Below, piece by piece: positions 1 to 38,405 of a stretch of 38,405 nt of DNA. The stretch covers positions 1 through 38,405 of the forward strand of contig CAIRWM010000129.1 of NCBI GenBank assembly GCA_903882285.1, read 5' to 3'. The position numbers and the translations under genes were made by a program. This stretch comes from an uncultured cyanobacterium. GTDB lineage: Bacteria; Cyanobacteriota; Cyanobacteriia; PCC-6307; Cyanobiaceae. The notes under the pieces are model-generated. The model saw only the letters and a program-made list of their open reading frames with translations. It did no database searches and was not told the origin of the DNA. Each line of letters starts with the position of its first letter. The first letter of the stretch is position 1.

Positions 1-180
1 CGACCAGGCGAACACCGGCATCCCGGTCCATGCGGCGAGCGTTTCCGGCACGTCGCGCCATAGATCGACGCAGCCCAGGCCTTCATGCAGCAGCACCAGG
101 GTCGGCCCCGAGGACTCAGCACCCCACCAGGCGGTTTCCAGCCTCCTGCCATCCAGAACCATTTCGCCGCGAACCGTCAT
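1..180 (-). CDS. Alpha/beta hydrolase, N-terminal 60 residues, cut by the window edge
   Basis: The first 60 codons of a gene whose ATG lies at 178-180 and overlaps the TGA of the ligase upstream of it (ATGA overlap), so the two are probably co-transcribed and translationally coupled. The protein begins with a short beta strand region, then LVLLHEGLG at about residues 28-36 followed by DLWRD, the oxyanion-loop region typical of alpha/beta hydrolases with a GLG/S-x-x-LWRD signature. The nucleophile elbow and catalytic Asp/His would lie outside the window. Hydrolases of this kind often sit beside benzoate-CoA ligase in aerobic aromatic-acid (box-type) clusters, and a CoA-ester or ring-cleavage product hydrolase role is an inference from that. 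It belongs to the foreign, probably proteobacterial fragment, not to the cyanobacterial chromosome. Confidence 0.75.
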   Translation of the reverse strand, partial: MTVRGEMVLDGRRLETAWWGAESSGPTLVLLHEGLGCVDLWRDVPETLAAWTGMPVFAWS

Positions 181-1085
181 GTCTCACGCAGCCGGAAGCG
201 TTGGATTTTCCCGGTCGCGGTCTTGGGCAGCGTGTCCGTGAATTCAATCCAGCGCGGATACTTCCAGACGCCAACACGATCCTTCACATGGCTCTGCAAC
301 GCGCGGACCAGGTCCTCGGTTCCGGCGCCGCCATCCCGCAGCACCACGAACGCCTTGGGCTTGGTCAACCCATCGCCATCCTGCCGGCCGATCACCGCGG
401 CCTCCAGCACCGTCGGGTGAGAGATCAATGCCTCCTCCACCTCGAACGGAGACACCCAGACGCCGCTCACCTTCAGCATCTCATCGGAACGCCCGCGGAA
501 GCGGAATGTGCCGTCTTCCTCCCGGATGTAGGTGTCGCCGGTATAGGTCCATTCGCCGCGGAATGTGGCTCGGGTCTTGGCGCGCTGGTTCCAGTAACCC
601 TCGGCGGCGCTGGGCCCGCGCACCACCAACTCCCCTTCCTCCCCATGCGGCACCGGGCGGTCGTGTTCATCGACCACACGGGCCTCATATCCCGGCACCG
701 GCTTGCCGCTGGTGCCGTAGCGGATGTCGCCGGGACGGTTGCTGATGAAAATATGCAGCATCTCGGTCGAACCGATGCCATCCAGGATATCCACGCCAAC
801 CAGAGCATGCCAGCGATGGCCGATATCGGCGGGCAGCGCCTCGCCAGCGGAAATGCACAGCCGCAGGCGGTCCGATCCCGCCTTCGGGCCGATCAAGGGA
901 TGGGCGAGCATCGCGGCGAACAGCGTCGGCACCCCGGCGAACAGGGTCGGCTGGTGCTTCCGCATCACGTCCAGCACGGCGTCCGGCGTCGGCCGGTCGG
1001 GCAGGAACACCGCGGTCGCCCCCACGGACATCGGGAAGGTCAGGCTGTTGCCCAGGCCGTAGGCGTGGAAGGCCTTAGCGGCCGA
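177..1085 (-). CDS. Benzoate/4-hydroxybenzoate-CoA ligase family, C-terminal 302 residues
   Basis: An ATP-dependent acyl-adenylate enzyme that would activate benzoate or a related aromatic acid to its CoA thioester in the cytoplasm. The readable part starts at [13 protein letters not shown], a block found in the middle of the benzoate-CoA ligase family, and runs to the end. It includes [18 protein letters not shown], the [11 protein letters not shown] adenylation block, [12 protein letters not shown], the hinge [18 protein letters not shown], and the C-terminal [12 protein letters not shown] motif carrying the catalytic lysine. About 200-220 N-terminal residues are missing because the frame runs into psbB sequence at about 1080-1085. 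The frame stays open beyond the junction but encodes out-of-frame psbB there. The neighbour is the hydrolase at 1-180. The family assignment is firm; the exact substrate is not. The closest source is likely an alpha- or betaproteobacterium. Confidence 0.88.
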
Positions 1086-1887
1086 AGAGTTCCACCGGCG
1101 TGGCGGCAGCGCCGTACCACATCGTTCCGGCCACGATGAAGGCGGCGAAGAAGACAGCGGCGATGGCACTGGCCAGAACTGTTTCGATGTTGCCCATGCG
1201 CAAGGCCTTGTAGAGGCGCTCCGGCGGGCGGGTGGTGATGTGGAAGATGCCTGCGATGATTCCCACAATGCCGGCGGCGATGTGGTGAGCCACGATGCCG
1301 CCCGGGTTGAAGGGGTTGAACCCCTCTGGCCCCCAGGATGGTTGCACCGCCTCGAGGTGTCCTCCAACGCCGTAGGGGTCGGAGACCCACATTCCGGGCC
1401 CGAACACCCCCGTGAGGTGGAAGGCACCGAAGCCGAAGCAGCCAAGACCTGCCAACAGCAGGTGGATACCGAAGATCTTGGGCAGATCGAGGGCCGGCTC
1501 CCCGGTGCGGGGGTCTTGCCAGATCTCGAGGTCCCAGTAGGTCCAGTGCCAGATGGCGGCAAGGAAGAGCAGGCCGCTGAAAATGATGTGGGCGGCGGCG
1601 ACACCCTCAAAGCTCCAGAAGCCAGGGTCGACACCGCTTTCGCCGGTGATGCTCCAGCCACCCCAGCTGCCCGTGACGCCCAGGCGGGCCATGAAGGGCA
1701 TCACGAACATGCCCTGCCGCCACATGGGGTTCAGGACCGGGTCGGAAGGGTCGAAGATGGCGAGCTCATAAAGCGCCATGGAGCCGGCCCAGCCGGCAAC
1801 CAGGGCGGTATGCATGAGGTGCACGGCGAGCAGACGGCCCGGGTCGTTGATGACGACGGTGTGCACCCGGTACCAGGGCAATCCCAT
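1075..1887 (-). CDS. psbB: Photosystem II CP47 core antenna, N-terminal 269 residues only
   Basis: CP47 binds chlorophyll a in the photosystem II core and passes excitation energy to D1/D2. The start [12 protein letters not shown] is the canonical CP47 N-terminus. The sequence then follows the family through [37 protein letters not shown] and [18 protein letters not shown], with the histidine ligands of antenna chlorophylls visible in the membrane helices. The protein should be about 510-520 residues with a large lumenal loop and a sixth helix, but authentic sequence stops after ELFG (residue 269) at the foreign junction, followed by one codon and TAA at 1075-1077. psbT, which normally follows psbB, is absent for the same reason. 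The gene is divergent from the ferredoxin gene, with 141 bp between starts that must hold both promoters. Confidence 0.95.
1080..1085. other. Chimeric junction with 6-bp microhomology between psbB and a ligase gene
   Basis: Read on the minus strand, the CP47 frame is perfect up to ...TPVELFG and then hits a stop within two codons, while the CoA-ligase frame is perfect from [10 protein letters not shown] onward. The two overlap in the six bases TCGGCC. Both genes are cut in their conserved cores. A living cyanobacterium needs full CP47, so this is best read as a join of two unrelated DNAs rather than a biological fusion. Confidence 0.8.
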
Positions 1888-2028
1888 GGGGGTCAGATCT
1901 GGGTTGGGTGGGCGATCGGCCAAGCCGATCCGTTTGGCGATGGTAGTGGGTGCGGATGGCCGCACGGGGCGGCAGGTAACGGACCGCAACCGCTCGGTTT
2001 GACTGGAGGAGTTTCCGCCTGCTTTGCC

Positions 2029-2574
2029 ATGCCGGTGATCCGTTTCGTGCGCGAGGGTCTCGATGTCGAGTGCTATCCCGGCGAGAACCTGCGCGAGGTG
2101 GCCCTGCGAGAGGGAATAGAGCTCTATGGCCTCAAGGGCAAGCTCGGCAACTGCGGTGGCTGTGGCCAGTGCATCACCTGCTTCGTCGACGTGGAGGGGG
2201 CTGCGCCTGCTGCGCTCAGTCCGCTCACCGCGGTGGAGGAGCAGAAGCTGCGCCGACGGCCCCAGACCTGGCGCCTCGCCTGCCAGGCGCTGGTGGAGCA
2301 GTCTCTGCTGGTGCTGACGCGTCCCCAAACCGGCCTGGCGGATCGCGAGGCCGCCTTCGCTGAGGCCCGGGGGCACGAGCTGCCCGCCGGTCCCACGGCC
2401 TGGCCCGCTCCGCCTCCGGGCGAGGAGGAGTCCGATGACGACCGTGCCGATGGGCAGCTCGACGATGCGCCAGGGAGCGAGTCGGCGATGGGCGACCTGG
2501 CGCCGCAACCGGGGGCGCCTGGGCTGAGCGCAACGAGCGGTGAAGCCGGAGCCCCTGCCGCGGATCGGCGGTGA
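2029..2574 (+). CDS. 2Fe-2S plant-type ferredoxin with long hydrophilic tail (181 aa)
   Basis: A small electron carrier. The ATG at 2029 gives [20 protein letters not shown], and the cluster-binding loop is [12 protein letters not shown] at about residues 37-48 (Cys-x5-Cys-x2-Cys spacing, plus an extra Cys), with the fourth ligand probably the Cys in WRLACQ at about residue 84. The ferredoxin fold is complete by about residue 100. The remaining ~80 residues are rich in Pro, Gly, Ala, Glu and Asp and look disordered. A ferredoxin between psbB and psbM is a recurring picocyanobacterial arrangement as I recall it, but homologues I know are roughly 110-125 residues, so the tail is unusual. A GGAGGA stands about 16-18 bases before the start. 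Its partner is unknown; the location next to photosystem II genes suggests a photosynthesis-linked role. Confidence 0.87.
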
Positions 2575-2601
2575 TACGTTGCGATCACTTCCCAGACCGC
2601 C

Positions 2602-2709
2602 ATGGAAACCAACGATCTCGGTTTCGTCGCCAGCTTGATGTTCGTTTTGGTTCCGGCCGTCTTCCTGATCGTGCTCTACATCCAGACCAGCAGCCGCCAG
2701 GGAGGTTGA
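2602..2709 (+). CDS. psbM: Photosystem II reaction centre protein M
   Basis: A 35-residue single-helix subunit at the photosystem II dimer interface. It begins [18 protein letters not shown] and ends with [10 protein letters not shown], which is the family pattern across cyanobacteria: short lumenal N-terminus, one membrane helix (about residues 7-27), polar C-terminus. It lies 27 bp after the ferredoxin stop and in the same direction, so the two are probably co-transcribed. A hairpin follows 8 bases after the stop. Confidence 0.96.
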
Positions 2710-2717
2710 ACCGCGGC

Positions 2718-2752
2718 GGATCAGCTCGGGCCTGGCGGGCGTCGGCTGATCC
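2718..2752. terminator. Hairpin between the convergent psbM and stress-protein genes
   Basis: Perfect 8-bp arms GGATCAGC (2718-2725) and GCTGATCC (2745-2752) around a GC-rich 19-base loop. It lies between two genes that converge, where a bidirectional transcription stop is expected. There is no T run, so intrinsic termination is uncertain. Confidence 0.4.
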
Positions 2753-2790
2753 ACTCGCTCTGAGCTGTGAGGTTGGGGTGGCGATGTACC

Positions 2791-3639
2791 TCAGCGCTGT
2801 GCTTCGGGCTCGCGCACCAGCAGCACCGGGGCCGGGGCGTGCACCCGGATGTAATCGCTGACTGAGCTGCCAAGCAGGCGGTCGATGTCGACCAGGCCTT
2901 TGGCCACCAACGGGCGTCGATCCTGGGAGGCGATCACCAGCAGATCGGCCCGGTTCTCCTCGGCGGCGGCGCAGACGGCGCGGCCGATATCTCCGGTGCG
3001 GTGGTGGGGCTTCAGCTCCACCCCCAGGGAGCGAGCCCGCTGCACCGCCTTGTCGAGCACCTCGTCGGCGGGGTTGCGGCCGCCGCGGGAGGGGGTGATG
3101 TCCTGGCGGGTCACGTGCACGCCGGTGAGGGTTCCGCCGGGAATGCCGCTCACCAGCTCACAGGCCAGGCGGAGGGCGTCATCGCCCACGCCGGTGCCAT
3201 CAATGGTCACCATCACCCGGTTGATTGCCCGGACGTAGAGGTCGTCGCGCACCAGCAGCATCGGCCGGGTCGAGAGCTGAAACACGTACTGGCTGGCGCT
3301 GTTGGCCAGGATGGATTGCAGCCGTCCGAGGCCGCGGGAGCCCATCACGATCAGGTCTGCGTCGAGTTCGTCGGCGACCTTCAGCACGGTCTGCTTGGTG
3401 TCGCCTTCGCGCACAAGTACGTTCACCGCGCTGCGCTCCAGGCCGATCCGAGCGATGGCCTCCCCCACCAGCGTTTCCGCTTTGTCCCGATGGGACTGGA
3501 TGTCCTGGGCCCCCTGTTCCGGCACCACGTGCAGCAGGTTGATGCTGGCCTGCCGGCAGGGAGGGATGTCGCGCAGCATGCGCACCATGTCCTCCACGTT
3601 GCCCTTGCCGGAATCGGCGATGAGAAGGTTGCGGAACAC
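2791..3639 (-). CDS. Tandem universal stress protein (two UspA domains, 282 aa)
   Basis: A cytoplasmic nucleotide-binding stress protein with two Usp domains in one chain. Domain 1 covers about residues 1-135 and contains DADLIVMGSRGLGRLQSIL, the G-2x-G-9x-G(S/T)-like ATP loop, ending at RPMLLVRDD. Domain 2 covers about residues 138-280 and contains NRADLLVIASQDRRPL and GSSVSDYIRVHAPAPVLLVRE. The second loop is less canonical, so ATP binding may be confined to the first half. The start is GTG at 3637-3639. It faces away from the thioesterase gene, leaving 72 bp for both promoters. The family is widespread in cyanobacteria; the stress signal cannot be told from sequence. Confidence 0.9.
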   Translation of the reverse strand: MFRNLLIADSGKGNVEDMVRMLRDIPPCRQASINLLHVVPEQGAQDIQSHRDKAETLVGEAIARIGLERSAVNVLVREGDTKQTVLKVADELDADLIVMGSRGLGRLQSILANSASQYVFQLSTRPMLLVRDDLYVRAINRVMVTIDGTGVGDDALRLACELVSGIPGGTLTGVHVTRQDITPSRGGRNPADEVLDKAVQRARSLGVELKPHHRTGDIGRAVCAAAEENRADLLVIASQDRRPLVAKGLVDIDRLLGSSVSDYIRVHAPAPVLLVREPEAQR

Positions 3640-3711
3640 TGGACGGGTCGTGGCTTGGCGTCAGCCTATGGCTGATCGGTGATCCCTTTCGCCCCATCGC
3701 TAGAGACCGTG

Positions 3712-4209
3712 ATGCAGTCCTCTCCCCGTCTGTCGGCAGGCGCTGGCGATCGCCGCCGGGGCTGGTGTCTGCGGCGTCGGGTGCTGCCGCAGCACACCGA
3801 CCACGCCGGCGTCATGTGGCACGGCACTTACCTGGCCTGGCTGGAGGAGGCGCGGGTGGAGGCCCTGGCGGCGGTCGGGCTCGCCTACAGCGATCTTTCG
3901 GCCCGGGGGCTGGAGCTGCCGGTGGTCTCCCTGGCGATCGACTACCGGCAGGCGCTGCTGCACGGCGATGCCGTGGAGCTCTGGAGCGAAGTGCTGCCAC
4001 GCCAGGGGGTGAAACTCCCCTGGCGCAGCGTATTTCTCGCCCCCGGCGGGGTGGTGGCGGCGGAGGCTCAGGTGGATCTGGTGCTGGTGGATCTCGTGGT
4101 AAGGCCGGAGCGCGGCCCCCAGCAGCGCCGGCTGCTGCGCCGGCTGCCCGACGACCTGCAGAGGGCCGTGGACGCCCTGGCGATCGGTCCGGGAACCACG
4201 ATGGCATAG
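3712..4209 (+). CDS. Acyl-CoA thioesterase, hotdog fold (4HBT family, 165 aa)
   Basis: Hydrolyses an acyl-CoA thioester in the cytoplasm. The hallmark is QHTDHAGVMWHGTYLAWLEEARVEAL at about residues 26-51: the Asp in TDHAGVM is the usual catalytic residue of 4-hydroxybenzoyl-CoA/YbgC-type thioesterases, and LEEAR begins the hot-dog helix. The second half (VVSLAIDYRQALLHGDAVELWSEV) forms the expected sheet. The ATG at 3712 is preferred; a GTG 33 bases upstream would add an unconserved lead. It ends in TAG, 28 bp before dprA. In cyanobacteria one member of this family makes 1,4-dihydroxy-2-naphthoate from its CoA ester for phylloquinone. Whether this is that enzyme or a general acyl-CoA thioesterase is not decided by the motifs. 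Confidence 0.85.
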   Translation: MQSSPRLSAGAGDRRRGWCLRRRVLPQHTDHAGVMWHGTYLAWLEEARVEALAAVGLAYSDLSARGLELPVVSLAIDYRQALLHGDAVELWSEVLPRQGVKLPWRSVFLAPGGVVAAEAQVDLVLVDLVVRPERGPQQRRLLRRLPDDLQRAVDALAIGPGTTMA

Positions 4210-4237
4210 TACATTTGAACCACTTAGGCGGATCTGG

Positions 4238-5440
4238 GTGGGTGACCTTCTGCGCTGGCCTCTCCCGGCCCCTGGCGGTGCCGCGAGGTCCTGGTGGCTG
4301 CTCTGGAGTCGTTGTCCAGGGGTGGGTGTGGTGCGGCTACGGCAGTTGGAGGCGGCCTATGGCGGCCTGGATGTCGCCTGGGCCACGTCTCCCGAGGGCC
4401 TGGCGGCGCGGATGGGCTGGCCGGCGGCACTGCTGGCCGACGTGGAGCGTTTTCGAGGGCTCTGGGGGAGCGACCCTCTGCCGCGGCTGCTCCGTGAGAT
4501 CCAGGGCGGCAGGGGGGTGCTGGTGCCAGGCGATCCCCGCTGGCCCGCGGCGATGGCGTCGGGACCGAGGCCTCCCCTGGCGCTCTACTGGCGTGGGCGC
4601 GGCAGTCTCTGGAGGCCGCTGGCCGCGCGCCGGGCGGTGGCGGTGGTGGGAACGCGCCGGCCCTCGCCCCATGGTCTGGCGATGGCGCGTCGCATCGGCG
4701 CCCAGTTGGCGGCGGCGGGGTGGCCCGTGGTGAGTGGGTTGGCCGAGGGGATTGATGGTGCCGCCCACGAGGGGTGTCTGGCGGCTGGCGGGGCGCCGGT
4801 GGGGGTGCTGGGCACACCCCTGCACAGGGTGTATCCCCGCCATCACGCCGCCCTGCAGCGCGAGGTGGGGCGCCATGGTCTGCTGGTGAGTGAGCTGCCG
4901 CGCGGCAGCAGCGTGCGGGCAGGACACTTCGCCAGCCGTAATCGCCTGCAGGTGGCCCTGGCTGCGGCGGTGGTGCTGGTGGAGTGTCCACAGCGCAGCG
5001 GGGCTCTGCTCACGGCTGATCTGGCCTGGCAGCAGGGGTTGCCCCTGTGGGTGGTGCCCGCCGATGCGGCCAAGGCCTCAGCGGCCGGCAGTAACCGTCT
5101 TCTGGCCCGAGGGGCCACGCCGCTGCTGGCGGCCGATGAGCTCATCGACATGCTGGGAGGCCCAGGCCCCCTTGCTCCGGCGCGGCAGCGGACTGCGCCG
5201 GTTCGGGCGCTGTCGGGGCCGGTTGCCGCCGAGGGACAGGGGAGCGACGCGAGGGGTGTCTGGGGGCATCGGCTGCTGCAGGCCGTGGGGCAGGGAGCCT
5301 CGTTGGAGCAGCTCACCCTGGCGCTCGGCCGCCCCGGGGAGGAGCTTGCCGCCTCCCTGCTGGAGCTTGAGCTGGCGGGGGTGTTGCGGGCTGAGCCCGG
5401 GCTGCGCTGGGGCCCAACGGGGAGGGATGGCGGCGGCTGA
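4238..5440 (+). CDS. dprA: DNA-processing protein DprA (400 aa)
   Basis: Binds incoming single-stranded DNA during natural transformation and loads RecA. The N-terminal ~100 residues are a helical SAM-like region, followed by the Rossmann-fold DprA core: AVAVVGTRRPSPHGLAMARR at about residues 132-151, VVSGLAEGIDGAAHEGCLAAGG, GVLGTPLHRVYP, SELPRGSSVRAGHFASRNR, VLVECPQRSGALLTADLAWQQG. A C-terminal winged-helix-like segment (about residues 335-395) is also present. The start is GTG at 4238; no in-frame ATG fits better. Length matches the family. It is the second gene of a forward run with the thioesterase and prmC. The gene is intact, which supports, but does not prove, competence. Confidence 0.95.
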   Translation: MGDLLRWPLPAPGGAARSWWLLWSRCPGVGVVRLRQLEAAYGGLDVAWATSPEGLAARMGWPAALLADVERFRGLWGSDPLPRLLREIQGGRGVLVPGDPRWPAAMASGPRPPLALYWRGRGSLWRPLAARRAVAVVGTRRPSPHGLAMARRIGAQLAAAGWPVVSGLAEGIDGAAHEGCLAAGGAPVGVLGTPLHRVYPRHHAALQREVGRHGLLVSELPRGSSVRAGHFASRNRLQVALAAAVVLVECPQRSGALLTADLAWQQGLPLWVVPADAAKASAAGSNRLLARGATPLLAADELIDMLGGPGPLAPARQRTAPVRALSGPVAAEGQGSDARGVWGHRLLQAVGQGASLEQLTLALGRPGEELAASLLELELAGVLRAEPGLRWGPTGRDGGG

Positions 5441-5481
5441 GGGGGAACCTGCTGCCGGCAGCGCCTGCCTAGGCTCACCCC

Positions 5482-6423
5482 ATGGCGACCGTCGAACCCC
5501 TGCCCAGCCAGGCCGCTCCCGGGGCTGCCCTCCACGGCGCCGATCTGCTCGCCTGGCGCAGCTGTCTGCTGGCGCTTGGTGGCCGACCCGACGCCTTCGA
5601 CTGGCTGCTCGATCTGGGCGGTGGCCTGCGCTGGCGCGATCTTCAGGCTCTGCGCCTCGATCCGGAGCGCACCGTGCTGCTGGAGCGTCCCCTGGCCGAG
5701 CTCGAGGCGCTGTGGCAGCGGCATCGGCGCGACGCCGAACCCTTGCAGTACCTGGTCGGTCTCTGCCCCTGGCGGGACCTGGAGCTCCAGGTGGCCCCCG
5801 GAGTGCTGATCCCCCGCCAGGAAACCGAGCTGCTGGTGGATCTGGCCGTGGCCCTGATGCCTTCGGATGGCTTCGGTGAGGCCTCAGCGCTGCACTGGGC
5901 GGATCTGGGCACAGGGTCCGGCTGTCTGGCGGTGGCGCTGGCCCGGGCCTTCCCCGGCCGTCGGGGCTGGGCTGTGGATGCCAGCGACGAGGCCCTGCGC
6001 CAGGCCCGCCTCAACCTGGCGGCGGCGGCGGTGCTCCCGGCTGTCACGCTGCGGCAGGGCGACTGGTGGCAGCCCCTACGTCCCTGCTGGGGGAAGCTGG
6101 TGCTGGTCGTGAGCAACCCCCCGTACATCCCTTCGGCCACGGTCCAGCAGCTCGAGCCGGTGGTGCGGCGCCATGAGCCCCTGGCGGCCCTCGATGGTGG
6201 CGTCGATGGGCTGGATTCGATCCGGCGGATTGCGGCGGAGGCCTCGCAGGCCCTGGCCCCGGGGGGGCTGCTGCTGCTCGAGCATCACCACGATCAGAGC
6301 GCCGCCGTGGGCCAATTGCTTCGCGCCGCCGGCCTGACCGACCTGCAGGTGCACCGGGATCTTGAAGGGGTGCCTCGCTTCGCCAGCGCCCGCCGTCCCC
6401 CGCTGGCTGAGGAATCACGATGA
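5482..6423 (+). CDS. prmC: Release factor glutamine methyltransferase PrmC (313 aa)
   Basis: Methylates the glutamine of the GGQ motif in peptide release factors RF1/RF2 with S-adenosylmethionine. Visible motifs: PRQETELLVD at about residues 111-120, the SAM-binding loop DLGTGSGCLAVALA (141-154) and the catalytic NPPYIP (212-217), which binds the substrate glutamine. The N-terminal five-helix domain that contacts the release factor is present (about residues 15-95). Length is slightly above the usual 280-290 because of a short Ala/Pro-rich lead. The start ATG at 5482 is 41 bp after dprA, and the stop is 10 bp before sua5, so this is very likely one operon. Confidence 0.95.
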   Translation: MATVEPLPSQAAPGAALHGADLLAWRSCLLALGGRPDAFDWLLDLGGGLRWRDLQALRLDPERTVLLERPLAELEALWQRHRRDAEPLQYLVGLCPWRDLELQVAPGVLIPRQETELLVDLAVALMPSDGFGEASALHWADLGTGSGCLAVALARAFPGRRGWAVDASDEALRQARLNLAAAAVLPAVTLRQGDWWQPLRPCWGKLVLVVSNPPYIPSATVQQLEPVVRRHEPLAALDGGVDGLDSIRRIAAEASQALAPGGLLLLEHHHDQSAAVGQLLRAAGLTDLQVHRDLEGVPRFASARRPPLAEESR

Positions 6424-6433
6424 CGGAGCCGTC

Positions 6434-7033
6434 ATGACGAGCGCACCGCTGCTCTACGACGAGACCAGGCTCGCTGGCCATCTGGCTGCCGGTGGTGCGG
6501 CCCTGTTCCCCACCGATACCCTGCCGGCCCTAGCGGTGCGCCCCCAGCAGGCCGCTCGCCTCTGGGAGCTGAAGGTGCGCCCGCCTGATAAACCGCTGAT
6601 CCTGATGGGGGCCAGTCTCGGCCAGTTGCAGCAACTGCTCGCTCTGCCATGGCCGGACGCGTGGCTGCGGCAATCCCAGCGCTGCTGGCCCGGGGCCGTC
6701 ACCCTGGTGCTGCCGCTTGAGGGGCCGCTCACGACCCTGTTGCATCCCGGTGGTCACAGCCTGGGGTTGCGGGTGCCGGACTGCGCGGCCGCCCAGCGCC
6801 TGCTGGCTCGCAGTGGCCCGCTGGCCACCAGCAGTGCCAATCGCTCCGGTGAGGCGCCGGCCCTCGATGCGGCGGCGGCCGCCCGGCAGTTCCCGGAGCT
6901 GCCCCTGCTGGGCCCCCTGCCCTGGCCGGCAGGGTCGGGGCACGCCAGCACGGTGATGGCCTGGCAGCCCTCTGGGAGTTGGCAGGTGTTGCGGGCCGGT
7001 GCTGTGATGCCCGGACCGCCCCCTTCCCCCTGA
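6434..7033 (+). CDS. sua5: Sua5/YciO/YrdC-family threonylcarbamoyl-AMP synthase (199 aa)
   Basis: Makes threonylcarbamoyl-AMP from threonine, bicarbonate and ATP, the first step of t6A37 formation in ANN-decoding tRNAs. The characteristic sequence is FPTDTLPALAVRP (about residues 24-36), ELKVRPPDKPLILM (about 43-56), the CWPGAVTLVLP strand and GLRVPDCAAAQRLL, then ATSSANRSGEAPA, the SxAN(x)SG nucleotide-binding loop. The P-loop-like K-x-R...P-x-x-K-P motif is intact. ATG at 6434 lies 10 bp after prmC. The family contains both true TsaC/Sua5 proteins and YciO-like relatives; this is the short form without the extra C-terminal Sua5 domain. It is the last recognisable housekeeping gene before the accessory block, and tRNA-Thr, a t6A substrate, is its usual next neighbour as I recall. 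Confidence 0.9.
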   Translation: MTSAPLLYDETRLAGHLAAGGAALFPTDTLPALAVRPQQAARLWELKVRPPDKPLILMGASLGQLQQLLALPWPDAWLRQSQRCWPGAVTLVLPLEGPLTTLLHPGGHSLGLRVPDCAAAQRLLARSGPLATSSANRSGEAPALDAAAAARQFPELPLLGPLPWPAGSGHASTVMAWQPSGSWQVLRAGAVMPGPPPSP

Positions 7034-7194
7034 TGCTGGTCGTTGTGGCGCTGGTGCTGCTCACCCTGGTGTGGAGCCAGTGGCTGGTTCAGCCCTTCGT
7101 GGGGGTGCTGGAGCCCCTGCTCTCGCTCTCCTGGCTGGGCTGGGCTCTGCTGGCCGTGGGTCTCTGGCTGTTTGCAGCCCAGCGCTCCGATTAA
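7033..7194 (+). CDS. Small two-helix membrane protein (53 aa)
   Basis: The ATG at 7033 shares its A with the sua5 TGA (TGATG), which argues for translational coupling. The product is MLVVVALVLLTLVWSQWLVQ, then a short loop (FVGVLEPLL), then a second hydrophobic segment LSLSWLGWALLAVGLWLFA, ending AAQRSD. Two membrane helices with a charged tail are clear. I recognise no family and assign no function. The coupling and clean boundaries make it a likely real gene despite its size. Confidence 0.7.
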   Translation: MLVVVALVLLTLVWSQWLVQPFVGVLEPLLSLSWLGWALLAVGLWLFAAQRSD

Positions 7195-7252
7195 GGCCTG
7201 CCCTCCGGGGTGTCGCTGGGATGCAGCACCACCAGCACGCGGCCCACCATGA

Positions 7253-8566
7253 TCAGCGCGATGCCGGCAGCGACGACACCAGTACCTTGTCGATGCGCTT
7301 GCCGTCCATGTCCAGCACCTCCAGGCGCAGGCCGTTCCAGTGGAAGTGGTCGCCGGCGCTGGGTACCCGGCCGAGCATGTGCAGCACAAAGCCGCCGAGG
7401 GTGTGGAAGCCGCCGCTGGCCTCCTCGGGCAGGCTGCGCTGCTCCAGCAGGTCCTTGAACTCGCCGATGTCGAGGCTGCCATCGAGCAGCCAGGAGCCGT
7501 CCTCGCGGCGGTGGACCAGGGGTTCCTCCCGATCCTCGGCTGAGGGAAGATCCCCCACGATCGCCTCCATCAGGTCGTTGAGGGTCACCAGACCCTCGAT
7601 GCCGCCGAATTCGTCTGTCACCAGGGCGATGTGGACACCGGTCTGCTTGAACTGCTCGATCACGGCCAGGGCGCGGGCCCCCTCGGTGACGTACAGCGAC
7701 GGCTGCAGCATCGGTTCGAGATCCACGTCCGGGCTGGCCAGCCTGGCGGCAAGCAGATGACGGCCCCGCACGATGCCGAGGCAGTCGTCGAGGCTGCCCC
7801 GGCCCACCGGGAAGCGGGAGTGGTTGCTGTGGCTGACCGCCTCGATCTGGGCCTCTAGGGAGTCCTCACTGTCGAGCCAGCAGATCTCGGTGCGCGGCGT
7901 CATAATCGCTCGCACCGAGCGATCGCCGAGGCGGAAAACCCGTTGCACCATGTCGTGTTCGGCCTCCTCGAACACGCCGGATGCCGCCCCCTGCCGGATC
8001 AGGGCCTTGATCTCCTCCTCGGTGAGCTCGGGTTCCTCGCTGGTGCGGATCCCCAGCAGCCGCAGCAGCCCATCGGTGGAGTGCCCCAGCACGTGCACCA
8101 GCGGTGCACAGCAGCGGGCCAGCCAGCGCATCGGCCGGGCCACACGGCAGGCGATCGCTTCCGGCGCGTTGAGGGCGATGCGCTTGGGCAGCAGTTCGCC
8201 GATCACCAGCGAGAGGTAGGTGATCAGCGTGACCACCAGCGCCAGGCTGATCCCCTCGCTCCACGGGCGCAGGGCCGGCACTGTGGCGATCAGTGGCCGC
8301 AAACGCTGGGCCAGGGTCGCGCCACCCACGGCACCACTGAGGATCCCGATCAGGGTGATGCCGATCTGGACGGTGGAGAGGAAGTCGTTCGGAGCTCTGG
8401 CCAGCTTCAGGGCGCTCTGAGCTTGGCGGTCGCCAGCGTCGGCCAGCTGCTGCAGCCTGATCTTGCGGGCCGAGACCACGGCGATCTCCGAACCGGAAAA
8501 GACGCCATTGGCGACGATCAGAACCAGGATCAGAACGATTTCGAAGAAAACCGCGGACACGGGCAA
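7253..8566 (-). CDS. CNNM/CBS/CorC-domain membrane protein (hemolysin C / magnesium-cobalt efflux family, 437 aa)
   Basis: Inner-membrane protein of the CNNM/CorC family, members of which move or sense Mg2+/Co2+; many are annotated as hemolysins on weak grounds. Order of domains: CNNM (DUF21) membrane domain at about residues 5-190 with SGSEIAVVSARKIRLQQL and VIGELLPKRIALNAPEAIA; a CBS pair at about 205-345 beginning RSVRAIMTPRTEICWLDSED and including LVTDEFGGIEGLVTLNDLMEAIVGDL; and a C-terminal CorC_HlyC domain at about 350-435. No ATG is available at the natural N-terminus: the frame starts with TTG (8564-8566) or a GTG two codons later. It converges on the sua5 operon and is the first gene of the accessory block. 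Confidence 0.92.
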   Translation of the reverse strand: MPVSAVFFEIVLILVLIVANGVFSGSEIAVVSARKIRLQQLADAGDRQAQSALKLARAPNDFLSTVQIGITLIGILSGAVGGATLAQRLRPLIATVPALRPWSEGISLALVVTLITYLSLVIGELLPKRIALNAPEAIACRVARPMRWLARCCAPLVHVLGHSTDGLLRLLGIRTSEEPELTEEEIKALIRQGAASGVFEEAEHDMVQRVFRLGDRSVRAIMTPRTEICWLDSEDSLEAQIEAVSHSNHSRFPVGRGSLDDCLGIVRGRHLLAARLASPDVDLEPMLQPSLYVTEGARALAVIEQFKQTGVHIALVTDEFGGIEGLVTLNDLMEAIVGDLPSAEDREEPLVHRREDGSWLLDGSLDIGEFKDLLEQRSLPEEASGGFHTLGGFVLHMLGRVPSAGDHFHWNGLRLEVLDMDGKRIDKVLVSSLPASR

Positions 8567-8597
8567 CAGCGGCGGGACGGTCGTCGGGGGCCGGGGT

Positions 8598-8798
8598 TCA
8601 GCGCACCAGGCCGGGGCCCGCAGCGCCGAAGCCGGCTCCGGGCAGCACGCCTGCCCCGGAGGCGGAACCGCCGACCCCGCCGGGATTGGCCCGGGGATAG
8701 GCAGCGGCCAGCGGTGGCAGCGCGAGGGCGCCGGTCAGCAGGGCCAGGCCGAGGGTGGTGGGGAGCCGCTGGGCGGGCCGCTGGCGGAGAAGTGACAT
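8598..8798 (-). CDS. Small predicted secreted protein (66 aa), unknown
   Basis: The frame encodes MSLLRQRPAQRLPTTLGLAL followed by LTGALALPPLAAAYP, a standard signal peptide with an AAA-like cleavage site near residue 32. The mature part is only about 34 residues, rich in Gly, Ala and Pro. The frame continues 37 codons further upstream without a convincing start, and the ATG at 8796-8798 is chosen because it places the signal peptide at the N-terminus. No family recognised. It sits 31 bp upstream of the CNNM/CorC gene and could be co-transcribed with it. Low complexity and high GC mean that a chance frame cannot be excluded. Confidence 0.4.
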   Translation of the reverse strand: MSLLRQRPAQRLPTTLGLALLTGALALPPLAAAYPRANPGGVGGSASGAGVLPGAGFGAAGPGLVR

Positions 8799-8943
8799 GG
8801 GGCCCCTGCGATCTCCCGCCGTTGTAGCCACGCTTCGGCTCGGGTGCCCCAGCAGGTGCGCCTTCGCGGGACGCTTGCCGAGGTCCTGGGTTGGCGTCAG
8901 CACCGGCATGGCTATGTTCCGTTGAGACCCTGGTCCTGCGTTT

Positions 8944-11298
8944 ATGTCGCTTCAGGAGTACCGCTCGGGCACGGCTTTTCCCGGCGTGATCGGCCGCACG
9001 GCCGATGTGTCGACCCCGGCCTGGCCCGAGCCGATTCGGGCCAGGCACGGGGCCCCGAACGTGCTGTTCGTCGTGCTCGATGACACCGGCTTCGGCCAGC
9101 TGGGCTGCTACGGCAGCCCGATCCGCACGCCGCATCTTGACGCCATAGCCGCCGAGGGCCTGCGGTATAACAACATGCACACCACGGCGCTGTGTTCGCC
9201 GTCCCGCTCGTGCATGCTCACGGGCCGCAATCACCATTCCAACGGGTTGGCCTGCATCACCGAGGGGTCGATGGGCTACCCAGGGTCCAACGGTTATATC
9301 CCGTTCGCCAATGGTTTTCTCTCTGAAATCCTGCTGCAGCACGGCTACAACACCTATGCGGTAGGGAAGTGGCACCTCACCCCCGCTGAGCAGACCAGCG
9401 CCGCCGGCCCCTACGACCGCTGGCCCTTGGGCCGCGGCTTCGAGCGCTTCTATGGCTTCATGGGGGGGGACACCCATCAGTACTACCCGGAGCTGACCCG
9501 CGACAACGGTCAGGTGGAGCCCGAGACGACGCCCGAGCAGGGCTACCACCTCACCCCGGATCTGGTACAGAAGGCCAAGGCGATGATCGCCGATGCCAAG
9601 CAGGTGGCGCCCAACAAGCCCTTCTTCCAGTACTTCTGCACCGGGGCCATGCATGCGCCCCATCACGTGCCAAAGGAGTGGGCCGATCGCTATGCGGGCC
9701 AGTTTGACCAGGGCTGGGAGGCCTATCGCCAGCAGACCTTCTCGCGGCAGAAGCAGCTCGGCATCATCCCGGCCAACGCTATTCTCTCGCCGCCGGATCC
9801 CGATGTGCCCGACTGGAGCTCCCTGAGTGCCGATGAGCGGCGTCTCTATGCCCGCATGATGGAAGTGTTCGCGGGCTTCCTCGAGCATACGGACCACTAC
9901 ATCGGCGAACTGATCGCCTTCCTCAAGCAGATCGGCGAGTACGAAAACACCCTGATCATGGTGATCTCCGACAACGGCGCCAGCTCTGAGGGGGGACCCA
10001 CCGGCTCGGTGAACGAGGGGAAGTTCTTCAACAACGTGCCCGAGAATCTTGAGCAGAATCTCGCCGCCATCGATGATCTTGGTGGTCCCCGCTTCTTCAA
10101 TCACTACCCCTGGGGCTGGACCCACGCTGGCAACACCCCGTTCCGGCGTTGGAAACGGGAGACCTATCGCGGCGGCACCAGTGACCCCTTCATCGTCAGC
10201 TGGCCGCAGCGCATCGCGGCCCGCGGTGAGATCCGCACCCAGTACGCCCATGCGATCGACATGGTGCCGACCGTGCTGGAGGCCCTCGGTATCGAGGCGC
10301 CTGCGGCGATTCGTGGCGTGACCCAGAGTCCGATTGAGGGAGTCAGCCTCTGCCCGTCCTTCGACGATGCCGCGGCGCCCGATCGGCACCGCACCCAGTA
10401 CTTCGAGATGTTCGGCCACCGGGCGCTCTATCACGACGGCTGGCGTGCCGTATGTCCCTGGCCAGGGAGCTCGTTCGTCGCCTCGGGCCGGCGTTTCGGC
10501 GATCCGATCACCGACGACATCCTGACCGAACTCGACGCCCATGGCTGGGAGCTCTACAACCTCAACGACGACTTCGCCGAGACCACCAACCTGGCGGTGC
10601 AGGAGCGTGATCGTCTGATCGCCATGATCAGTCTGTGGTATGTCGAGGCTGGTCGCTACAATGTATTGCCGATTGACAGTCGGGGCACGCAGCGATTCGC
10701 GGAGGAGCGGCCACAGATCGCCGCCGATCGCCAGCGCTATGTCTACTACCCCGGCACCCAGATGGTGCCCACCAACGCGGCGCCGCGGGTGCTCAACCGG
10801 CCCCATTCCATCTCCGTGGAGCTGGAGGTGCCGGAAGGTAGTGCCGATGGCGTGCTGTTCAGCATGGGGGGCAACGACGGCGGTTTCGCTCTCTATGTGC
10901 AGAACGGACAGCTCACCTACGGCTACAACTACGTCGCCGACACCTACTTCTACGTGCGCTGCGGTGAGCCGCTGCCCAGCGGCCATCACATCGTCAGCAT
11001 GGAGTTCATCCCCACGGGGCCGGCGGATCTGGCCCGGGGCAGGGGGACGCCGGCCACGGTGACGCTGTTCGTGGATGGCCAGCCCATGGCCGAGGGCAAG
11101 CTGCCGGTGACCATCCCGCTGAGCCTCGGTCTGGCGGCCGGGGTGGCGGTGGGGGCTGACCCTGGCTCCCCCACCATGCCCGATTACCAGCCTCCGTTCG
11201 CCTACGGCGGCAGTGTGAAGCGGGCCCTGGTCGACGTGAGCGGTGCGCCTGTGGCGGATCAGCTGGAGCGCATGCGCGAGATCCTGGCCCGCCAGTAA
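8944..11298 (+). CDS. Arylsulfatase, large type I sulfatase (784 aa)
   Basis: Hydrolyses sulfate esters. The metal site begins with NVLFVVLDDTGFGQLGCYG (Asp46 and Asp47), and the nucleophile motif is Cys84-Ser-Pro-Ser-Arg88, the CxPxR signature whose Cys is oxidised to formylglycine by an activating enzyme. Downstream are TGRNHHSNG, YAVGKWHLTP, and DNGASSEGG with the second metal Asp/Asn pair. About 230 C-terminal residues (from roughly 550) add a beta-rich domain found in the ~780-residue subfamily. No signal peptide is seen, so it is either cytoplasmic or exported by another route. The ATG at 8944 follows 145 bp of non-coding sequence after the divergent small gene. No formylglycine-generating enzyme or sulfate transporter is encoded nearby. 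Its substrate is unknown; sulfated algal or extracellular polysaccharide or an aryl sulfate used as a sulfur source are possibilities. Confidence 0.95.
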   Translation: MSLQEYRSGTAFPGVIGRTADVSTPAWPEPIRARHGAPNVLFVVLDDTGFGQLGCYGSPIRTPHLDAIAAEGLRYNNMHTTALCSPSRSCMLTGRNHHSNGLACITEGSMGYPGSNGYIPFANGFLSEILLQHGYNTYAVGKWHLTPAEQTSAAGPYDRWPLGRGFERFYGFMGGDTHQYYPELTRDNGQVEPETTPEQGYHLTPDLVQKAKAMIADAKQVAPNKPFFQYFCTGAMHAPHHVPKEWADRYAGQFDQGWEAYRQQTFSRQKQLGIIPANAILSPPDPDVPDWSSLSADERRLYARMMEVFAGFLEHTDHYIGELIAFLKQIGEYENTLIMVISDNGASSEGGPTGSVNEGKFFNNVPENLEQNLAAIDDLGGPRFFNHYPWGWTHAGNTPFRRWKRETYRGGTSDPFIVSWPQRIAARGEIRTQYAHAIDMVPTVLEALGIEAPAAIRGVTQSPIEGVSLCPSFDDAAAPDRHRTQYFEMFGHRALYHDGWRAVCPWPGSSFVASGRRFGDPITDDILTELDAHGWELYNLNDDFAETTNLAVQERDRLIAMISLWYVEAGRYNVLPIDSRGTQRFAEERPQIAADRQRYVYYPGTQMVPTNAAPRVLNRPHSISVELEVPEGSADGVLFSMGGNDGGFALYVQNGQLTYGYNYVADTYFYVRCGEPLPSGHHIVSMEFIPTGPADLARGRGTPATVTLFVDGQPMAEGKLPVTIPLSLGLAAGVAVGADPGSPTMPDYQPPFAYGGSVKRALVDVSGAPVADQLERMREILARQ

Positions 11299-11336
11299 CG
11301 GCGATCAGGGGGACGCCTTCAGCCAGCTGGGCAGCT

Positions 11337-12092
11337 TCAGCTGGAGACGATCCTCTGGAACATGTAGCCCAGCCCCCGGGCGGTGAGGATCAGTTCGGGG
11401 TTTTCGGGATCGCTCTCGAGCTTGGCCCGCAACCGCGACACATGGACATCAACCACCCGGGTGTCGGCGTGCCGCTCGGGGGTGTAGCCCCAGATCCGGG
11501 TGAGGATGTCGGCGCGGCTCAGAGGCTCTCCTGAGCGGCTCAGCAGCAGTTCCAGCAAGCCGAATTCCATCCCGGTGAGCCGGATCCGTTCCTCGCCGCG
11601 GAACACCTGCCGCTTGACCGTGTTGATGCGCAGTCCGCCCACTTCGATGCCCTGGGCGCTGGCGGGTCGTGCCCCGCTGCCCGCCGCCGTCGCCGAAGGC
11701 ACCCGGCGCAGCACGCAGCGGATGCGGGCCTCCAGCTCCTTGGGGCTGAATGGTTTCATCAGGTAGTCGTCGGCGCCCAGTTCGAGGCCAAGGATCCGGT
11801 CCTTCACCTCGGAGAGCGCGGTGAGCATCACGATCGGCACCTCGGAGGTCTTGCGCAGCTCCTGCACCACGCCGTAGCCATCCAGCTTCGGCATCATCAC
11901 GTCGAGCACCACGAGGTCGGGCTCCTCGGCATGGAACGCGGCCAGGCCTTCCTCGCCGTCGGCGGCCGTGACCACCCGATAGCCCGCCATGGCGAGACGG
12001 GTTTCCAGGATGCGGCGGATCGAGGCCTCGTCGTCGACGACGAGGATCGTGCCCTTGCTGTCGGAGCCGGTGGCGGGAGTGGAGGGGTTCAT
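11337..12092 (-). CDS. rpaB: OmpR/PhoB-type response regulator, RpaB-like (251 aa)
   Basis: Two-component DNA-binding regulator. The receiver domain (residues 14-128) has the acidic pocket Asp20/Asp21, phosphoacceptor Asp64 in LVVLDVMMPKLDGYG, Thr91 and Lys113 in DDYLMKPFSPKELEARIR. The winged-helix domain (about 145-250) has RLTGMEFGLLELLLSRSGEP and the recognition stretch YTPERHADTRVVDVHVSRLR. The stretches ILVVDDEASIRRILETRL and NPELILTARGLGYMFQRIV are those of RpaB/Ycf27, which represses high-light genes and couples phycobilisomes to photosystems. Positions such as LMKPF and GLGYMF differ from the RpaB I remember, and the location inside an accessory block is unexpected, so it may be a paralogue rather than the essential copy. 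No cognate kinase is nearby. The last gene of a leftward cluster, 11 bp after the 226-aa protein. Confidence 0.72.
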   Translation of the reverse strand: MNPSTPATGSDSKGTILVVDDEASIRRILETRLAMAGYRVVTAADGEEGLAAFHAEEPDLVVLDVMMPKLDGYGVVQELRKTSEVPIVMLTALSEVKDRILGLELGADDYLMKPFSPKELEARIRCVLRRVPSATAAGSGARPASAQGIEVGGLRINTVKRQVFRGEERIRLTGMEFGLLELLLSRSGEPLSRADILTRIWGYTPERHADTRVVDVHVSRLRAKLESDPENPELILTARGLGYMFQRIVSS

Positions 12093-12103
12093 GGGGCGGT
12101 ACC

Positions 12104-12784
12104 TCAGGCCTGGGCCGGCTCTTCGGCCTGCTTGAGGGAGGGATAGGTAGAGCGGGTGAACTCCGCCACCTCTTGTCGGATCCTGGCCCGGAAGGCGCCG
12201 GCGTCGTCGGCCGCCAGTACCGGGTAATCGGTGGCGCCGGCCTGGGCGTCGCCCCGCAGCGGTTTCCAGTTGGTGGGGCCCTGCTGGCGCAAGGCCTCGA
12301 GGGGGGCGGCGAAGTCGTAACTCTCGGTGCGGCCCAGGGCGGCGGCCTCGCTGGCCCAGCGCTCGCGAGCCGGCAGGAACTCCCTGGCCTTCAGGGTGTC
12401 GGGCAGGCCCAGCACCGGCTCGTACTGATCGAGGGCCGCCAGCTCCTCCTCCAGGATGATCGGCCAGGCTCCGACTTCGCCCTCCGCCAGCCCCTGCTCC
12501 AGGGCGCTGGCCCGCATGGCCTCGAGGTGGAACGCCAGCCAGCGGTAGTGGGCCTTCTCCTGGGTGCTCTTCCTGGCGTTGCCCCGGCCGGAGGCGGCCC
12601 GTCGGGGCAGGGCCGCCTCGGCCTTGCGCAGGAAGATCCTCTCCTCGCGCTCCAGGTTGATGGCGCCCCAGCGCTGGCGGTACTCCCACAGTTCTTCGTA
12701 GCTGCGCACGTCCTCGGCACTCCAGCCAAGGGCCCGCAGTTCTTCTGCCCGGCTTCCCTCTTCCATCCGCGTCCAACACTCCAT
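12104..12784 (-). CDS. Unknown charged helical protein (226 aa)
   Basis: I do not recognise a family. The protein is soluble with no signal or membrane segment, rich in Glu, Ala, Arg and Trp, and predicted mainly helical. Residues 8-60 (EELRALGWSAEDVRSYEELW, then EERIFLRKAEAALPRR) and 70-140 (KAHYRWLAFHLEAMRASALE, then EEELAALDQYEPVLGLP) look like packed helices. The C-terminal third is less regular and ends EFTRSTYPSLKQAEEPAQA. An alternative ATG six codons in (12764-12766) gives MEEGSRAEELR and may be the true start. It lies 44 bp after the Nif11-like gene and 11 bp before the RpaB-like gene, so co-transcription with the regulator is likely. The tight pairing suggests a functional link with that regulator, but this is inference only. 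Confidence 0.65.
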   Translation of the reverse strand: MECWTRMEEGSRAEELRALGWSAEDVRSYEELWEYRQRWGAINLEREERIFLRKAEAALPRRAASGRGNARKSTQEKAHYRWLAFHLEAMRASALEQGLAEGEVGAWPIILEEELAALDQYEPVLGLPDTLKAREFLPARERWASEAAALGRTESYDFAAPLEALRQQGPTNWKPLRGDAQAGATDYPVLAADDAGAFRARIRQEVAEFTRSTYPSLKQAEEPAQA

Positions 12785-12828
12785 CGCTGGCGAGCGAACA
12801 GTAGGCGGCGACGGGTCGGCTGGCGGCT

Positions 12829-13044
12829 TCAGTTGTATTCGCCTGGGATGTCCTGCTTGCTCACGGTCACCCGGCCGAATCTCTGCCCCGAGGCGCGCAG
12901 CAGTTCGTCTCCCGAGAATTCGAAGCCCAGTCCCGCGGCGATCTGGGCCACGTCATCGGCGGTGGCGGCGGCCAGCACGGCCTGGCGCAGGCTCGGATCG
13001 TCCTGCATTCGGGCCAGGAACTGCTTCAGCTGCTCGCGGGACAT
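12829..13044 (-). CDS. Nif11-like domain protein (71 aa)
   Basis: The first ~50 residues match the Nif11 domain: MSREQLKQFLARMQDDPSLR, then QAVLAAATADDVAQIAAGLGFEFSGDELL, the pattern of three helices with the AxxxxDVxxIAxxxGFxFxxxxL signature. In cyanobacteria this domain often serves as the leader of ribosomal peptide natural-product precursors (N11P), with a double-glycine cleavage site and a Cys/Ser/Thr-rich core. Here there is no GG site, no cysteine, and only a 20-residue tail ending VTVSKQDIPGEYN, so it is more likely a stand-alone Nif11 protein than a lanthipeptide precursor. No LanM, PCAT transporter or other maturase is visible. It sits 28 bp after the VIT transporter gene. Confidence 0.82.
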   Translation of the reverse strand: MSREQLKQFLARMQDDPSLRQAVLAAATADDVAQIAAGLGFEFSGDELLRASGQRFGRVTVSKQDIPGEYN

Positions 13045-13072
13045 GGCAAACGGTGGCGGGAGACGGTGGGGG

Positions 13073-13663
13073 TCAGATTGTCGCGCCGAACAGCCGGCCC
13101 ACCAGGGCCGTAAGGCCCATGGCCAGGGCGCCCAGTAGCATCAGGGCGAGCAGGGCCACCAGCGTCGTCACGTCCCGGATGCGCGACGGGGGGCTGACCA
13201 GGAGGGTGAGGATCGGCAGCAGCGCTCCCACCAGGAAGCTGGCGGCGGAGGCCAGGGCGGCCTGGATCGGCCGGGCCTGCCAGGCGTCGCTCAGACCGAG
13301 CTCATCGCGCCGATGGGCGCCGAGGGCGTCCTGGAGGGTGAGCTGCTCGGCCACCTGCCGGGCCAGATCGCGGGACAGCCCCCGCTCCACATAGATCTGG
13401 GCCAGTTCGGCGAGTTCCCCGGACGGGTCGTCGGCCAGCTCCTGCTTCTCCCTGGCGAGGTCGGCGGCCTCCGTGTCGGCCTGGGACTGCACCGACACGT
13501 ATTCGCCCGCTGCCATCGACAGGGCCCCGGCCCCCGAGGCGGCGATGCCCACCACGAGGCTGGCCACGGAGATGGTGCCGTCATTGGCGCCGAGGACGGC
13601 CGCCCGCAGCCAGCCCACCCGATGGCTGTTGTGGCGTTCGTGATGGTGGTGGACCGGACGCAT
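13073..13663 (-). CDS. VIT/CCC1-family Fe2+/Mn2+ transporter (196 aa)
   Basis: Membrane transporter of the vacuolar iron transporter family, moving Fe2+ or Mn2+ out of the cytoplasm. It starts MRPVHHHHERHNSHRVGWLR, a His-rich lead, then helix 1 AAVLGANDGTISVASLVVGI with the conserved Asp of the ion path. GALSMAAGEYVSVQSQADTEAADL is the second helix with its Gly/Met motif, and REKQELADDPSGELAELAQIYVERGLS is the cytosolic metal-binding helical region rich in Glu. Two or three further hydrophobic helices (FLVGALLPILTLLV, LVALLALMLLGALAMGLTAL) complete the fold. The frame is open another 33 codons upstream, but the ATG at 13661-13663 places the family N-terminus correctly. It is in a leftward cluster with Nif11, the unknown 226-aa protein and an RpaB-like regulator. 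Confidence 0.9.
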   Translation of the reverse strand: MRPVHHHHERHNSHRVGWLRAAVLGANDGTISVASLVVGIAASGAGALSMAAGEYVSVQSQADTEAADLAREKQELADDPSGELAELAQIYVERGLSRDLARQVAEQLTLQDALGAHRRDELGLSDAWQARPIQAALASAASFLVGALLPILTLLVSPPSRIRDVTTLVALLALMLLGALAMGLTALVGRLFGATI

Positions 13664-13683
13664 GGATGGGGAAGCGGCTGGAC

Positions 13684-13878
13684 TCAGCCCCATCGGGCCC
13701 GCAGTTTCTGCACCAGCCGCAGGCGGTGCTGCTCGAGCGTATCGAAGGCGAACAGCATCCACAGCAGTTCGAGGTCGAGGTCTTCGGGCAGGCCCTGCTG
13801 CTGGTACTCCTGCAGCTCCTGGCGATGGATTTGGCCCGCCTCCATCTTCCGCAGCAGTTCGGCCAGCTGCGGGTCCAT
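13684..13878 (-). CDS. Small acidic/helical protein (64 aa), unknown
   Basis: The start at ATG 13876-13878 (MDPQLAELLRKMEAGQIHRQ) is chosen because GGGAGG ends 6 bases upstream; an ATG two codons earlier directly abuts that site. The rest, ELQEYQQQGLPEDLDLELLWMLFAFDTLEQHRLRLVQKLR, is almost entirely amphipathic helix, without membrane segment or cysteine. I do not recognise a family. It lies 20 bp upstream of the VIT gene and is probably the first gene of that transcript, facing away from the selD fusion with 83 bp between starts. The good ribosome site and codon pattern support a real gene. Confidence 0.6.
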   Translation of the reverse strand: MDPQLAELLRKMEAGQIHRQELQEYQQQGLPEDLDLELLWMLFAFDTLEQHRLRLVQKLRARWG

Positions 13879-13961
13879 CGGCATCCTCCCGGTGGTCGTG
13901 GATCGCAAGAGGCTATGGCGGGAGGGCCGGCGGGGGAGGCCACAATGGGGTTTCACCCGTT

Positions 13962-16103
13962 GTGCTCCGACGCGTGCAGGGCCCGAGCCGCGGCCATCCC
14001 AGCCCGCTCCCCCCCCGTCAGCGGCTGATCCTCGCCGGTGGGGGGCACAGTCATGCCCTGGTGCTGCAGATGTGGCGGATGCGGCCGGCCCTGCGGCCCG
14101 CCGCCACGGAGGTGGTGCTGGTCAATCGCGCCAGCACGGCCCTCTATTCCGGCATGGTGCCGGCGCTGGTGGCCGGTCTCTGCAGGCGCGAGGCCTGTGC
14201 CATCGACCTGCGGCGTCTCTGCGCACTGGCCGGCGCCACCTTCGTGCAGGCGGAGATCCGTGGCCTGGATCTCCGGGCCCGGGAGTTGGCGCTGGCCGGC
14301 CGCCCACCGCTCCGCTTCGACCGCCTCAGCCTCGACGTGGGGGCGCAGACCGCGGCTCCCTCCGGTGCTTTGCCCGTGAAGCCGCTTGAGCCCTTCCTGG
14401 CCTGGAGTGCGGCCTTGGCTCCCGGGCGCGTGCTGCGCCTGCGGGGCGGTGGGGCGGCGGCCGTGGAGCTGGCCCTGGCGTTCCGGGCCCGTGGCTTTGC
14501 GCCACGGCTGCTTCTGCGGGGGCGGGAGCTGCACCTCGGCTCCGCCGCTGCCAACCGGGCCGGCGAGCGGCTGCTGGCCGAGGCCGGCATTGCCGTGGAG
14601 AGGGAGGTGGCTGATGGGGTACTCGCCGACCTGGCCTGCACCGGTAGTCGGGCACCGCAGTGGCTGGCCGCTGCCGGGCTGCCGGTGGATCCCGCCAGTG
14701 GCCGGGTGCTCACCGAGGCCACCCTGGCGGTGTGCGGCCACCCCGATCTGTTCGCCTCCGGCGACTGCGGCCTGATGGCCACCGCGCCCCGCCCGGCCTC
14801 CGGGGTCTGGGCCGTGCGGGCGGCCCCCGAGCTGGCCACCAATCTGCGCCGCAGCCTGCGCGGCGAAGCGCTGCGGCGCTGGCGGCCCCAGTCCCGGGCC
14901 TTGCAACTGCTGGGGGATGGGGGGCTCGATCCGGGCGGCCCGCGCGCCTTGGCCTGCTGGGGGGCGCTGGCCCTGGGGCCGAGCCGCTGGCTCTGGCGCT
15001 GGAAGGCGCACATCGACCGGCGCTTCATGGAGTGCTTCGCAGTGCCGGCAACACAGCCGCCCCCCACGGGATCGGCGCTGGCCTGCCGCGGTTGTGCCGC
15101 CAAGCTCGCCGCCCGTCCGCTGGAGGGGGCGTTGCGGCGGCTGGATCCACTTGGGGGCTCTCCTCCGCGGGACGACGCGGTGGTGGTGGCCGCCGCCGCC
15201 GATGGTGCCCTGTTGCTGCAGAGCGTGGATGGCTTCCCCGCCCTGGTGGAGGATCCGTGGCTCAATGCCCGGCTCACGACCCTTCATGCCTGCAGTGACC
15301 TCTGGGCCTGCGGTGCCGCGGTGGAGAGCGTGCAGGCCCTGGTGACAGTGCCGGCGGCGGCCCCCCACCTGCAGGAGGACGTGCTGGTGCAGACCCTGGC
15401 GGGGGTGCGCTCGGTGCTGGAGCCGCTGGGCGCGCACCTGCTGGGCGGCCACACCCTCGAGGGGCGCGATGGCGCCGGGCTGACGCTGGCCCTCACGGTG
15501 AATGGCCGGGTGCGGCCGGAGCGTCACTGGCCCAAGGGCCCCCTGCGGCCCGGCGATGCTTTGCTACTCAGCCGCCCCCTCGGTAGTGGGGTGCTGTTTG
15601 CCGCAGCCATGGCAGGGGCGGCCGAGCCCGGTTGGCTCGATGCGGCGCTGGAGCTGCTGCTGCAGAGCCAGGCCCCCTTGGTGGAGCTGCTATCGCACCA
15701 TGGCTGTCATGCCTGCACCGACATCACGGGTTTCGGCCTGCTGGGTCACCTCGGTGAGATGGTGGCCGCCTCCCCAGCATGGAAGGTCCGTGTGGCGCTG
15801 GATGTCGCCGCCTTGCCGGCCATGGCCGGTGCCCTGGAGGTTCTGGAGTGCGGCTTCGCCAGCAGCCTGGCCCCCTCCAACGCCGAAGCCCTGGCGCTGC
15901 TGGCCGGGCCGATCCAGTTGGCGTCGCCGCCCGGGGGAGACGCCAGCCCGATGGCGGCGGCCCGTCAGGCCCTGCTGATCGACCCCCAGACCTGTGGACC
16001 GCTGCTGGCGGCCCTGCCCGCGGCACGGGCTCCCGCGGCCCTGGCGGCGATGCAGGCAGCCGGTTTTGAAGGCGCGGCCATCATCGGCCGGGTGCTTGTC
16101 TAG
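13962..16103 (+). CDS. selD: NDH-like flavoprotein fused to selenophosphate synthetase SelD (713 aa)
   Basis: Two enzymes in one chain. Residues ~20-350 are a pyridine-nucleotide-disulfide oxidoreductase of the NADH dehydrogenase type: LILAGGGHSHALVLQMW (FAD-binding), ALYSGMVPALVAG, DLFASGDCGLMA (second FAD motif GDC). Residues ~365-713 are SelD, making selenophosphate from selenide and ATP: ACRGCAAKL holds catalytic Cys378 and Lys381, then PRDDAVVV, DPWLNARLTTLHACSDLWACGA, LLGGHTLEGRDG, TDITGFGLLGHLGEM. The active site has Cys, not selenocysteine. There is no ATG that fits; GTG at 13962 or 13974 are the likely starts. It ends in TAG. NDH-SelD fusions are known in cyanobacteria and some other lineages; the flavoprotein half may supply the reduced selenium or link it to redox state, which is inference. 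It converges on mnmH. Confidence 0.94.
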   Translation: MLRRVQGPSRGHPSPLPPRQRLILAGGGHSHALVLQMWRMRPALRPAATEVVLVNRASTALYSGMVPALVAGLCRREACAIDLRRLCALAGATFVQAEIRGLDLRARELALAGRPPLRFDRLSLDVGAQTAAPSGALPVKPLEPFLAWSAALAPGRVLRLRGGGAAAVELALAFRARGFAPRLLLRGRELHLGSAAANRAGERLLAEAGIAVEREVADGVLADLACTGSRAPQWLAAAGLPVDPASGRVLTEATLAVCGHPDLFASGDCGLMATAPRPASGVWAVRAAPELATNLRRSLRGEALRRWRPQSRALQLLGDGGLDPGGPRALACWGALALGPSRWLWRWKAHIDRRFMECFAVPATQPPPTGSALACRGCAAKLAARPLEGALRRLDPLGGSPPRDDAVVVAAAADGALLLQSVDGFPALVEDPWLNARLTTLHACSDLWACGAAVESVQALVTVPAAAPHLQEDVLVQTLAGVRSVLEPLGAHLLGGHTLEGRDGAGLTLALTVNGRVRPERHWPKGPLRPGDALLLSRPLGSGVLFAAAMAGAAEPGWLDAALELLLQSQAPLVELLSHHGCHACTDITGFGLLGHLGEMVAASPAWKVRVALDVAALPAMAGALEVLECGFASSLAPSNAEALALLAGPIQLASPPGGDASPMAAARQALLIDPQTCGPLLAALPAARAPAALAAMQAAGFEGAAIIGRVLV

Positions 16104-16110
16104 CCCAGCG

Positions 16111-16125
16111 GGCCCGGATCGGGCC
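16111..16125. terminator. Short hairpin between the convergent selD fusion and mnmH
   Basis: GGCCCG-GAT-CGGGCC, a 6-bp perfect GC stem with a 3-base loop, in the 30-bp gap between two convergent stop codons. A bidirectional stop is expected here, but there is no T run on either strand. Confidence 0.35.
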
Positions 16126-16133
16126 GCGGCCCC

Positions 16134-17174
16134 TCAGGCGCGCAGCACCAGCCGCCTGGCCAACAGCTCCTCGGCGGCAGCCGAGGCCTCCAGCTTCCCC
16201 AGATCCACCGAGGCGCCTTGGTGCTCGCGTAGCTCGTGGTCGTAGCAGCGGTCGTAGTAGTCGAGCATCTGGCGGCAGGCCGTGGCCCAGTCGCCCCGGT
16301 CGATCGCCTCCAGGGCCAGGGCCGTGCGCTGGGGACCGAGCCGTCGGGCGATGCGCTGGGTGGCCTCGGCCAGGGCCTGCGGCTCCTGGACGCCGTAGAT
16401 GCGCACCAGATGCGCCACCCGCTGGTCGATCGGCCGGCGCACCTCCAGCACCGGGGACTCCCGCATCTGACGCCACAGGCCCGCCGGGATGCGGCAGCGT
16501 CCCACCTGGGAGCTTTCGGCCTCCAGCCAGATGGCGTTGGCGCCCGCGAGGGCATGCAGTTCGGTTGCGATGCGATTCTCGTAGTGCTCGCTGCTGGGCT
16601 GGGGCGGTAGGCCCAGGGCGCCGAAGCTGCTGCCGCGGTGGTGGGCCAGCCCCTCAAGGTCCACCACCGCTACGCCCCGCTGTCGCAGCGCCAGCAGCAG
16701 CTCCGTCTTGCCGCTGCCGGTGCGTCCCCCGAGCAGGCGCACCGGCCAGGGGCGTTCGAAGCGCTCCAGCACCCAGCGGCGGAAGGCCTTGTAGCCCCCC
16801 GGCAGCAGCTGCACCGGCAGCTCGAGGGTGCCCGCCAGCCAGGTGACGCTGCCGGAGCGCATGCCACCGCGCCAGCAGTGCAGCCGCAGTGGCTCGCCGG
16901 GGGTGGCAGCGGCGTGCCTCTCCAGTTCTGTCGCCATCGATTCGAGCCGCGGGCCCACCAGGGCCAGACCGCGCCGGACCGCCGCCGGGCGGCCATCCTG
17001 TTTGTAGAGCGTGCCGATCTCGGCCCGCTCGGCGTCGCTGAACAGGGGAAGGTTGATGGCGCCGGGGATATGCCCCTGGGCGAATTCCGCCGGGCTGCGC
17101 ACATCCAGCAGGCTGCCGCGGCCCGCCAGGAACCCTTCCAGGCTGGGTGCTTCGATGTTGGGCAATGACCCCAT
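16134..17174 (-). CDS. mnmH: tRNA 2-selenouridine synthase (346 aa)
   Basis: Also called SelU or YbbB. It replaces sulfur by selenium in 2-thiouridine at wobble position 34 of Lys, Glu and Gln tRNAs, using selenophosphate. Residues 10-135 form a rhodanese domain with LLDVRSPAEFAQGHIPGAIN and the catalytic Cys100 in LHCWRGGMRSGS. Residues 145-346 are a P-loop domain with GGRTGSGKTELL at 149-160 (Walker A) and a downstream WLEAESSQVGR. ATG at 17172-17174 gives MGSLPNIEAPS; the frame is open another 34 codons but without support. The length matches the family. It converges with the selD fusion that supplies its substrate and diverges from the transporter genes (67 bp between starts), which fixes the function of the locus. 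Confidence 0.95.
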   Translation of the reverse strand: MGSLPNIEAPSLEGFLAGRGSLLDVRSPAEFAQGHIPGAINLPLFSDAERAEIGTLYKQDGRPAAVRRGLALVGPRLESMATELERHAAATPGEPLRLHCWRGGMRSGSVTWLAGTLELPVQLLPGGYKAFRRWVLERFERPWPVRLLGGRTGSGKTELLLALRQRGVAVVDLEGLAHHRGSSFGALGLPPQPSSEHYENRIATELHALAGANAIWLEAESSQVGRCRIPAGLWRQMRESPVLEVRRPIDQRVAHLVRIYGVQEPQALAEATQRIARRLGPQRTALALEAIDRGDWATACRQMLDYYDRCYDHELREHQGASVDLGKLEASAAAEELLARRLVLRA

Positions 17175-17241
17175 GGCGATGGGCACGGGCGGCACTACCC
17201 AGGCAGACGACCTGGCAGACATAGTGGGACAGAGCCTCAGG

Positions 17242-18195
17242 ATGCCGATGCCGATCCGCCTTCGCGCCACCGCCATGGTGGCAGGACTCTCTCTCGCTCT
17301 GGTGCCGCTGTTGGCACCCCTGACGGGCGGCCCGGGTGCTGGTCTGCCGCCTGCCCTGGCTCAGCAGAGCCAGGGGCTCAAGGTGCTGCGCATCAGTGCG
17401 ATCCCCGATCAGAAGCCTGAGAAGCTCAATCGGCTCTACCCCCTGGTGGCCCAGGAACTGAGTCAACAGCTCGGGGTGACCGTGAAGTACGTGCCGATGG
17501 TCGACTATCCCGCCGCCGTGAGTGCCTTCCGCACCGGCGATCTGGATCTGGTCTGGTTCGGTGGCCTCACCGGCGTGCAGGCCCGCCTGCAGAAGTCCGG
17601 CGCGAAGGTGGTGGCCCAGCGTGACATCGATGCCTCCTTCAACAGCATCTTCATCGCCAGCACCCGCAGTGGCCTCCAGCCCTTCCGCCAGCAGAAGGGG
17701 CTGACCAGCCTCAAGGGCCGGCGCTTCACGTTCGGCTCCGAGAGTTCCACCTCCGGTCGCCTGATGCCCCAGTACTTCCTTACGCAGGCGGGGGTCAAGC
17801 TGAGTGATTTCGCCGACGGTGCCCCGGGGTTCAGCGGCAGCCATGACGCCACCATCGCCCTGGTGTCGAGCGGGGCCTACGACGCCGGCGTGGTCAATGA
17901 ACAGGTGTGGCTCTCGAGCCTGAAGGATGGCAAGGCCAATCCCACCAAGGTGATCGCTCTCTGGAAGAGTCCCGGCTATCAGGACTACCACTGGATCGCC
18001 CAGCCCAACCTCGATCAGCGCTTCGGCAAGGGCTTCAGCAGCCGCCTGACCAAGGCGATCCTGGCCTGGCGGCCCAGCGATCCCAAACAGAAACAGATTT
18101 TGGAGCTGTTCGGCGCCCAGAAATTTGTGCCAGCCAGTGCCTCCTCCTACGGGCGAATTGAGCAGGTGGGCCGCCAGATCGGCAAGATTCGCTGA
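17242..18195 (+). CDS. PhnD-like ABC substrate-binding protein, putative selenate/selenite type (317 aa)
   Basis: Periplasmic solute-binding protein of the phosphonate/phosphite (PhnD/PtxB) superfamily. A signal peptide occupies about residues 1-40 (MPMPIRLRATAMVAGLSLAL, cleavage near ALA-QQ). The mature protein has LRISAIPDQKPEKLNRLYPL, VKYVPMVDYPAAVSAFRTGD and LVWFGGLTGVQARL, typical of the superfamily, and FGSESSTSGRLMPQYFL, the ligand-binding loop. The clade placed by context next to selD and mnmH is annotated in public families as a putative selenate ABC transporter binding protein (as I recall, TIGR04553). No phn catabolic genes are nearby, so selenium oxyanion is the most likely cargo; phosphonate, phosphite or arsenate-like anions remain alternatives. 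ATG at 17242; the ATPase gene follows 36 bp later. Confidence 0.85.
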   Translation: MPMPIRLRATAMVAGLSLALVPLLAPLTGGPGAGLPPALAQQSQGLKVLRISAIPDQKPEKLNRLYPLVAQELSQQLGVTVKYVPMVDYPAAVSAFRTGDLDLVWFGGLTGVQARLQKSGAKVVAQRDIDASFNSIFIASTRSGLQPFRQQKGLTSLKGRRFTFGSESSTSGRLMPQYFLTQAGVKLSDFADGAPGFSGSHDATIALVSSGAYDAGVVNEQVWLSSLKDGKANPTKVIALWKSPGYQDYHWIAQPNLDQRFGKGFSSRLTKAILAWRPSDPKQKQILELFGAQKFVPASASSYGRIEQVGRQIGKIR

Positions 18196-18231
18196 CCCTC
18201 TGCCCTCCGGCAGCGCCTGCGCTGATTGCCG

Positions 18232-18999
18232 ATGCCTCCCCTGCTGGACCTGCAGCACATTCACGTGGCGGGACGGGATCAGCCTCGGCTCCACGATGTG
18301 ACTCTGGGCATCACCGCCGGGGAGCGGGTGGCCCTGCTGGGTCCCAGCGGCGCTGGCAAGAGCACCCTGCTGGCGGTGGCCAATGGCCTGCTGACACCCG
18401 AGGCCGGCACGGTGCTCTGGAGTGGCGAGCCCCCGGCGCGCTCGCCGCGGCTGCGGCGGCGCCAGAGAGCCCGCATCGGCACCCTCTGGCAGGACCTGCG
18501 CCTGATCGAGGAGCTGACGGTGCAGCAGAACCTCAATGCAGCGCGCCTGGCCCGCTGGGGCTGGCCGCGGGCCCTGCTCAACCTGCTGCTGCCGCTCGAG
18601 AGCGAGGCCAATGCCGCGGCGCTGGAGCAGGTGGGTCTCGGGGCGGAGCTGCTGGCCTGCTCCGTGGCGGCCCTCTCCGGTGGGCAGCGGCAGCGGGTGG
18701 CGATCGCGCGCCTGCTGCGCCAGGAGCCGCAGCTGCTGCTGGCGGACGAACCCCTCGCCAGCCTCGACCCGCGGCTGGCCACCGAGTTGCTGGAGCTGCT
18801 GCTCCGCCAGGCGGAGGCGCCGCGGGCCCTGCTGCTGAGCCTGCACCGGCCCGATCTACTGCGGGGATTTGATCGGGTGGTCGGCCTCCGCCGGGGGCGG
18901 CTCCTGTTCGACCGGCCGATGGCGTTCCTGGCCACCAGCGAGCTCGAGGCGCTGCTCGCTGAGCTCTACCGGGGCGAAGCGGTTGGGCTGATGCCATGA
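18232..18999 (+). CDS. ABC transporter ATPase, PhnC-like (255 aa)
   Basis: Cytoplasmic ATPase of the importer. Walker A is LGPSGAGKSTLL (about residues 36-47), Q-loop is in IGTLWQDLRLIEELTVQQN, the signature is ALSGGQRQRVAIARLL and Walker B is LLLADEPLASLDPRL, followed by the switch His in LLLSLHRPDLL. ATG at 18232 is preferred over a TTG two codons upstream. Its last four bases overlap the start of the permease gene (ATGA), so the three transporter genes form one operon. Closest in style to phosphonate-type importers; the cargo is inferred from the selenium neighbours. Confidence 0.93.
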   Translation: MPPLLDLQHIHVAGRDQPRLHDVTLGITAGERVALLGPSGAGKSTLLAVANGLLTPEAGTVLWSGEPPARSPRLRRRQRARIGTLWQDLRLIEELTVQQNLNAARLARWGWPRALLNLLLPLESEANAAALEQVGLGAELLACSVAALSGGQRQRVAIARLLRQEPQLLLADEPLASLDPRLATELLELLLRQAEAPRALLLSLHRPDLLRGFDRVVGLRRGRLLFDRPMAFLATSELEALLAELYRGEAVGLMP

Positions 19000-20582
19000 G
19001 CACCGCCCCGCTGAGTCAGCCCTACCCACTGGCCTTGCTGCGGCCGGCGGCCCCGCTGCTGCCACTGCTGCCGGCCCTGGTGCTGCTGCCGGTGCTGGCG
19101 CTGCTGCCGGGGCTTGTGCATGGGGGTGGCTGGGATCTGATCGGTCGCTTTGCCCTGGCGGCGCTCACCCCCTCGCTCGATCCGGTTGTGATTCAGGCGG
19201 CCCTGGCGGGGTTGGCGATCACCCTGGGGATGGCGCTGCTGGGCTGGATCGCCAGCCTGGCGCTGGGAGTGGTGCTCGGCCTCGCCAGCTCGCGCGTCGT
19301 GTGGCAGGTCTGCGGCGGTTGCCGCTGGCCGGCGGGCATGATCCGGCGCCTGCTCGCCCTGCCCCGCTCCATTCATGAACTGCTCTGGGGGCTGCTGCTG
19401 TTGCAGCTGGTGGGGCTGCAGCCGGTGGTGGCGGTGCTGGCGATCGCGATTCCCTACGGCGCCCTCGTCGCCCGGGTGCTTGCCGATCTCCTCGACGGCC
19501 TCGACAGTCGCCGCCTGGAGGCCCTGCGCAGCGCCGGTGCCCCGGCGCCCGCCGCCCTGCTCACCGCCCTGGGTCCACCCCTGCTGCCGGGCCTGCTCAG
19601 CTATGGCGGTTACCGGCTGGAGTGCGCCCTGCGCAGTGCCACCCTCCTCGGGGTGTTCGGTCTCGGCGGGCTGGGCACTGACCTCAAGCTCACCCTGCAG
19701 TCCCTGGAGTTCCGTGAGCTGTGGACGGGGCTGTGGCTGTTGCTGGCCGTGATGCTGACGCTGGAGACGCTGCTGGGCTGGTTGCGCCGCCGCTGGCTGA
19801 TGCCCCGCCGCCTCGATCTGCGCCGTGGCGGCGTGGGCGGTCGCGGCCGCGAGATGCTGTTGCTGCTGCTGGCCCTGCCTCCCCTGGCACTCCTGGTCGG
19901 CCGGGCTCTCGGGGTCGATCCGCAGGCACTGCTGCACGGGCAGCCGCTGCCCGGACTGGACTCGGCCGACTGGGCCGGTGTCTGGGCTCTGCCCTGGCTG
20001 CAACTGGTGGCCGGCACTCTGCTGCTGACGCTGCTGGCCGCCGCTCTTGCGGTGGGCCTGGCCCCCCTGCAGCTGTTGCTGGCCGGGCCCGGGCGCTGGG
20101 GGCAGGGGGTGCTTCGCTTCTCCTGGGCCCTGGGCCGCCTCTGGCCGCCGCCGCTGACGGCACTGCTGCTGCTGTTTCTGCTTCAGCCCGGAGTGATCAC
20201 AGCGGCCCTGGCCCTGGGCTTCCACAACCTGGGCATCCTCGGCCGGTTGCTGCTGGAGAGCAGTGAGGATGTTGGACCCGCGGTCGAGGAGGCCCTCTCC
20301 TGCGCTGGCAGCGGACCGCGGTTGGCCCTGCTCTACGGCCGTCTGAGTCCGATGGCCCGTCCCTACCTGGCCTATGGGGCCTACCGGGCCGATGTGATGC
20401 TGCGCGAGACCGTGGTGGTGGGACTGGTGGGGGCGGCGGGTCTCGGCAGCCAGTTGCTCGAGAGTCTCAGTGCCTTCGCCTGGGATCAGGTGCTCGCCTT
20501 GGTCGCTGTCTATGCCCTGCTCACCCTGGCGGGGGAGGAGCTCAGCGACCGGCTGAGGCGATCACTGCTGGCCGGCCACTGA
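18996..20582 (+). CDS. ABC permease with two fused PhnE-type units (528 aa)
   Basis: Inner-membrane channel of the importer. The chain holds two complete permease units. Unit 1 is about residues 55-270, with the coupling (EAA) loop RRLEALRSAGAPAPAALLTA and LRSATLLGVFGLGGLGTDL. Unit 2 is about residues 330-520, with VEEALSCAGSGPRLALLYGR and LRETVVVGLVGAAGLGSQLL. The two coupling loops and the G-x-x-GLG endings repeat the same layout, so one polypeptide supplies both halves that usually come from a homodimer. It overlaps the ATPase gene by four bases. No separate permease gene is present. About ten or more membrane helices are evident from hydrophobicity. Confidence 0.92.
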   Translation: MSTAPLSQPYPLALLRPAAPLLPLLPALVLLPVLALLPGLVHGGGWDLIGRFALAALTPSLDPVVIQAALAGLAITLGMALLGWIASLALGVVLGLASSRVVWQVCGGCRWPAGMIRRLLALPRSIHELLWGLLLLQLVGLQPVVAVLAIAIPYGALVARVLADLLDGLDSRRLEALRSAGAPAPAALLTALGPPLLPGLLSYGGYRLECALRSATLLGVFGLGGLGTDLKLTLQSLEFRELWTGLWLLLAVMLTLETLLGWLRRRWLMPRRLDLRRGGVGGRGREMLLLLLALPPLALLVGRALGVDPQALLHGQPLPGLDSADWAGVWALPWLQLVAGTLLLTLLAAALAVGLAPLQLLLAGPGRWGQGVLRFSWALGRLWPPPLTALLLLFLLQPGVITAALALGFHNLGILGRLLLESSEDVGPAVEEALSCAGSGPRLALLYGRLSPMARPYLAYGAYRADVMLRETVVVGLVGAAGLGSQLLESLSAFAWDQVLALVAVYALLTLAGEELSDRLRRSLLAGH

Positions 20583-20618
20583 ACTCCCGATCCGGTCTCC
20601 TGATCCGAAGCCCCACGG

Positions 20619-20828
20619 GTGGTCGGCTGTGAACTGGCGAGACTGGCAGCCGTTTCCCCGTCGCCGCGTCCCTTGAAACCGCTGCTCCCCAGCCTAACCG
20701 TTGTTCTGCTGGGCAGTCTGCTGATCTCACTGCTGCTGGCCGCGCTGGCGGGCTGGGGGGTGGCTCTGGCCTGCTTTCTCACCCTGCTGGCGGGGGGCCT
20801 TGTGGTGCTCTCGATCAATCGGCAGTGA
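20619..20828 (+). CDS. Small two-helix membrane protein (up to 69 aa), unknown
   Basis: The frame starts with GTG at 20619 and encodes a short basic lead, then LLPSLTVVLLGSLLISLLLA and LAGWGVALACFLTLLAGGLVVLSINRQ, two adjacent membrane helices with a short turn. The true start may be further in, at a TTG before KPLLPSL. It follows the permease by 36 bp and overlaps the end of the convergent CheB-CheR gene by 14 bp. No family recognised. It may belong to the transporter operon. Confidence 0.45.
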   Translation: MVGCELARLAAVSPSPRPLKPLLPSLTVVLLGSLLISLLLAALAGWGVALACFLTLLAGGLVVLSINRQ

Positions 20829-23800
20829 CCGTCGGCAACTCCCGCACGATCACCCGCAGCACCGCCGTGCCGATCGGCCGCGGCAGCCCGCGGATCTCCA
20901 GCACCACCCTGGGCTGGGAGCCGTCGCGGTGCTGCAGCCGAAGGTTGCAGGGCACGTCGCTGCCGGGCGCAGCCAGGGCCGCGTTTAGGGCGGCCTTCCA
21001 GGCCTCTTCGTCCGGCAAGGAGATCAGCGTCGGCGCCGGCACTCCCTCCAGCGCCGCCGCCCCCATGCCCACCAGCTGGCCGATGCGCTCATTGGCCATC
21101 AGCACGCGTCCCTGGACGTCGAGCACCAGCACGCCGAAGCTGCCGGTGTGGAAGACCGACTCGAAGATGCTGGCGCTGTCCCGGGCCTGCTCCTCGATCG
21201 CCCGCCGCTCGGTCACATCGGTGAGGGTGCCGACCACGAAGTGGTCGCTGCCCTCGTTCATCACCTTGGCCGCTTCCACTATCCAGCGCATCTGGCCGCT
21301 GCGGGTGCGGATTCGGTACCGGACCGACCAGCCATCGCGGCAGATGTCCCGGCTCTCCTCCACACGCTCCCGATCGGCCGGGTCGATCGCCGCATCGAGC
21401 AGGGTAGGTCGGTCGCAGAGTTCCTGTGGACTCCAGCCCGTTAGAGCCTGGATGCGCTTGCTGGCATAGAGCATCCGCCGCATCGAGAGGTCGCGTTTCC
21501 AGACGGCCTCCTCGAGGGCATCGGTGAGGCGGGCGAACTCACTCAGAGTCGCCTCGGCCGCCCGGCGCAGCGCCACCAGCTCGAAGACGTCGGTGAGCGT
21601 CACGATCGCGCCCAGGCGTCGGCCGTTGCGCTCCTGATAGGGCAGCACCTGGGCCAGGTACGACACCTCCTCGCTGCTGGCTTCGATGCTGCGGCGGGCT
21701 TCTCCCGCCACCACGGCCTGGAGCGCCTCGCGCAGCCCCGGCAGCGGCACCGTGGTCGGCACCCCCAGCAGGGGCTGGCCCAGGTCAGTGTCAACGAGGC
21801 CGAACACCCGCACTGCCAGGGGCGTGAAGCGCGTCACCCGCAGCTCGCTGTCGACCATCACCATCCCCTGGCTCAGGGAGTTCTGGATGTTCTCCAGATC
21901 AGTGTTGAGCAGTTGCAGTTCCTCGCTGCGGGCGCGCAGCTGCTGGTTCAGGGTGCCGAGTTCCTCGTTGGTGGCCTGCAGCTCCTCGTTGGAGGCCTCC
22001 AGCTCCTCATTGGACGACTGCAGTTCTTCGGACGAGGCCTGCAGCTCCTCCGCGGACGCCTCCAGCTCCTCGTTCGCTCCTTCCAGCTCAGCGAGGGAGC
22101 GCCGTAGCGAGTCCTGGCTGGCCAGCAGTTCCCTCTCCAGCCGTTCGATTTCCCGGTCGAAGGTGGCATCCCGGTCATCGCTGCCGGCACCGGAGCTGGG
22201 GGGATGCAGTTCCGGAGTGCCCAGCTCCGGCACGAAGGAGAGCAGGGTGAACGGCCGCGTCCCCACCGGCAGCGGCCGCGCCTCCAGGTGGAGGGGGGCC
22301 GGGATCCCGTCCAGCTGCAGCAGTGCGCTGCGCACGGGGCTCTTGTCGGCGCGGGCCAGGAGTAGCAGGGCCCGGGCCTGAGCCTGCAGCTCCGGCCGCA
22401 GAAAGGCGGTGGCGGCGCTGCTGGCGCGGCCCTGAGGCAGCCGGCAGTAGGGCGCCACATCGCCGATCACTTCTACAAGATCGTGGTGTTCGTCCAGCAC
22501 CAGGCAGGGGGGGCCGACATGGCGCACGAGGGCCTCCAGCAGGGCCACGTGCTGCTCCGGCACCGATTCGCGTACCACCTTGATCAGCCCCATCGGAGCC
22601 AAACCGTCGGTCGGGTAGGCGGACTTCAGGGTCACGGGGGGCTGCAGGCGGCCGCCCGCTTCGCTGCTGCGCCGGTAGATGCGGTGCTCCGCATCGGCCA
22701 CGCAGAACCCGGGGGTGCGGTTGCCGAGCGATTCGGAACTCCCCATAAACAGCAGGCCGCCGGGCTGAAGGCCGAACCGGAACAGGCTCAGCACCCGTTC
22801 CTGCAGGGGTGGGGTGAAGTAGATGAGCGTGTTGCGGCAGCTGATCAGGTCCAGCCGGGGGAAGGGCGGGTCCTCGCTCACGTTGTGCCGGGCGAAGACG
22901 GCACAGTCGCGCAGGGTCTCGCGGATCTCGATCCAGCCACTGCTCTCGATCACGAAGCGCTCGCGCAGGGCGCTGGGGATCGCCGCCGCGGCGGCGGCCG
23001 GGTAGAGGCCGCGGCGGGCCACCGCCAGGCTGCTCTCATCGAGGTCGGTGCCGAAGATCTTCAGCTGGGAGGAGAGCTGGAGCGGGTGGCCGAGCACCTC
23101 GCTCACCACCATGGCCAGCGAGTAGAGCTCTTCGCCGGTGGCGCAGCCCGGGACCCACAGGCGCAGGCGCTCACTGGAGCCGCGCTCCCTCACGCAGCGG
23201 GCCAGCAACTCCTGCAGGGCCTCAAAGGCCTGCGGATCCCGGAAGAAGGAGGTCACTGTGACCAGCAGGTTGCCCATCAGGGCCTGCGGTTCTCCCTCGT
23301 CGCTGGCCAGCAGCGGCAGGTAGTCCTCGAGGTGGCTGACCTGGCGGATCGCCATGCGGCGCTGCACCTGGCGCTGCAGCGTCGATTCCTTGTATTGGGA
23401 GAAGTCGATGCCGGTGGCGTGTTTCAGCTGGGCCGTCACCGAGCCGAGCGGCACGGGTTCGGGTAGGGACAGGGCCCGGCCGATTCCCTCCTCCCCGGAG
23501 CGGAGCAGGTCCCCCAGGCGCCGACCGATCAGTCCGGCTTCCAGGCAAAGTTCAGCGCTGCCCAGGCTCAGGGCGGCCCGGGGCATGCCGTCGAACTTCG
23601 CCTCTTCGGGGGACTGCACCACCGTGAGGCCCCCGGCCGTCCGCACGGCCAGCAGCCCCCGGGCTCCATCGGAGCCCGTGCCGGAGAGCACCACGGCCAC
23701 CCCCCGCTCTCCCCAGTGCGTGGCGATCGACTCGAACAGCAGGTCGACGCTCGGGCTCGGTCCATAGCGCGGCACCGGATCGCTTATGCGCAGCCGATCG

Positions 23801-24123
23801 CCCTCCACCACCACATCGTGATTGGGGGGGGTGATGGCGATCACATCGGGGCGCAGGGTCATGGCATCGTGCGCCGTGACCACCTCGAGGCGCGTGCCCC
23901 GGGCAAGCAGGTCGACGATCAGGCTGGGATGGTCCGGTGCCAGGTGCTGCGCCACCACATAGCTCGCTCCGCTGCCTGGCCGGAGCTGGCTGGTCAGGTC
24001 CTGCAGGGCTTCCAGTCCACCAGCCGAGGCGCCGATGCCCACGACGCGGCTGACCGGGAACGGTCCGGTCGTGCTGGGGTCCGGGGAGGCGCCGTCTGAC
24101 GAGCGGGCCGAATGTTCCACCAC
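20815..24123 (-). CDS. CheB-CheR-PAS hybrid signalling protein (1102 aa)
   Basis: A soluble multidomain protein. Residues 25-205 are a CheB methylesterase domain with the triad Ser33 (GIGASAGG), His60 (VVAQHLAPDHPS) and Asp152 (LSGTGSDGARG). Residues ~225-480 are a CheR methyltransferase with VTSFFRDPQAFEALQELL and the SAM site LWVPGCATGEELYS. A long coiled coil follows at about 640-745, made of repeated EELQASSEEL-like heptads. After it come three PAS/PAC-like domains (about 750-860, 870-990, 1000-1100). There is no receiver, histidine kinase, GGDEF or HTH domain, so the output is unclear. CheB-CheR-PAS chains usually feed a kinase; none is encoded here. GTG start at 24121-24123. It is not next to chemoreceptor or other che genes. 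Confidence 0.94.
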   Translation of the reverse strand: MVEHSARSSDGASPDPSTTGPFPVSRVVGIGASAGGLEALQDLTSQLRPGSGASYVVAQHLAPDHPSLIVDLLARGTRLEVVTAHDAMTLRPDVIAITPPNHDVVVEGDRLRISDPVPRYGPSPSVDLLFESIATHWGERGVAVVLSGTGSDGARGLLAVRTAGGLTVVQSPEEAKFDGMPRAALSLGSAELCLEAGLIGRRLGDLLRSGEEGIGRALSLPEPVPLGSVTAQLKHATGIDFSQYKESTLQRQVQRRMAIRQVSHLEDYLPLLASDEGEPQALMGNLLVTVTSFFRDPQAFEALQELLARCVRERGSSERLRLWVPGCATGEELYSLAMVVSEVLGHPLQLSSQLKIFGTDLDESSLAVARRGLYPAAAAAAIPSALRERFVIESSGWIEIRETLRDCAVFARHNVSEDPPFPRLDLISCRNTLIYFTPPLQERVLSLFRFGLQPGGLLFMGSSESLGNRTPGFCVADAEHRIYRRSSEAGGRLQPPVTLKSAYPTDGLAPMGLIKVVRESVPEQHVALLEALVRHVGPPCLVLDEHHDLVEVIGDVAPYCRLPQGRASSAATAFLRPELQAQARALLLLARADKSPVRSALLQLDGIPAPLHLEARPLPVGTRPFTLLSFVPELGTPELHPPSSGAGSDDRDATFDREIERLERELLASQDSLRRSLAELEGANEELEASAEELQASSEELQSSNEELEASNEELQATNEELGTLNQQLRARSEELQLLNTDLENIQNSLSQGMVMVDSELRVTRFTPLAVRVFGLVDTDLGQPLLGVPTTVPLPGLREALQAVVAGEARRSIEASSEEVSYLAQVLPYQERNGRRLGAIVTLTDVFELVALRRAAEATLSEFARLTDALEEAVWKRDLSMRRMLYASKRIQALTGWSPQELCDRPTLLDAAIDPADRERVEESRDICRDGWSVRYRIRTRSGQMRWIVEAAKVMNEGSDHFVVGTLTDVTERRAIEEQARDSASIFESVFHTGSFGVLVLDVQGRVLMANERIGQLVGMGAAALEGVPAPTLISLPDEEAWKAALNAALAAPGSDVPCNLRLQHRDGSQPRVVLEIRGLPRPIGTAVLRVIVRELPTVTAD

Positions 24124-24474
24124 CCCTGCCCCATCCGTTGGCCTGAAGGGAGGTTACTTAGCCGCCCGGGCCGTTTCCGCGGGATCGGTCGGGCCCTGGC
24201 GCGTGCAGAAGGAGCGCAGGATTGCGGGGATGCAACTCTGTTGGAAACGCGCAGATCTGCACCGCTGCGATGGCGCTTGGGCCGTTTGGGCTATCGGTGC
24301 GCTTCAGCGATGGCAGGAGTCCACTAGTTTGGATTCATGCATAACCATGACCGCTCCGGCTTTGATTGACGTCACCTGAATTGTGTTGCTTCGCACCCGC
24401 GCCGCGGGTCAGGGCGCTGATCAGGACCCGTTGAAGATCTGGCGTTGTTTTTGGAATCGCTCGACCGGGTAGTG
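24124..24474. other. Divergent intergenic region between the CheB-CheR and AraC genes
   Basis: 351 bp without a supported gene; short frames here have no ribosome site and no recognisable product. It must contain the promoters for both divergent genes. The AraC-proximal part (24320-24400) is locally less GC-rich than its surroundings. I see no clear paired promoter boxes, long inverted repeat or RNA gene. Confidence 0.5.
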
Positions 24475-25566
24475 ATGGTGAGTTCGATGCAAGCTTCAGC
24501 AACACCATCGCCTCCTGCCGTCGATCGCGAACGCAGTCCCGACCTCTCGGGCTTGCCCAATCCGTTCCGATCCGCTCTGCAGCCAATCCAAACCATCGAG
24601 GCCAGCGTGGCCCAGTTGCGGCAGGTGATGCCCCTGAGCGAGCTCGCCGGCAGTGACGACCAAGCCCCCTGGTGCCATTACGGCCTCACCACCCACCTGG
24701 GCGAGATCCCGCTGCATGCCGGCATCCTGCAGCCGTTGCGGCTGGTGGTGGAGCAGCCGTCGGCGCTCATGGTCTGCCTCGGCTACGGCGGCATCATCCA
24801 GCTGTGCCAGGCGTCCCGCTCCTGGCACTGCTGGGCGGACGGCTGCGTGGTCTTGGCCGCCCAGCCCTACCGCTGGAGCAACAGCCAGGCCAGCTGTGTG
24901 GTGTTCACCCTGCTGCAGGAGCGCCTGCTGCGCACGGCCCTGGCGATGGCGGGCTGGAGTCAGCCGCCGGCCGCGTGGCTACGAACGCTCGATCGCGCCC
25001 ACGGTTCGGAGCTTCCCGCCACAGGGGAGGAGCCGTCGCTGCAGGCCGGGCTGCGCGATCTGCTGGCCTCGGCCGTGCGGTTGCGCGGCTACAGCCAGTC
25101 CCTGGTGGATCGGCTCCAGCTCGATGACCAGATATACCGATTGCTGGCGGCGATGATGCTACCGGAATTGCGTCAAGAGGCGCCGCTTGATCGGCTGCGC
25201 CATCGCGAACAGCTGGGTCGCGATGTCTTCGACGAACTGATCGATTACATCAAAGCCAATCTTGCCCAGCCGCTTAACCTCACCGCGCTGGAACTGCGCA
25301 GCAATTACTCCAGGCGAGCCCTGCAGTACGCATTTCGTGAACGGCTCGGTTGTACGGCCTCGCAGTGGATCCGCCATCAGCGCCTCGACTTTGCCCAGCG
25401 GCGTCTGCAGAACCCATCGCCCGGCGACAGCGTGGCCAGCATCGCCCTCGCCTGCGGCTATCGCTCAATGGGGTTATTCAGCGTGGATTTTCAGCAACGC
25501 TTCCACGTCAAGCCCTCCCATCTGTTGCGGGAGGCCCGCTGCTCCTTCCCCCCCGAAGCCCACTGA
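24475..25566 (+). CDS. AraC-family transcriptional regulator (363 aa)
   Basis: A DNA-binding regulator. The C-terminal ~100 residues contain the two AraC helix-turn-helix units: FDELIDYIKANLAQPLNLTALELRSNYSRRALQYAFRERLGCTASQWIR, then DSVASIALACGYRSMGLFSVDFQQRFHVKPSHLLRE, a near-canonical second HTH with the GY-x-S/F and P-S-x-L-L-R-E ending. The N-terminal ~230 residues look like the AraC-binding-like sensor domain (cupin-type), with LQPLRLVVEQPSALMVCLGYGG; the ligand is unknown. Candidate starts are ATG 24475 (MVSSMQAS) and ATG 24487; TTG at 24445 is less likely. The gene is alone, divergent from the CheB-CheR gene and upstream of two decayed genes that could have been its former targets. 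That last point is inference. Confidence 0.9.
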   Translation: MVSSMQASATPSPPAVDRERSPDLSGLPNPFRSALQPIQTIEASVAQLRQVMPLSELAGSDDQAPWCHYGLTTHLGEIPLHAGILQPLRLVVEQPSALMVCLGYGGIIQLCQASRSWHCWADGCVVLAAQPYRWSNSQASCVVFTLLQERLLRTALAMAGWSQPPAAWLRTLDRAHGSELPATGEEPSLQAGLRDLLASAVRLRGYSQSLVDRLQLDDQIYRLLAAMMLPELRQEAPLDRLRHREQLGRDVFDELIDYIKANLAQPLNLTALELRSNYSRRALQYAFRERLGCTASQWIRHQRLDFAQRRLQNPSPGDSVASIALACGYRSMGLFSVDFQQRFHVKPSHLLREARCSFPPEAH

Positions 25567-25709
25567 GGCGAGGGCCTGCCACCCCGCTCGGCCTCGAAGC
25601 CCTGTCGGTCGTGATCCAATCCGATAACAATGCACAGCCGGTGTCGCCAAGCCATGGCCGCGGTTGGGCTGGTTTGCCTGTTCCGCCGATGATCCCCGCC
25701 CAGAGGTAG

Positions 25710-26345
25710 ATGACCGGAATGCTCGGTCATCCGGTGGCCGAGAACCCGCTCGACCGGATGTTGAATACGGTCGATGCCTACTACGGACTGACCTGGCAGT
25801 TCTGGAAGAACGACATCGCCTCGGAGCAGGACCTGGCCCTCGCTATCGCTGCCCCGATGCCGCTGGGCTACAGCGGCATGGCGATCACGGTCCTCTACAA
25901 GGTGGCGGTGATCCCGCTGCTGGTTGTAGTTGGGGGCACCGATGTGCAGGCCATCGGTGCCCCCAACTACATCACCTTCGAGGCGGGCCGCCTGATCGGC
26001 CATAACGACGGCAAGGGGGGCGTCAAGGCGATCGAGAAGGTCACGCCGCTGCGGGGGCAGCGGGTTGTGATGCTCGGTGCCGGCGGTGCAGGGCGGGCCA
26101 TGACGGTGGAGATCGCCTGGACCGGAGCCGCCCACGTCACCCTGATCACCCGCCGGGAGTCCTAGGGGCGCGAGGTGGCCGAGCTGGTGCATCGGGCCTC
26201 CGGGGTTCCCACCGACTGGCAGCCCTGGCAGGGCGCGGTGCCGCTGCCGCCGGGCACCACCCTGCTGATGAATGCCACCCATTTGGGTTGCGCTCCGGAG
26301 CTAGAGCCGGTGCCGCTCGTCTGGGATTCTCTCGATCCTCGGTGA
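25710..26345 (+). pseudogene. Shikimate-dehydrogenase-like (AroE family) pseudogene
   Basis: The reading frame resembles an AroE-family oxidoreductase that reduces dehydroshikimate or a related ring: MLGHPVAENPLDRML, YYGLTWQFWKND, AIGAPNYITFEAGRLIGHND, and the NADP-binding VVMLGAGGAGRAMTVEIAW. It is broken in several ways. A TAG at 26163-26165 falls where the family has a Gln-like position (RRES-stop-GREVAELV). The region 25925-25944 is replaced by an inverted copy of downstream bases. The frame ends at TGA 26343-26345 roughly 80 residues before the usual C-terminus, and the normal N-terminal start is not clear. The sequence after TAG, ending MNATHLGCAPELEP, is still in frame and well conserved. 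Loss is therefore recent. The intact homologue probably acts on quinate or shikimate. Confidence 0.85.
25925..25971. repeat. 20-bp perfect inverted repeat with 7-base loop inside the AroE-like pseudogene
   Basis: Left arm 25925-25944 (TGTAGTTGGGGGCACCGATG) and right arm 25952-25971 are exact reverse complements, separated by seven bases (25945-25951). Only the right arm encodes conserved family sequence (AIGAPNYI); the left arm gives a run (VVVGGTDV) unlike the family. This fits a template-switch event in which one arm was rewritten as a copy of the other. Confidence 0.92.
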
Positions 26346-26514
26346 GGTGAGCGAGGCGCCCCAGGCCCCGGCATGAGCCTCCGCTTCTCCTCCCTGCCCT
26401 GGCTCTCGCTGTCTCTGCCCCTGCCTCTGCCCTGGCCTTCCACCCTGTCCCCCCTTCCCCCATACCTCCCGTGATTCCAGCTCCGACGGCCTTCAGAGCC
26501 AGGCCCTGTGGCAT

Positions 26515-27370
26515 TTGGGCTTGGCGGCCCTGGCCGCGGGGGTTGCAGCGCTCTCGCCGCTGGCGATCGGTCCGGCCGCGGCCCAGCCGGCCCCCAGGAC
26601 CCTGCGCTTCGTGATCATTCCCAAGATCACCCACCCCTGGTTCGATGAGGTGTTCCGCGGAGCGGAGCAGGCGGCCCTGATGATTCAGTCTCAGGCCGCC
26701 ACCACCCGCGTCGTCCGCGACTACCAGCCCCCTGCCCAGGCCCTGGTGGAGCAGCAGGCAGCGATCCTGCAGCGGGCGATTGCTGCCCGTCCCGATGGCT
26801 TCAGCATCGATCCGCTCGATGCCACCCGGATCGCGCCGCTGCAGCAGCATGCCCGTAGCCAGGGGATCCCCCTCACCGTGTTCGATGCCGAGTCCCCCAA
26901 GGGGCTGGCGATTCCCAGCATCGGCACCGACTTCTGTCGCTAGGCCCAGATCGCCTCCCGCCGTCTGGTGGCCCTGCTGGGCGGCACGGGACAGATGGCG
27001 ATCATGCAGGGTGTGTCGACAGCCTCCAACCACGCCATCCGGGTGCACTGTCATCAGGAGTTGTTCCGCCAGTTTGCGGGCATTCAGGTGGTCGCCCTGC
27101 CGAGCGACCAGGACGACATCGCTCGCGCCGAGCGCGAGGCGATCGCCGTGATGAAGGCCCATCCCAAGCTGCGCGGCTGGGTCGCCAGTGATGCCAGCGG
27201 TCCGATCGGGATCGGACGGGCGATCGCGGCTCTTGGGGGCCCAGGGCTACTGGAGCGTGCTGCAGCTCTGGCAGCAGGGCCTCGGCGCCTCCGCGATCGA
27301 GCGCATCGACACCGGCATCAGTGTGATCGGCCCCGGCTCCGGCTCCTGCAGCAGCAGTGGCAACCCCTAG
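26515..27370 (+). pseudogene. Sugar-type ABC substrate-binding protein pseudogene
   Basis: Periplasmic binding protein of the ribose/LacI-like type I fold, now broken. A signal peptide (LGLAALAAGVAALSPLAIGP, ending AAAQ) precedes RTLRFVIIPKITHPWFDEVF. Further family sequence includes QQAAILQRAIAARPDGFSID, PLTVFDAESP and SIGTDF. A TAG at 26941-26943 interrupts it (DFCR-stop-AQIASRRLVALLGG), then the same frame continues through MAIMQGVSTASNHAIR to GWVASDASGPIGIG. Near 27235 a frameshift with an apparent deletion of some tens of codons joins it to QGYWSVLQLWQQGLGASAIE in another frame. No ATG begins the frame. No ATPase or permease gene is left nearby, so the transporter has been lost. Confidence 0.85.
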
Positions 27371-27391
27371 GAGCGGCGCTCCGCCGGAGGC

Positions 27392-29581
27392 TCAGACACC
27401 CAGCCGTGTCGCCTCCAGCTCCAGTTCCACTATCAGCCCCTCCGCCTCGGCGTGGCGCGCCAGCCGCAGGCGGTGACGGCCGGCTTCTAGCACGAAGGCG
27501 TCCAGGGTCTCGTCGAAGTAGGCCAGGCGCCGCAGCGGAATCGTGAGCTCCACCCGCCGGCTTTCTGCCACTGCCAGGGTGAGTCGCTGGAAGCCCACCA
27601 GCAGGCGTGCCGGCCGCTCCACGGCACGCCCCGGCGGCTCCAGGTAGAGCTGCAGCACTTCATCCGCCCCCCGCTTGCCGACGTTCACCACCGTCACCGC
27701 GGCCCGCAGCTCGGGCGTGCCGTCAGAGCCGGCGGCCTCGATCCAGGCGCTCAGGTCCCGGTGGTGAAAACCCGTGTAAGAGAGGCCGAAGCCGAACGGG
27801 AACGCCGCCGCATGGCCGTCCCGGTCCAGACGCCGCTGGCCGTGCCAGAGGTCGTAGGTGATCGAGCGGGCCCGGGGGTCGAAGGGGGGCAGGTGCTCGT
27901 GGGCGCTGGGCAGCGCGAACGGCAGCCGGCCGGATGGCGAGACCGTCCCCAGCACCACATCGGCCAGGGCCAGACCCCCCTGCTGGCCCGGATACCAGAG
28001 CAGCAGCAGGCCCGGTACCGCATGGCGCCAGGACTCGCACAGGATGGCCCCGCCGCCCATCAGCACCACGACCGTGCGCGGGTTGGCGGCGGCCACGGCC
28101 CGGATCAGCGCCTCCTGCTCCGGCGGCAGAGCGAGGTCGGTGCGGTCACCGGAGGCGAAGTCGCTGCCCCGCCGGGCCGAGCCGAGGCTGGCGACCGCGG
28201 CGATGGTGTTGGCCACCGGGCCCCAGAACGGCCGCAGGCGGGCACGGCCGAAGCGCTGCTGCAGCGGATCCGGCGGAGGGATCTGGCGCCAGATCGGCCC
28301 CAGATCGCCGGTGTGGATGTGTTCGCCCTCCTGGTGCCAGTCGAGTCCCACCACCACCATGGCCGCGTCGCAACCGGCGGCCAGCGCCGCCGCCGCCGCC
28401 GGATCGCTGCCCCCGTCGTGAGCTACCCGGATCCGGGGGGCGGCGGCGCGCAGACCCTCAAGGGGGGTCAGCACCGCCCCCGGAACCGGGCGGGTGTCCG
28501 AGGAGCCGTGGTCCCCCAGGTTGGCCTCCACGGCCAGGCGACCGATCATGGCGATCGAGGTCACCTCCTCCCCGAACGGCAGCACTGCACCATCGTTCTG
28601 AAGCAGCACGATCGCCTTGGTGGCTGCTTCCCGGGCCAGAGCGAGGTGCGCGGCGCTGCCCCGCAGAGCGGCCGGATAGATCCCCGCGGGCACGGCCAGC
28701 TGGGCCCGTAGCAGCCGACGCACAGCATCGTCGATGCGGGCCAGGGGCAGCTCGCCCCGGTCCAGGGCCTGCGGCAGGCTGCCCGCGAAGATCATCCGGA
28801 AGGGCATCTCCAGGTCCTGGCCGGCGCGCAGGGCCCGCAGCCCATCGCGGATGCCGAAGATGAAGTCGGTGACAACGAAGCCGCGGAAGCCCCAGCGCTC
28901 CTTGAGGATGCCGGTGAGCAGCGTGGCGTTCTGGCCGCACCAGTCGCCATTAAGGCTGTTGTAGGCGCTCATCACCGCCTGGGCGCCGGCGTCGATGCAG
29001 GCTCGGAACTGGGGCAGGTAGAGCTCATGCAGCACCCGGGGCGTCGCTCGCACGTCCACCCGGAAGCGGGCGCTGTCGATCGAGTTGAGCGCAAAGTGCT
29101 TGACGCAGGCGATCGCATGGCGCTGCACACCGCGCGTCATGGCGGCCCCCAGGGTGCCGACATGCACCGGATCTTCGCCGTAGCTCTCCTGGGCCCGTCC
29201 CCAGCCGGGGTGACGCAGCAGGTTGACGCAGACGCTGCCCAGCAGGTTGGCGCCGAAGGAGCGGGCCTCCCGGGCCATCGCCTCGCCGATGCGCTCCTCC
29301 AGGTCAGGGTCCCAGCAGGCACCGCGGGCGATTGGCGCAGGGAAGGTGGTGGCGCCACCCTCGAGCACCACCCCCCGGGGACCATCGACGAAATGCAGCC
29401 CGCCGATGCCCAGGCGCGGCACCACTCCAGCGGGCCAGGGATGGCGGTGCGACCAGTCCCCCAGAAGGGTCTCGGCCATGCCCGACCAGAAGGGCTTGTC
29501 GCCGTCGAGCATGTCCAGCTTCTCGTCCAGGCTGAGCTGTGCCAGCAGAGAGCGCACCTGCAGCTCCGGATCCAGCGTCAC
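27392..29581 (-). CDS. Glycoside hydrolase family 3 beta-glucosidase-like enzyme (about 729 aa)
   Basis: Cleaves beta-linked glucose or xylose residues from oligosaccharides or glycosides. The GH3 N-terminal barrel holds FVDGPRGVVLEGGATTFPAP, WGRAQESYGEDP, CVKHFALNSID and GFVVTDFIFGIRDGL with the nucleophile Asp in VTDF. The C-terminal alpha/beta sandwich starts near AREAATKAIVLLQNDGAVLPF, and a fibronectin-type III-like domain closes the protein (GADEVLQLYLEPP). The frame extends to a TTG at 29648-29650, but the family N-terminus begins near TLDPELQVRSLLAQLSLDEK, so GTG at 29579-29581 is preferred. No signal peptide is seen. It begins about 80 bp (or 12 bp with the TTG) beyond the 3' end of the tRNA-Thr gene on the same strand. 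Confidence 0.92.
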   Translation of the reverse strand: MTLDPELQVRSLLAQLSLDEKLDMLDGDKPFWSGMAETLLGDWSHRHPWPAGVVPRLGIGGLHFVDGPRGVVLEGGATTFPAPIARGACWDPDLEERIGEAMAREARSFGANLLGSVCVNLLRHPGWGRAQESYGEDPVHVGTLGAAMTRGVQRHAIACVKHFALNSIDSARFRVDVRATPRVLHELYLPQFRACIDAGAQAVMSAYNSLNGDWCGQNATLLTGILKERWGFRGFVVTDFIFGIRDGLRALRAGQDLEMPFRMIFAGSLPQALDRGELPLARIDDAVRRLLRAQLAVPAGIYPAALRGSAAHLALAREAATKAIVLLQNDGAVLPFGEEVTSIAMIGRLAVEANLGDHGSSDTRPVPGAVLTPLEGLRAAAPRIRVAHDGGSDPAAAAALAAGCDAAMVVVGLDWHQEGEHIHTGDLGPIWRQIPPPDPLQQRFGRARLRPFWGPVANTIAAVASLGSARRGSDFASGDRTDLALPPEQEALIRAVAAANPRTVVVLMGGGAILCESWRHAVPGLLLLWYPGQQGGLALADVVLGTVSPSGRLPFALPSAHEHLPPFDPRARSITYDLWHGQRRLDRDGHAAAFPFGFGLSYTGFHHRDLSAWIEAAGSDGTPELRAAVTVVNVGKRGADEVLQLYLEPPGRAVERPARLLVGFQRLTLAVAESRRVELTIPLRRLAYFDETLDAFVLEAGRHRLRLARHAEAEGLIVELELEATRLGV

Positions 29582-29662
29582 AGGCGGCCCGGCCTCGGGG
29601 CGATGGACCCTTTCAACGTAGGCCGTCGAACCGGGCTCGAGACAGGACAACGGCAGGGATCA

Positions 29663-29734
29663 AGCCGGCTAACGGATTTGAACCGATGGCCTTCGCTTTA
29701 CAAAAGCGCTGCTCTACCACTGAGCTAAGCCGGC
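29663..29734 (-). tRNA. tRNA-Thr (anticodon TGT)
   Basis: On the minus strand the cloverleaf is clear. The 7-bp acceptor pairs GCCGGCT with AGCCGGC. The D arm is GCTC-AGTGGTA-GAGC, the anticodon loop is TTTGTAA with TGT, and the T loop is GGTTCAAATCC. The T stem has one mismatch and the anticodon stem has one G.A at its outer end. CCA is not encoded. It is the usual neighbour of sua5 and minE in related genomes as I recall, so it marks the right edge of the accessory block. Confidence 0.95.
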
Positions 29735-29762
29735 ACCGGGAGAGCATAAGGGCTGTCCCCTC

Positions 29763-29981
29763 TCAGGCTTCGGCGGGCTCGGCCAGGGCCCACAACAGCA
29801 ACTGGGTGCGGCTGCGGCAGCCGGTTTTGGCCAGAAGGCTCGACACGTGGCTCTCCACGGTCCGGGGGCTGAGCACAAGGGCCGCGGCGATGCTGCGGTT
29901 GCTGGAGCCTTGGCGGAGTTCCTGGAGCACGCGCGCTTCCGCGGCGGTGATCGGCGCCAGTAGGGGCGAACGGGCGGGCAT
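29763..29981 (-). CDS. Stand-alone LuxR-type helix-turn-helix protein (72 aa)
   Basis: A small DNA-binding protein made of only the LuxR/GerE HTH: ITAAEARVLQELRQGSSNRS, then IAAALVLSPRTVESHVSSLLAKTGCRSRTQLLLWAL. The LSPRTVESHVSSLLAKTG stretch is the near-canonical recognition helix region, and RSRTQLLLWA the dimerisation helix. No receiver or autoinducer domain is attached. The frame (ATG 29979-29981) has a short basic lead MPARSPLLAP. It lies just upstream of tRNA-Thr on the same strand. Targets are unknown; single-domain LuxR proteins are common in picocyanobacteria. Confidence 0.88.
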   Translation of the reverse strand: MPARSPLLAPITAAEARVLQELRQGSSNRSIAAALVLSPRTVESHVSSLLAKTGCRSRTQLLLWALAEPAEA

Positions 29982-30092
29982 GGGGGGCGAACGGCATCTC
30001 TGCTAAGGATTCCCCCTTCCGGTAACGAATCGGCCCGGACCCGGAGCGCAGCGCCCGTCCTGCCTAGTCTGAATTCAGTCGCAGGTGAGACG

Positions 30093-30254
30093 ATGCGGAC
30101 CCACGATCTTGAGAATCACGACAACCTCTATGCCGATGAGGGCTCTATGAGGATCGGCGAGAGCGCCGCTGATGCCCGCGGCCATGCCTATTGGGCCATC
30201 GGCACGATTGCCTTGATGGTGCTGGGCCTGGGCGTTGCGCTGAGCGTGCTCTGA
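30093..30254 (+). CDS. Small single-helix membrane protein (53 aa)
   Basis: MRTHDLENHDNLYADEGSMR, then IGESAADARGHAYWAIGTIALMVLGLGVALSVL. An acidic, soluble N-terminal half is followed by one C-terminal membrane helix. AGGTGAG stands 5-6 bases before the ATG, a good ribosome site. A hairpin lies 4 bases after the stop, making a complete small transcription unit that faces away from the LuxR-type gene. No chlorophyll-binding (ExxNGR) motif, so it is not a high-light-inducible protein. No family recognised. Confidence 0.65.
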   Translation: MRTHDLENHDNLYADEGSMRIGESAADARGHAYWAIGTIALMVLGLGVALSVL

Positions 30255-30257
30255 CAC

Positions 30258-30296
30258 GCGGCTGCAGCGGCAGGGTGCCCTGTCAGCTGCAGCCGC
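30258..30296. terminator. Long hairpin between the small membrane gene and minE
   Basis: Perfect 10-bp arms GCGGCTGCAG (30258-30267) and CTGCAGCCGC (30287-30296), with a smaller stem (CAGG/CCTG) inside the loop. It sits between convergent stop codons at 30254 and 30331. There is no T run, so its termination mechanism is uncertain, but its position fits a shared stop. Confidence 0.55.
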
Positions 30297-30330
30297 TTAA
30301 GGGGATCGCACTGGTCTCAGGGGAGGGGCG

Positions 30331-30762
30331 TCAGGACTGCGGTGGCGACTCCGCCGGAACACTCGTTGGCGCCGGAGCCTCCTCCCCCTCGCCGTGCCTC
30401 TCGCTGGCCCCCCCGCCGGCAGCCTCGTCGGCTTCGGCTTGCGGTGATGGTGCGTCGGCGCCCCCCTCCGCCGCACTCTCCTCACTACGTGGCAGCGGCA
30501 CCTCCCGGGTGCGCTTGATCGGCAGGTTGGCCAGAAGGGCCGTCACCCGGTCTTCCGTCTCCAGGCTCACGTCGCAGCTCTCGAGGTCGATCTCGACGTA
30601 GCGCTGGACCACCTCAAGGATCTCGCGGCGCATCTGCTCGAGCAGTTCGGGGTTGAGGTCGCTGCGGTCGTGGGCGAGCACCAGTTGCAGGCGCTGCCTG
30701 GCCAGGGTGCCGCTCGGTTTCTGGCGGCCCAGCAGGCGATTGATGAAATCGAGCAGGGTCAT
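30331..30762 (-). CDS. minE: Cell-division topological specificity factor MinE, long C-terminus (143 aa)
   Basis: Stimulates MinD ATPase to drive its release from the membrane and keep division at midcell. The first 25 residues [20 protein letters not shown] form the membrane-targeting and anti-MinCD region. [21 protein letters not shown] is the conserved contact helix, and [17 protein letters not shown]-like sequence forms the dimerisation fold (here [20 protein letters not shown]). The fold ends by about residue 90. The last ~50 residues are rich in Glu, Ala, Pro and Ser and look disordered; ordinary MinE is 85-100 residues. It follows minD by 5 bp. Confidence 0.95.
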
Positions 30763-30767
30763 GGCGC

Positions 30768-31601
30768 TCAGAAGAGTCCGGTGGTTTTCCTGATCTTGTT
30801 CATGAGGCGAGACCGCAGGCCCTGCCGTTCCTTGGAGGGATCGATCAGGGGGACCGCCTCGCCTCCGAGGCGGCGGGCGATGTTGCTGTAGCCACGGCCG
30901 GCCGGTGAGTTGGCGTTGTTGAGGGTGAGCGGTTCGCCGCGGTTGGTGGAGACGATCACCTGTTCGTCCTCCACCACGAGCCCCAGCAGCGGCAGCGCCA
31001 GCAGATCGGAGACCTCGTCCACCGAGAGCATCTCCTGGCTGGCCATCATCTTCGGACGCACCCGGTTGAGGATCAGCTGCACCGGCGTCACGCCCATGCT
31101 GTTGAGCAGGCCGATCACCCGGTCGGCGTCGCGCACGGCCGACACCTCCGGATTGGTCACCACGATCGCCTCACCGGCGGCTGCGGCGGCATTTTTGAAG
31201 CCCTGCTCCACCCCCGCCGGAGCGTCGATCAGCACGTAGTCGAAGCGCTCGGCGAGCATGCCGACAATCTTTTGCATGTCTTCTGGCGTCAGCCACTCGA
31301 GCATGCGCGGGTTGCCGGCGGGCAGCAGGGAGAGGTTGGGTTCCTGCTTGTGCTTCACCAGCGCCTGATCGAGACGGCAACTCTCTGCCAGCACCTCCTG
31401 GGCGGTGTAGACGATGCGGTTCTCCAGGCCCAGCAGCAGGTCTAGGTTGCGCAGGCCGAAGTCGGCATCGAGCACGGCCACCGACTGTCCCAGCTTGGCA
31501 AGGGCAATGCCCAGGTTGGCGGTGAGGGTGGTCTTGCCCACGCCTCCCTTGCCGGAGCAGATCAGGATGGTGCGGGCGGGAGCTGACGTCACGGCATCCA
31601 T
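30768..31601 (-). CDS. minD: Septum site-determining ATPase MinD (277 aa)
   Basis: Membrane-cycling ATPase that recruits MinC and is displaced by MinE. The deviant Walker [17 protein letters not shown] lies at residues 16-31, with Lys18 and Lys23. Switch regions are [20 protein letters not shown] and [16 protein letters not shown]. The C-terminal amphipathic membrane-targeting helix is [17 protein letters not shown]. The length is right and nothing is missing. Upstream on the same strand should lie minC, but here about 1.5 kb of opposite-strand DNA intervenes, so minDE must have their own promoter in 31602-31724 or beyond. Confidence 0.97.
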
Positions 31602-31724
31602 AGGCGTTGAAGCAGGTTAGGGCGAAGCGGCCCATCCTGCTCCGCGCGCTCACGACTCGGTAGCGGCAACGCTCGACAGTTCTGAGGCGCTCTTCTAGAA
31701 CATTGCCTCGCCGTGAGCTCAACG

Positions 31725-32723
31725 ATGGCTGATCTGCTCCATCCCCATCAGCGCCTGGTGGTGATGCCCGACGACGGCGGTCGCACCGTGGTGGAGCTGA
31801 TTGATGCGGCCTCCGAGCAGTTGCGCCTAAAGCAGTTCAAGCTTCAGTCCGAAGCCATTGAGCAGGCCCTGCAACGCGCCCGTCAGCGGGGGGTGCGGGT
31901 GAGGGTGATGCTCAATCCCCACACCTCCGGCGGGGATCGTTGTAACGATGAAGCCGATGTCCGGCTGCAGGCAGCCGGCATCGAGACCGCCTGGACCTCC
32001 GAGGCGTTTCCAGTCACCCATGAAAAGTCCATGGTGATCGATGGCCACTCCGCCTTGATCGCCACCTTTAATCTTGCTGATAAATACTTCACGGAAACGC
32101 GCGATTACGGCATTGTCACGCAGAATGCCACCGTGGTGGCTCAGGTGATTGCTGGCTTTGAAGCCGACTGGAATCGGCAATTTTTCGTGCCTGAACTTGA
32201 CGTGGGCCTGGTCTGGAGCAGCGCGCACAGCCGCGGGCAGATGGCCCGCATCATTGATGCTGCGACCAGCACACTCTGGATTCAGCACCCTAAATTTGTG
32301 GATTCGGTGATTCTGGAGCGCATCATCTGTGCCCGCGATCGGGGGGTCAAGGTGAGAGTGCTGTGCGGCGGGAAACATGGCATCAGTGACTGTGATATCT
32401 ATGACACCTTTTCGTCGCTGCGGATCATGCAACGCTTCGGTGTAAAAGTGCGTCGTCAGAAACATCTCAAGCTGCATGCCAAGTTGATTTTGGTGGACGG
32501 CCGCTACGCTCAGACCGGCTCTATGAATATTGATCGCAGCGCCTTTGACCTACGCCGCGAACTTGGTATCGAGAGTGATTGCCCAGATGTTGTGCAGCGT
32601 CTCAGGAGGGTCTTCCAGGCCGATTGGGATGAGGCCAAGAAATACGCCGCTCCCGACCCGCTGGACCCCAGCATGCATGAGGCCGGTGAGCTGCCACCGG
32701 ATCCCCAATTCATCCATGATTGA
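31725..32723 (+). CDS. Phospholipase D-superfamily protein with two HKD motifs (332 aa)
   Basis: A phosphodiesterase or phosphatidyltransferase of the PLD superfamily (which includes cardiolipin synthase and nucleases). Motif 1 is His99-x-Lys101-x4-Asp106 in THEKSMVIDG; motif 2 is His251-x-Lys253-x4-Asp258 in LHAKLILVDG. Each is followed by the usual downstream block (LIATFNLAD and AQTGSMNIDRSAFD). No signal peptide or membrane segment. GTG at 31713 is an alternative start to ATG 31725. The coding sequence is visibly lower in GC than its neighbours, especially 32030-32560, which suggests transfer. It stands on the opposite strand between minD and minC, with the last 8 bases overlapping a decayed chromate transporter gene. 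Lipid or nucleic acid substrate is undecided. Confidence 0.9.
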   Translation: MADLLHPHQRLVVMPDDGGRTVVELIDAASEQLRLKQFKLQSEAIEQALQRARQRGVRVRVMLNPHTSGGDRCNDEADVRLQAAGIETAWTSEAFPVTHEKSMVIDGHSALIATFNLADKYFTETRDYGIVTQNATVVAQVIAGFEADWNRQFFVPELDVGLVWSSAHSRGQMARIIDAATSTLWIQHPKFVDSVILERIICARDRGVKVRVLCGGKHGISDCDIYDTFSSLRIMQRFGVKVRRQKHLKLHAKLILVDGRYAQTGSMNIDRSAFDLRRELGIESDCPDVVQRLRRVFQADWDEAKKYAAPDPLDPSMHEAGELPPDPQFIHD

Positions 32724-33121
32724 GAACGTCCCGAGTCCCAGGCAGCTGTTTTTCGGCATGCTCCAAGTGGCCCTGTCCTCCTTAGGTGACGGCCTTTCGG
32801 CCTGGAGTCAACGGATCGTGGTGGGGCAACGTGGCTGGCTCAGCAACGAGGAATTCTTCACCGGTCTGACGGTGGCGCGTCTGTTCCCCGGGCCCAATCA
32901 GATCAGCATGGCATTCTAAATCGGCGCCTCGTTCCTCGGGCTCAGCGGTGCTCTGTGCTGGAACCGGCTGCGCGATTCCCCCTGGCGCGTGGCATTTGAT
33001 TGAGCGCGGACTGGGGCCGATCACGATGGGCATTCTGTTCGCGGTCGGTGTGAAGATCCTGCACAGGGCGGACAGCAATGCCGCGGGCGTGCTGGGCGTT
33101 CTGGGAGTGATCAACCGTTGA
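32716..33121 (+). pseudogene. Chromate transporter (ChrA-family) remnant
   Basis: The frame starts MIENVPSPRQLFFGMLQVAL and continues LSSLGDGLSAWSQRIVVGQRGWLSNEEFFTGLTVARLFPGPNQISMAF, matching the N-terminal helix and the FGGG/GWL-x-E-E-F/PGPN motifs of the ChrA family (sulfate/chromate-proton exchangers). A TAA at about 32917-32919 interrupts it. Short pieces follow (IGASFLGLSGALCWNRLRDSPWRVAFD, then a shifted frame with LIERGLGPITMGILFAVGVKIL and LGVLGVINR), matching the family's C-terminal helix. Most of the middle of a ~190-residue domain is missing. The start overlaps the PLD-like gene end, so the two probably arrived as one unit. Confidence 0.8.
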
Positions 33122-33133
33122 GGTAGGCCGGGT

Positions 33134-33850
33134 TCAGTCCGCCAGAGGCCAGCTCGGGGTGGCGGGATCGATGCGGATGGCGCCGTCCACCAGCCGCGCC
33201 TCCTCCGCCTGGCCTGCGGGCGGTAGCTCTTCGGGGCCCCGGGCCACCGCGGCTGCGATGCGCAATTGAAGCGGGCGCAGCTGCAGCGCCACGATCTTCG
33301 CATCCTGGTAGCCTCGTCGTCCGGCATGAGCCATCCCGCGCAACCTTCCCCAGACCAGCACGTGGCCATCGGCGCTGATGCGTGCTCCGGGGTTCACATC
33401 CCCCAGCAACAGCACAGAGTTGGCGCATTGCAGGTGATCCCCGGAGCGCAGGGTGCCGCGGTGAATCGTCAGCGGCGTCAGCGAGGTTTGCTCTTGGCTC
33501 GAGGGGTTCGTCTCAACCGGTGGCAACGCTAGCGGCGCCGCTGGGCCTGCGTCCGAGGGCGAGGGCTCCCCGATCAGCCCCAAGGCCGCTGCGGCCACAA
33601 GCGTTTCAGGCCGGCTACTGCTCATGTGCTGCAGCGACAGCCCGGCGCCGTCGAGCAGGGTCTGCAGTTCGCGCAGCTCCGGCAGGGTCAGCAGCCAGGC
33701 CCCCGCCTCCAGGCGCACCGGACCCCGCAGGGCCATGCTGCCCAGGCCGTAGCGCACCTCCTCCAGGGCCCGGCCGGCCCCGCCGGGGTCGGGGAGCTGC
33801 AGCTCATGGGGCTGCCGGGGGGAGATCGCCGGGATCAGAACGGCGGCCAT
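33134..33850 (-). CDS. minC: Septum site-determining protein MinC (238 aa)
   Basis: FtsZ assembly inhibitor. The N-terminal half (about residues 10-95) is the divergent FtsZ-binding domain. Then a Pro-rich linker (LIGEPSPSDAGPAAPLALPP) leads to the C-terminal beta-helix domain that binds MinD: HRGTLRSGDHLQCANSVLLL, GDVNPGARISADGHVLVWGRLRGMAHAG, a firm signature. ATG at 33848-33850 gives MAAVLIPAISPRQPHELQLP, the likely family start; a longer frame upstream overlaps the HD gene. The stop lies 13 bp after the ChrA remnant's end. It lies 26 bp after the HD gene on the same strand. Confidence 0.93.
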   Translation of the reverse strand: MAAVLIPAISPRQPHELQLPDPGGAGRALEEVRYGLGSMALRGPVRLEAGAWLLTLPELRELQTLLDGAGLSLQHMSSSRPETLVAAAALGLIGEPSPSDAGPAAPLALPPVETNPSSQEQTSLTPLTIHRGTLRSGDHLQCANSVLLLGDVNPGARISADGHVLVWGRLRGMAHAGRRGYQDAKIVALQLRPLQLRIAAAVARGPEELPPAGQAEEARLVDGAIRIDPATPSWPLAD

Positions 33851-33876
33851 CGGGGCGCTACGCAGGCGAGCAAAAC

Positions 33877-35157
33877 CTAGGGTCGCCCAGAGGCTTCTGT
33901 CCTCTCCGTACCCGGGGCGTTGCACAGCAGGTCGTCGAGGTCGGCGCTCACCTCGCGCGGGTGGATCAGCCAGGCCGTTTCCTGGGCCTGGGCCAGGGTG
34001 TCCACCAGCGCCGAGCGCTGCTCCAGGGCCTGGAGGCGCTGGCCATCCCAGAGGCGCAACCCCCCCTGATACACGTTGTAGCCGCGGCTGGAGAGCTGCT
34101 GCAGCCCGCAGCAGCTCTCAGGATCCAGTCCGGCCGCCGTTGCCAGGCGGCGCGCCTGGGCCAGCAGCTCGAGCCGTCGACTCCTGGCATGGTCGCTGAC
34201 ATCGGTGGCGCGCAGCAGGCGGCGATCCAGCAGCCGGCCACAGGGATCGGCCAGCTCCTTGGGCCCTTCCTCCCGCCAACGGGCCAGGTGATAGCCGGTG
34301 CGGATGTCGTCGTTGGCCAGGTAGGTGTCGATGTCCAGGTCCCCGGGCTCCCAGAGCCAGCGCGCCATCGCCGGGTCGGCCCAGATCTGCTCCGGTCCGA
34401 GGCGGCGGGCCACGGCGATCGCCCGCATCAGCAACCAGGTGCTCACCACGTTGAGCCGGTGGTTGTAGACGCTGCGGTACATCAACTGACGCACAACCAG
34501 GTAGTGCTCGACCGCCAGCAGCCCCTTCGGATGCACCGCGAGGCTGCCGTCCGGGGCCAGGGTGAGCGAGGCCTGAATCCGCTGCAGATCAAGCTGGCCA
34601 TAGCTGGTCCCCGTGCTGTGGCTGTCGCGCAGCAGATAGTCGAGTCGGTCGCAGTCGAGCTGGCTGCTGACCAGGGCCTTGATGGCGCCGCAGCGATGAC
34701 GCTCGTGCTCCAGCAGGTCGGCCACCTCCTCCGCCAGGCCGGGGCGTTCCGCTTCGAGGCGATCACGCAGGGCGGGGTGTTCGCGGATCAACCGCCCTGA
34801 CCAGTGCTCATGCCGGAGGCCGAACATCTCTTCCCCGGAGTGGCTGTAGGGCCCATGACCCACATCGTGCAGCAGGGCGGCCGCGTAGAGGCAGGGACGA
34901 TGCTCCGCCAGGGAGGGGCTGAGCCGCAGCAGATGATCCAGGGCCTGGCGGGCCAGGTGCAGCACCCCGAGGGAATGGGTGAAGCGGCTGGACTCCGCTC
35001 CCTGGAAGGTGAGGAAGGCCGTGCCCAGTTGCCGAATCCGGCGCAGCCGCTGGAAGGGGGCGGTGTCGATCAGATCGATGGCCAGGGCTTCGGCCGGCTC
35101 CCGCCTGTCGAGGCTGATCGCCCCGTGCAGCGGGTCGTGGTAGGTGCGCTGACTCAT
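33877..35157 (-). CDS. HD-domain phosphohydrolase, dGTPase-like (426 aa)
   Basis: Metal-dependent phosphohydrolase of the HD superfamily, resembling the SAMHD1/YwfO-type nucleotide triphosphohydrolases. Metal ligands are His61 (SSRFTHSLGVLHLA), His97 and Asp98 (ALLHDVGHGPYSH), and a later Asp in SSQLDCDRLDYLLRDS. RTYHDPLHGAISLD and RRIRQLGTAFLTFQGAE at the N-terminus are typical. The likely substrate is a deoxynucleotide triphosphate, which is inferred from the family and not from any visible specificity residue. The ATG shares bases with the stop of the Ctp protease (ATGA, 35154-35157), so it is translationally coupled to it; minC follows. The order Ctp, HD, minC, minD, minE is the expected one apart from the insert. 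Confidence 0.92.
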   Translation of the reverse strand: MSQRTYHDPLHGAISLDRREPAEALAIDLIDTAPFQRLRRIRQLGTAFLTFQGAESSRFTHSLGVLHLARQALDHLLRLSPSLAEHRPCLYAAALLHDVGHGPYSHSGEEMFGLRHEHWSGRLIREHPALRDRLEAERPGLAEEVADLLEHERHRCGAIKALVSSQLDCDRLDYLLRDSHSTGTSYGQLDLQRIQASLTLAPDGSLAVHPKGLLAVEHYLVVRQLMYRSVYNHRLNVVSTWLLMRAIAVARRLGPEQIWADPAMARWLWEPGDLDIDTYLANDDIRTGYHLARWREEGPKELADPCGRLLDRRLLRATDVSDHARSRRLELLAQARRLATAAGLDPESCCGLQQLSSRGYNVYQGGLRLWDGQRLQALEQRSALVDTLAQAQETAWLIHPREVSADLDDLLCNAPGTERTEASGRP

Positions 35158-36500
35158 GTCCCGGCCTTTGCCTCCAGGGTGTCGACCAGCCGCTGCGATG
35201 CCGCCTCCAGCCAGGTATCGCCGGGCCCGCCGGGATTCAGCGGTTCAGGGCCGGGCAGCACCGTGTCTGGTTCGATGCCCTGGTTCTGGATGTCGCGGCC
35301 TCTGGGGGTCAGGTAGCGGGCCACCGTCACGGCCAGGCCGCTGCCGTCGCCGAGGGGGATCAGGGTCTGGATCAGCCCCTTGCCGAAGGTGCGGCTGCCG
35401 ACCAGGGGGGAGCGGCCGGCGTCCTGCAGGGCCCCGGCCAGGATCTCACTGGCGCTGGCGGTGCCCCCGTTCACCAGGGTTAGCAGCGGGCCGGCGTAGA
35501 GGCTGCCCGGGCTGGCCTGTTGGCGGGCCGTAATTCCACCGCGGTCCTGGGTCTCCACGATCGGTTCGGCGTCGAGCAGGGCGTTGGCCACCGCCAGCCC
35601 GGCGCTCACCAGCCCGCCGGAGTTGTTGCGCAGATCCAGCACCAGGCCCTCGATCGGAGGCGCTCCGGCTGCGTTGGCCGTGAATCCCTCCAGGGCCTCC
35701 CGCACCTGCTGGGGCACCGGCTCGCTGAACTGCGTGATGCGCAACAGCCCAAGGGGATGGCCGTCGACGCTGAGCCGCCGGCTGCGCACCGGCTGCAGAT
35801 CCACCTGGCGCCGCTCCAGGCGCACCTCCCGCTCCGACCCTCCCGCCGGCGGGCGCAGCGTCACGATCACGTCGGTTCCCGACTGACCGCGCAACAGGGC
35901 CGCTGTGCGTTCCAGCCCGAGCTCCGTCGTGGCCTGCCCCTCCACCGTGAGCAGGGCACTGCCGGAAGCGATGCCGGCCTCCGCGGCTGGAGATCCATCC
36001 AGGGGCGCGATCACCACGATCGCTTGGTCGCGTTCGCGCAGGGCGAGCTGCAGCCCCACCCCGCAGACCGTGCCTCGCGTGTTGGAGCGCAGCGTGCCGA
36101 AGTCGTCGGGCCGAAGCACCCGGGTGTAGGGGTCGCCGATCGGGCTCAGCATTGCTTCGATCGCGTCGTAGGCCTCCCTCGATCGTTCGATCGGCTGTTC
36201 CAGGGTCTTCTGGCGCAGGCGGCGCCAGTGCACGGCCTCCAGTCGGGTGGGATCCACGTAGCTCTGGTTCACCAGTCGCCAGGCCTCTACCACCAACTGT
36301 TGGGCGTCATTGAGCGCGAGGGCCGGCCCAGCTCCACGCCCGAGTAACCCCACGGGCAGAGCCAGGGTCAGGGTGAGCAGCAGCCAGGCCGTCAGGCCGT
36401 TCAGAAACCGCCACCTCCCGGCGCAGCACCGGGTTCGGCAGGCGGTGGCTCCTGTTGCAAAGGGTTGAGCGGTGCTGGATCGGGGGCCCGGTGCGCTCAC
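35154..36500 (-). CDS. Carboxyl-terminal processing protease, S41 family (448 aa)
   Basis: A serine/lysine protease of the tail-specific family; one cyanobacterial member (CtpA) matures the D1 protein of photosystem II. A signal/anchor helix is [20 protein letters not shown] near residues 36-56. [22 protein letters not shown] begins the mature protein. The PDZ domain is about residues 145-240 ([20 protein letters not shown], then [17 protein letters not shown]). The catalytic region has [37 protein letters not shown] with the Ser, and [11 protein letters not shown] with Lys374. No ATG lies upstream of the signal helix; GTG at 36498-36500 is the likely start. Which Ctp paralogue it is cannot be told. 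It diverges from petB, leaving about 51 bp between starts. Confidence 0.92.
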
Positions 36501-36551
36501 GGGGGGGTCGGAACGATCGGTAGACTCTCGCAACCCAAGTCCCCACGCTGC

Positions 36552-37232
36552 ATGGCGAACTCGTCTCCTGCCGCACCTGACGCCAAGAACCCCATCTACA
36601 ACTGGTTCGACGAGCGTCTGGAGATCCAGGCGATCGCCGACGACATCTCCGCGAAGTACGTGCCCCCGCACGTCAATATCTTTTATTGCCTCGGCGGCAT
36701 CACCCTGGTGTGTTTTCTGATCCAGTTCGCCACCGGGTTCGCCATGACCTTCTACTACAAGCCCACGGTGGTGGAGGCCTACGCCTCGGTTCAGTACCTG
36801 ATGACGGACGTCAGCTTTGGCTGGCTGATCCGTTCGGTGCACCGTTGGAGCGCATCGATGATGGTGCTGATGCTGATTCTGCACGTCTTCCGCGTTTACC
36901 TCACCGGCGGCTTTAAGCGACCCCGTGAGCTCACCTGGGTCACCGGCGTCACCATGGCGGTGATCACCGTGTCTTTCGGTGTCACCGGTTACTCGCTCCC
37001 CTGGGATCAGGTTGGCTACTGGGCTGTCAAGATTGTCAGCGGCGTTCCTGCTGCCGTTCCTGTGGTCGGCAACTTCATGGTTGAGTTGCTCCGAGGTGGG
37101 GAGAGCGTCGGTCAGTCCACCCTCACCCGCTTCTACAGCCTTCACACTTTTGTTCTGCCCTGGCTGTTGGCGGTGTTCATGCTTATCCACTTCCTAATGA
37201 TTCGTAAGCAGGGGATCTCCGGTCCCCTCTGA
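36552..37232 (+). CDS. petB: Cytochrome b6 (226 aa)
   Basis: Membrane subunit of the cytochrome b6f complex that carries the two b hemes and the extra heme c_n. Cys46 in NIFYCLGGI is the covalent attachment site for heme c_n. The paired heme histidines lie in [20 protein letters not shown] and [37 protein letters not shown] is the conserved loop. An N-terminal lead [14 protein letters not shown] is slightly longer than in the usual 215-222-residue protein. The ATG at 36552 matches. A TAGACT box at 36521-36526 could be the -10 element, but no -35 is convincing. petD follows after 55 bp. Confidence 0.97.
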
Positions 37233-37287
37233 CCCCCGGCTTTCCGCCTACGCTTTTTCCACGAGTCCTAGAACCGCTTCCCGAGCC

Positions 37288-37770
37288 ATGCACATTCTCA
37301 AGAAGCCTGACCTCACCGATCCCAAGCTCCGCGCCAAGCTGGCCAAGGGCATGGGCCACAATTACTACGGGGAGCCGGCCTGGCCAAACGATCTCCTCTA
37401 CATTTTCCCAGTGGTCATCTTGGGCACCATCGCCTGCCTGGTGGGCCTGGCCGTTCTCGATCCCGCCATGCTCGGTGATAGGGCCGATCCCTTCGCCACC
37501 CCCCTCGAGATCCTTCCCGAGTGGTATCTCTACCCGGTGTTCCAGATCCTGCGCGTCGTTCCCAATAAGCTGCTGGGTATTGCTCTGCAGACCATGATCC
37601 CGCTGGGTCTCATGCTCATTCCTTTTATTGAAAGCTTCAATAAGTTCCAAAATCCTTTCCGTCGTCCGGTGGCCATGGCAGCTTTCCTGTTCGGCACTGT
37701 GTTCACCATCTACCTTGGTATCGGCGCTGCTCTGCCGATCGATAAGTCCTTGACTCTGGGCCTTTTCTGA
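37288..37770 (+). CDS. petD: Cytochrome b6f subunit IV (160 aa)
   Basis: Three-helix partner of cytochrome b6 that completes the quinol oxidation site. It starts [20 protein letters not shown] and contains [40 protein letters not shown] (the PEWY motif of the Qo site) and a terminal helix [20 protein letters not shown]. The length of 160 is exactly that of the family. It is co-transcribed with petB and ends in an intrinsic terminator 30 bp on. Confidence 0.98.
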
Positions 37771-37800
37771 TACTGCCCCTGGTGCATGCCATTCCTTTCA

Positions 37801-37828
37801 GCCGCGACTTCCGTCGCGGCTTTTTTTT
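37801..37828 (+). terminator. Intrinsic terminator after petB-petD
   Basis: Perfect 8-bp stem GCCGCGAC / GTCGCGGC around a TTCC loop, followed by eight T residues at 37821-37828. This is the best terminator in the window and ends the petB-petD transcript. Confidence 0.93.
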
Positions 37829-38348
37829 ATGCTGCTTCGGTTGGCTGCCTCAGGACGGCACGCTCCGCATCGGCTCGTCGCCATCAGGCAGCCCCCCTGT
37901 TGTCCTGGCCAGGTGCCGGTAGGCCTCGAAAGGCCACCCAGGCGTCCATGGGCCGCTCGATCCTCAAGGCACAAACGCTCTGCAGCTCGAGTTGCAGCGA
38001 GAGCATCACCGGCAGGTGCTCTAGCAGGCACGCCGCCTTGCCCTAATTGGCTGCGCCACGGTGGCAGCGATGTTCCTTGGCTGCCGCCCTTCTCACCGTC
38101 AGGACGCCCGCCAGCGCCAGGCTGCGCTCGAAGTGTTGCCTGGCGTCGCTCAGCACCGCGTCCTCGGGGGAGCTGGTCCTGAGCTGGAGCCACTCCTGGC
38201 GTATGGACTTGGTCATGGGGCTCCAGCAGGGCCGTTGCTCCAATCCAAGTGCGATTCCAGAAGGGGCCTGCACGACGCAGGTCCCTCGCGCTGATGAAGT
38301 GAAGGCCAGCGTCTCTCCCCCCTCTAGCCCTCCCCCCTAAGGAGGGGG
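37829..38348. other. Region without a convincing gene after petD; possible interrupted minus-strand frame
   Basis: No frame here matches a family I know. The best candidate is a minus-strand frame from ATG 38214-38216, MTKSIRQEWLQLRTSSPEDA, then VLSDARQHFERSLALAGVLTVRRAAAKE, ending at TAG 38043-38045 (57 residues). The same frame stays open for 53 more codons to a TGA at 37884, with ordinary-looking sequence (LLEHLPVMLSLQLELQSVCALRIERPMDAW). That is compatible with a small gene interrupted by a stop, or with chance in high-GC DNA. A neutral invertase gene, which I recall following petD in related genomes, is not present here. Confidence 0.3.
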
Positions 38349-38378
38349 TTGTGTAGGGAGGGAGCAAGGTGCTATAGT
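38349..38378 (+). promoter_or_regulatory. Possible sigma-70 promoter leading out of the window
   Basis: TTGTGT at 38349-38354 and TATAGT at 38373-38378 are 18 bases apart, in a locally AT-richer patch after a purine-rich run. Just upstream, CCCTCC and GGAGGG (near 38330-38346) could form a small hairpin. Any gene it serves would lie beyond the window's right edge. Confidence 0.35.
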
Positions 38379-38405
38379 TTTGGACTGCGCGGGTGAGCCT
38401 GAAAG

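Follow-up and report, generated by a model that had tools for sequence, protein, structure and literature searches.

A picocyanobacterial gene cassette joining a SelD fusion and MnmH to a PhnDCE transporter predicted to import a selenium oxyanion

Introduction

Here we analyse a 38,405-nucleotide stretch of DNA from an uncultured cyanobacterium (hereafter the window), in which five genes at positions 13,962-20,582 encode an oxidoreductase-SelD fusion, the tRNA 2-selenouridine synthase MnmH and an ABC transporter of the PhnDCE type. We think it likely that this cassette is a complete selenium-to-tRNA module, with PhnDCE importing a selenium oxyanion, most likely selenite; no binding data bear on this directly. 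On balance, we also favor a broader proposal, namely that the PhnDCE transporter in Prochlorococcus and Synechococcus is dedicated to importing selenite with high affinity, which would make it the first of its type in bacteria, and that it binds phosphite only as a mimic of selenite.

Reviews from 2022 (PMC9312934) and May 2026 (PMC13188914), and a study from 2024 (PMC11097638), report no specific high-affinity selenium transporter in prokaryotes. If the proposal is true, almost all examined genomes of Prochlorococcus and Synechococcus encode one, with purified proteins and crystals already in existence; the retention of a "phosphite" importer that these cells cannot use would be explained; and selenium would become a nutrient to weigh in picocyanobacterial ecology. 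The family name that carries the selenium label (TIGR04553) is already known, and its joining to the puzzle of the protein PhnD1 appears to be new: our literature search found no paper connecting PhnD1 with the TIGR04553 selenate label, and no report of any member of that clade tested with a selenium ligand.

Results and Discussion

Gene content and layout of the cassette

A search placed the window in a family with Cyanobium, Synechococcus, Vulcanococcus and Prochlorococcus as named members, indicating a picocyanobacterial origin. The compact cassette had been predicted from the sequence alone, and profile scores confirmed all five of its genes. The first (13,962-16,103, plus strand, with a GTG at 13,962 as a possible start) encodes an N-terminal flavin/NADH oxidoreductase-like domain fused to selenophosphate synthetase, and is followed by mnmH, also named selU or ybbB (16,134-17,276, minus strand), for which an ATG near 17,174 is the likelier start. 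The remaining three, all on the plus strand, encode a PhnD1-type periplasmic binding protein (17,242-18,195), a PhnC-type ABC ATPase (18,226-18,999) and a PhnE-type permease of 528 residues (18,996-20,582), whose two halves are fused in one chain. The ATPase matches PF00005 and has PhnC as its nearest family (best score 162 bits with TIGR02315, under the cut-off of 266); the permease passes TIGR01097 in two stretches (230.7 bits; cut-off 216.7).

Intergenic gaps, in gene order, measure roughly 30 bp, roughly 70 bp (with mnmH starting at 17,174), 30 bp and -4 bp; a start at 17,276 would instead make the mnmH ORF overlap phnD. The original prediction did not include the minus-strand placement of mnmH, which converges with selD and diverges from phnD. 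The order selD> <mnmH phnD> is kept in many relatives within the window's genus, and from this conservation we conclude that the arrangement is more than chance. The divergent spacer between mnmH and phnD (17,175-17,241) contains CATAGTGG at 17,220-17,227 as part of CCATAGTGGANCAA, which is conserved in relatives and might represent a shared promoter or operator, a possibility resting on the weak evidence of a single motif. The gene for RpaB lies just upstream of the cassette, within 11,337-12,779. An Rfam scan of the window returned one tRNA and no riboswitch or other RNA family.

The binding protein and its probable ligand

The importer had been described as phosphonate-like in sequence but without phosphonate catabolic neighbors, and this holds: the binding protein fails the PhnD phosphonate-binding model TIGR03431 (109.8 bits; cut-off 261.1), and neither ptxD in the cassette nor PhnJ in the window's assembly was found. 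With 305 bits against a cut-off of 250, the protein passes the NCBIfam model TIGR04553, named "putative selenate ABC transporter substrate-binding protein". It is orthologous to PhnD1, with 66% identity to the protein of MITS9220 (7S6G) and 52% to 5LQ5, and its AlphaFold2 model (pLDDT 93.6) has 7S6G as best structural match (Z 34). By alignment its pocket is identical to that of PhnD1, every published ligand contact being kept; across the TIGR04553 clade the STS, His and capping Tyr are invariant and Asp203 is nearly so. PtxB-type proteins branch apart from TIGR04553 members in a tree (support 96/92 for the TIGR04553 group), in which one proteobacterial PtxB occupies a long branch. In four cyanobacterial PtxB proteins encoded beside ptxD, STS is preceded by Ala, Asn174 is replaced by Ser or Ala, and Gln-Tyr-Pro takes the place of Asp-Tyr-His; the window PhnD, which has Asp-Tyr-His and a Ser before STS, does not fit this pattern.

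Selenite, with three oxygens and a lone pair, is a trigonal pyramid like phosphite. In PhnD1 structures, available for Synechococcus and Prochlorococcus (PDB 7S6G, 7ZCK, 5LQ5 and 5LQ8), three ligand oxygens are held trigonally, a geometry that binding requires, and a Tyr closes over the fourth position (PMC10284923, PMC5700983), and a pocket Asp takes a proton from the ligand (PMC5700983). In a ligand screen PhnD1 was stabilised by phosphorus sources only, sulfur sources having no effect, and S-edge data exclude bound sulfate (PMC10284923). With no selenium binding data to draw on, the ligand remains an inference, for which we regard selenite as a better guess than selenate in light of the three-oxygen cradle under the Tyr cap, the pocket Asp and the disregard of sulfur sources.

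That the importer instead serves selenate or an organic selenium compound is unlikely, though the name of TIGR04553 points to selenate and linkage to selenium genes is silent on the chemical species. Selenate is shaped like sulfate, and sulfate is far more abundant in seawater. The screen and the S-edge data thus weigh against it, as does the proton-accepting Asp, which suits HSeO3- and disfavors unprotonated selenate; bulky groups of an organic compound would be shut out by the small, capped pocket. The Asp argument divides selenite from selenate, not firmly from phosphite, since reported pKa values of selenous acid vary. Published figures for its second pKa differ: one is 6.6 (PMC4284032). 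Another is about 8.3. One structural detail counts against selenite: the P-H...pi contact made by phosphite is impossible with the lone pair of selenite.

Association of the clade with selenium genes

Co-occurrence was assessed in 87 cyanobacterial genomes outside the window's family. The clade was present together with MnmH and SelD in 14 and without them in none; it was absent from four genomes having both and from 69 lacking them (p = 6e-13). Counted in the same order, the test gave 12, 0, 4 and 39 by genus (p = 4e-9) and 11, 0, 2 and 14 by family (p = 6e-6); these p-values assume independent taxa, and that at family level is the safest. The clade thus nests among selenium users, each of its 14 bearers having intact MnmH and SelD. 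This is the co-occurrence that the original prediction had proposed to check, and the opposite of the outcome it had named as refuting, a clade found mostly in genomes without selD. Presence of the clade varies together with selenium genes inside two of the families. PhnD homologues scoring under the cut-off served as a control, and in the class-level genomes they were not associated with selenium genes (3/53 versus 1/20, p = 1). In seven of the genomes searched, MnmH and SelD are present and the clade is missing; the relation is therefore one-way, and either the importer is not indispensable or something else can take its place.

The same test has no power inside the window's own family, where PhnD, MnmH and the fusion each score above cut-off in 146-147 of 150 genomes and so are close to ubiquitous. 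One member, G010, lacks all three and was considered as an independent coupled loss; this was rejected, as its contig indicates a single contiguous loss of ChaN-phnD-mnmH-selD, which counts as one event. Other genes replace the lost stretch, and phnC and phnE are retained.

The clade adjoins selenium genes in four arrangements: (i) selD> <mnmH phnDCE>, in the window's genus; (ii) phnDCE> <mnmH, in another genus and at three further loci; (iii) a one-strand operon, mnmH-phnC-phnE-phnD-selD, in Sphaerotilus; and (iv) phnDCE beside the formate dehydrogenase genes fdnG-fdxH-fdhE and selA, in Paracoccus marcusii, P. liaowanqingii and P. aestuarii. SelD is also present on a clade-bearing Aeromonas record of chromosome size and on a Rhodobacter replicon. 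Proteobacterial relatives were taken from plasmid records rather than whole genomes, and on several Rhodobacterales plasmids the clade occurs with neither SelD nor another selenium gene on the replicon, the corresponding chromosomes not being covered. Most picocyanobacteria have a GDSL esterase gene (tesA), not selenium genes, adjoining phnDCE: among 80 phnDCE loci, 51 have the esterase gene within reach and 17 have selenium genes nearby; esterase and mnmH occur together at three.

Phosphate and phosphite as alternative substrates

PhnD1, found in 97 of 97 picocyanobacterial genomes of one database (PMC10284923, PMC5700983, PMC8786288), has been studied as a phosphorus protein. Phosphite is its best measured ligand, with a KD of 0.05-4.3 uM, and is preferred to phosphate some 6- to 3500-fold; methylphosphonate is a poor ligand, and hypophosphite binding was not measurable with the Synechococcus proteins (PMC10284923, PMC5700983). 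Phosphate is bound poorly (KD 7-182 uM), yet co-purified with 7S6G and is present in the crystal (PMC10284923). An earlier structural paper called the in vivo function unknown (PMC5700983). Strains with PhnD1 do not grow on phosphite, and their phn genes are not induced by phosphorus starvation (PMC10284923, PMC5700983); in 2023 the authors proposed a constitutive phosphate transporter (PMC10284923).

According to this last proposal, PhnDCE would be a constitutive, medium-affinity importer of inorganic phosphate with incidental selenium neighbors, a reading that we hold to be quite unlikely. The phosphate affinities, the phosphate in the 7S6G crystal and the tesA-phnDCE linkage speak for it (PMC10284923). 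A universal need for phosphate, however, leaves unexplained why the clade is nested in selenium users (14/14 versus 4/73 of the remaining genomes), linkage to selD, mnmH or selA recurs across unrelated bacteria, and the proteins themselves favor phosphite over phosphate.

An importer of phosphite or small phosphonates would agree with the best measured ligand, but has very little to recommend it otherwise: tested strains grow on neither phosphite nor methylphosphonate, ptxD adjoins genes of the sister PtxB clade (at five loci) and not those of the TIGR04553 clade, and the assembly has no PhnJ. Tight binding of phosphite without binding of selenium oxyanions had been named in advance as grounds for refutation. 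The first half of that condition is already met by close homologues in the published work, which is not decisive, as selenium is absent from the texts reporting it (PMC10284923, PMC5700983); "selen" does not occur in the main text of those papers or of PMC8786288, the supplementary ligand list not being covered. The selenium reading is to that extent not refuted, and the observations that count against it include the micromolar and submicromolar affinity for phosphite, the phosphate in 7S6G and an esterase linkage commoner than that to selenium genes. Taken as a whole, the evidence supports the interpretation of PhnDCE as a selenium importer.

Selenium use by the SelD fusion and MnmH

The fusion passes TIGR04369 (875.9 bits; cut-off 700) and TIGR00476 (184.8; 125), and MnmH passes NF008750 (394.7; 241) and TIGR03167 (362; 219.75). 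Alignment with the SelD proteins of Aquifex and E. coli confirmed the predicted Cys in the active site: the catalytic Cys-x-x-Lys is CAAK, the same as in SGCAAK of Aquifex SelD. The Asp-bearing motifs DDA, SVDGF, SDLW and TDITGFG are intact, and the SelD motifs are conserved in an alignment of 11 relatives; the motif residue Asn87 of E. coli SelD is replaced by His. An AlphaFold2 model of the fusion reached a pLDDT of only 53 and was left out of the evidence. In the fusions of two cyanobacteria without MnmH (G263 and G347), the CxxK and TDxTGFG motifs are both lost, and in G321 both mnmH and selD are pseudogenes. We can therefore give hardly any credence to the idea that the fusion is no selenophosphate synthetase and that MnmH only geranylates 2-thiouridine without any use of selenium, which is encouraged by the NCBIfam family name "fusion_not_SelD" and by the capacity of MnmH for geranylation (PMC12177912, in the part available to us), and is opposed by motifs intact here and lost where MnmH is missing, and by the co-occurrence of intact MnmH with full-length SelD in the class-level genomes.

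The predicted absence of selA, selB and selC withstood a genome-wide check: in 20 genomes there was no match to SelA and nothing above cut-off for SelB, and the best tRNA-Sec candidate in the window's own genome, from an assembly 90% complete, is a tRNA-Ser. Without these components, selenouridine is the only visible use of selenium in this organism, the formation of se2U being itself inferred from gene content. The original expectation that the importer serves selenouridine alone is in keeping with the cyanobacterial data and fails elsewhere, the clade serving selenocysteine users in Paracoccus.

A selenouridine role for SelD and YbbB/MnmH in cyanobacteria was proposed in 2005 by Romero et al. 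(PMC1273633), and in 2008 the oxidoreductase half of the fusion was proposed to reduce a selenium compound for SelD (PMC2432076), as far as the accessible portions of those papers convey. In the route we propose, the binding protein, the ATPase and the fused permease would take up a selenium oxyanion, most likely selenite; this would be reduced in the cell to selenide, possibly with help from the oxidoreductase half of the fusion, and the importer would in this way supply SelD and MnmH for the formation of selenouridine in tRNA. Gene content, family membership, intact active-site and binding residues, nesting of the clade among selenium users and its recurrent linkage are shown by the sequences; the reduction and the modified tRNA, like the ligand, are inferred.

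Comparison with known systems

The cyanobacterial oxidoreductase-SelD fusion with YbbB/MnmH comprises the same two enzymes as the window; in those parts of PMC1273633 and PMC2432076 available to us, we found no transporter tied to them, whereas the window has one. The window PhnD is a member of TIGR04553 above the curated cut-off and occurs with selenium genes, as the family test asks; the family name says selenate, with no known supporting experiment, whereas we favor selenite. With the PhnD1/PhnDCE systems the window shares an orthologous binding protein and the same ATPase-permease set. Those systems were published as serving phosphate or phosphite; in the window the cassette also includes mnmH and selD, and the distribution of the clade follows that of selenium genes. 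PtxB, of the PtxABC-PtxD system, has in common with the window PhnD its fold and oxyanion cradle (STS, His and capping Tyr), but differs in the adjacent ptxD, in the Gln-Tyr-Pro of its cyanobacterial members versus Asp-Tyr-His, and in its separate branch. Finally, the arsenate- and arsenite-binding proteins ArrX and AioX have the same fold (Z 24 and 22) with arsenic ligands and only about 22% identity, and provide a precedent for a PhnD-like protein that binds a non-phosphorus oxyanion.

Divergent region between mnmH and phnD

The divergent region that separates the head-to-head mnmH and phnD genes keeps a CCATAGTGGANCAA motif in seven loci of the window's genus, with copies at 9207-9220 in locus L046, 9824-9837 in L079 and 9828-9841 in L086; the window's own version, CATAGTGG, lies at 17220-17227. 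When the window was shuffled, at least one motif match arose in 31 of 100 shuffles. It is possible that CCATAGTGGANCAA/CATAGTGG serves as a promoter or operator shared by mnmH and phnD.

Rearrangement and neighbours of the importer locus

One sub-clade of the window's genus has phnD and phnC separated by a short-chain dehydrogenase gene and a ChaN-like gene, the latter bearing an LLGERHD motif (L046, 10298-11374; L079, 10918-12003). From a further genome of this genus, G010 (locus L161, 7726-14250), ChaN, phnD, mnmH and selD are gone as a single stretch, leaving phnC and phnE still intact and their binding protein absent. The two contigs of the Prochlorococcus-like genome G061 yielded PhnD and MnmH and no SelD fusion, which may represent a gap or a real loss.

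Among other neighbours, a CheB-CheR-PAS fusion protein of 1102 residues adjoins the window's cassette (20815-24123), and on Paracoccus plasmids (L133, L140, L169, L171) the transporter is followed immediately downstream by genes for an acyl-homoserine-lactone synthase and LuxR.

Decay and variation of SelD and mnmH

Oxidoreductase-SelD fusions in genomes G263 and G347 (L164, L165) have a SelD half from which CxxK and TDxTGFG have been lost, and neither MnmH nor the importer clade occurs in these genomes. The cyanobacterium G321 carries pseudogenes of both mnmH and selD (contig C1, 999918-1000739 and 1389335-1390249); judged from these decayed sequences, its selenium use is in the course of being lost. 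Seven genomes of the same phylum from classes other than the window's (G156, G165, G175, G178, G199, G202 and G150) have SelD genes with a single in-frame TGA, and their products are probably selenocysteine-containing.

Follow-up and report, generated by a model that had tools for sequence, protein, structure and literature searches.

Why are minC and minD separated by genes on the opposite strand in this uncultured cyanobacterium? In the window, by which we mean the whole stretch of 38,405 nucleotides that was analysed, minE (30331-30762; Pfam PF03776), minD (30768-31601; Pfam ParA/MinD-type ATPase models) and minC (33134-33925; Pfam MinC_C) lie on the minus strand, with an HD-domain gene (33877-35157, also minus strand) upstream of minC as a conserved neighbour that was used in the tree discussed below. 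A plus-strand insert (31602-33133) divides minC from minD and holds an intact phospholipase D (PLD)-like gene and a broken CHR transporter. The PLD-like gene encodes 332 aa, runs from an ATG at 31725 (alternative GTG at 31713) to 32723 and matches PLDc_2 with an E value of 9.9e-48, while the chrA-like ORF that follows on the same strand (32716-32919) gives a partial Chromate_transp match (E 1.6e-9) that covers 67 aa only. A sequence-only reading of the window had already noticed this split, an eight-base overlap of the two ORFs, the low GC content of the PLD gene and the lack of a visible transposase or flanking repeats, and all four observations hold. The ORF map and Pfam confirm the split, and the coordinates the overlap; the PLD gene has a GC content of 58% and a GC3 of 0.687, with values of 0.870 for MinD and 0.869 for HD. 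Neither the translations of ORFs of at least 60 aa nor Pfam searches with the two main ORFs reveal a transposase or integrase in the insert, no direct or inverted repeats flank its boundaries in the window or at two further loci (L078 and L183), and the repeat pairs within the region are short and imperfect, most of them lying in coding sequence. The answer that we favour, and consider very probable, is that the insert is an eroded copy of an old PLD - chrN - chrC operon that has been inherited with the min genes and lost repeatedly.

In relatives the insert is indeed a three-gene operon in which the PLD gene is followed by two genes for short-chain CHR halves, chrN (~185-200 aa) and chrC (~200-240 aa), each intact and encoding a single PF02417 domain. 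The window retains a 5' part of chrN (32716-32955, plus strand), which carries an in-frame TAA at 32917-32919, is truncated after ~80 codons and is then fused to a 3' part of chrC (32957-33121, plus strand) in which the chrC stop codon is preserved. Relative to G032, ~685 bp are missing at the junction, and the chrC remnant has a further internal deletion of ~70 bp; with a stop, a frameshift and the ~685-bp deletion, the chr reading frames are not intact in this genome. The deletion of ~0.7 kb fused chrN to chrC and killed both here, and it is because of this fusion that the transporter gene looks broken. The earlier description of a broken chromate transporter gene was correct as to the damage, but two genes left the remnant, not one. 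No other PF02417 gene was found elsewhere in this genome, which is ~90% complete. PLD and MinC share a contig at 103 loci (duplicates counted), and at nine of these, among them the window, the match to PLD, chrN or chrC is short or interrupted by a stop.

The insert might be taken to be recent and peculiar to this genome, a view that the distribution does not bear out. Searching 79 relatives for minD gave orthologs in 40 of the 41 same-genus genomes, the exception being a genome of 83% completeness with a weak minD match only (G001). The PLD gene adjoins minD as in the window in 29 of these 40; 27 of the 29 contigs reach on to minC beyond it, and the two others, from G010 and G021, end first. 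In the remaining 11 minC adjoins minD; five of them carry the PLD-chr genes elsewhere and six have no PLD match. In all seven genomes sampled from other genera of the same family minC adjoins minD and PLD is absent. In a wider sample of the family, the PLD gene is present in 90 of 261 genomes and 16 of 59 genera, with its presence varying within several genera. Among the minD matches listed, 68 of 91 PLD places share a contig with minD, 66 of them being divergent from minD and less than 250 bp away and the other two lying at 866-872 bp; the divergent intergenic region, 31602-31724 in the window, measures 55-168 bp in 66 family places. A genome scan, in which 80 of 102 relatives were kept (76 picocyanobacterial by match and neighbours, four Mycobacterium), places the insert beside minD in 70 of the 76 picocyanobacterial loci, on the minC side only in one and elsewhere in five. 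The filled clade is a large picocyanobacterial group that comprises records named Cyanobium, Vulcanococcus and, in many cases, Synechococcus, including RCC307. Comparison of the minC-minD gap, which the sequence-only reading had proposed, thus finds the same insert in the same position in most relatives, the very outcome that this reading had named as its refutation. What stands of the notion of a disrupted min order is that the split is derived relative to the outgroups, as the seven other-genus genomes support, but it is not recent.

The trio is able to move, two genomes holding it between minC and HD (G244 and G255) and five holding it elsewhere. It lies between miaB and ddl-ftsQ in G030 and G035, before ddl-ftsQ in G029, where miaB is seemingly disrupted, and next to mnmG in G033; in G031 it adjoins the hypothetical gene that also accompanies it in G033, on a contig that ends within chrN. 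In G029 (L162, 2-391 and 4663-4857; L114) the matching parts of the apparently split miaB are ~4 kb apart, upstream of the moved trio. Outside the cyanobacteria, four Mycobacterium loci have chrN and then chrC downstream of a PLD gene whose product is 54-55% identical, and PLD and chrN of Mycobacterium sp. M26 overlap by the same eight bases as in the window. An order-wide sample contains nine genomes out of 249 (centre included) that match PLD at E 1e-60 or better; chrN adjoins PLD in eight of the nine and a clear chrC is present too in seven, while the most divergent has neither chrN nor chrC in the flank read. No min genes occur in the mycobacterial stretches read around the trio. The finding of the trio in the same order in mycobacteria and picocyanobacteria is new, and no description of PLD-chrN-chrC was found in the literature searched. 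Separately, a contig whose title names a Bifidobacterium breve MAG (L156) encodes a picocyanobacterial PLD-chrN-chrC-minC-HD array, and the record is probably mislabelled or contaminated.

Conceivably, the trio is a unit that is mobile or spreads laterally and has reached the min site repeatedly, through homologous exchange of this part of the genome. Four kinds of site are occupied (minC|minD, minC|HD, before ddl-ftsQ and next to mnmG), presence differs within several genera and mycobacteria have the trio as well. Nevertheless, we regard this scenario as unlikely: neither a transposase nor boundary repeats are seen, and site and orientation at the min locus are the same throughout. The relationships of the flanking genes speak against it too. 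A tree of MinD+HD was built from 100 rows, which were left of 138 labelled loci after short MinD or HD and identical rows had been dropped. Here 73 filled, 13 empty and five moved rows (91 in all) fall on one side of a branch with a support of 100, and seven empty rows and the two whose trio sits at minC|HD fall on the other; the site state needs 11 changes on this tree, which rests on genes linked to the insertion site. In the module tree the copies from mycobacteria fall outside, and many clades agree with those of the MinD+HD tree; MinD+HD distances correlate with PLD+ChrN+ChrC distances (r 0.874, 70 rows), none of 999 permutations reaching as high a value. Moreover, some empty sites bear deletion scars. 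PLD 5-180 and ChrC 164-198 remain in G115, and in G256 the gap is 228 bp long, can be aligned over 185 bp at 75% with G105, across the minD-PLD junction and the beginning of PLD, and resembles the 3' end of chrC where it ends, so that both ends of the module are represented; the gaps of G145 and G246 have a chrC-like 3' end as judged by eye, and a clear scar was not found at the remaining empty sites inspected. The proposal of a mobile PLD-chrA unit survives in that the trio is found at other sites and in mycobacteria, but no mobility gene or repeat was detected and the trio is inherited with its neighbours at the min site.

Two of the gaps deserve a remark of their own. In G115 (L209) the two trio ends were left by an independent partial deletion that parallels the decay in the window. 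In G026 (L097) the minC-minD gap is unusually long (422 bp), gives no PLD or chr matches at E <= 0.001 and contains weak MinC/MinE-like matches only.

The simplest reading of the trees, distances and scars is one old insertion followed by vertical descent with the flanks and repeated erosion, with the window caught part-way. PLD - chrN - chrC would have entered the minC-minD junction in the ancestor of the large picocyanobacterial clade, oriented such that it is transcribed away from minD, and would have been passed on with the min genes, most lineages retaining it and several deleting it; in the genome analysed here the transporter is dead while PLD persists. Some re-gain by recombination is possible, given that 11 of the 40 congeners are without the insert and that the tree needs 11 changes.

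The persistence of PLD beside a dead transporter implies either that PLD has a role of its own or that the transporter was lost recently. The window's PLD looks constrained: its dN/dS to three sisters is 0.069-0.081, with 0.055-0.089 among the sisters, and it deviates at three of 163 near-invariant sites (W73C, A194S and W223C; rank 12 of 81). Relaxed selection is unsupported, dN/dS being ordinary. Could PLD be a partner of the Min proteins, changing for instance the anionic lipid bound by MinD, such that its location is functional? The trio is retained beside minD, and where it has moved in G030, G035 and G029 its neighbour is ddl-ftsQ, likewise a cluster for division and envelope. However, the closest kin reside in mycobacteria, with no min genes around them in the stretches read, the trio has been deleted repeatedly without loss of the min genes, and mnmG, at the fourth site, does not belong to a division cluster. 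Such a partnership seems very improbable to us.

The sequence-only reading had also proposed that the insert cuts minDE off from its promoter and should, unless a new promoter exists, have altered Min stoichiometry. Neither proposal is supported. A promoter-like block, CTAACCTG (TAnnnT; 31613-31620, minus strand), lies 11 nt upstream of the minD start in the window and is seen in filled and empty genomes alike. Among the 91 of 113 rows examined in which the block is matched within two mismatches, a sequence near TTAACCTG ends 11 nt before the minD start in 72; if one mismatch is allowed, 54 of the 84 filled rows have the block (shuffled mean 1.4), as do 13 of the 22 empty ones (shuffled mean 0.3). 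Outgroup genera show it weakly and G244 and G255 lack it, and a generic sigma-70 consensus scan of 31560-31800 found no promoter. The block would suit a -10 element of the TAnnnT type, as in cyanobacterial promoters, followed by a leader of very few nucleotides, and may be a promoter. Since it is kept at minD whether the site is filled or empty, loss of Min expression is not implied; minDE would be read from its own start region just upstream of minD, and the split would be neutral for Min. That the insert arrived recently, severed minDE from its promoter and changed Min dosage here is scarcely credible, for although the PLD gene has a low GC3 and the insert is absent from the sampled outgroup genera, recency is refuted by its occurrence in many genera and in 29 of the 40 congeners that have minD, the promoter-like block still sits beside minD, and the low GC of the window's PLD gene, while real, is not unique, its GC3 deficit relative to MinD being the fifth lowest of 107 rows (mean -0.046; duplicates between two fetched sets included). 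The false lead of a newly disrupted min operon thus gives way to an old change in gene order that is tolerated by most of a major picocyanobacterial lineage. The window's MinD has peculiarities of its own: it deviates at seven of 171 near-invariant sites (rank 2 of 79), its dN/dS to the sisters is 0.12-0.23 as opposed to 0.035-0.07 among them, and it is nearest to G033 (87%), with PLD and HD nearest to another clade, a hint that this minD may be mosaic or fast-evolving.

What could the trio do? Its gene order is kept across two phyla, which argues for a joint function and implies that PLD, chrN and chrC may form a functional unit. ChrN and ChrC could perhaps pair as one two-subunit CHR anion transporter, as the short-chain class described in PMC8940164 would suggest, and the HKD enzyme might then act on whatever the transporter carries or on the lipid of the surrounding membrane. 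A more far-reaching scenario, which we think quite unlikely to be correct, is that the HKD phosphodiesterase and the split CHR transporter work on one shared substrate other than chromate (a lipid head group or a phosphodiester, for instance) as an unrecognised unit kept across two phyla, and that a picocyanobacterial tie to envelope and septum biology explains the min and ddl-ftsQ seats. The trio ties an enzyme class to a transporter family that is usually annotated only as chromate resistance, and it offers a testable clue to the role of short-chain CHR proteins outside chromate-stressed bacteria.

Among known systems, the PLD-like protein belongs to the PLD superfamily by its motifs and predicted fold. 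With PLDc_2 proteins (PF13091; 7e0m, Nuc nuclease, PLD3, cardiolipin synthases) it has in common two HxKxxxxD motifs, intact at residues 99-106 and 251-258 and invariant (H99/K101/D106 and H251/K253/D258) across 20 aligned sequences including the window's, and a two-domain fold; the AlphaFold2 model (mean pLDDT 83.9) adopts the two-HKD PLD fold, with PLD 7e0m as the top Foldseek match (E 4.5e-24, TM 0.78 over the query) and PLD3 among further matches. Yet it is at most 20% identical to these solved PLDs, and no membrane segment was seen in it. As for particular families, it scores 63.1 bits as a cardiolipin synthase, for which the NCBIfam equivalog cut-off is 290, and lies well below the NCBIfam cut-off for NucT. 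Phage records give only partial matches of at most 28% identity (12 records), and plasmid records a best match of 40.5% (12 records; Acidisarcina), so that neither origin is favoured; no chromate-transporter gene is annotated near the more distant PLD relative on the Acidisarcina or Mycobacterium avium plasmid, the two of the 12 that were inspected. The PLD-like defence protein DrmC of DISARM is the best NCBIfam and PADLOC match by domain, but the score of 72.6 bits falls short of the equivalog cut-off of 133, and the genomic partners here are CHR transporter genes. A sequence search with chrN returned no relatives in the PDB. The closest parallel for the transporter genes is the short-chain CHR (chromate ion transporter) class, described in PMC8940164: like its PF02417 pairs, chrN and chrC of the relatives are adjacent one-domain genes of ~190-240 aa. 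They differ from these pairs in that a PLD-like gene precedes them in the operon, an arrangement of which we found no description, and in the window the pair is broken.
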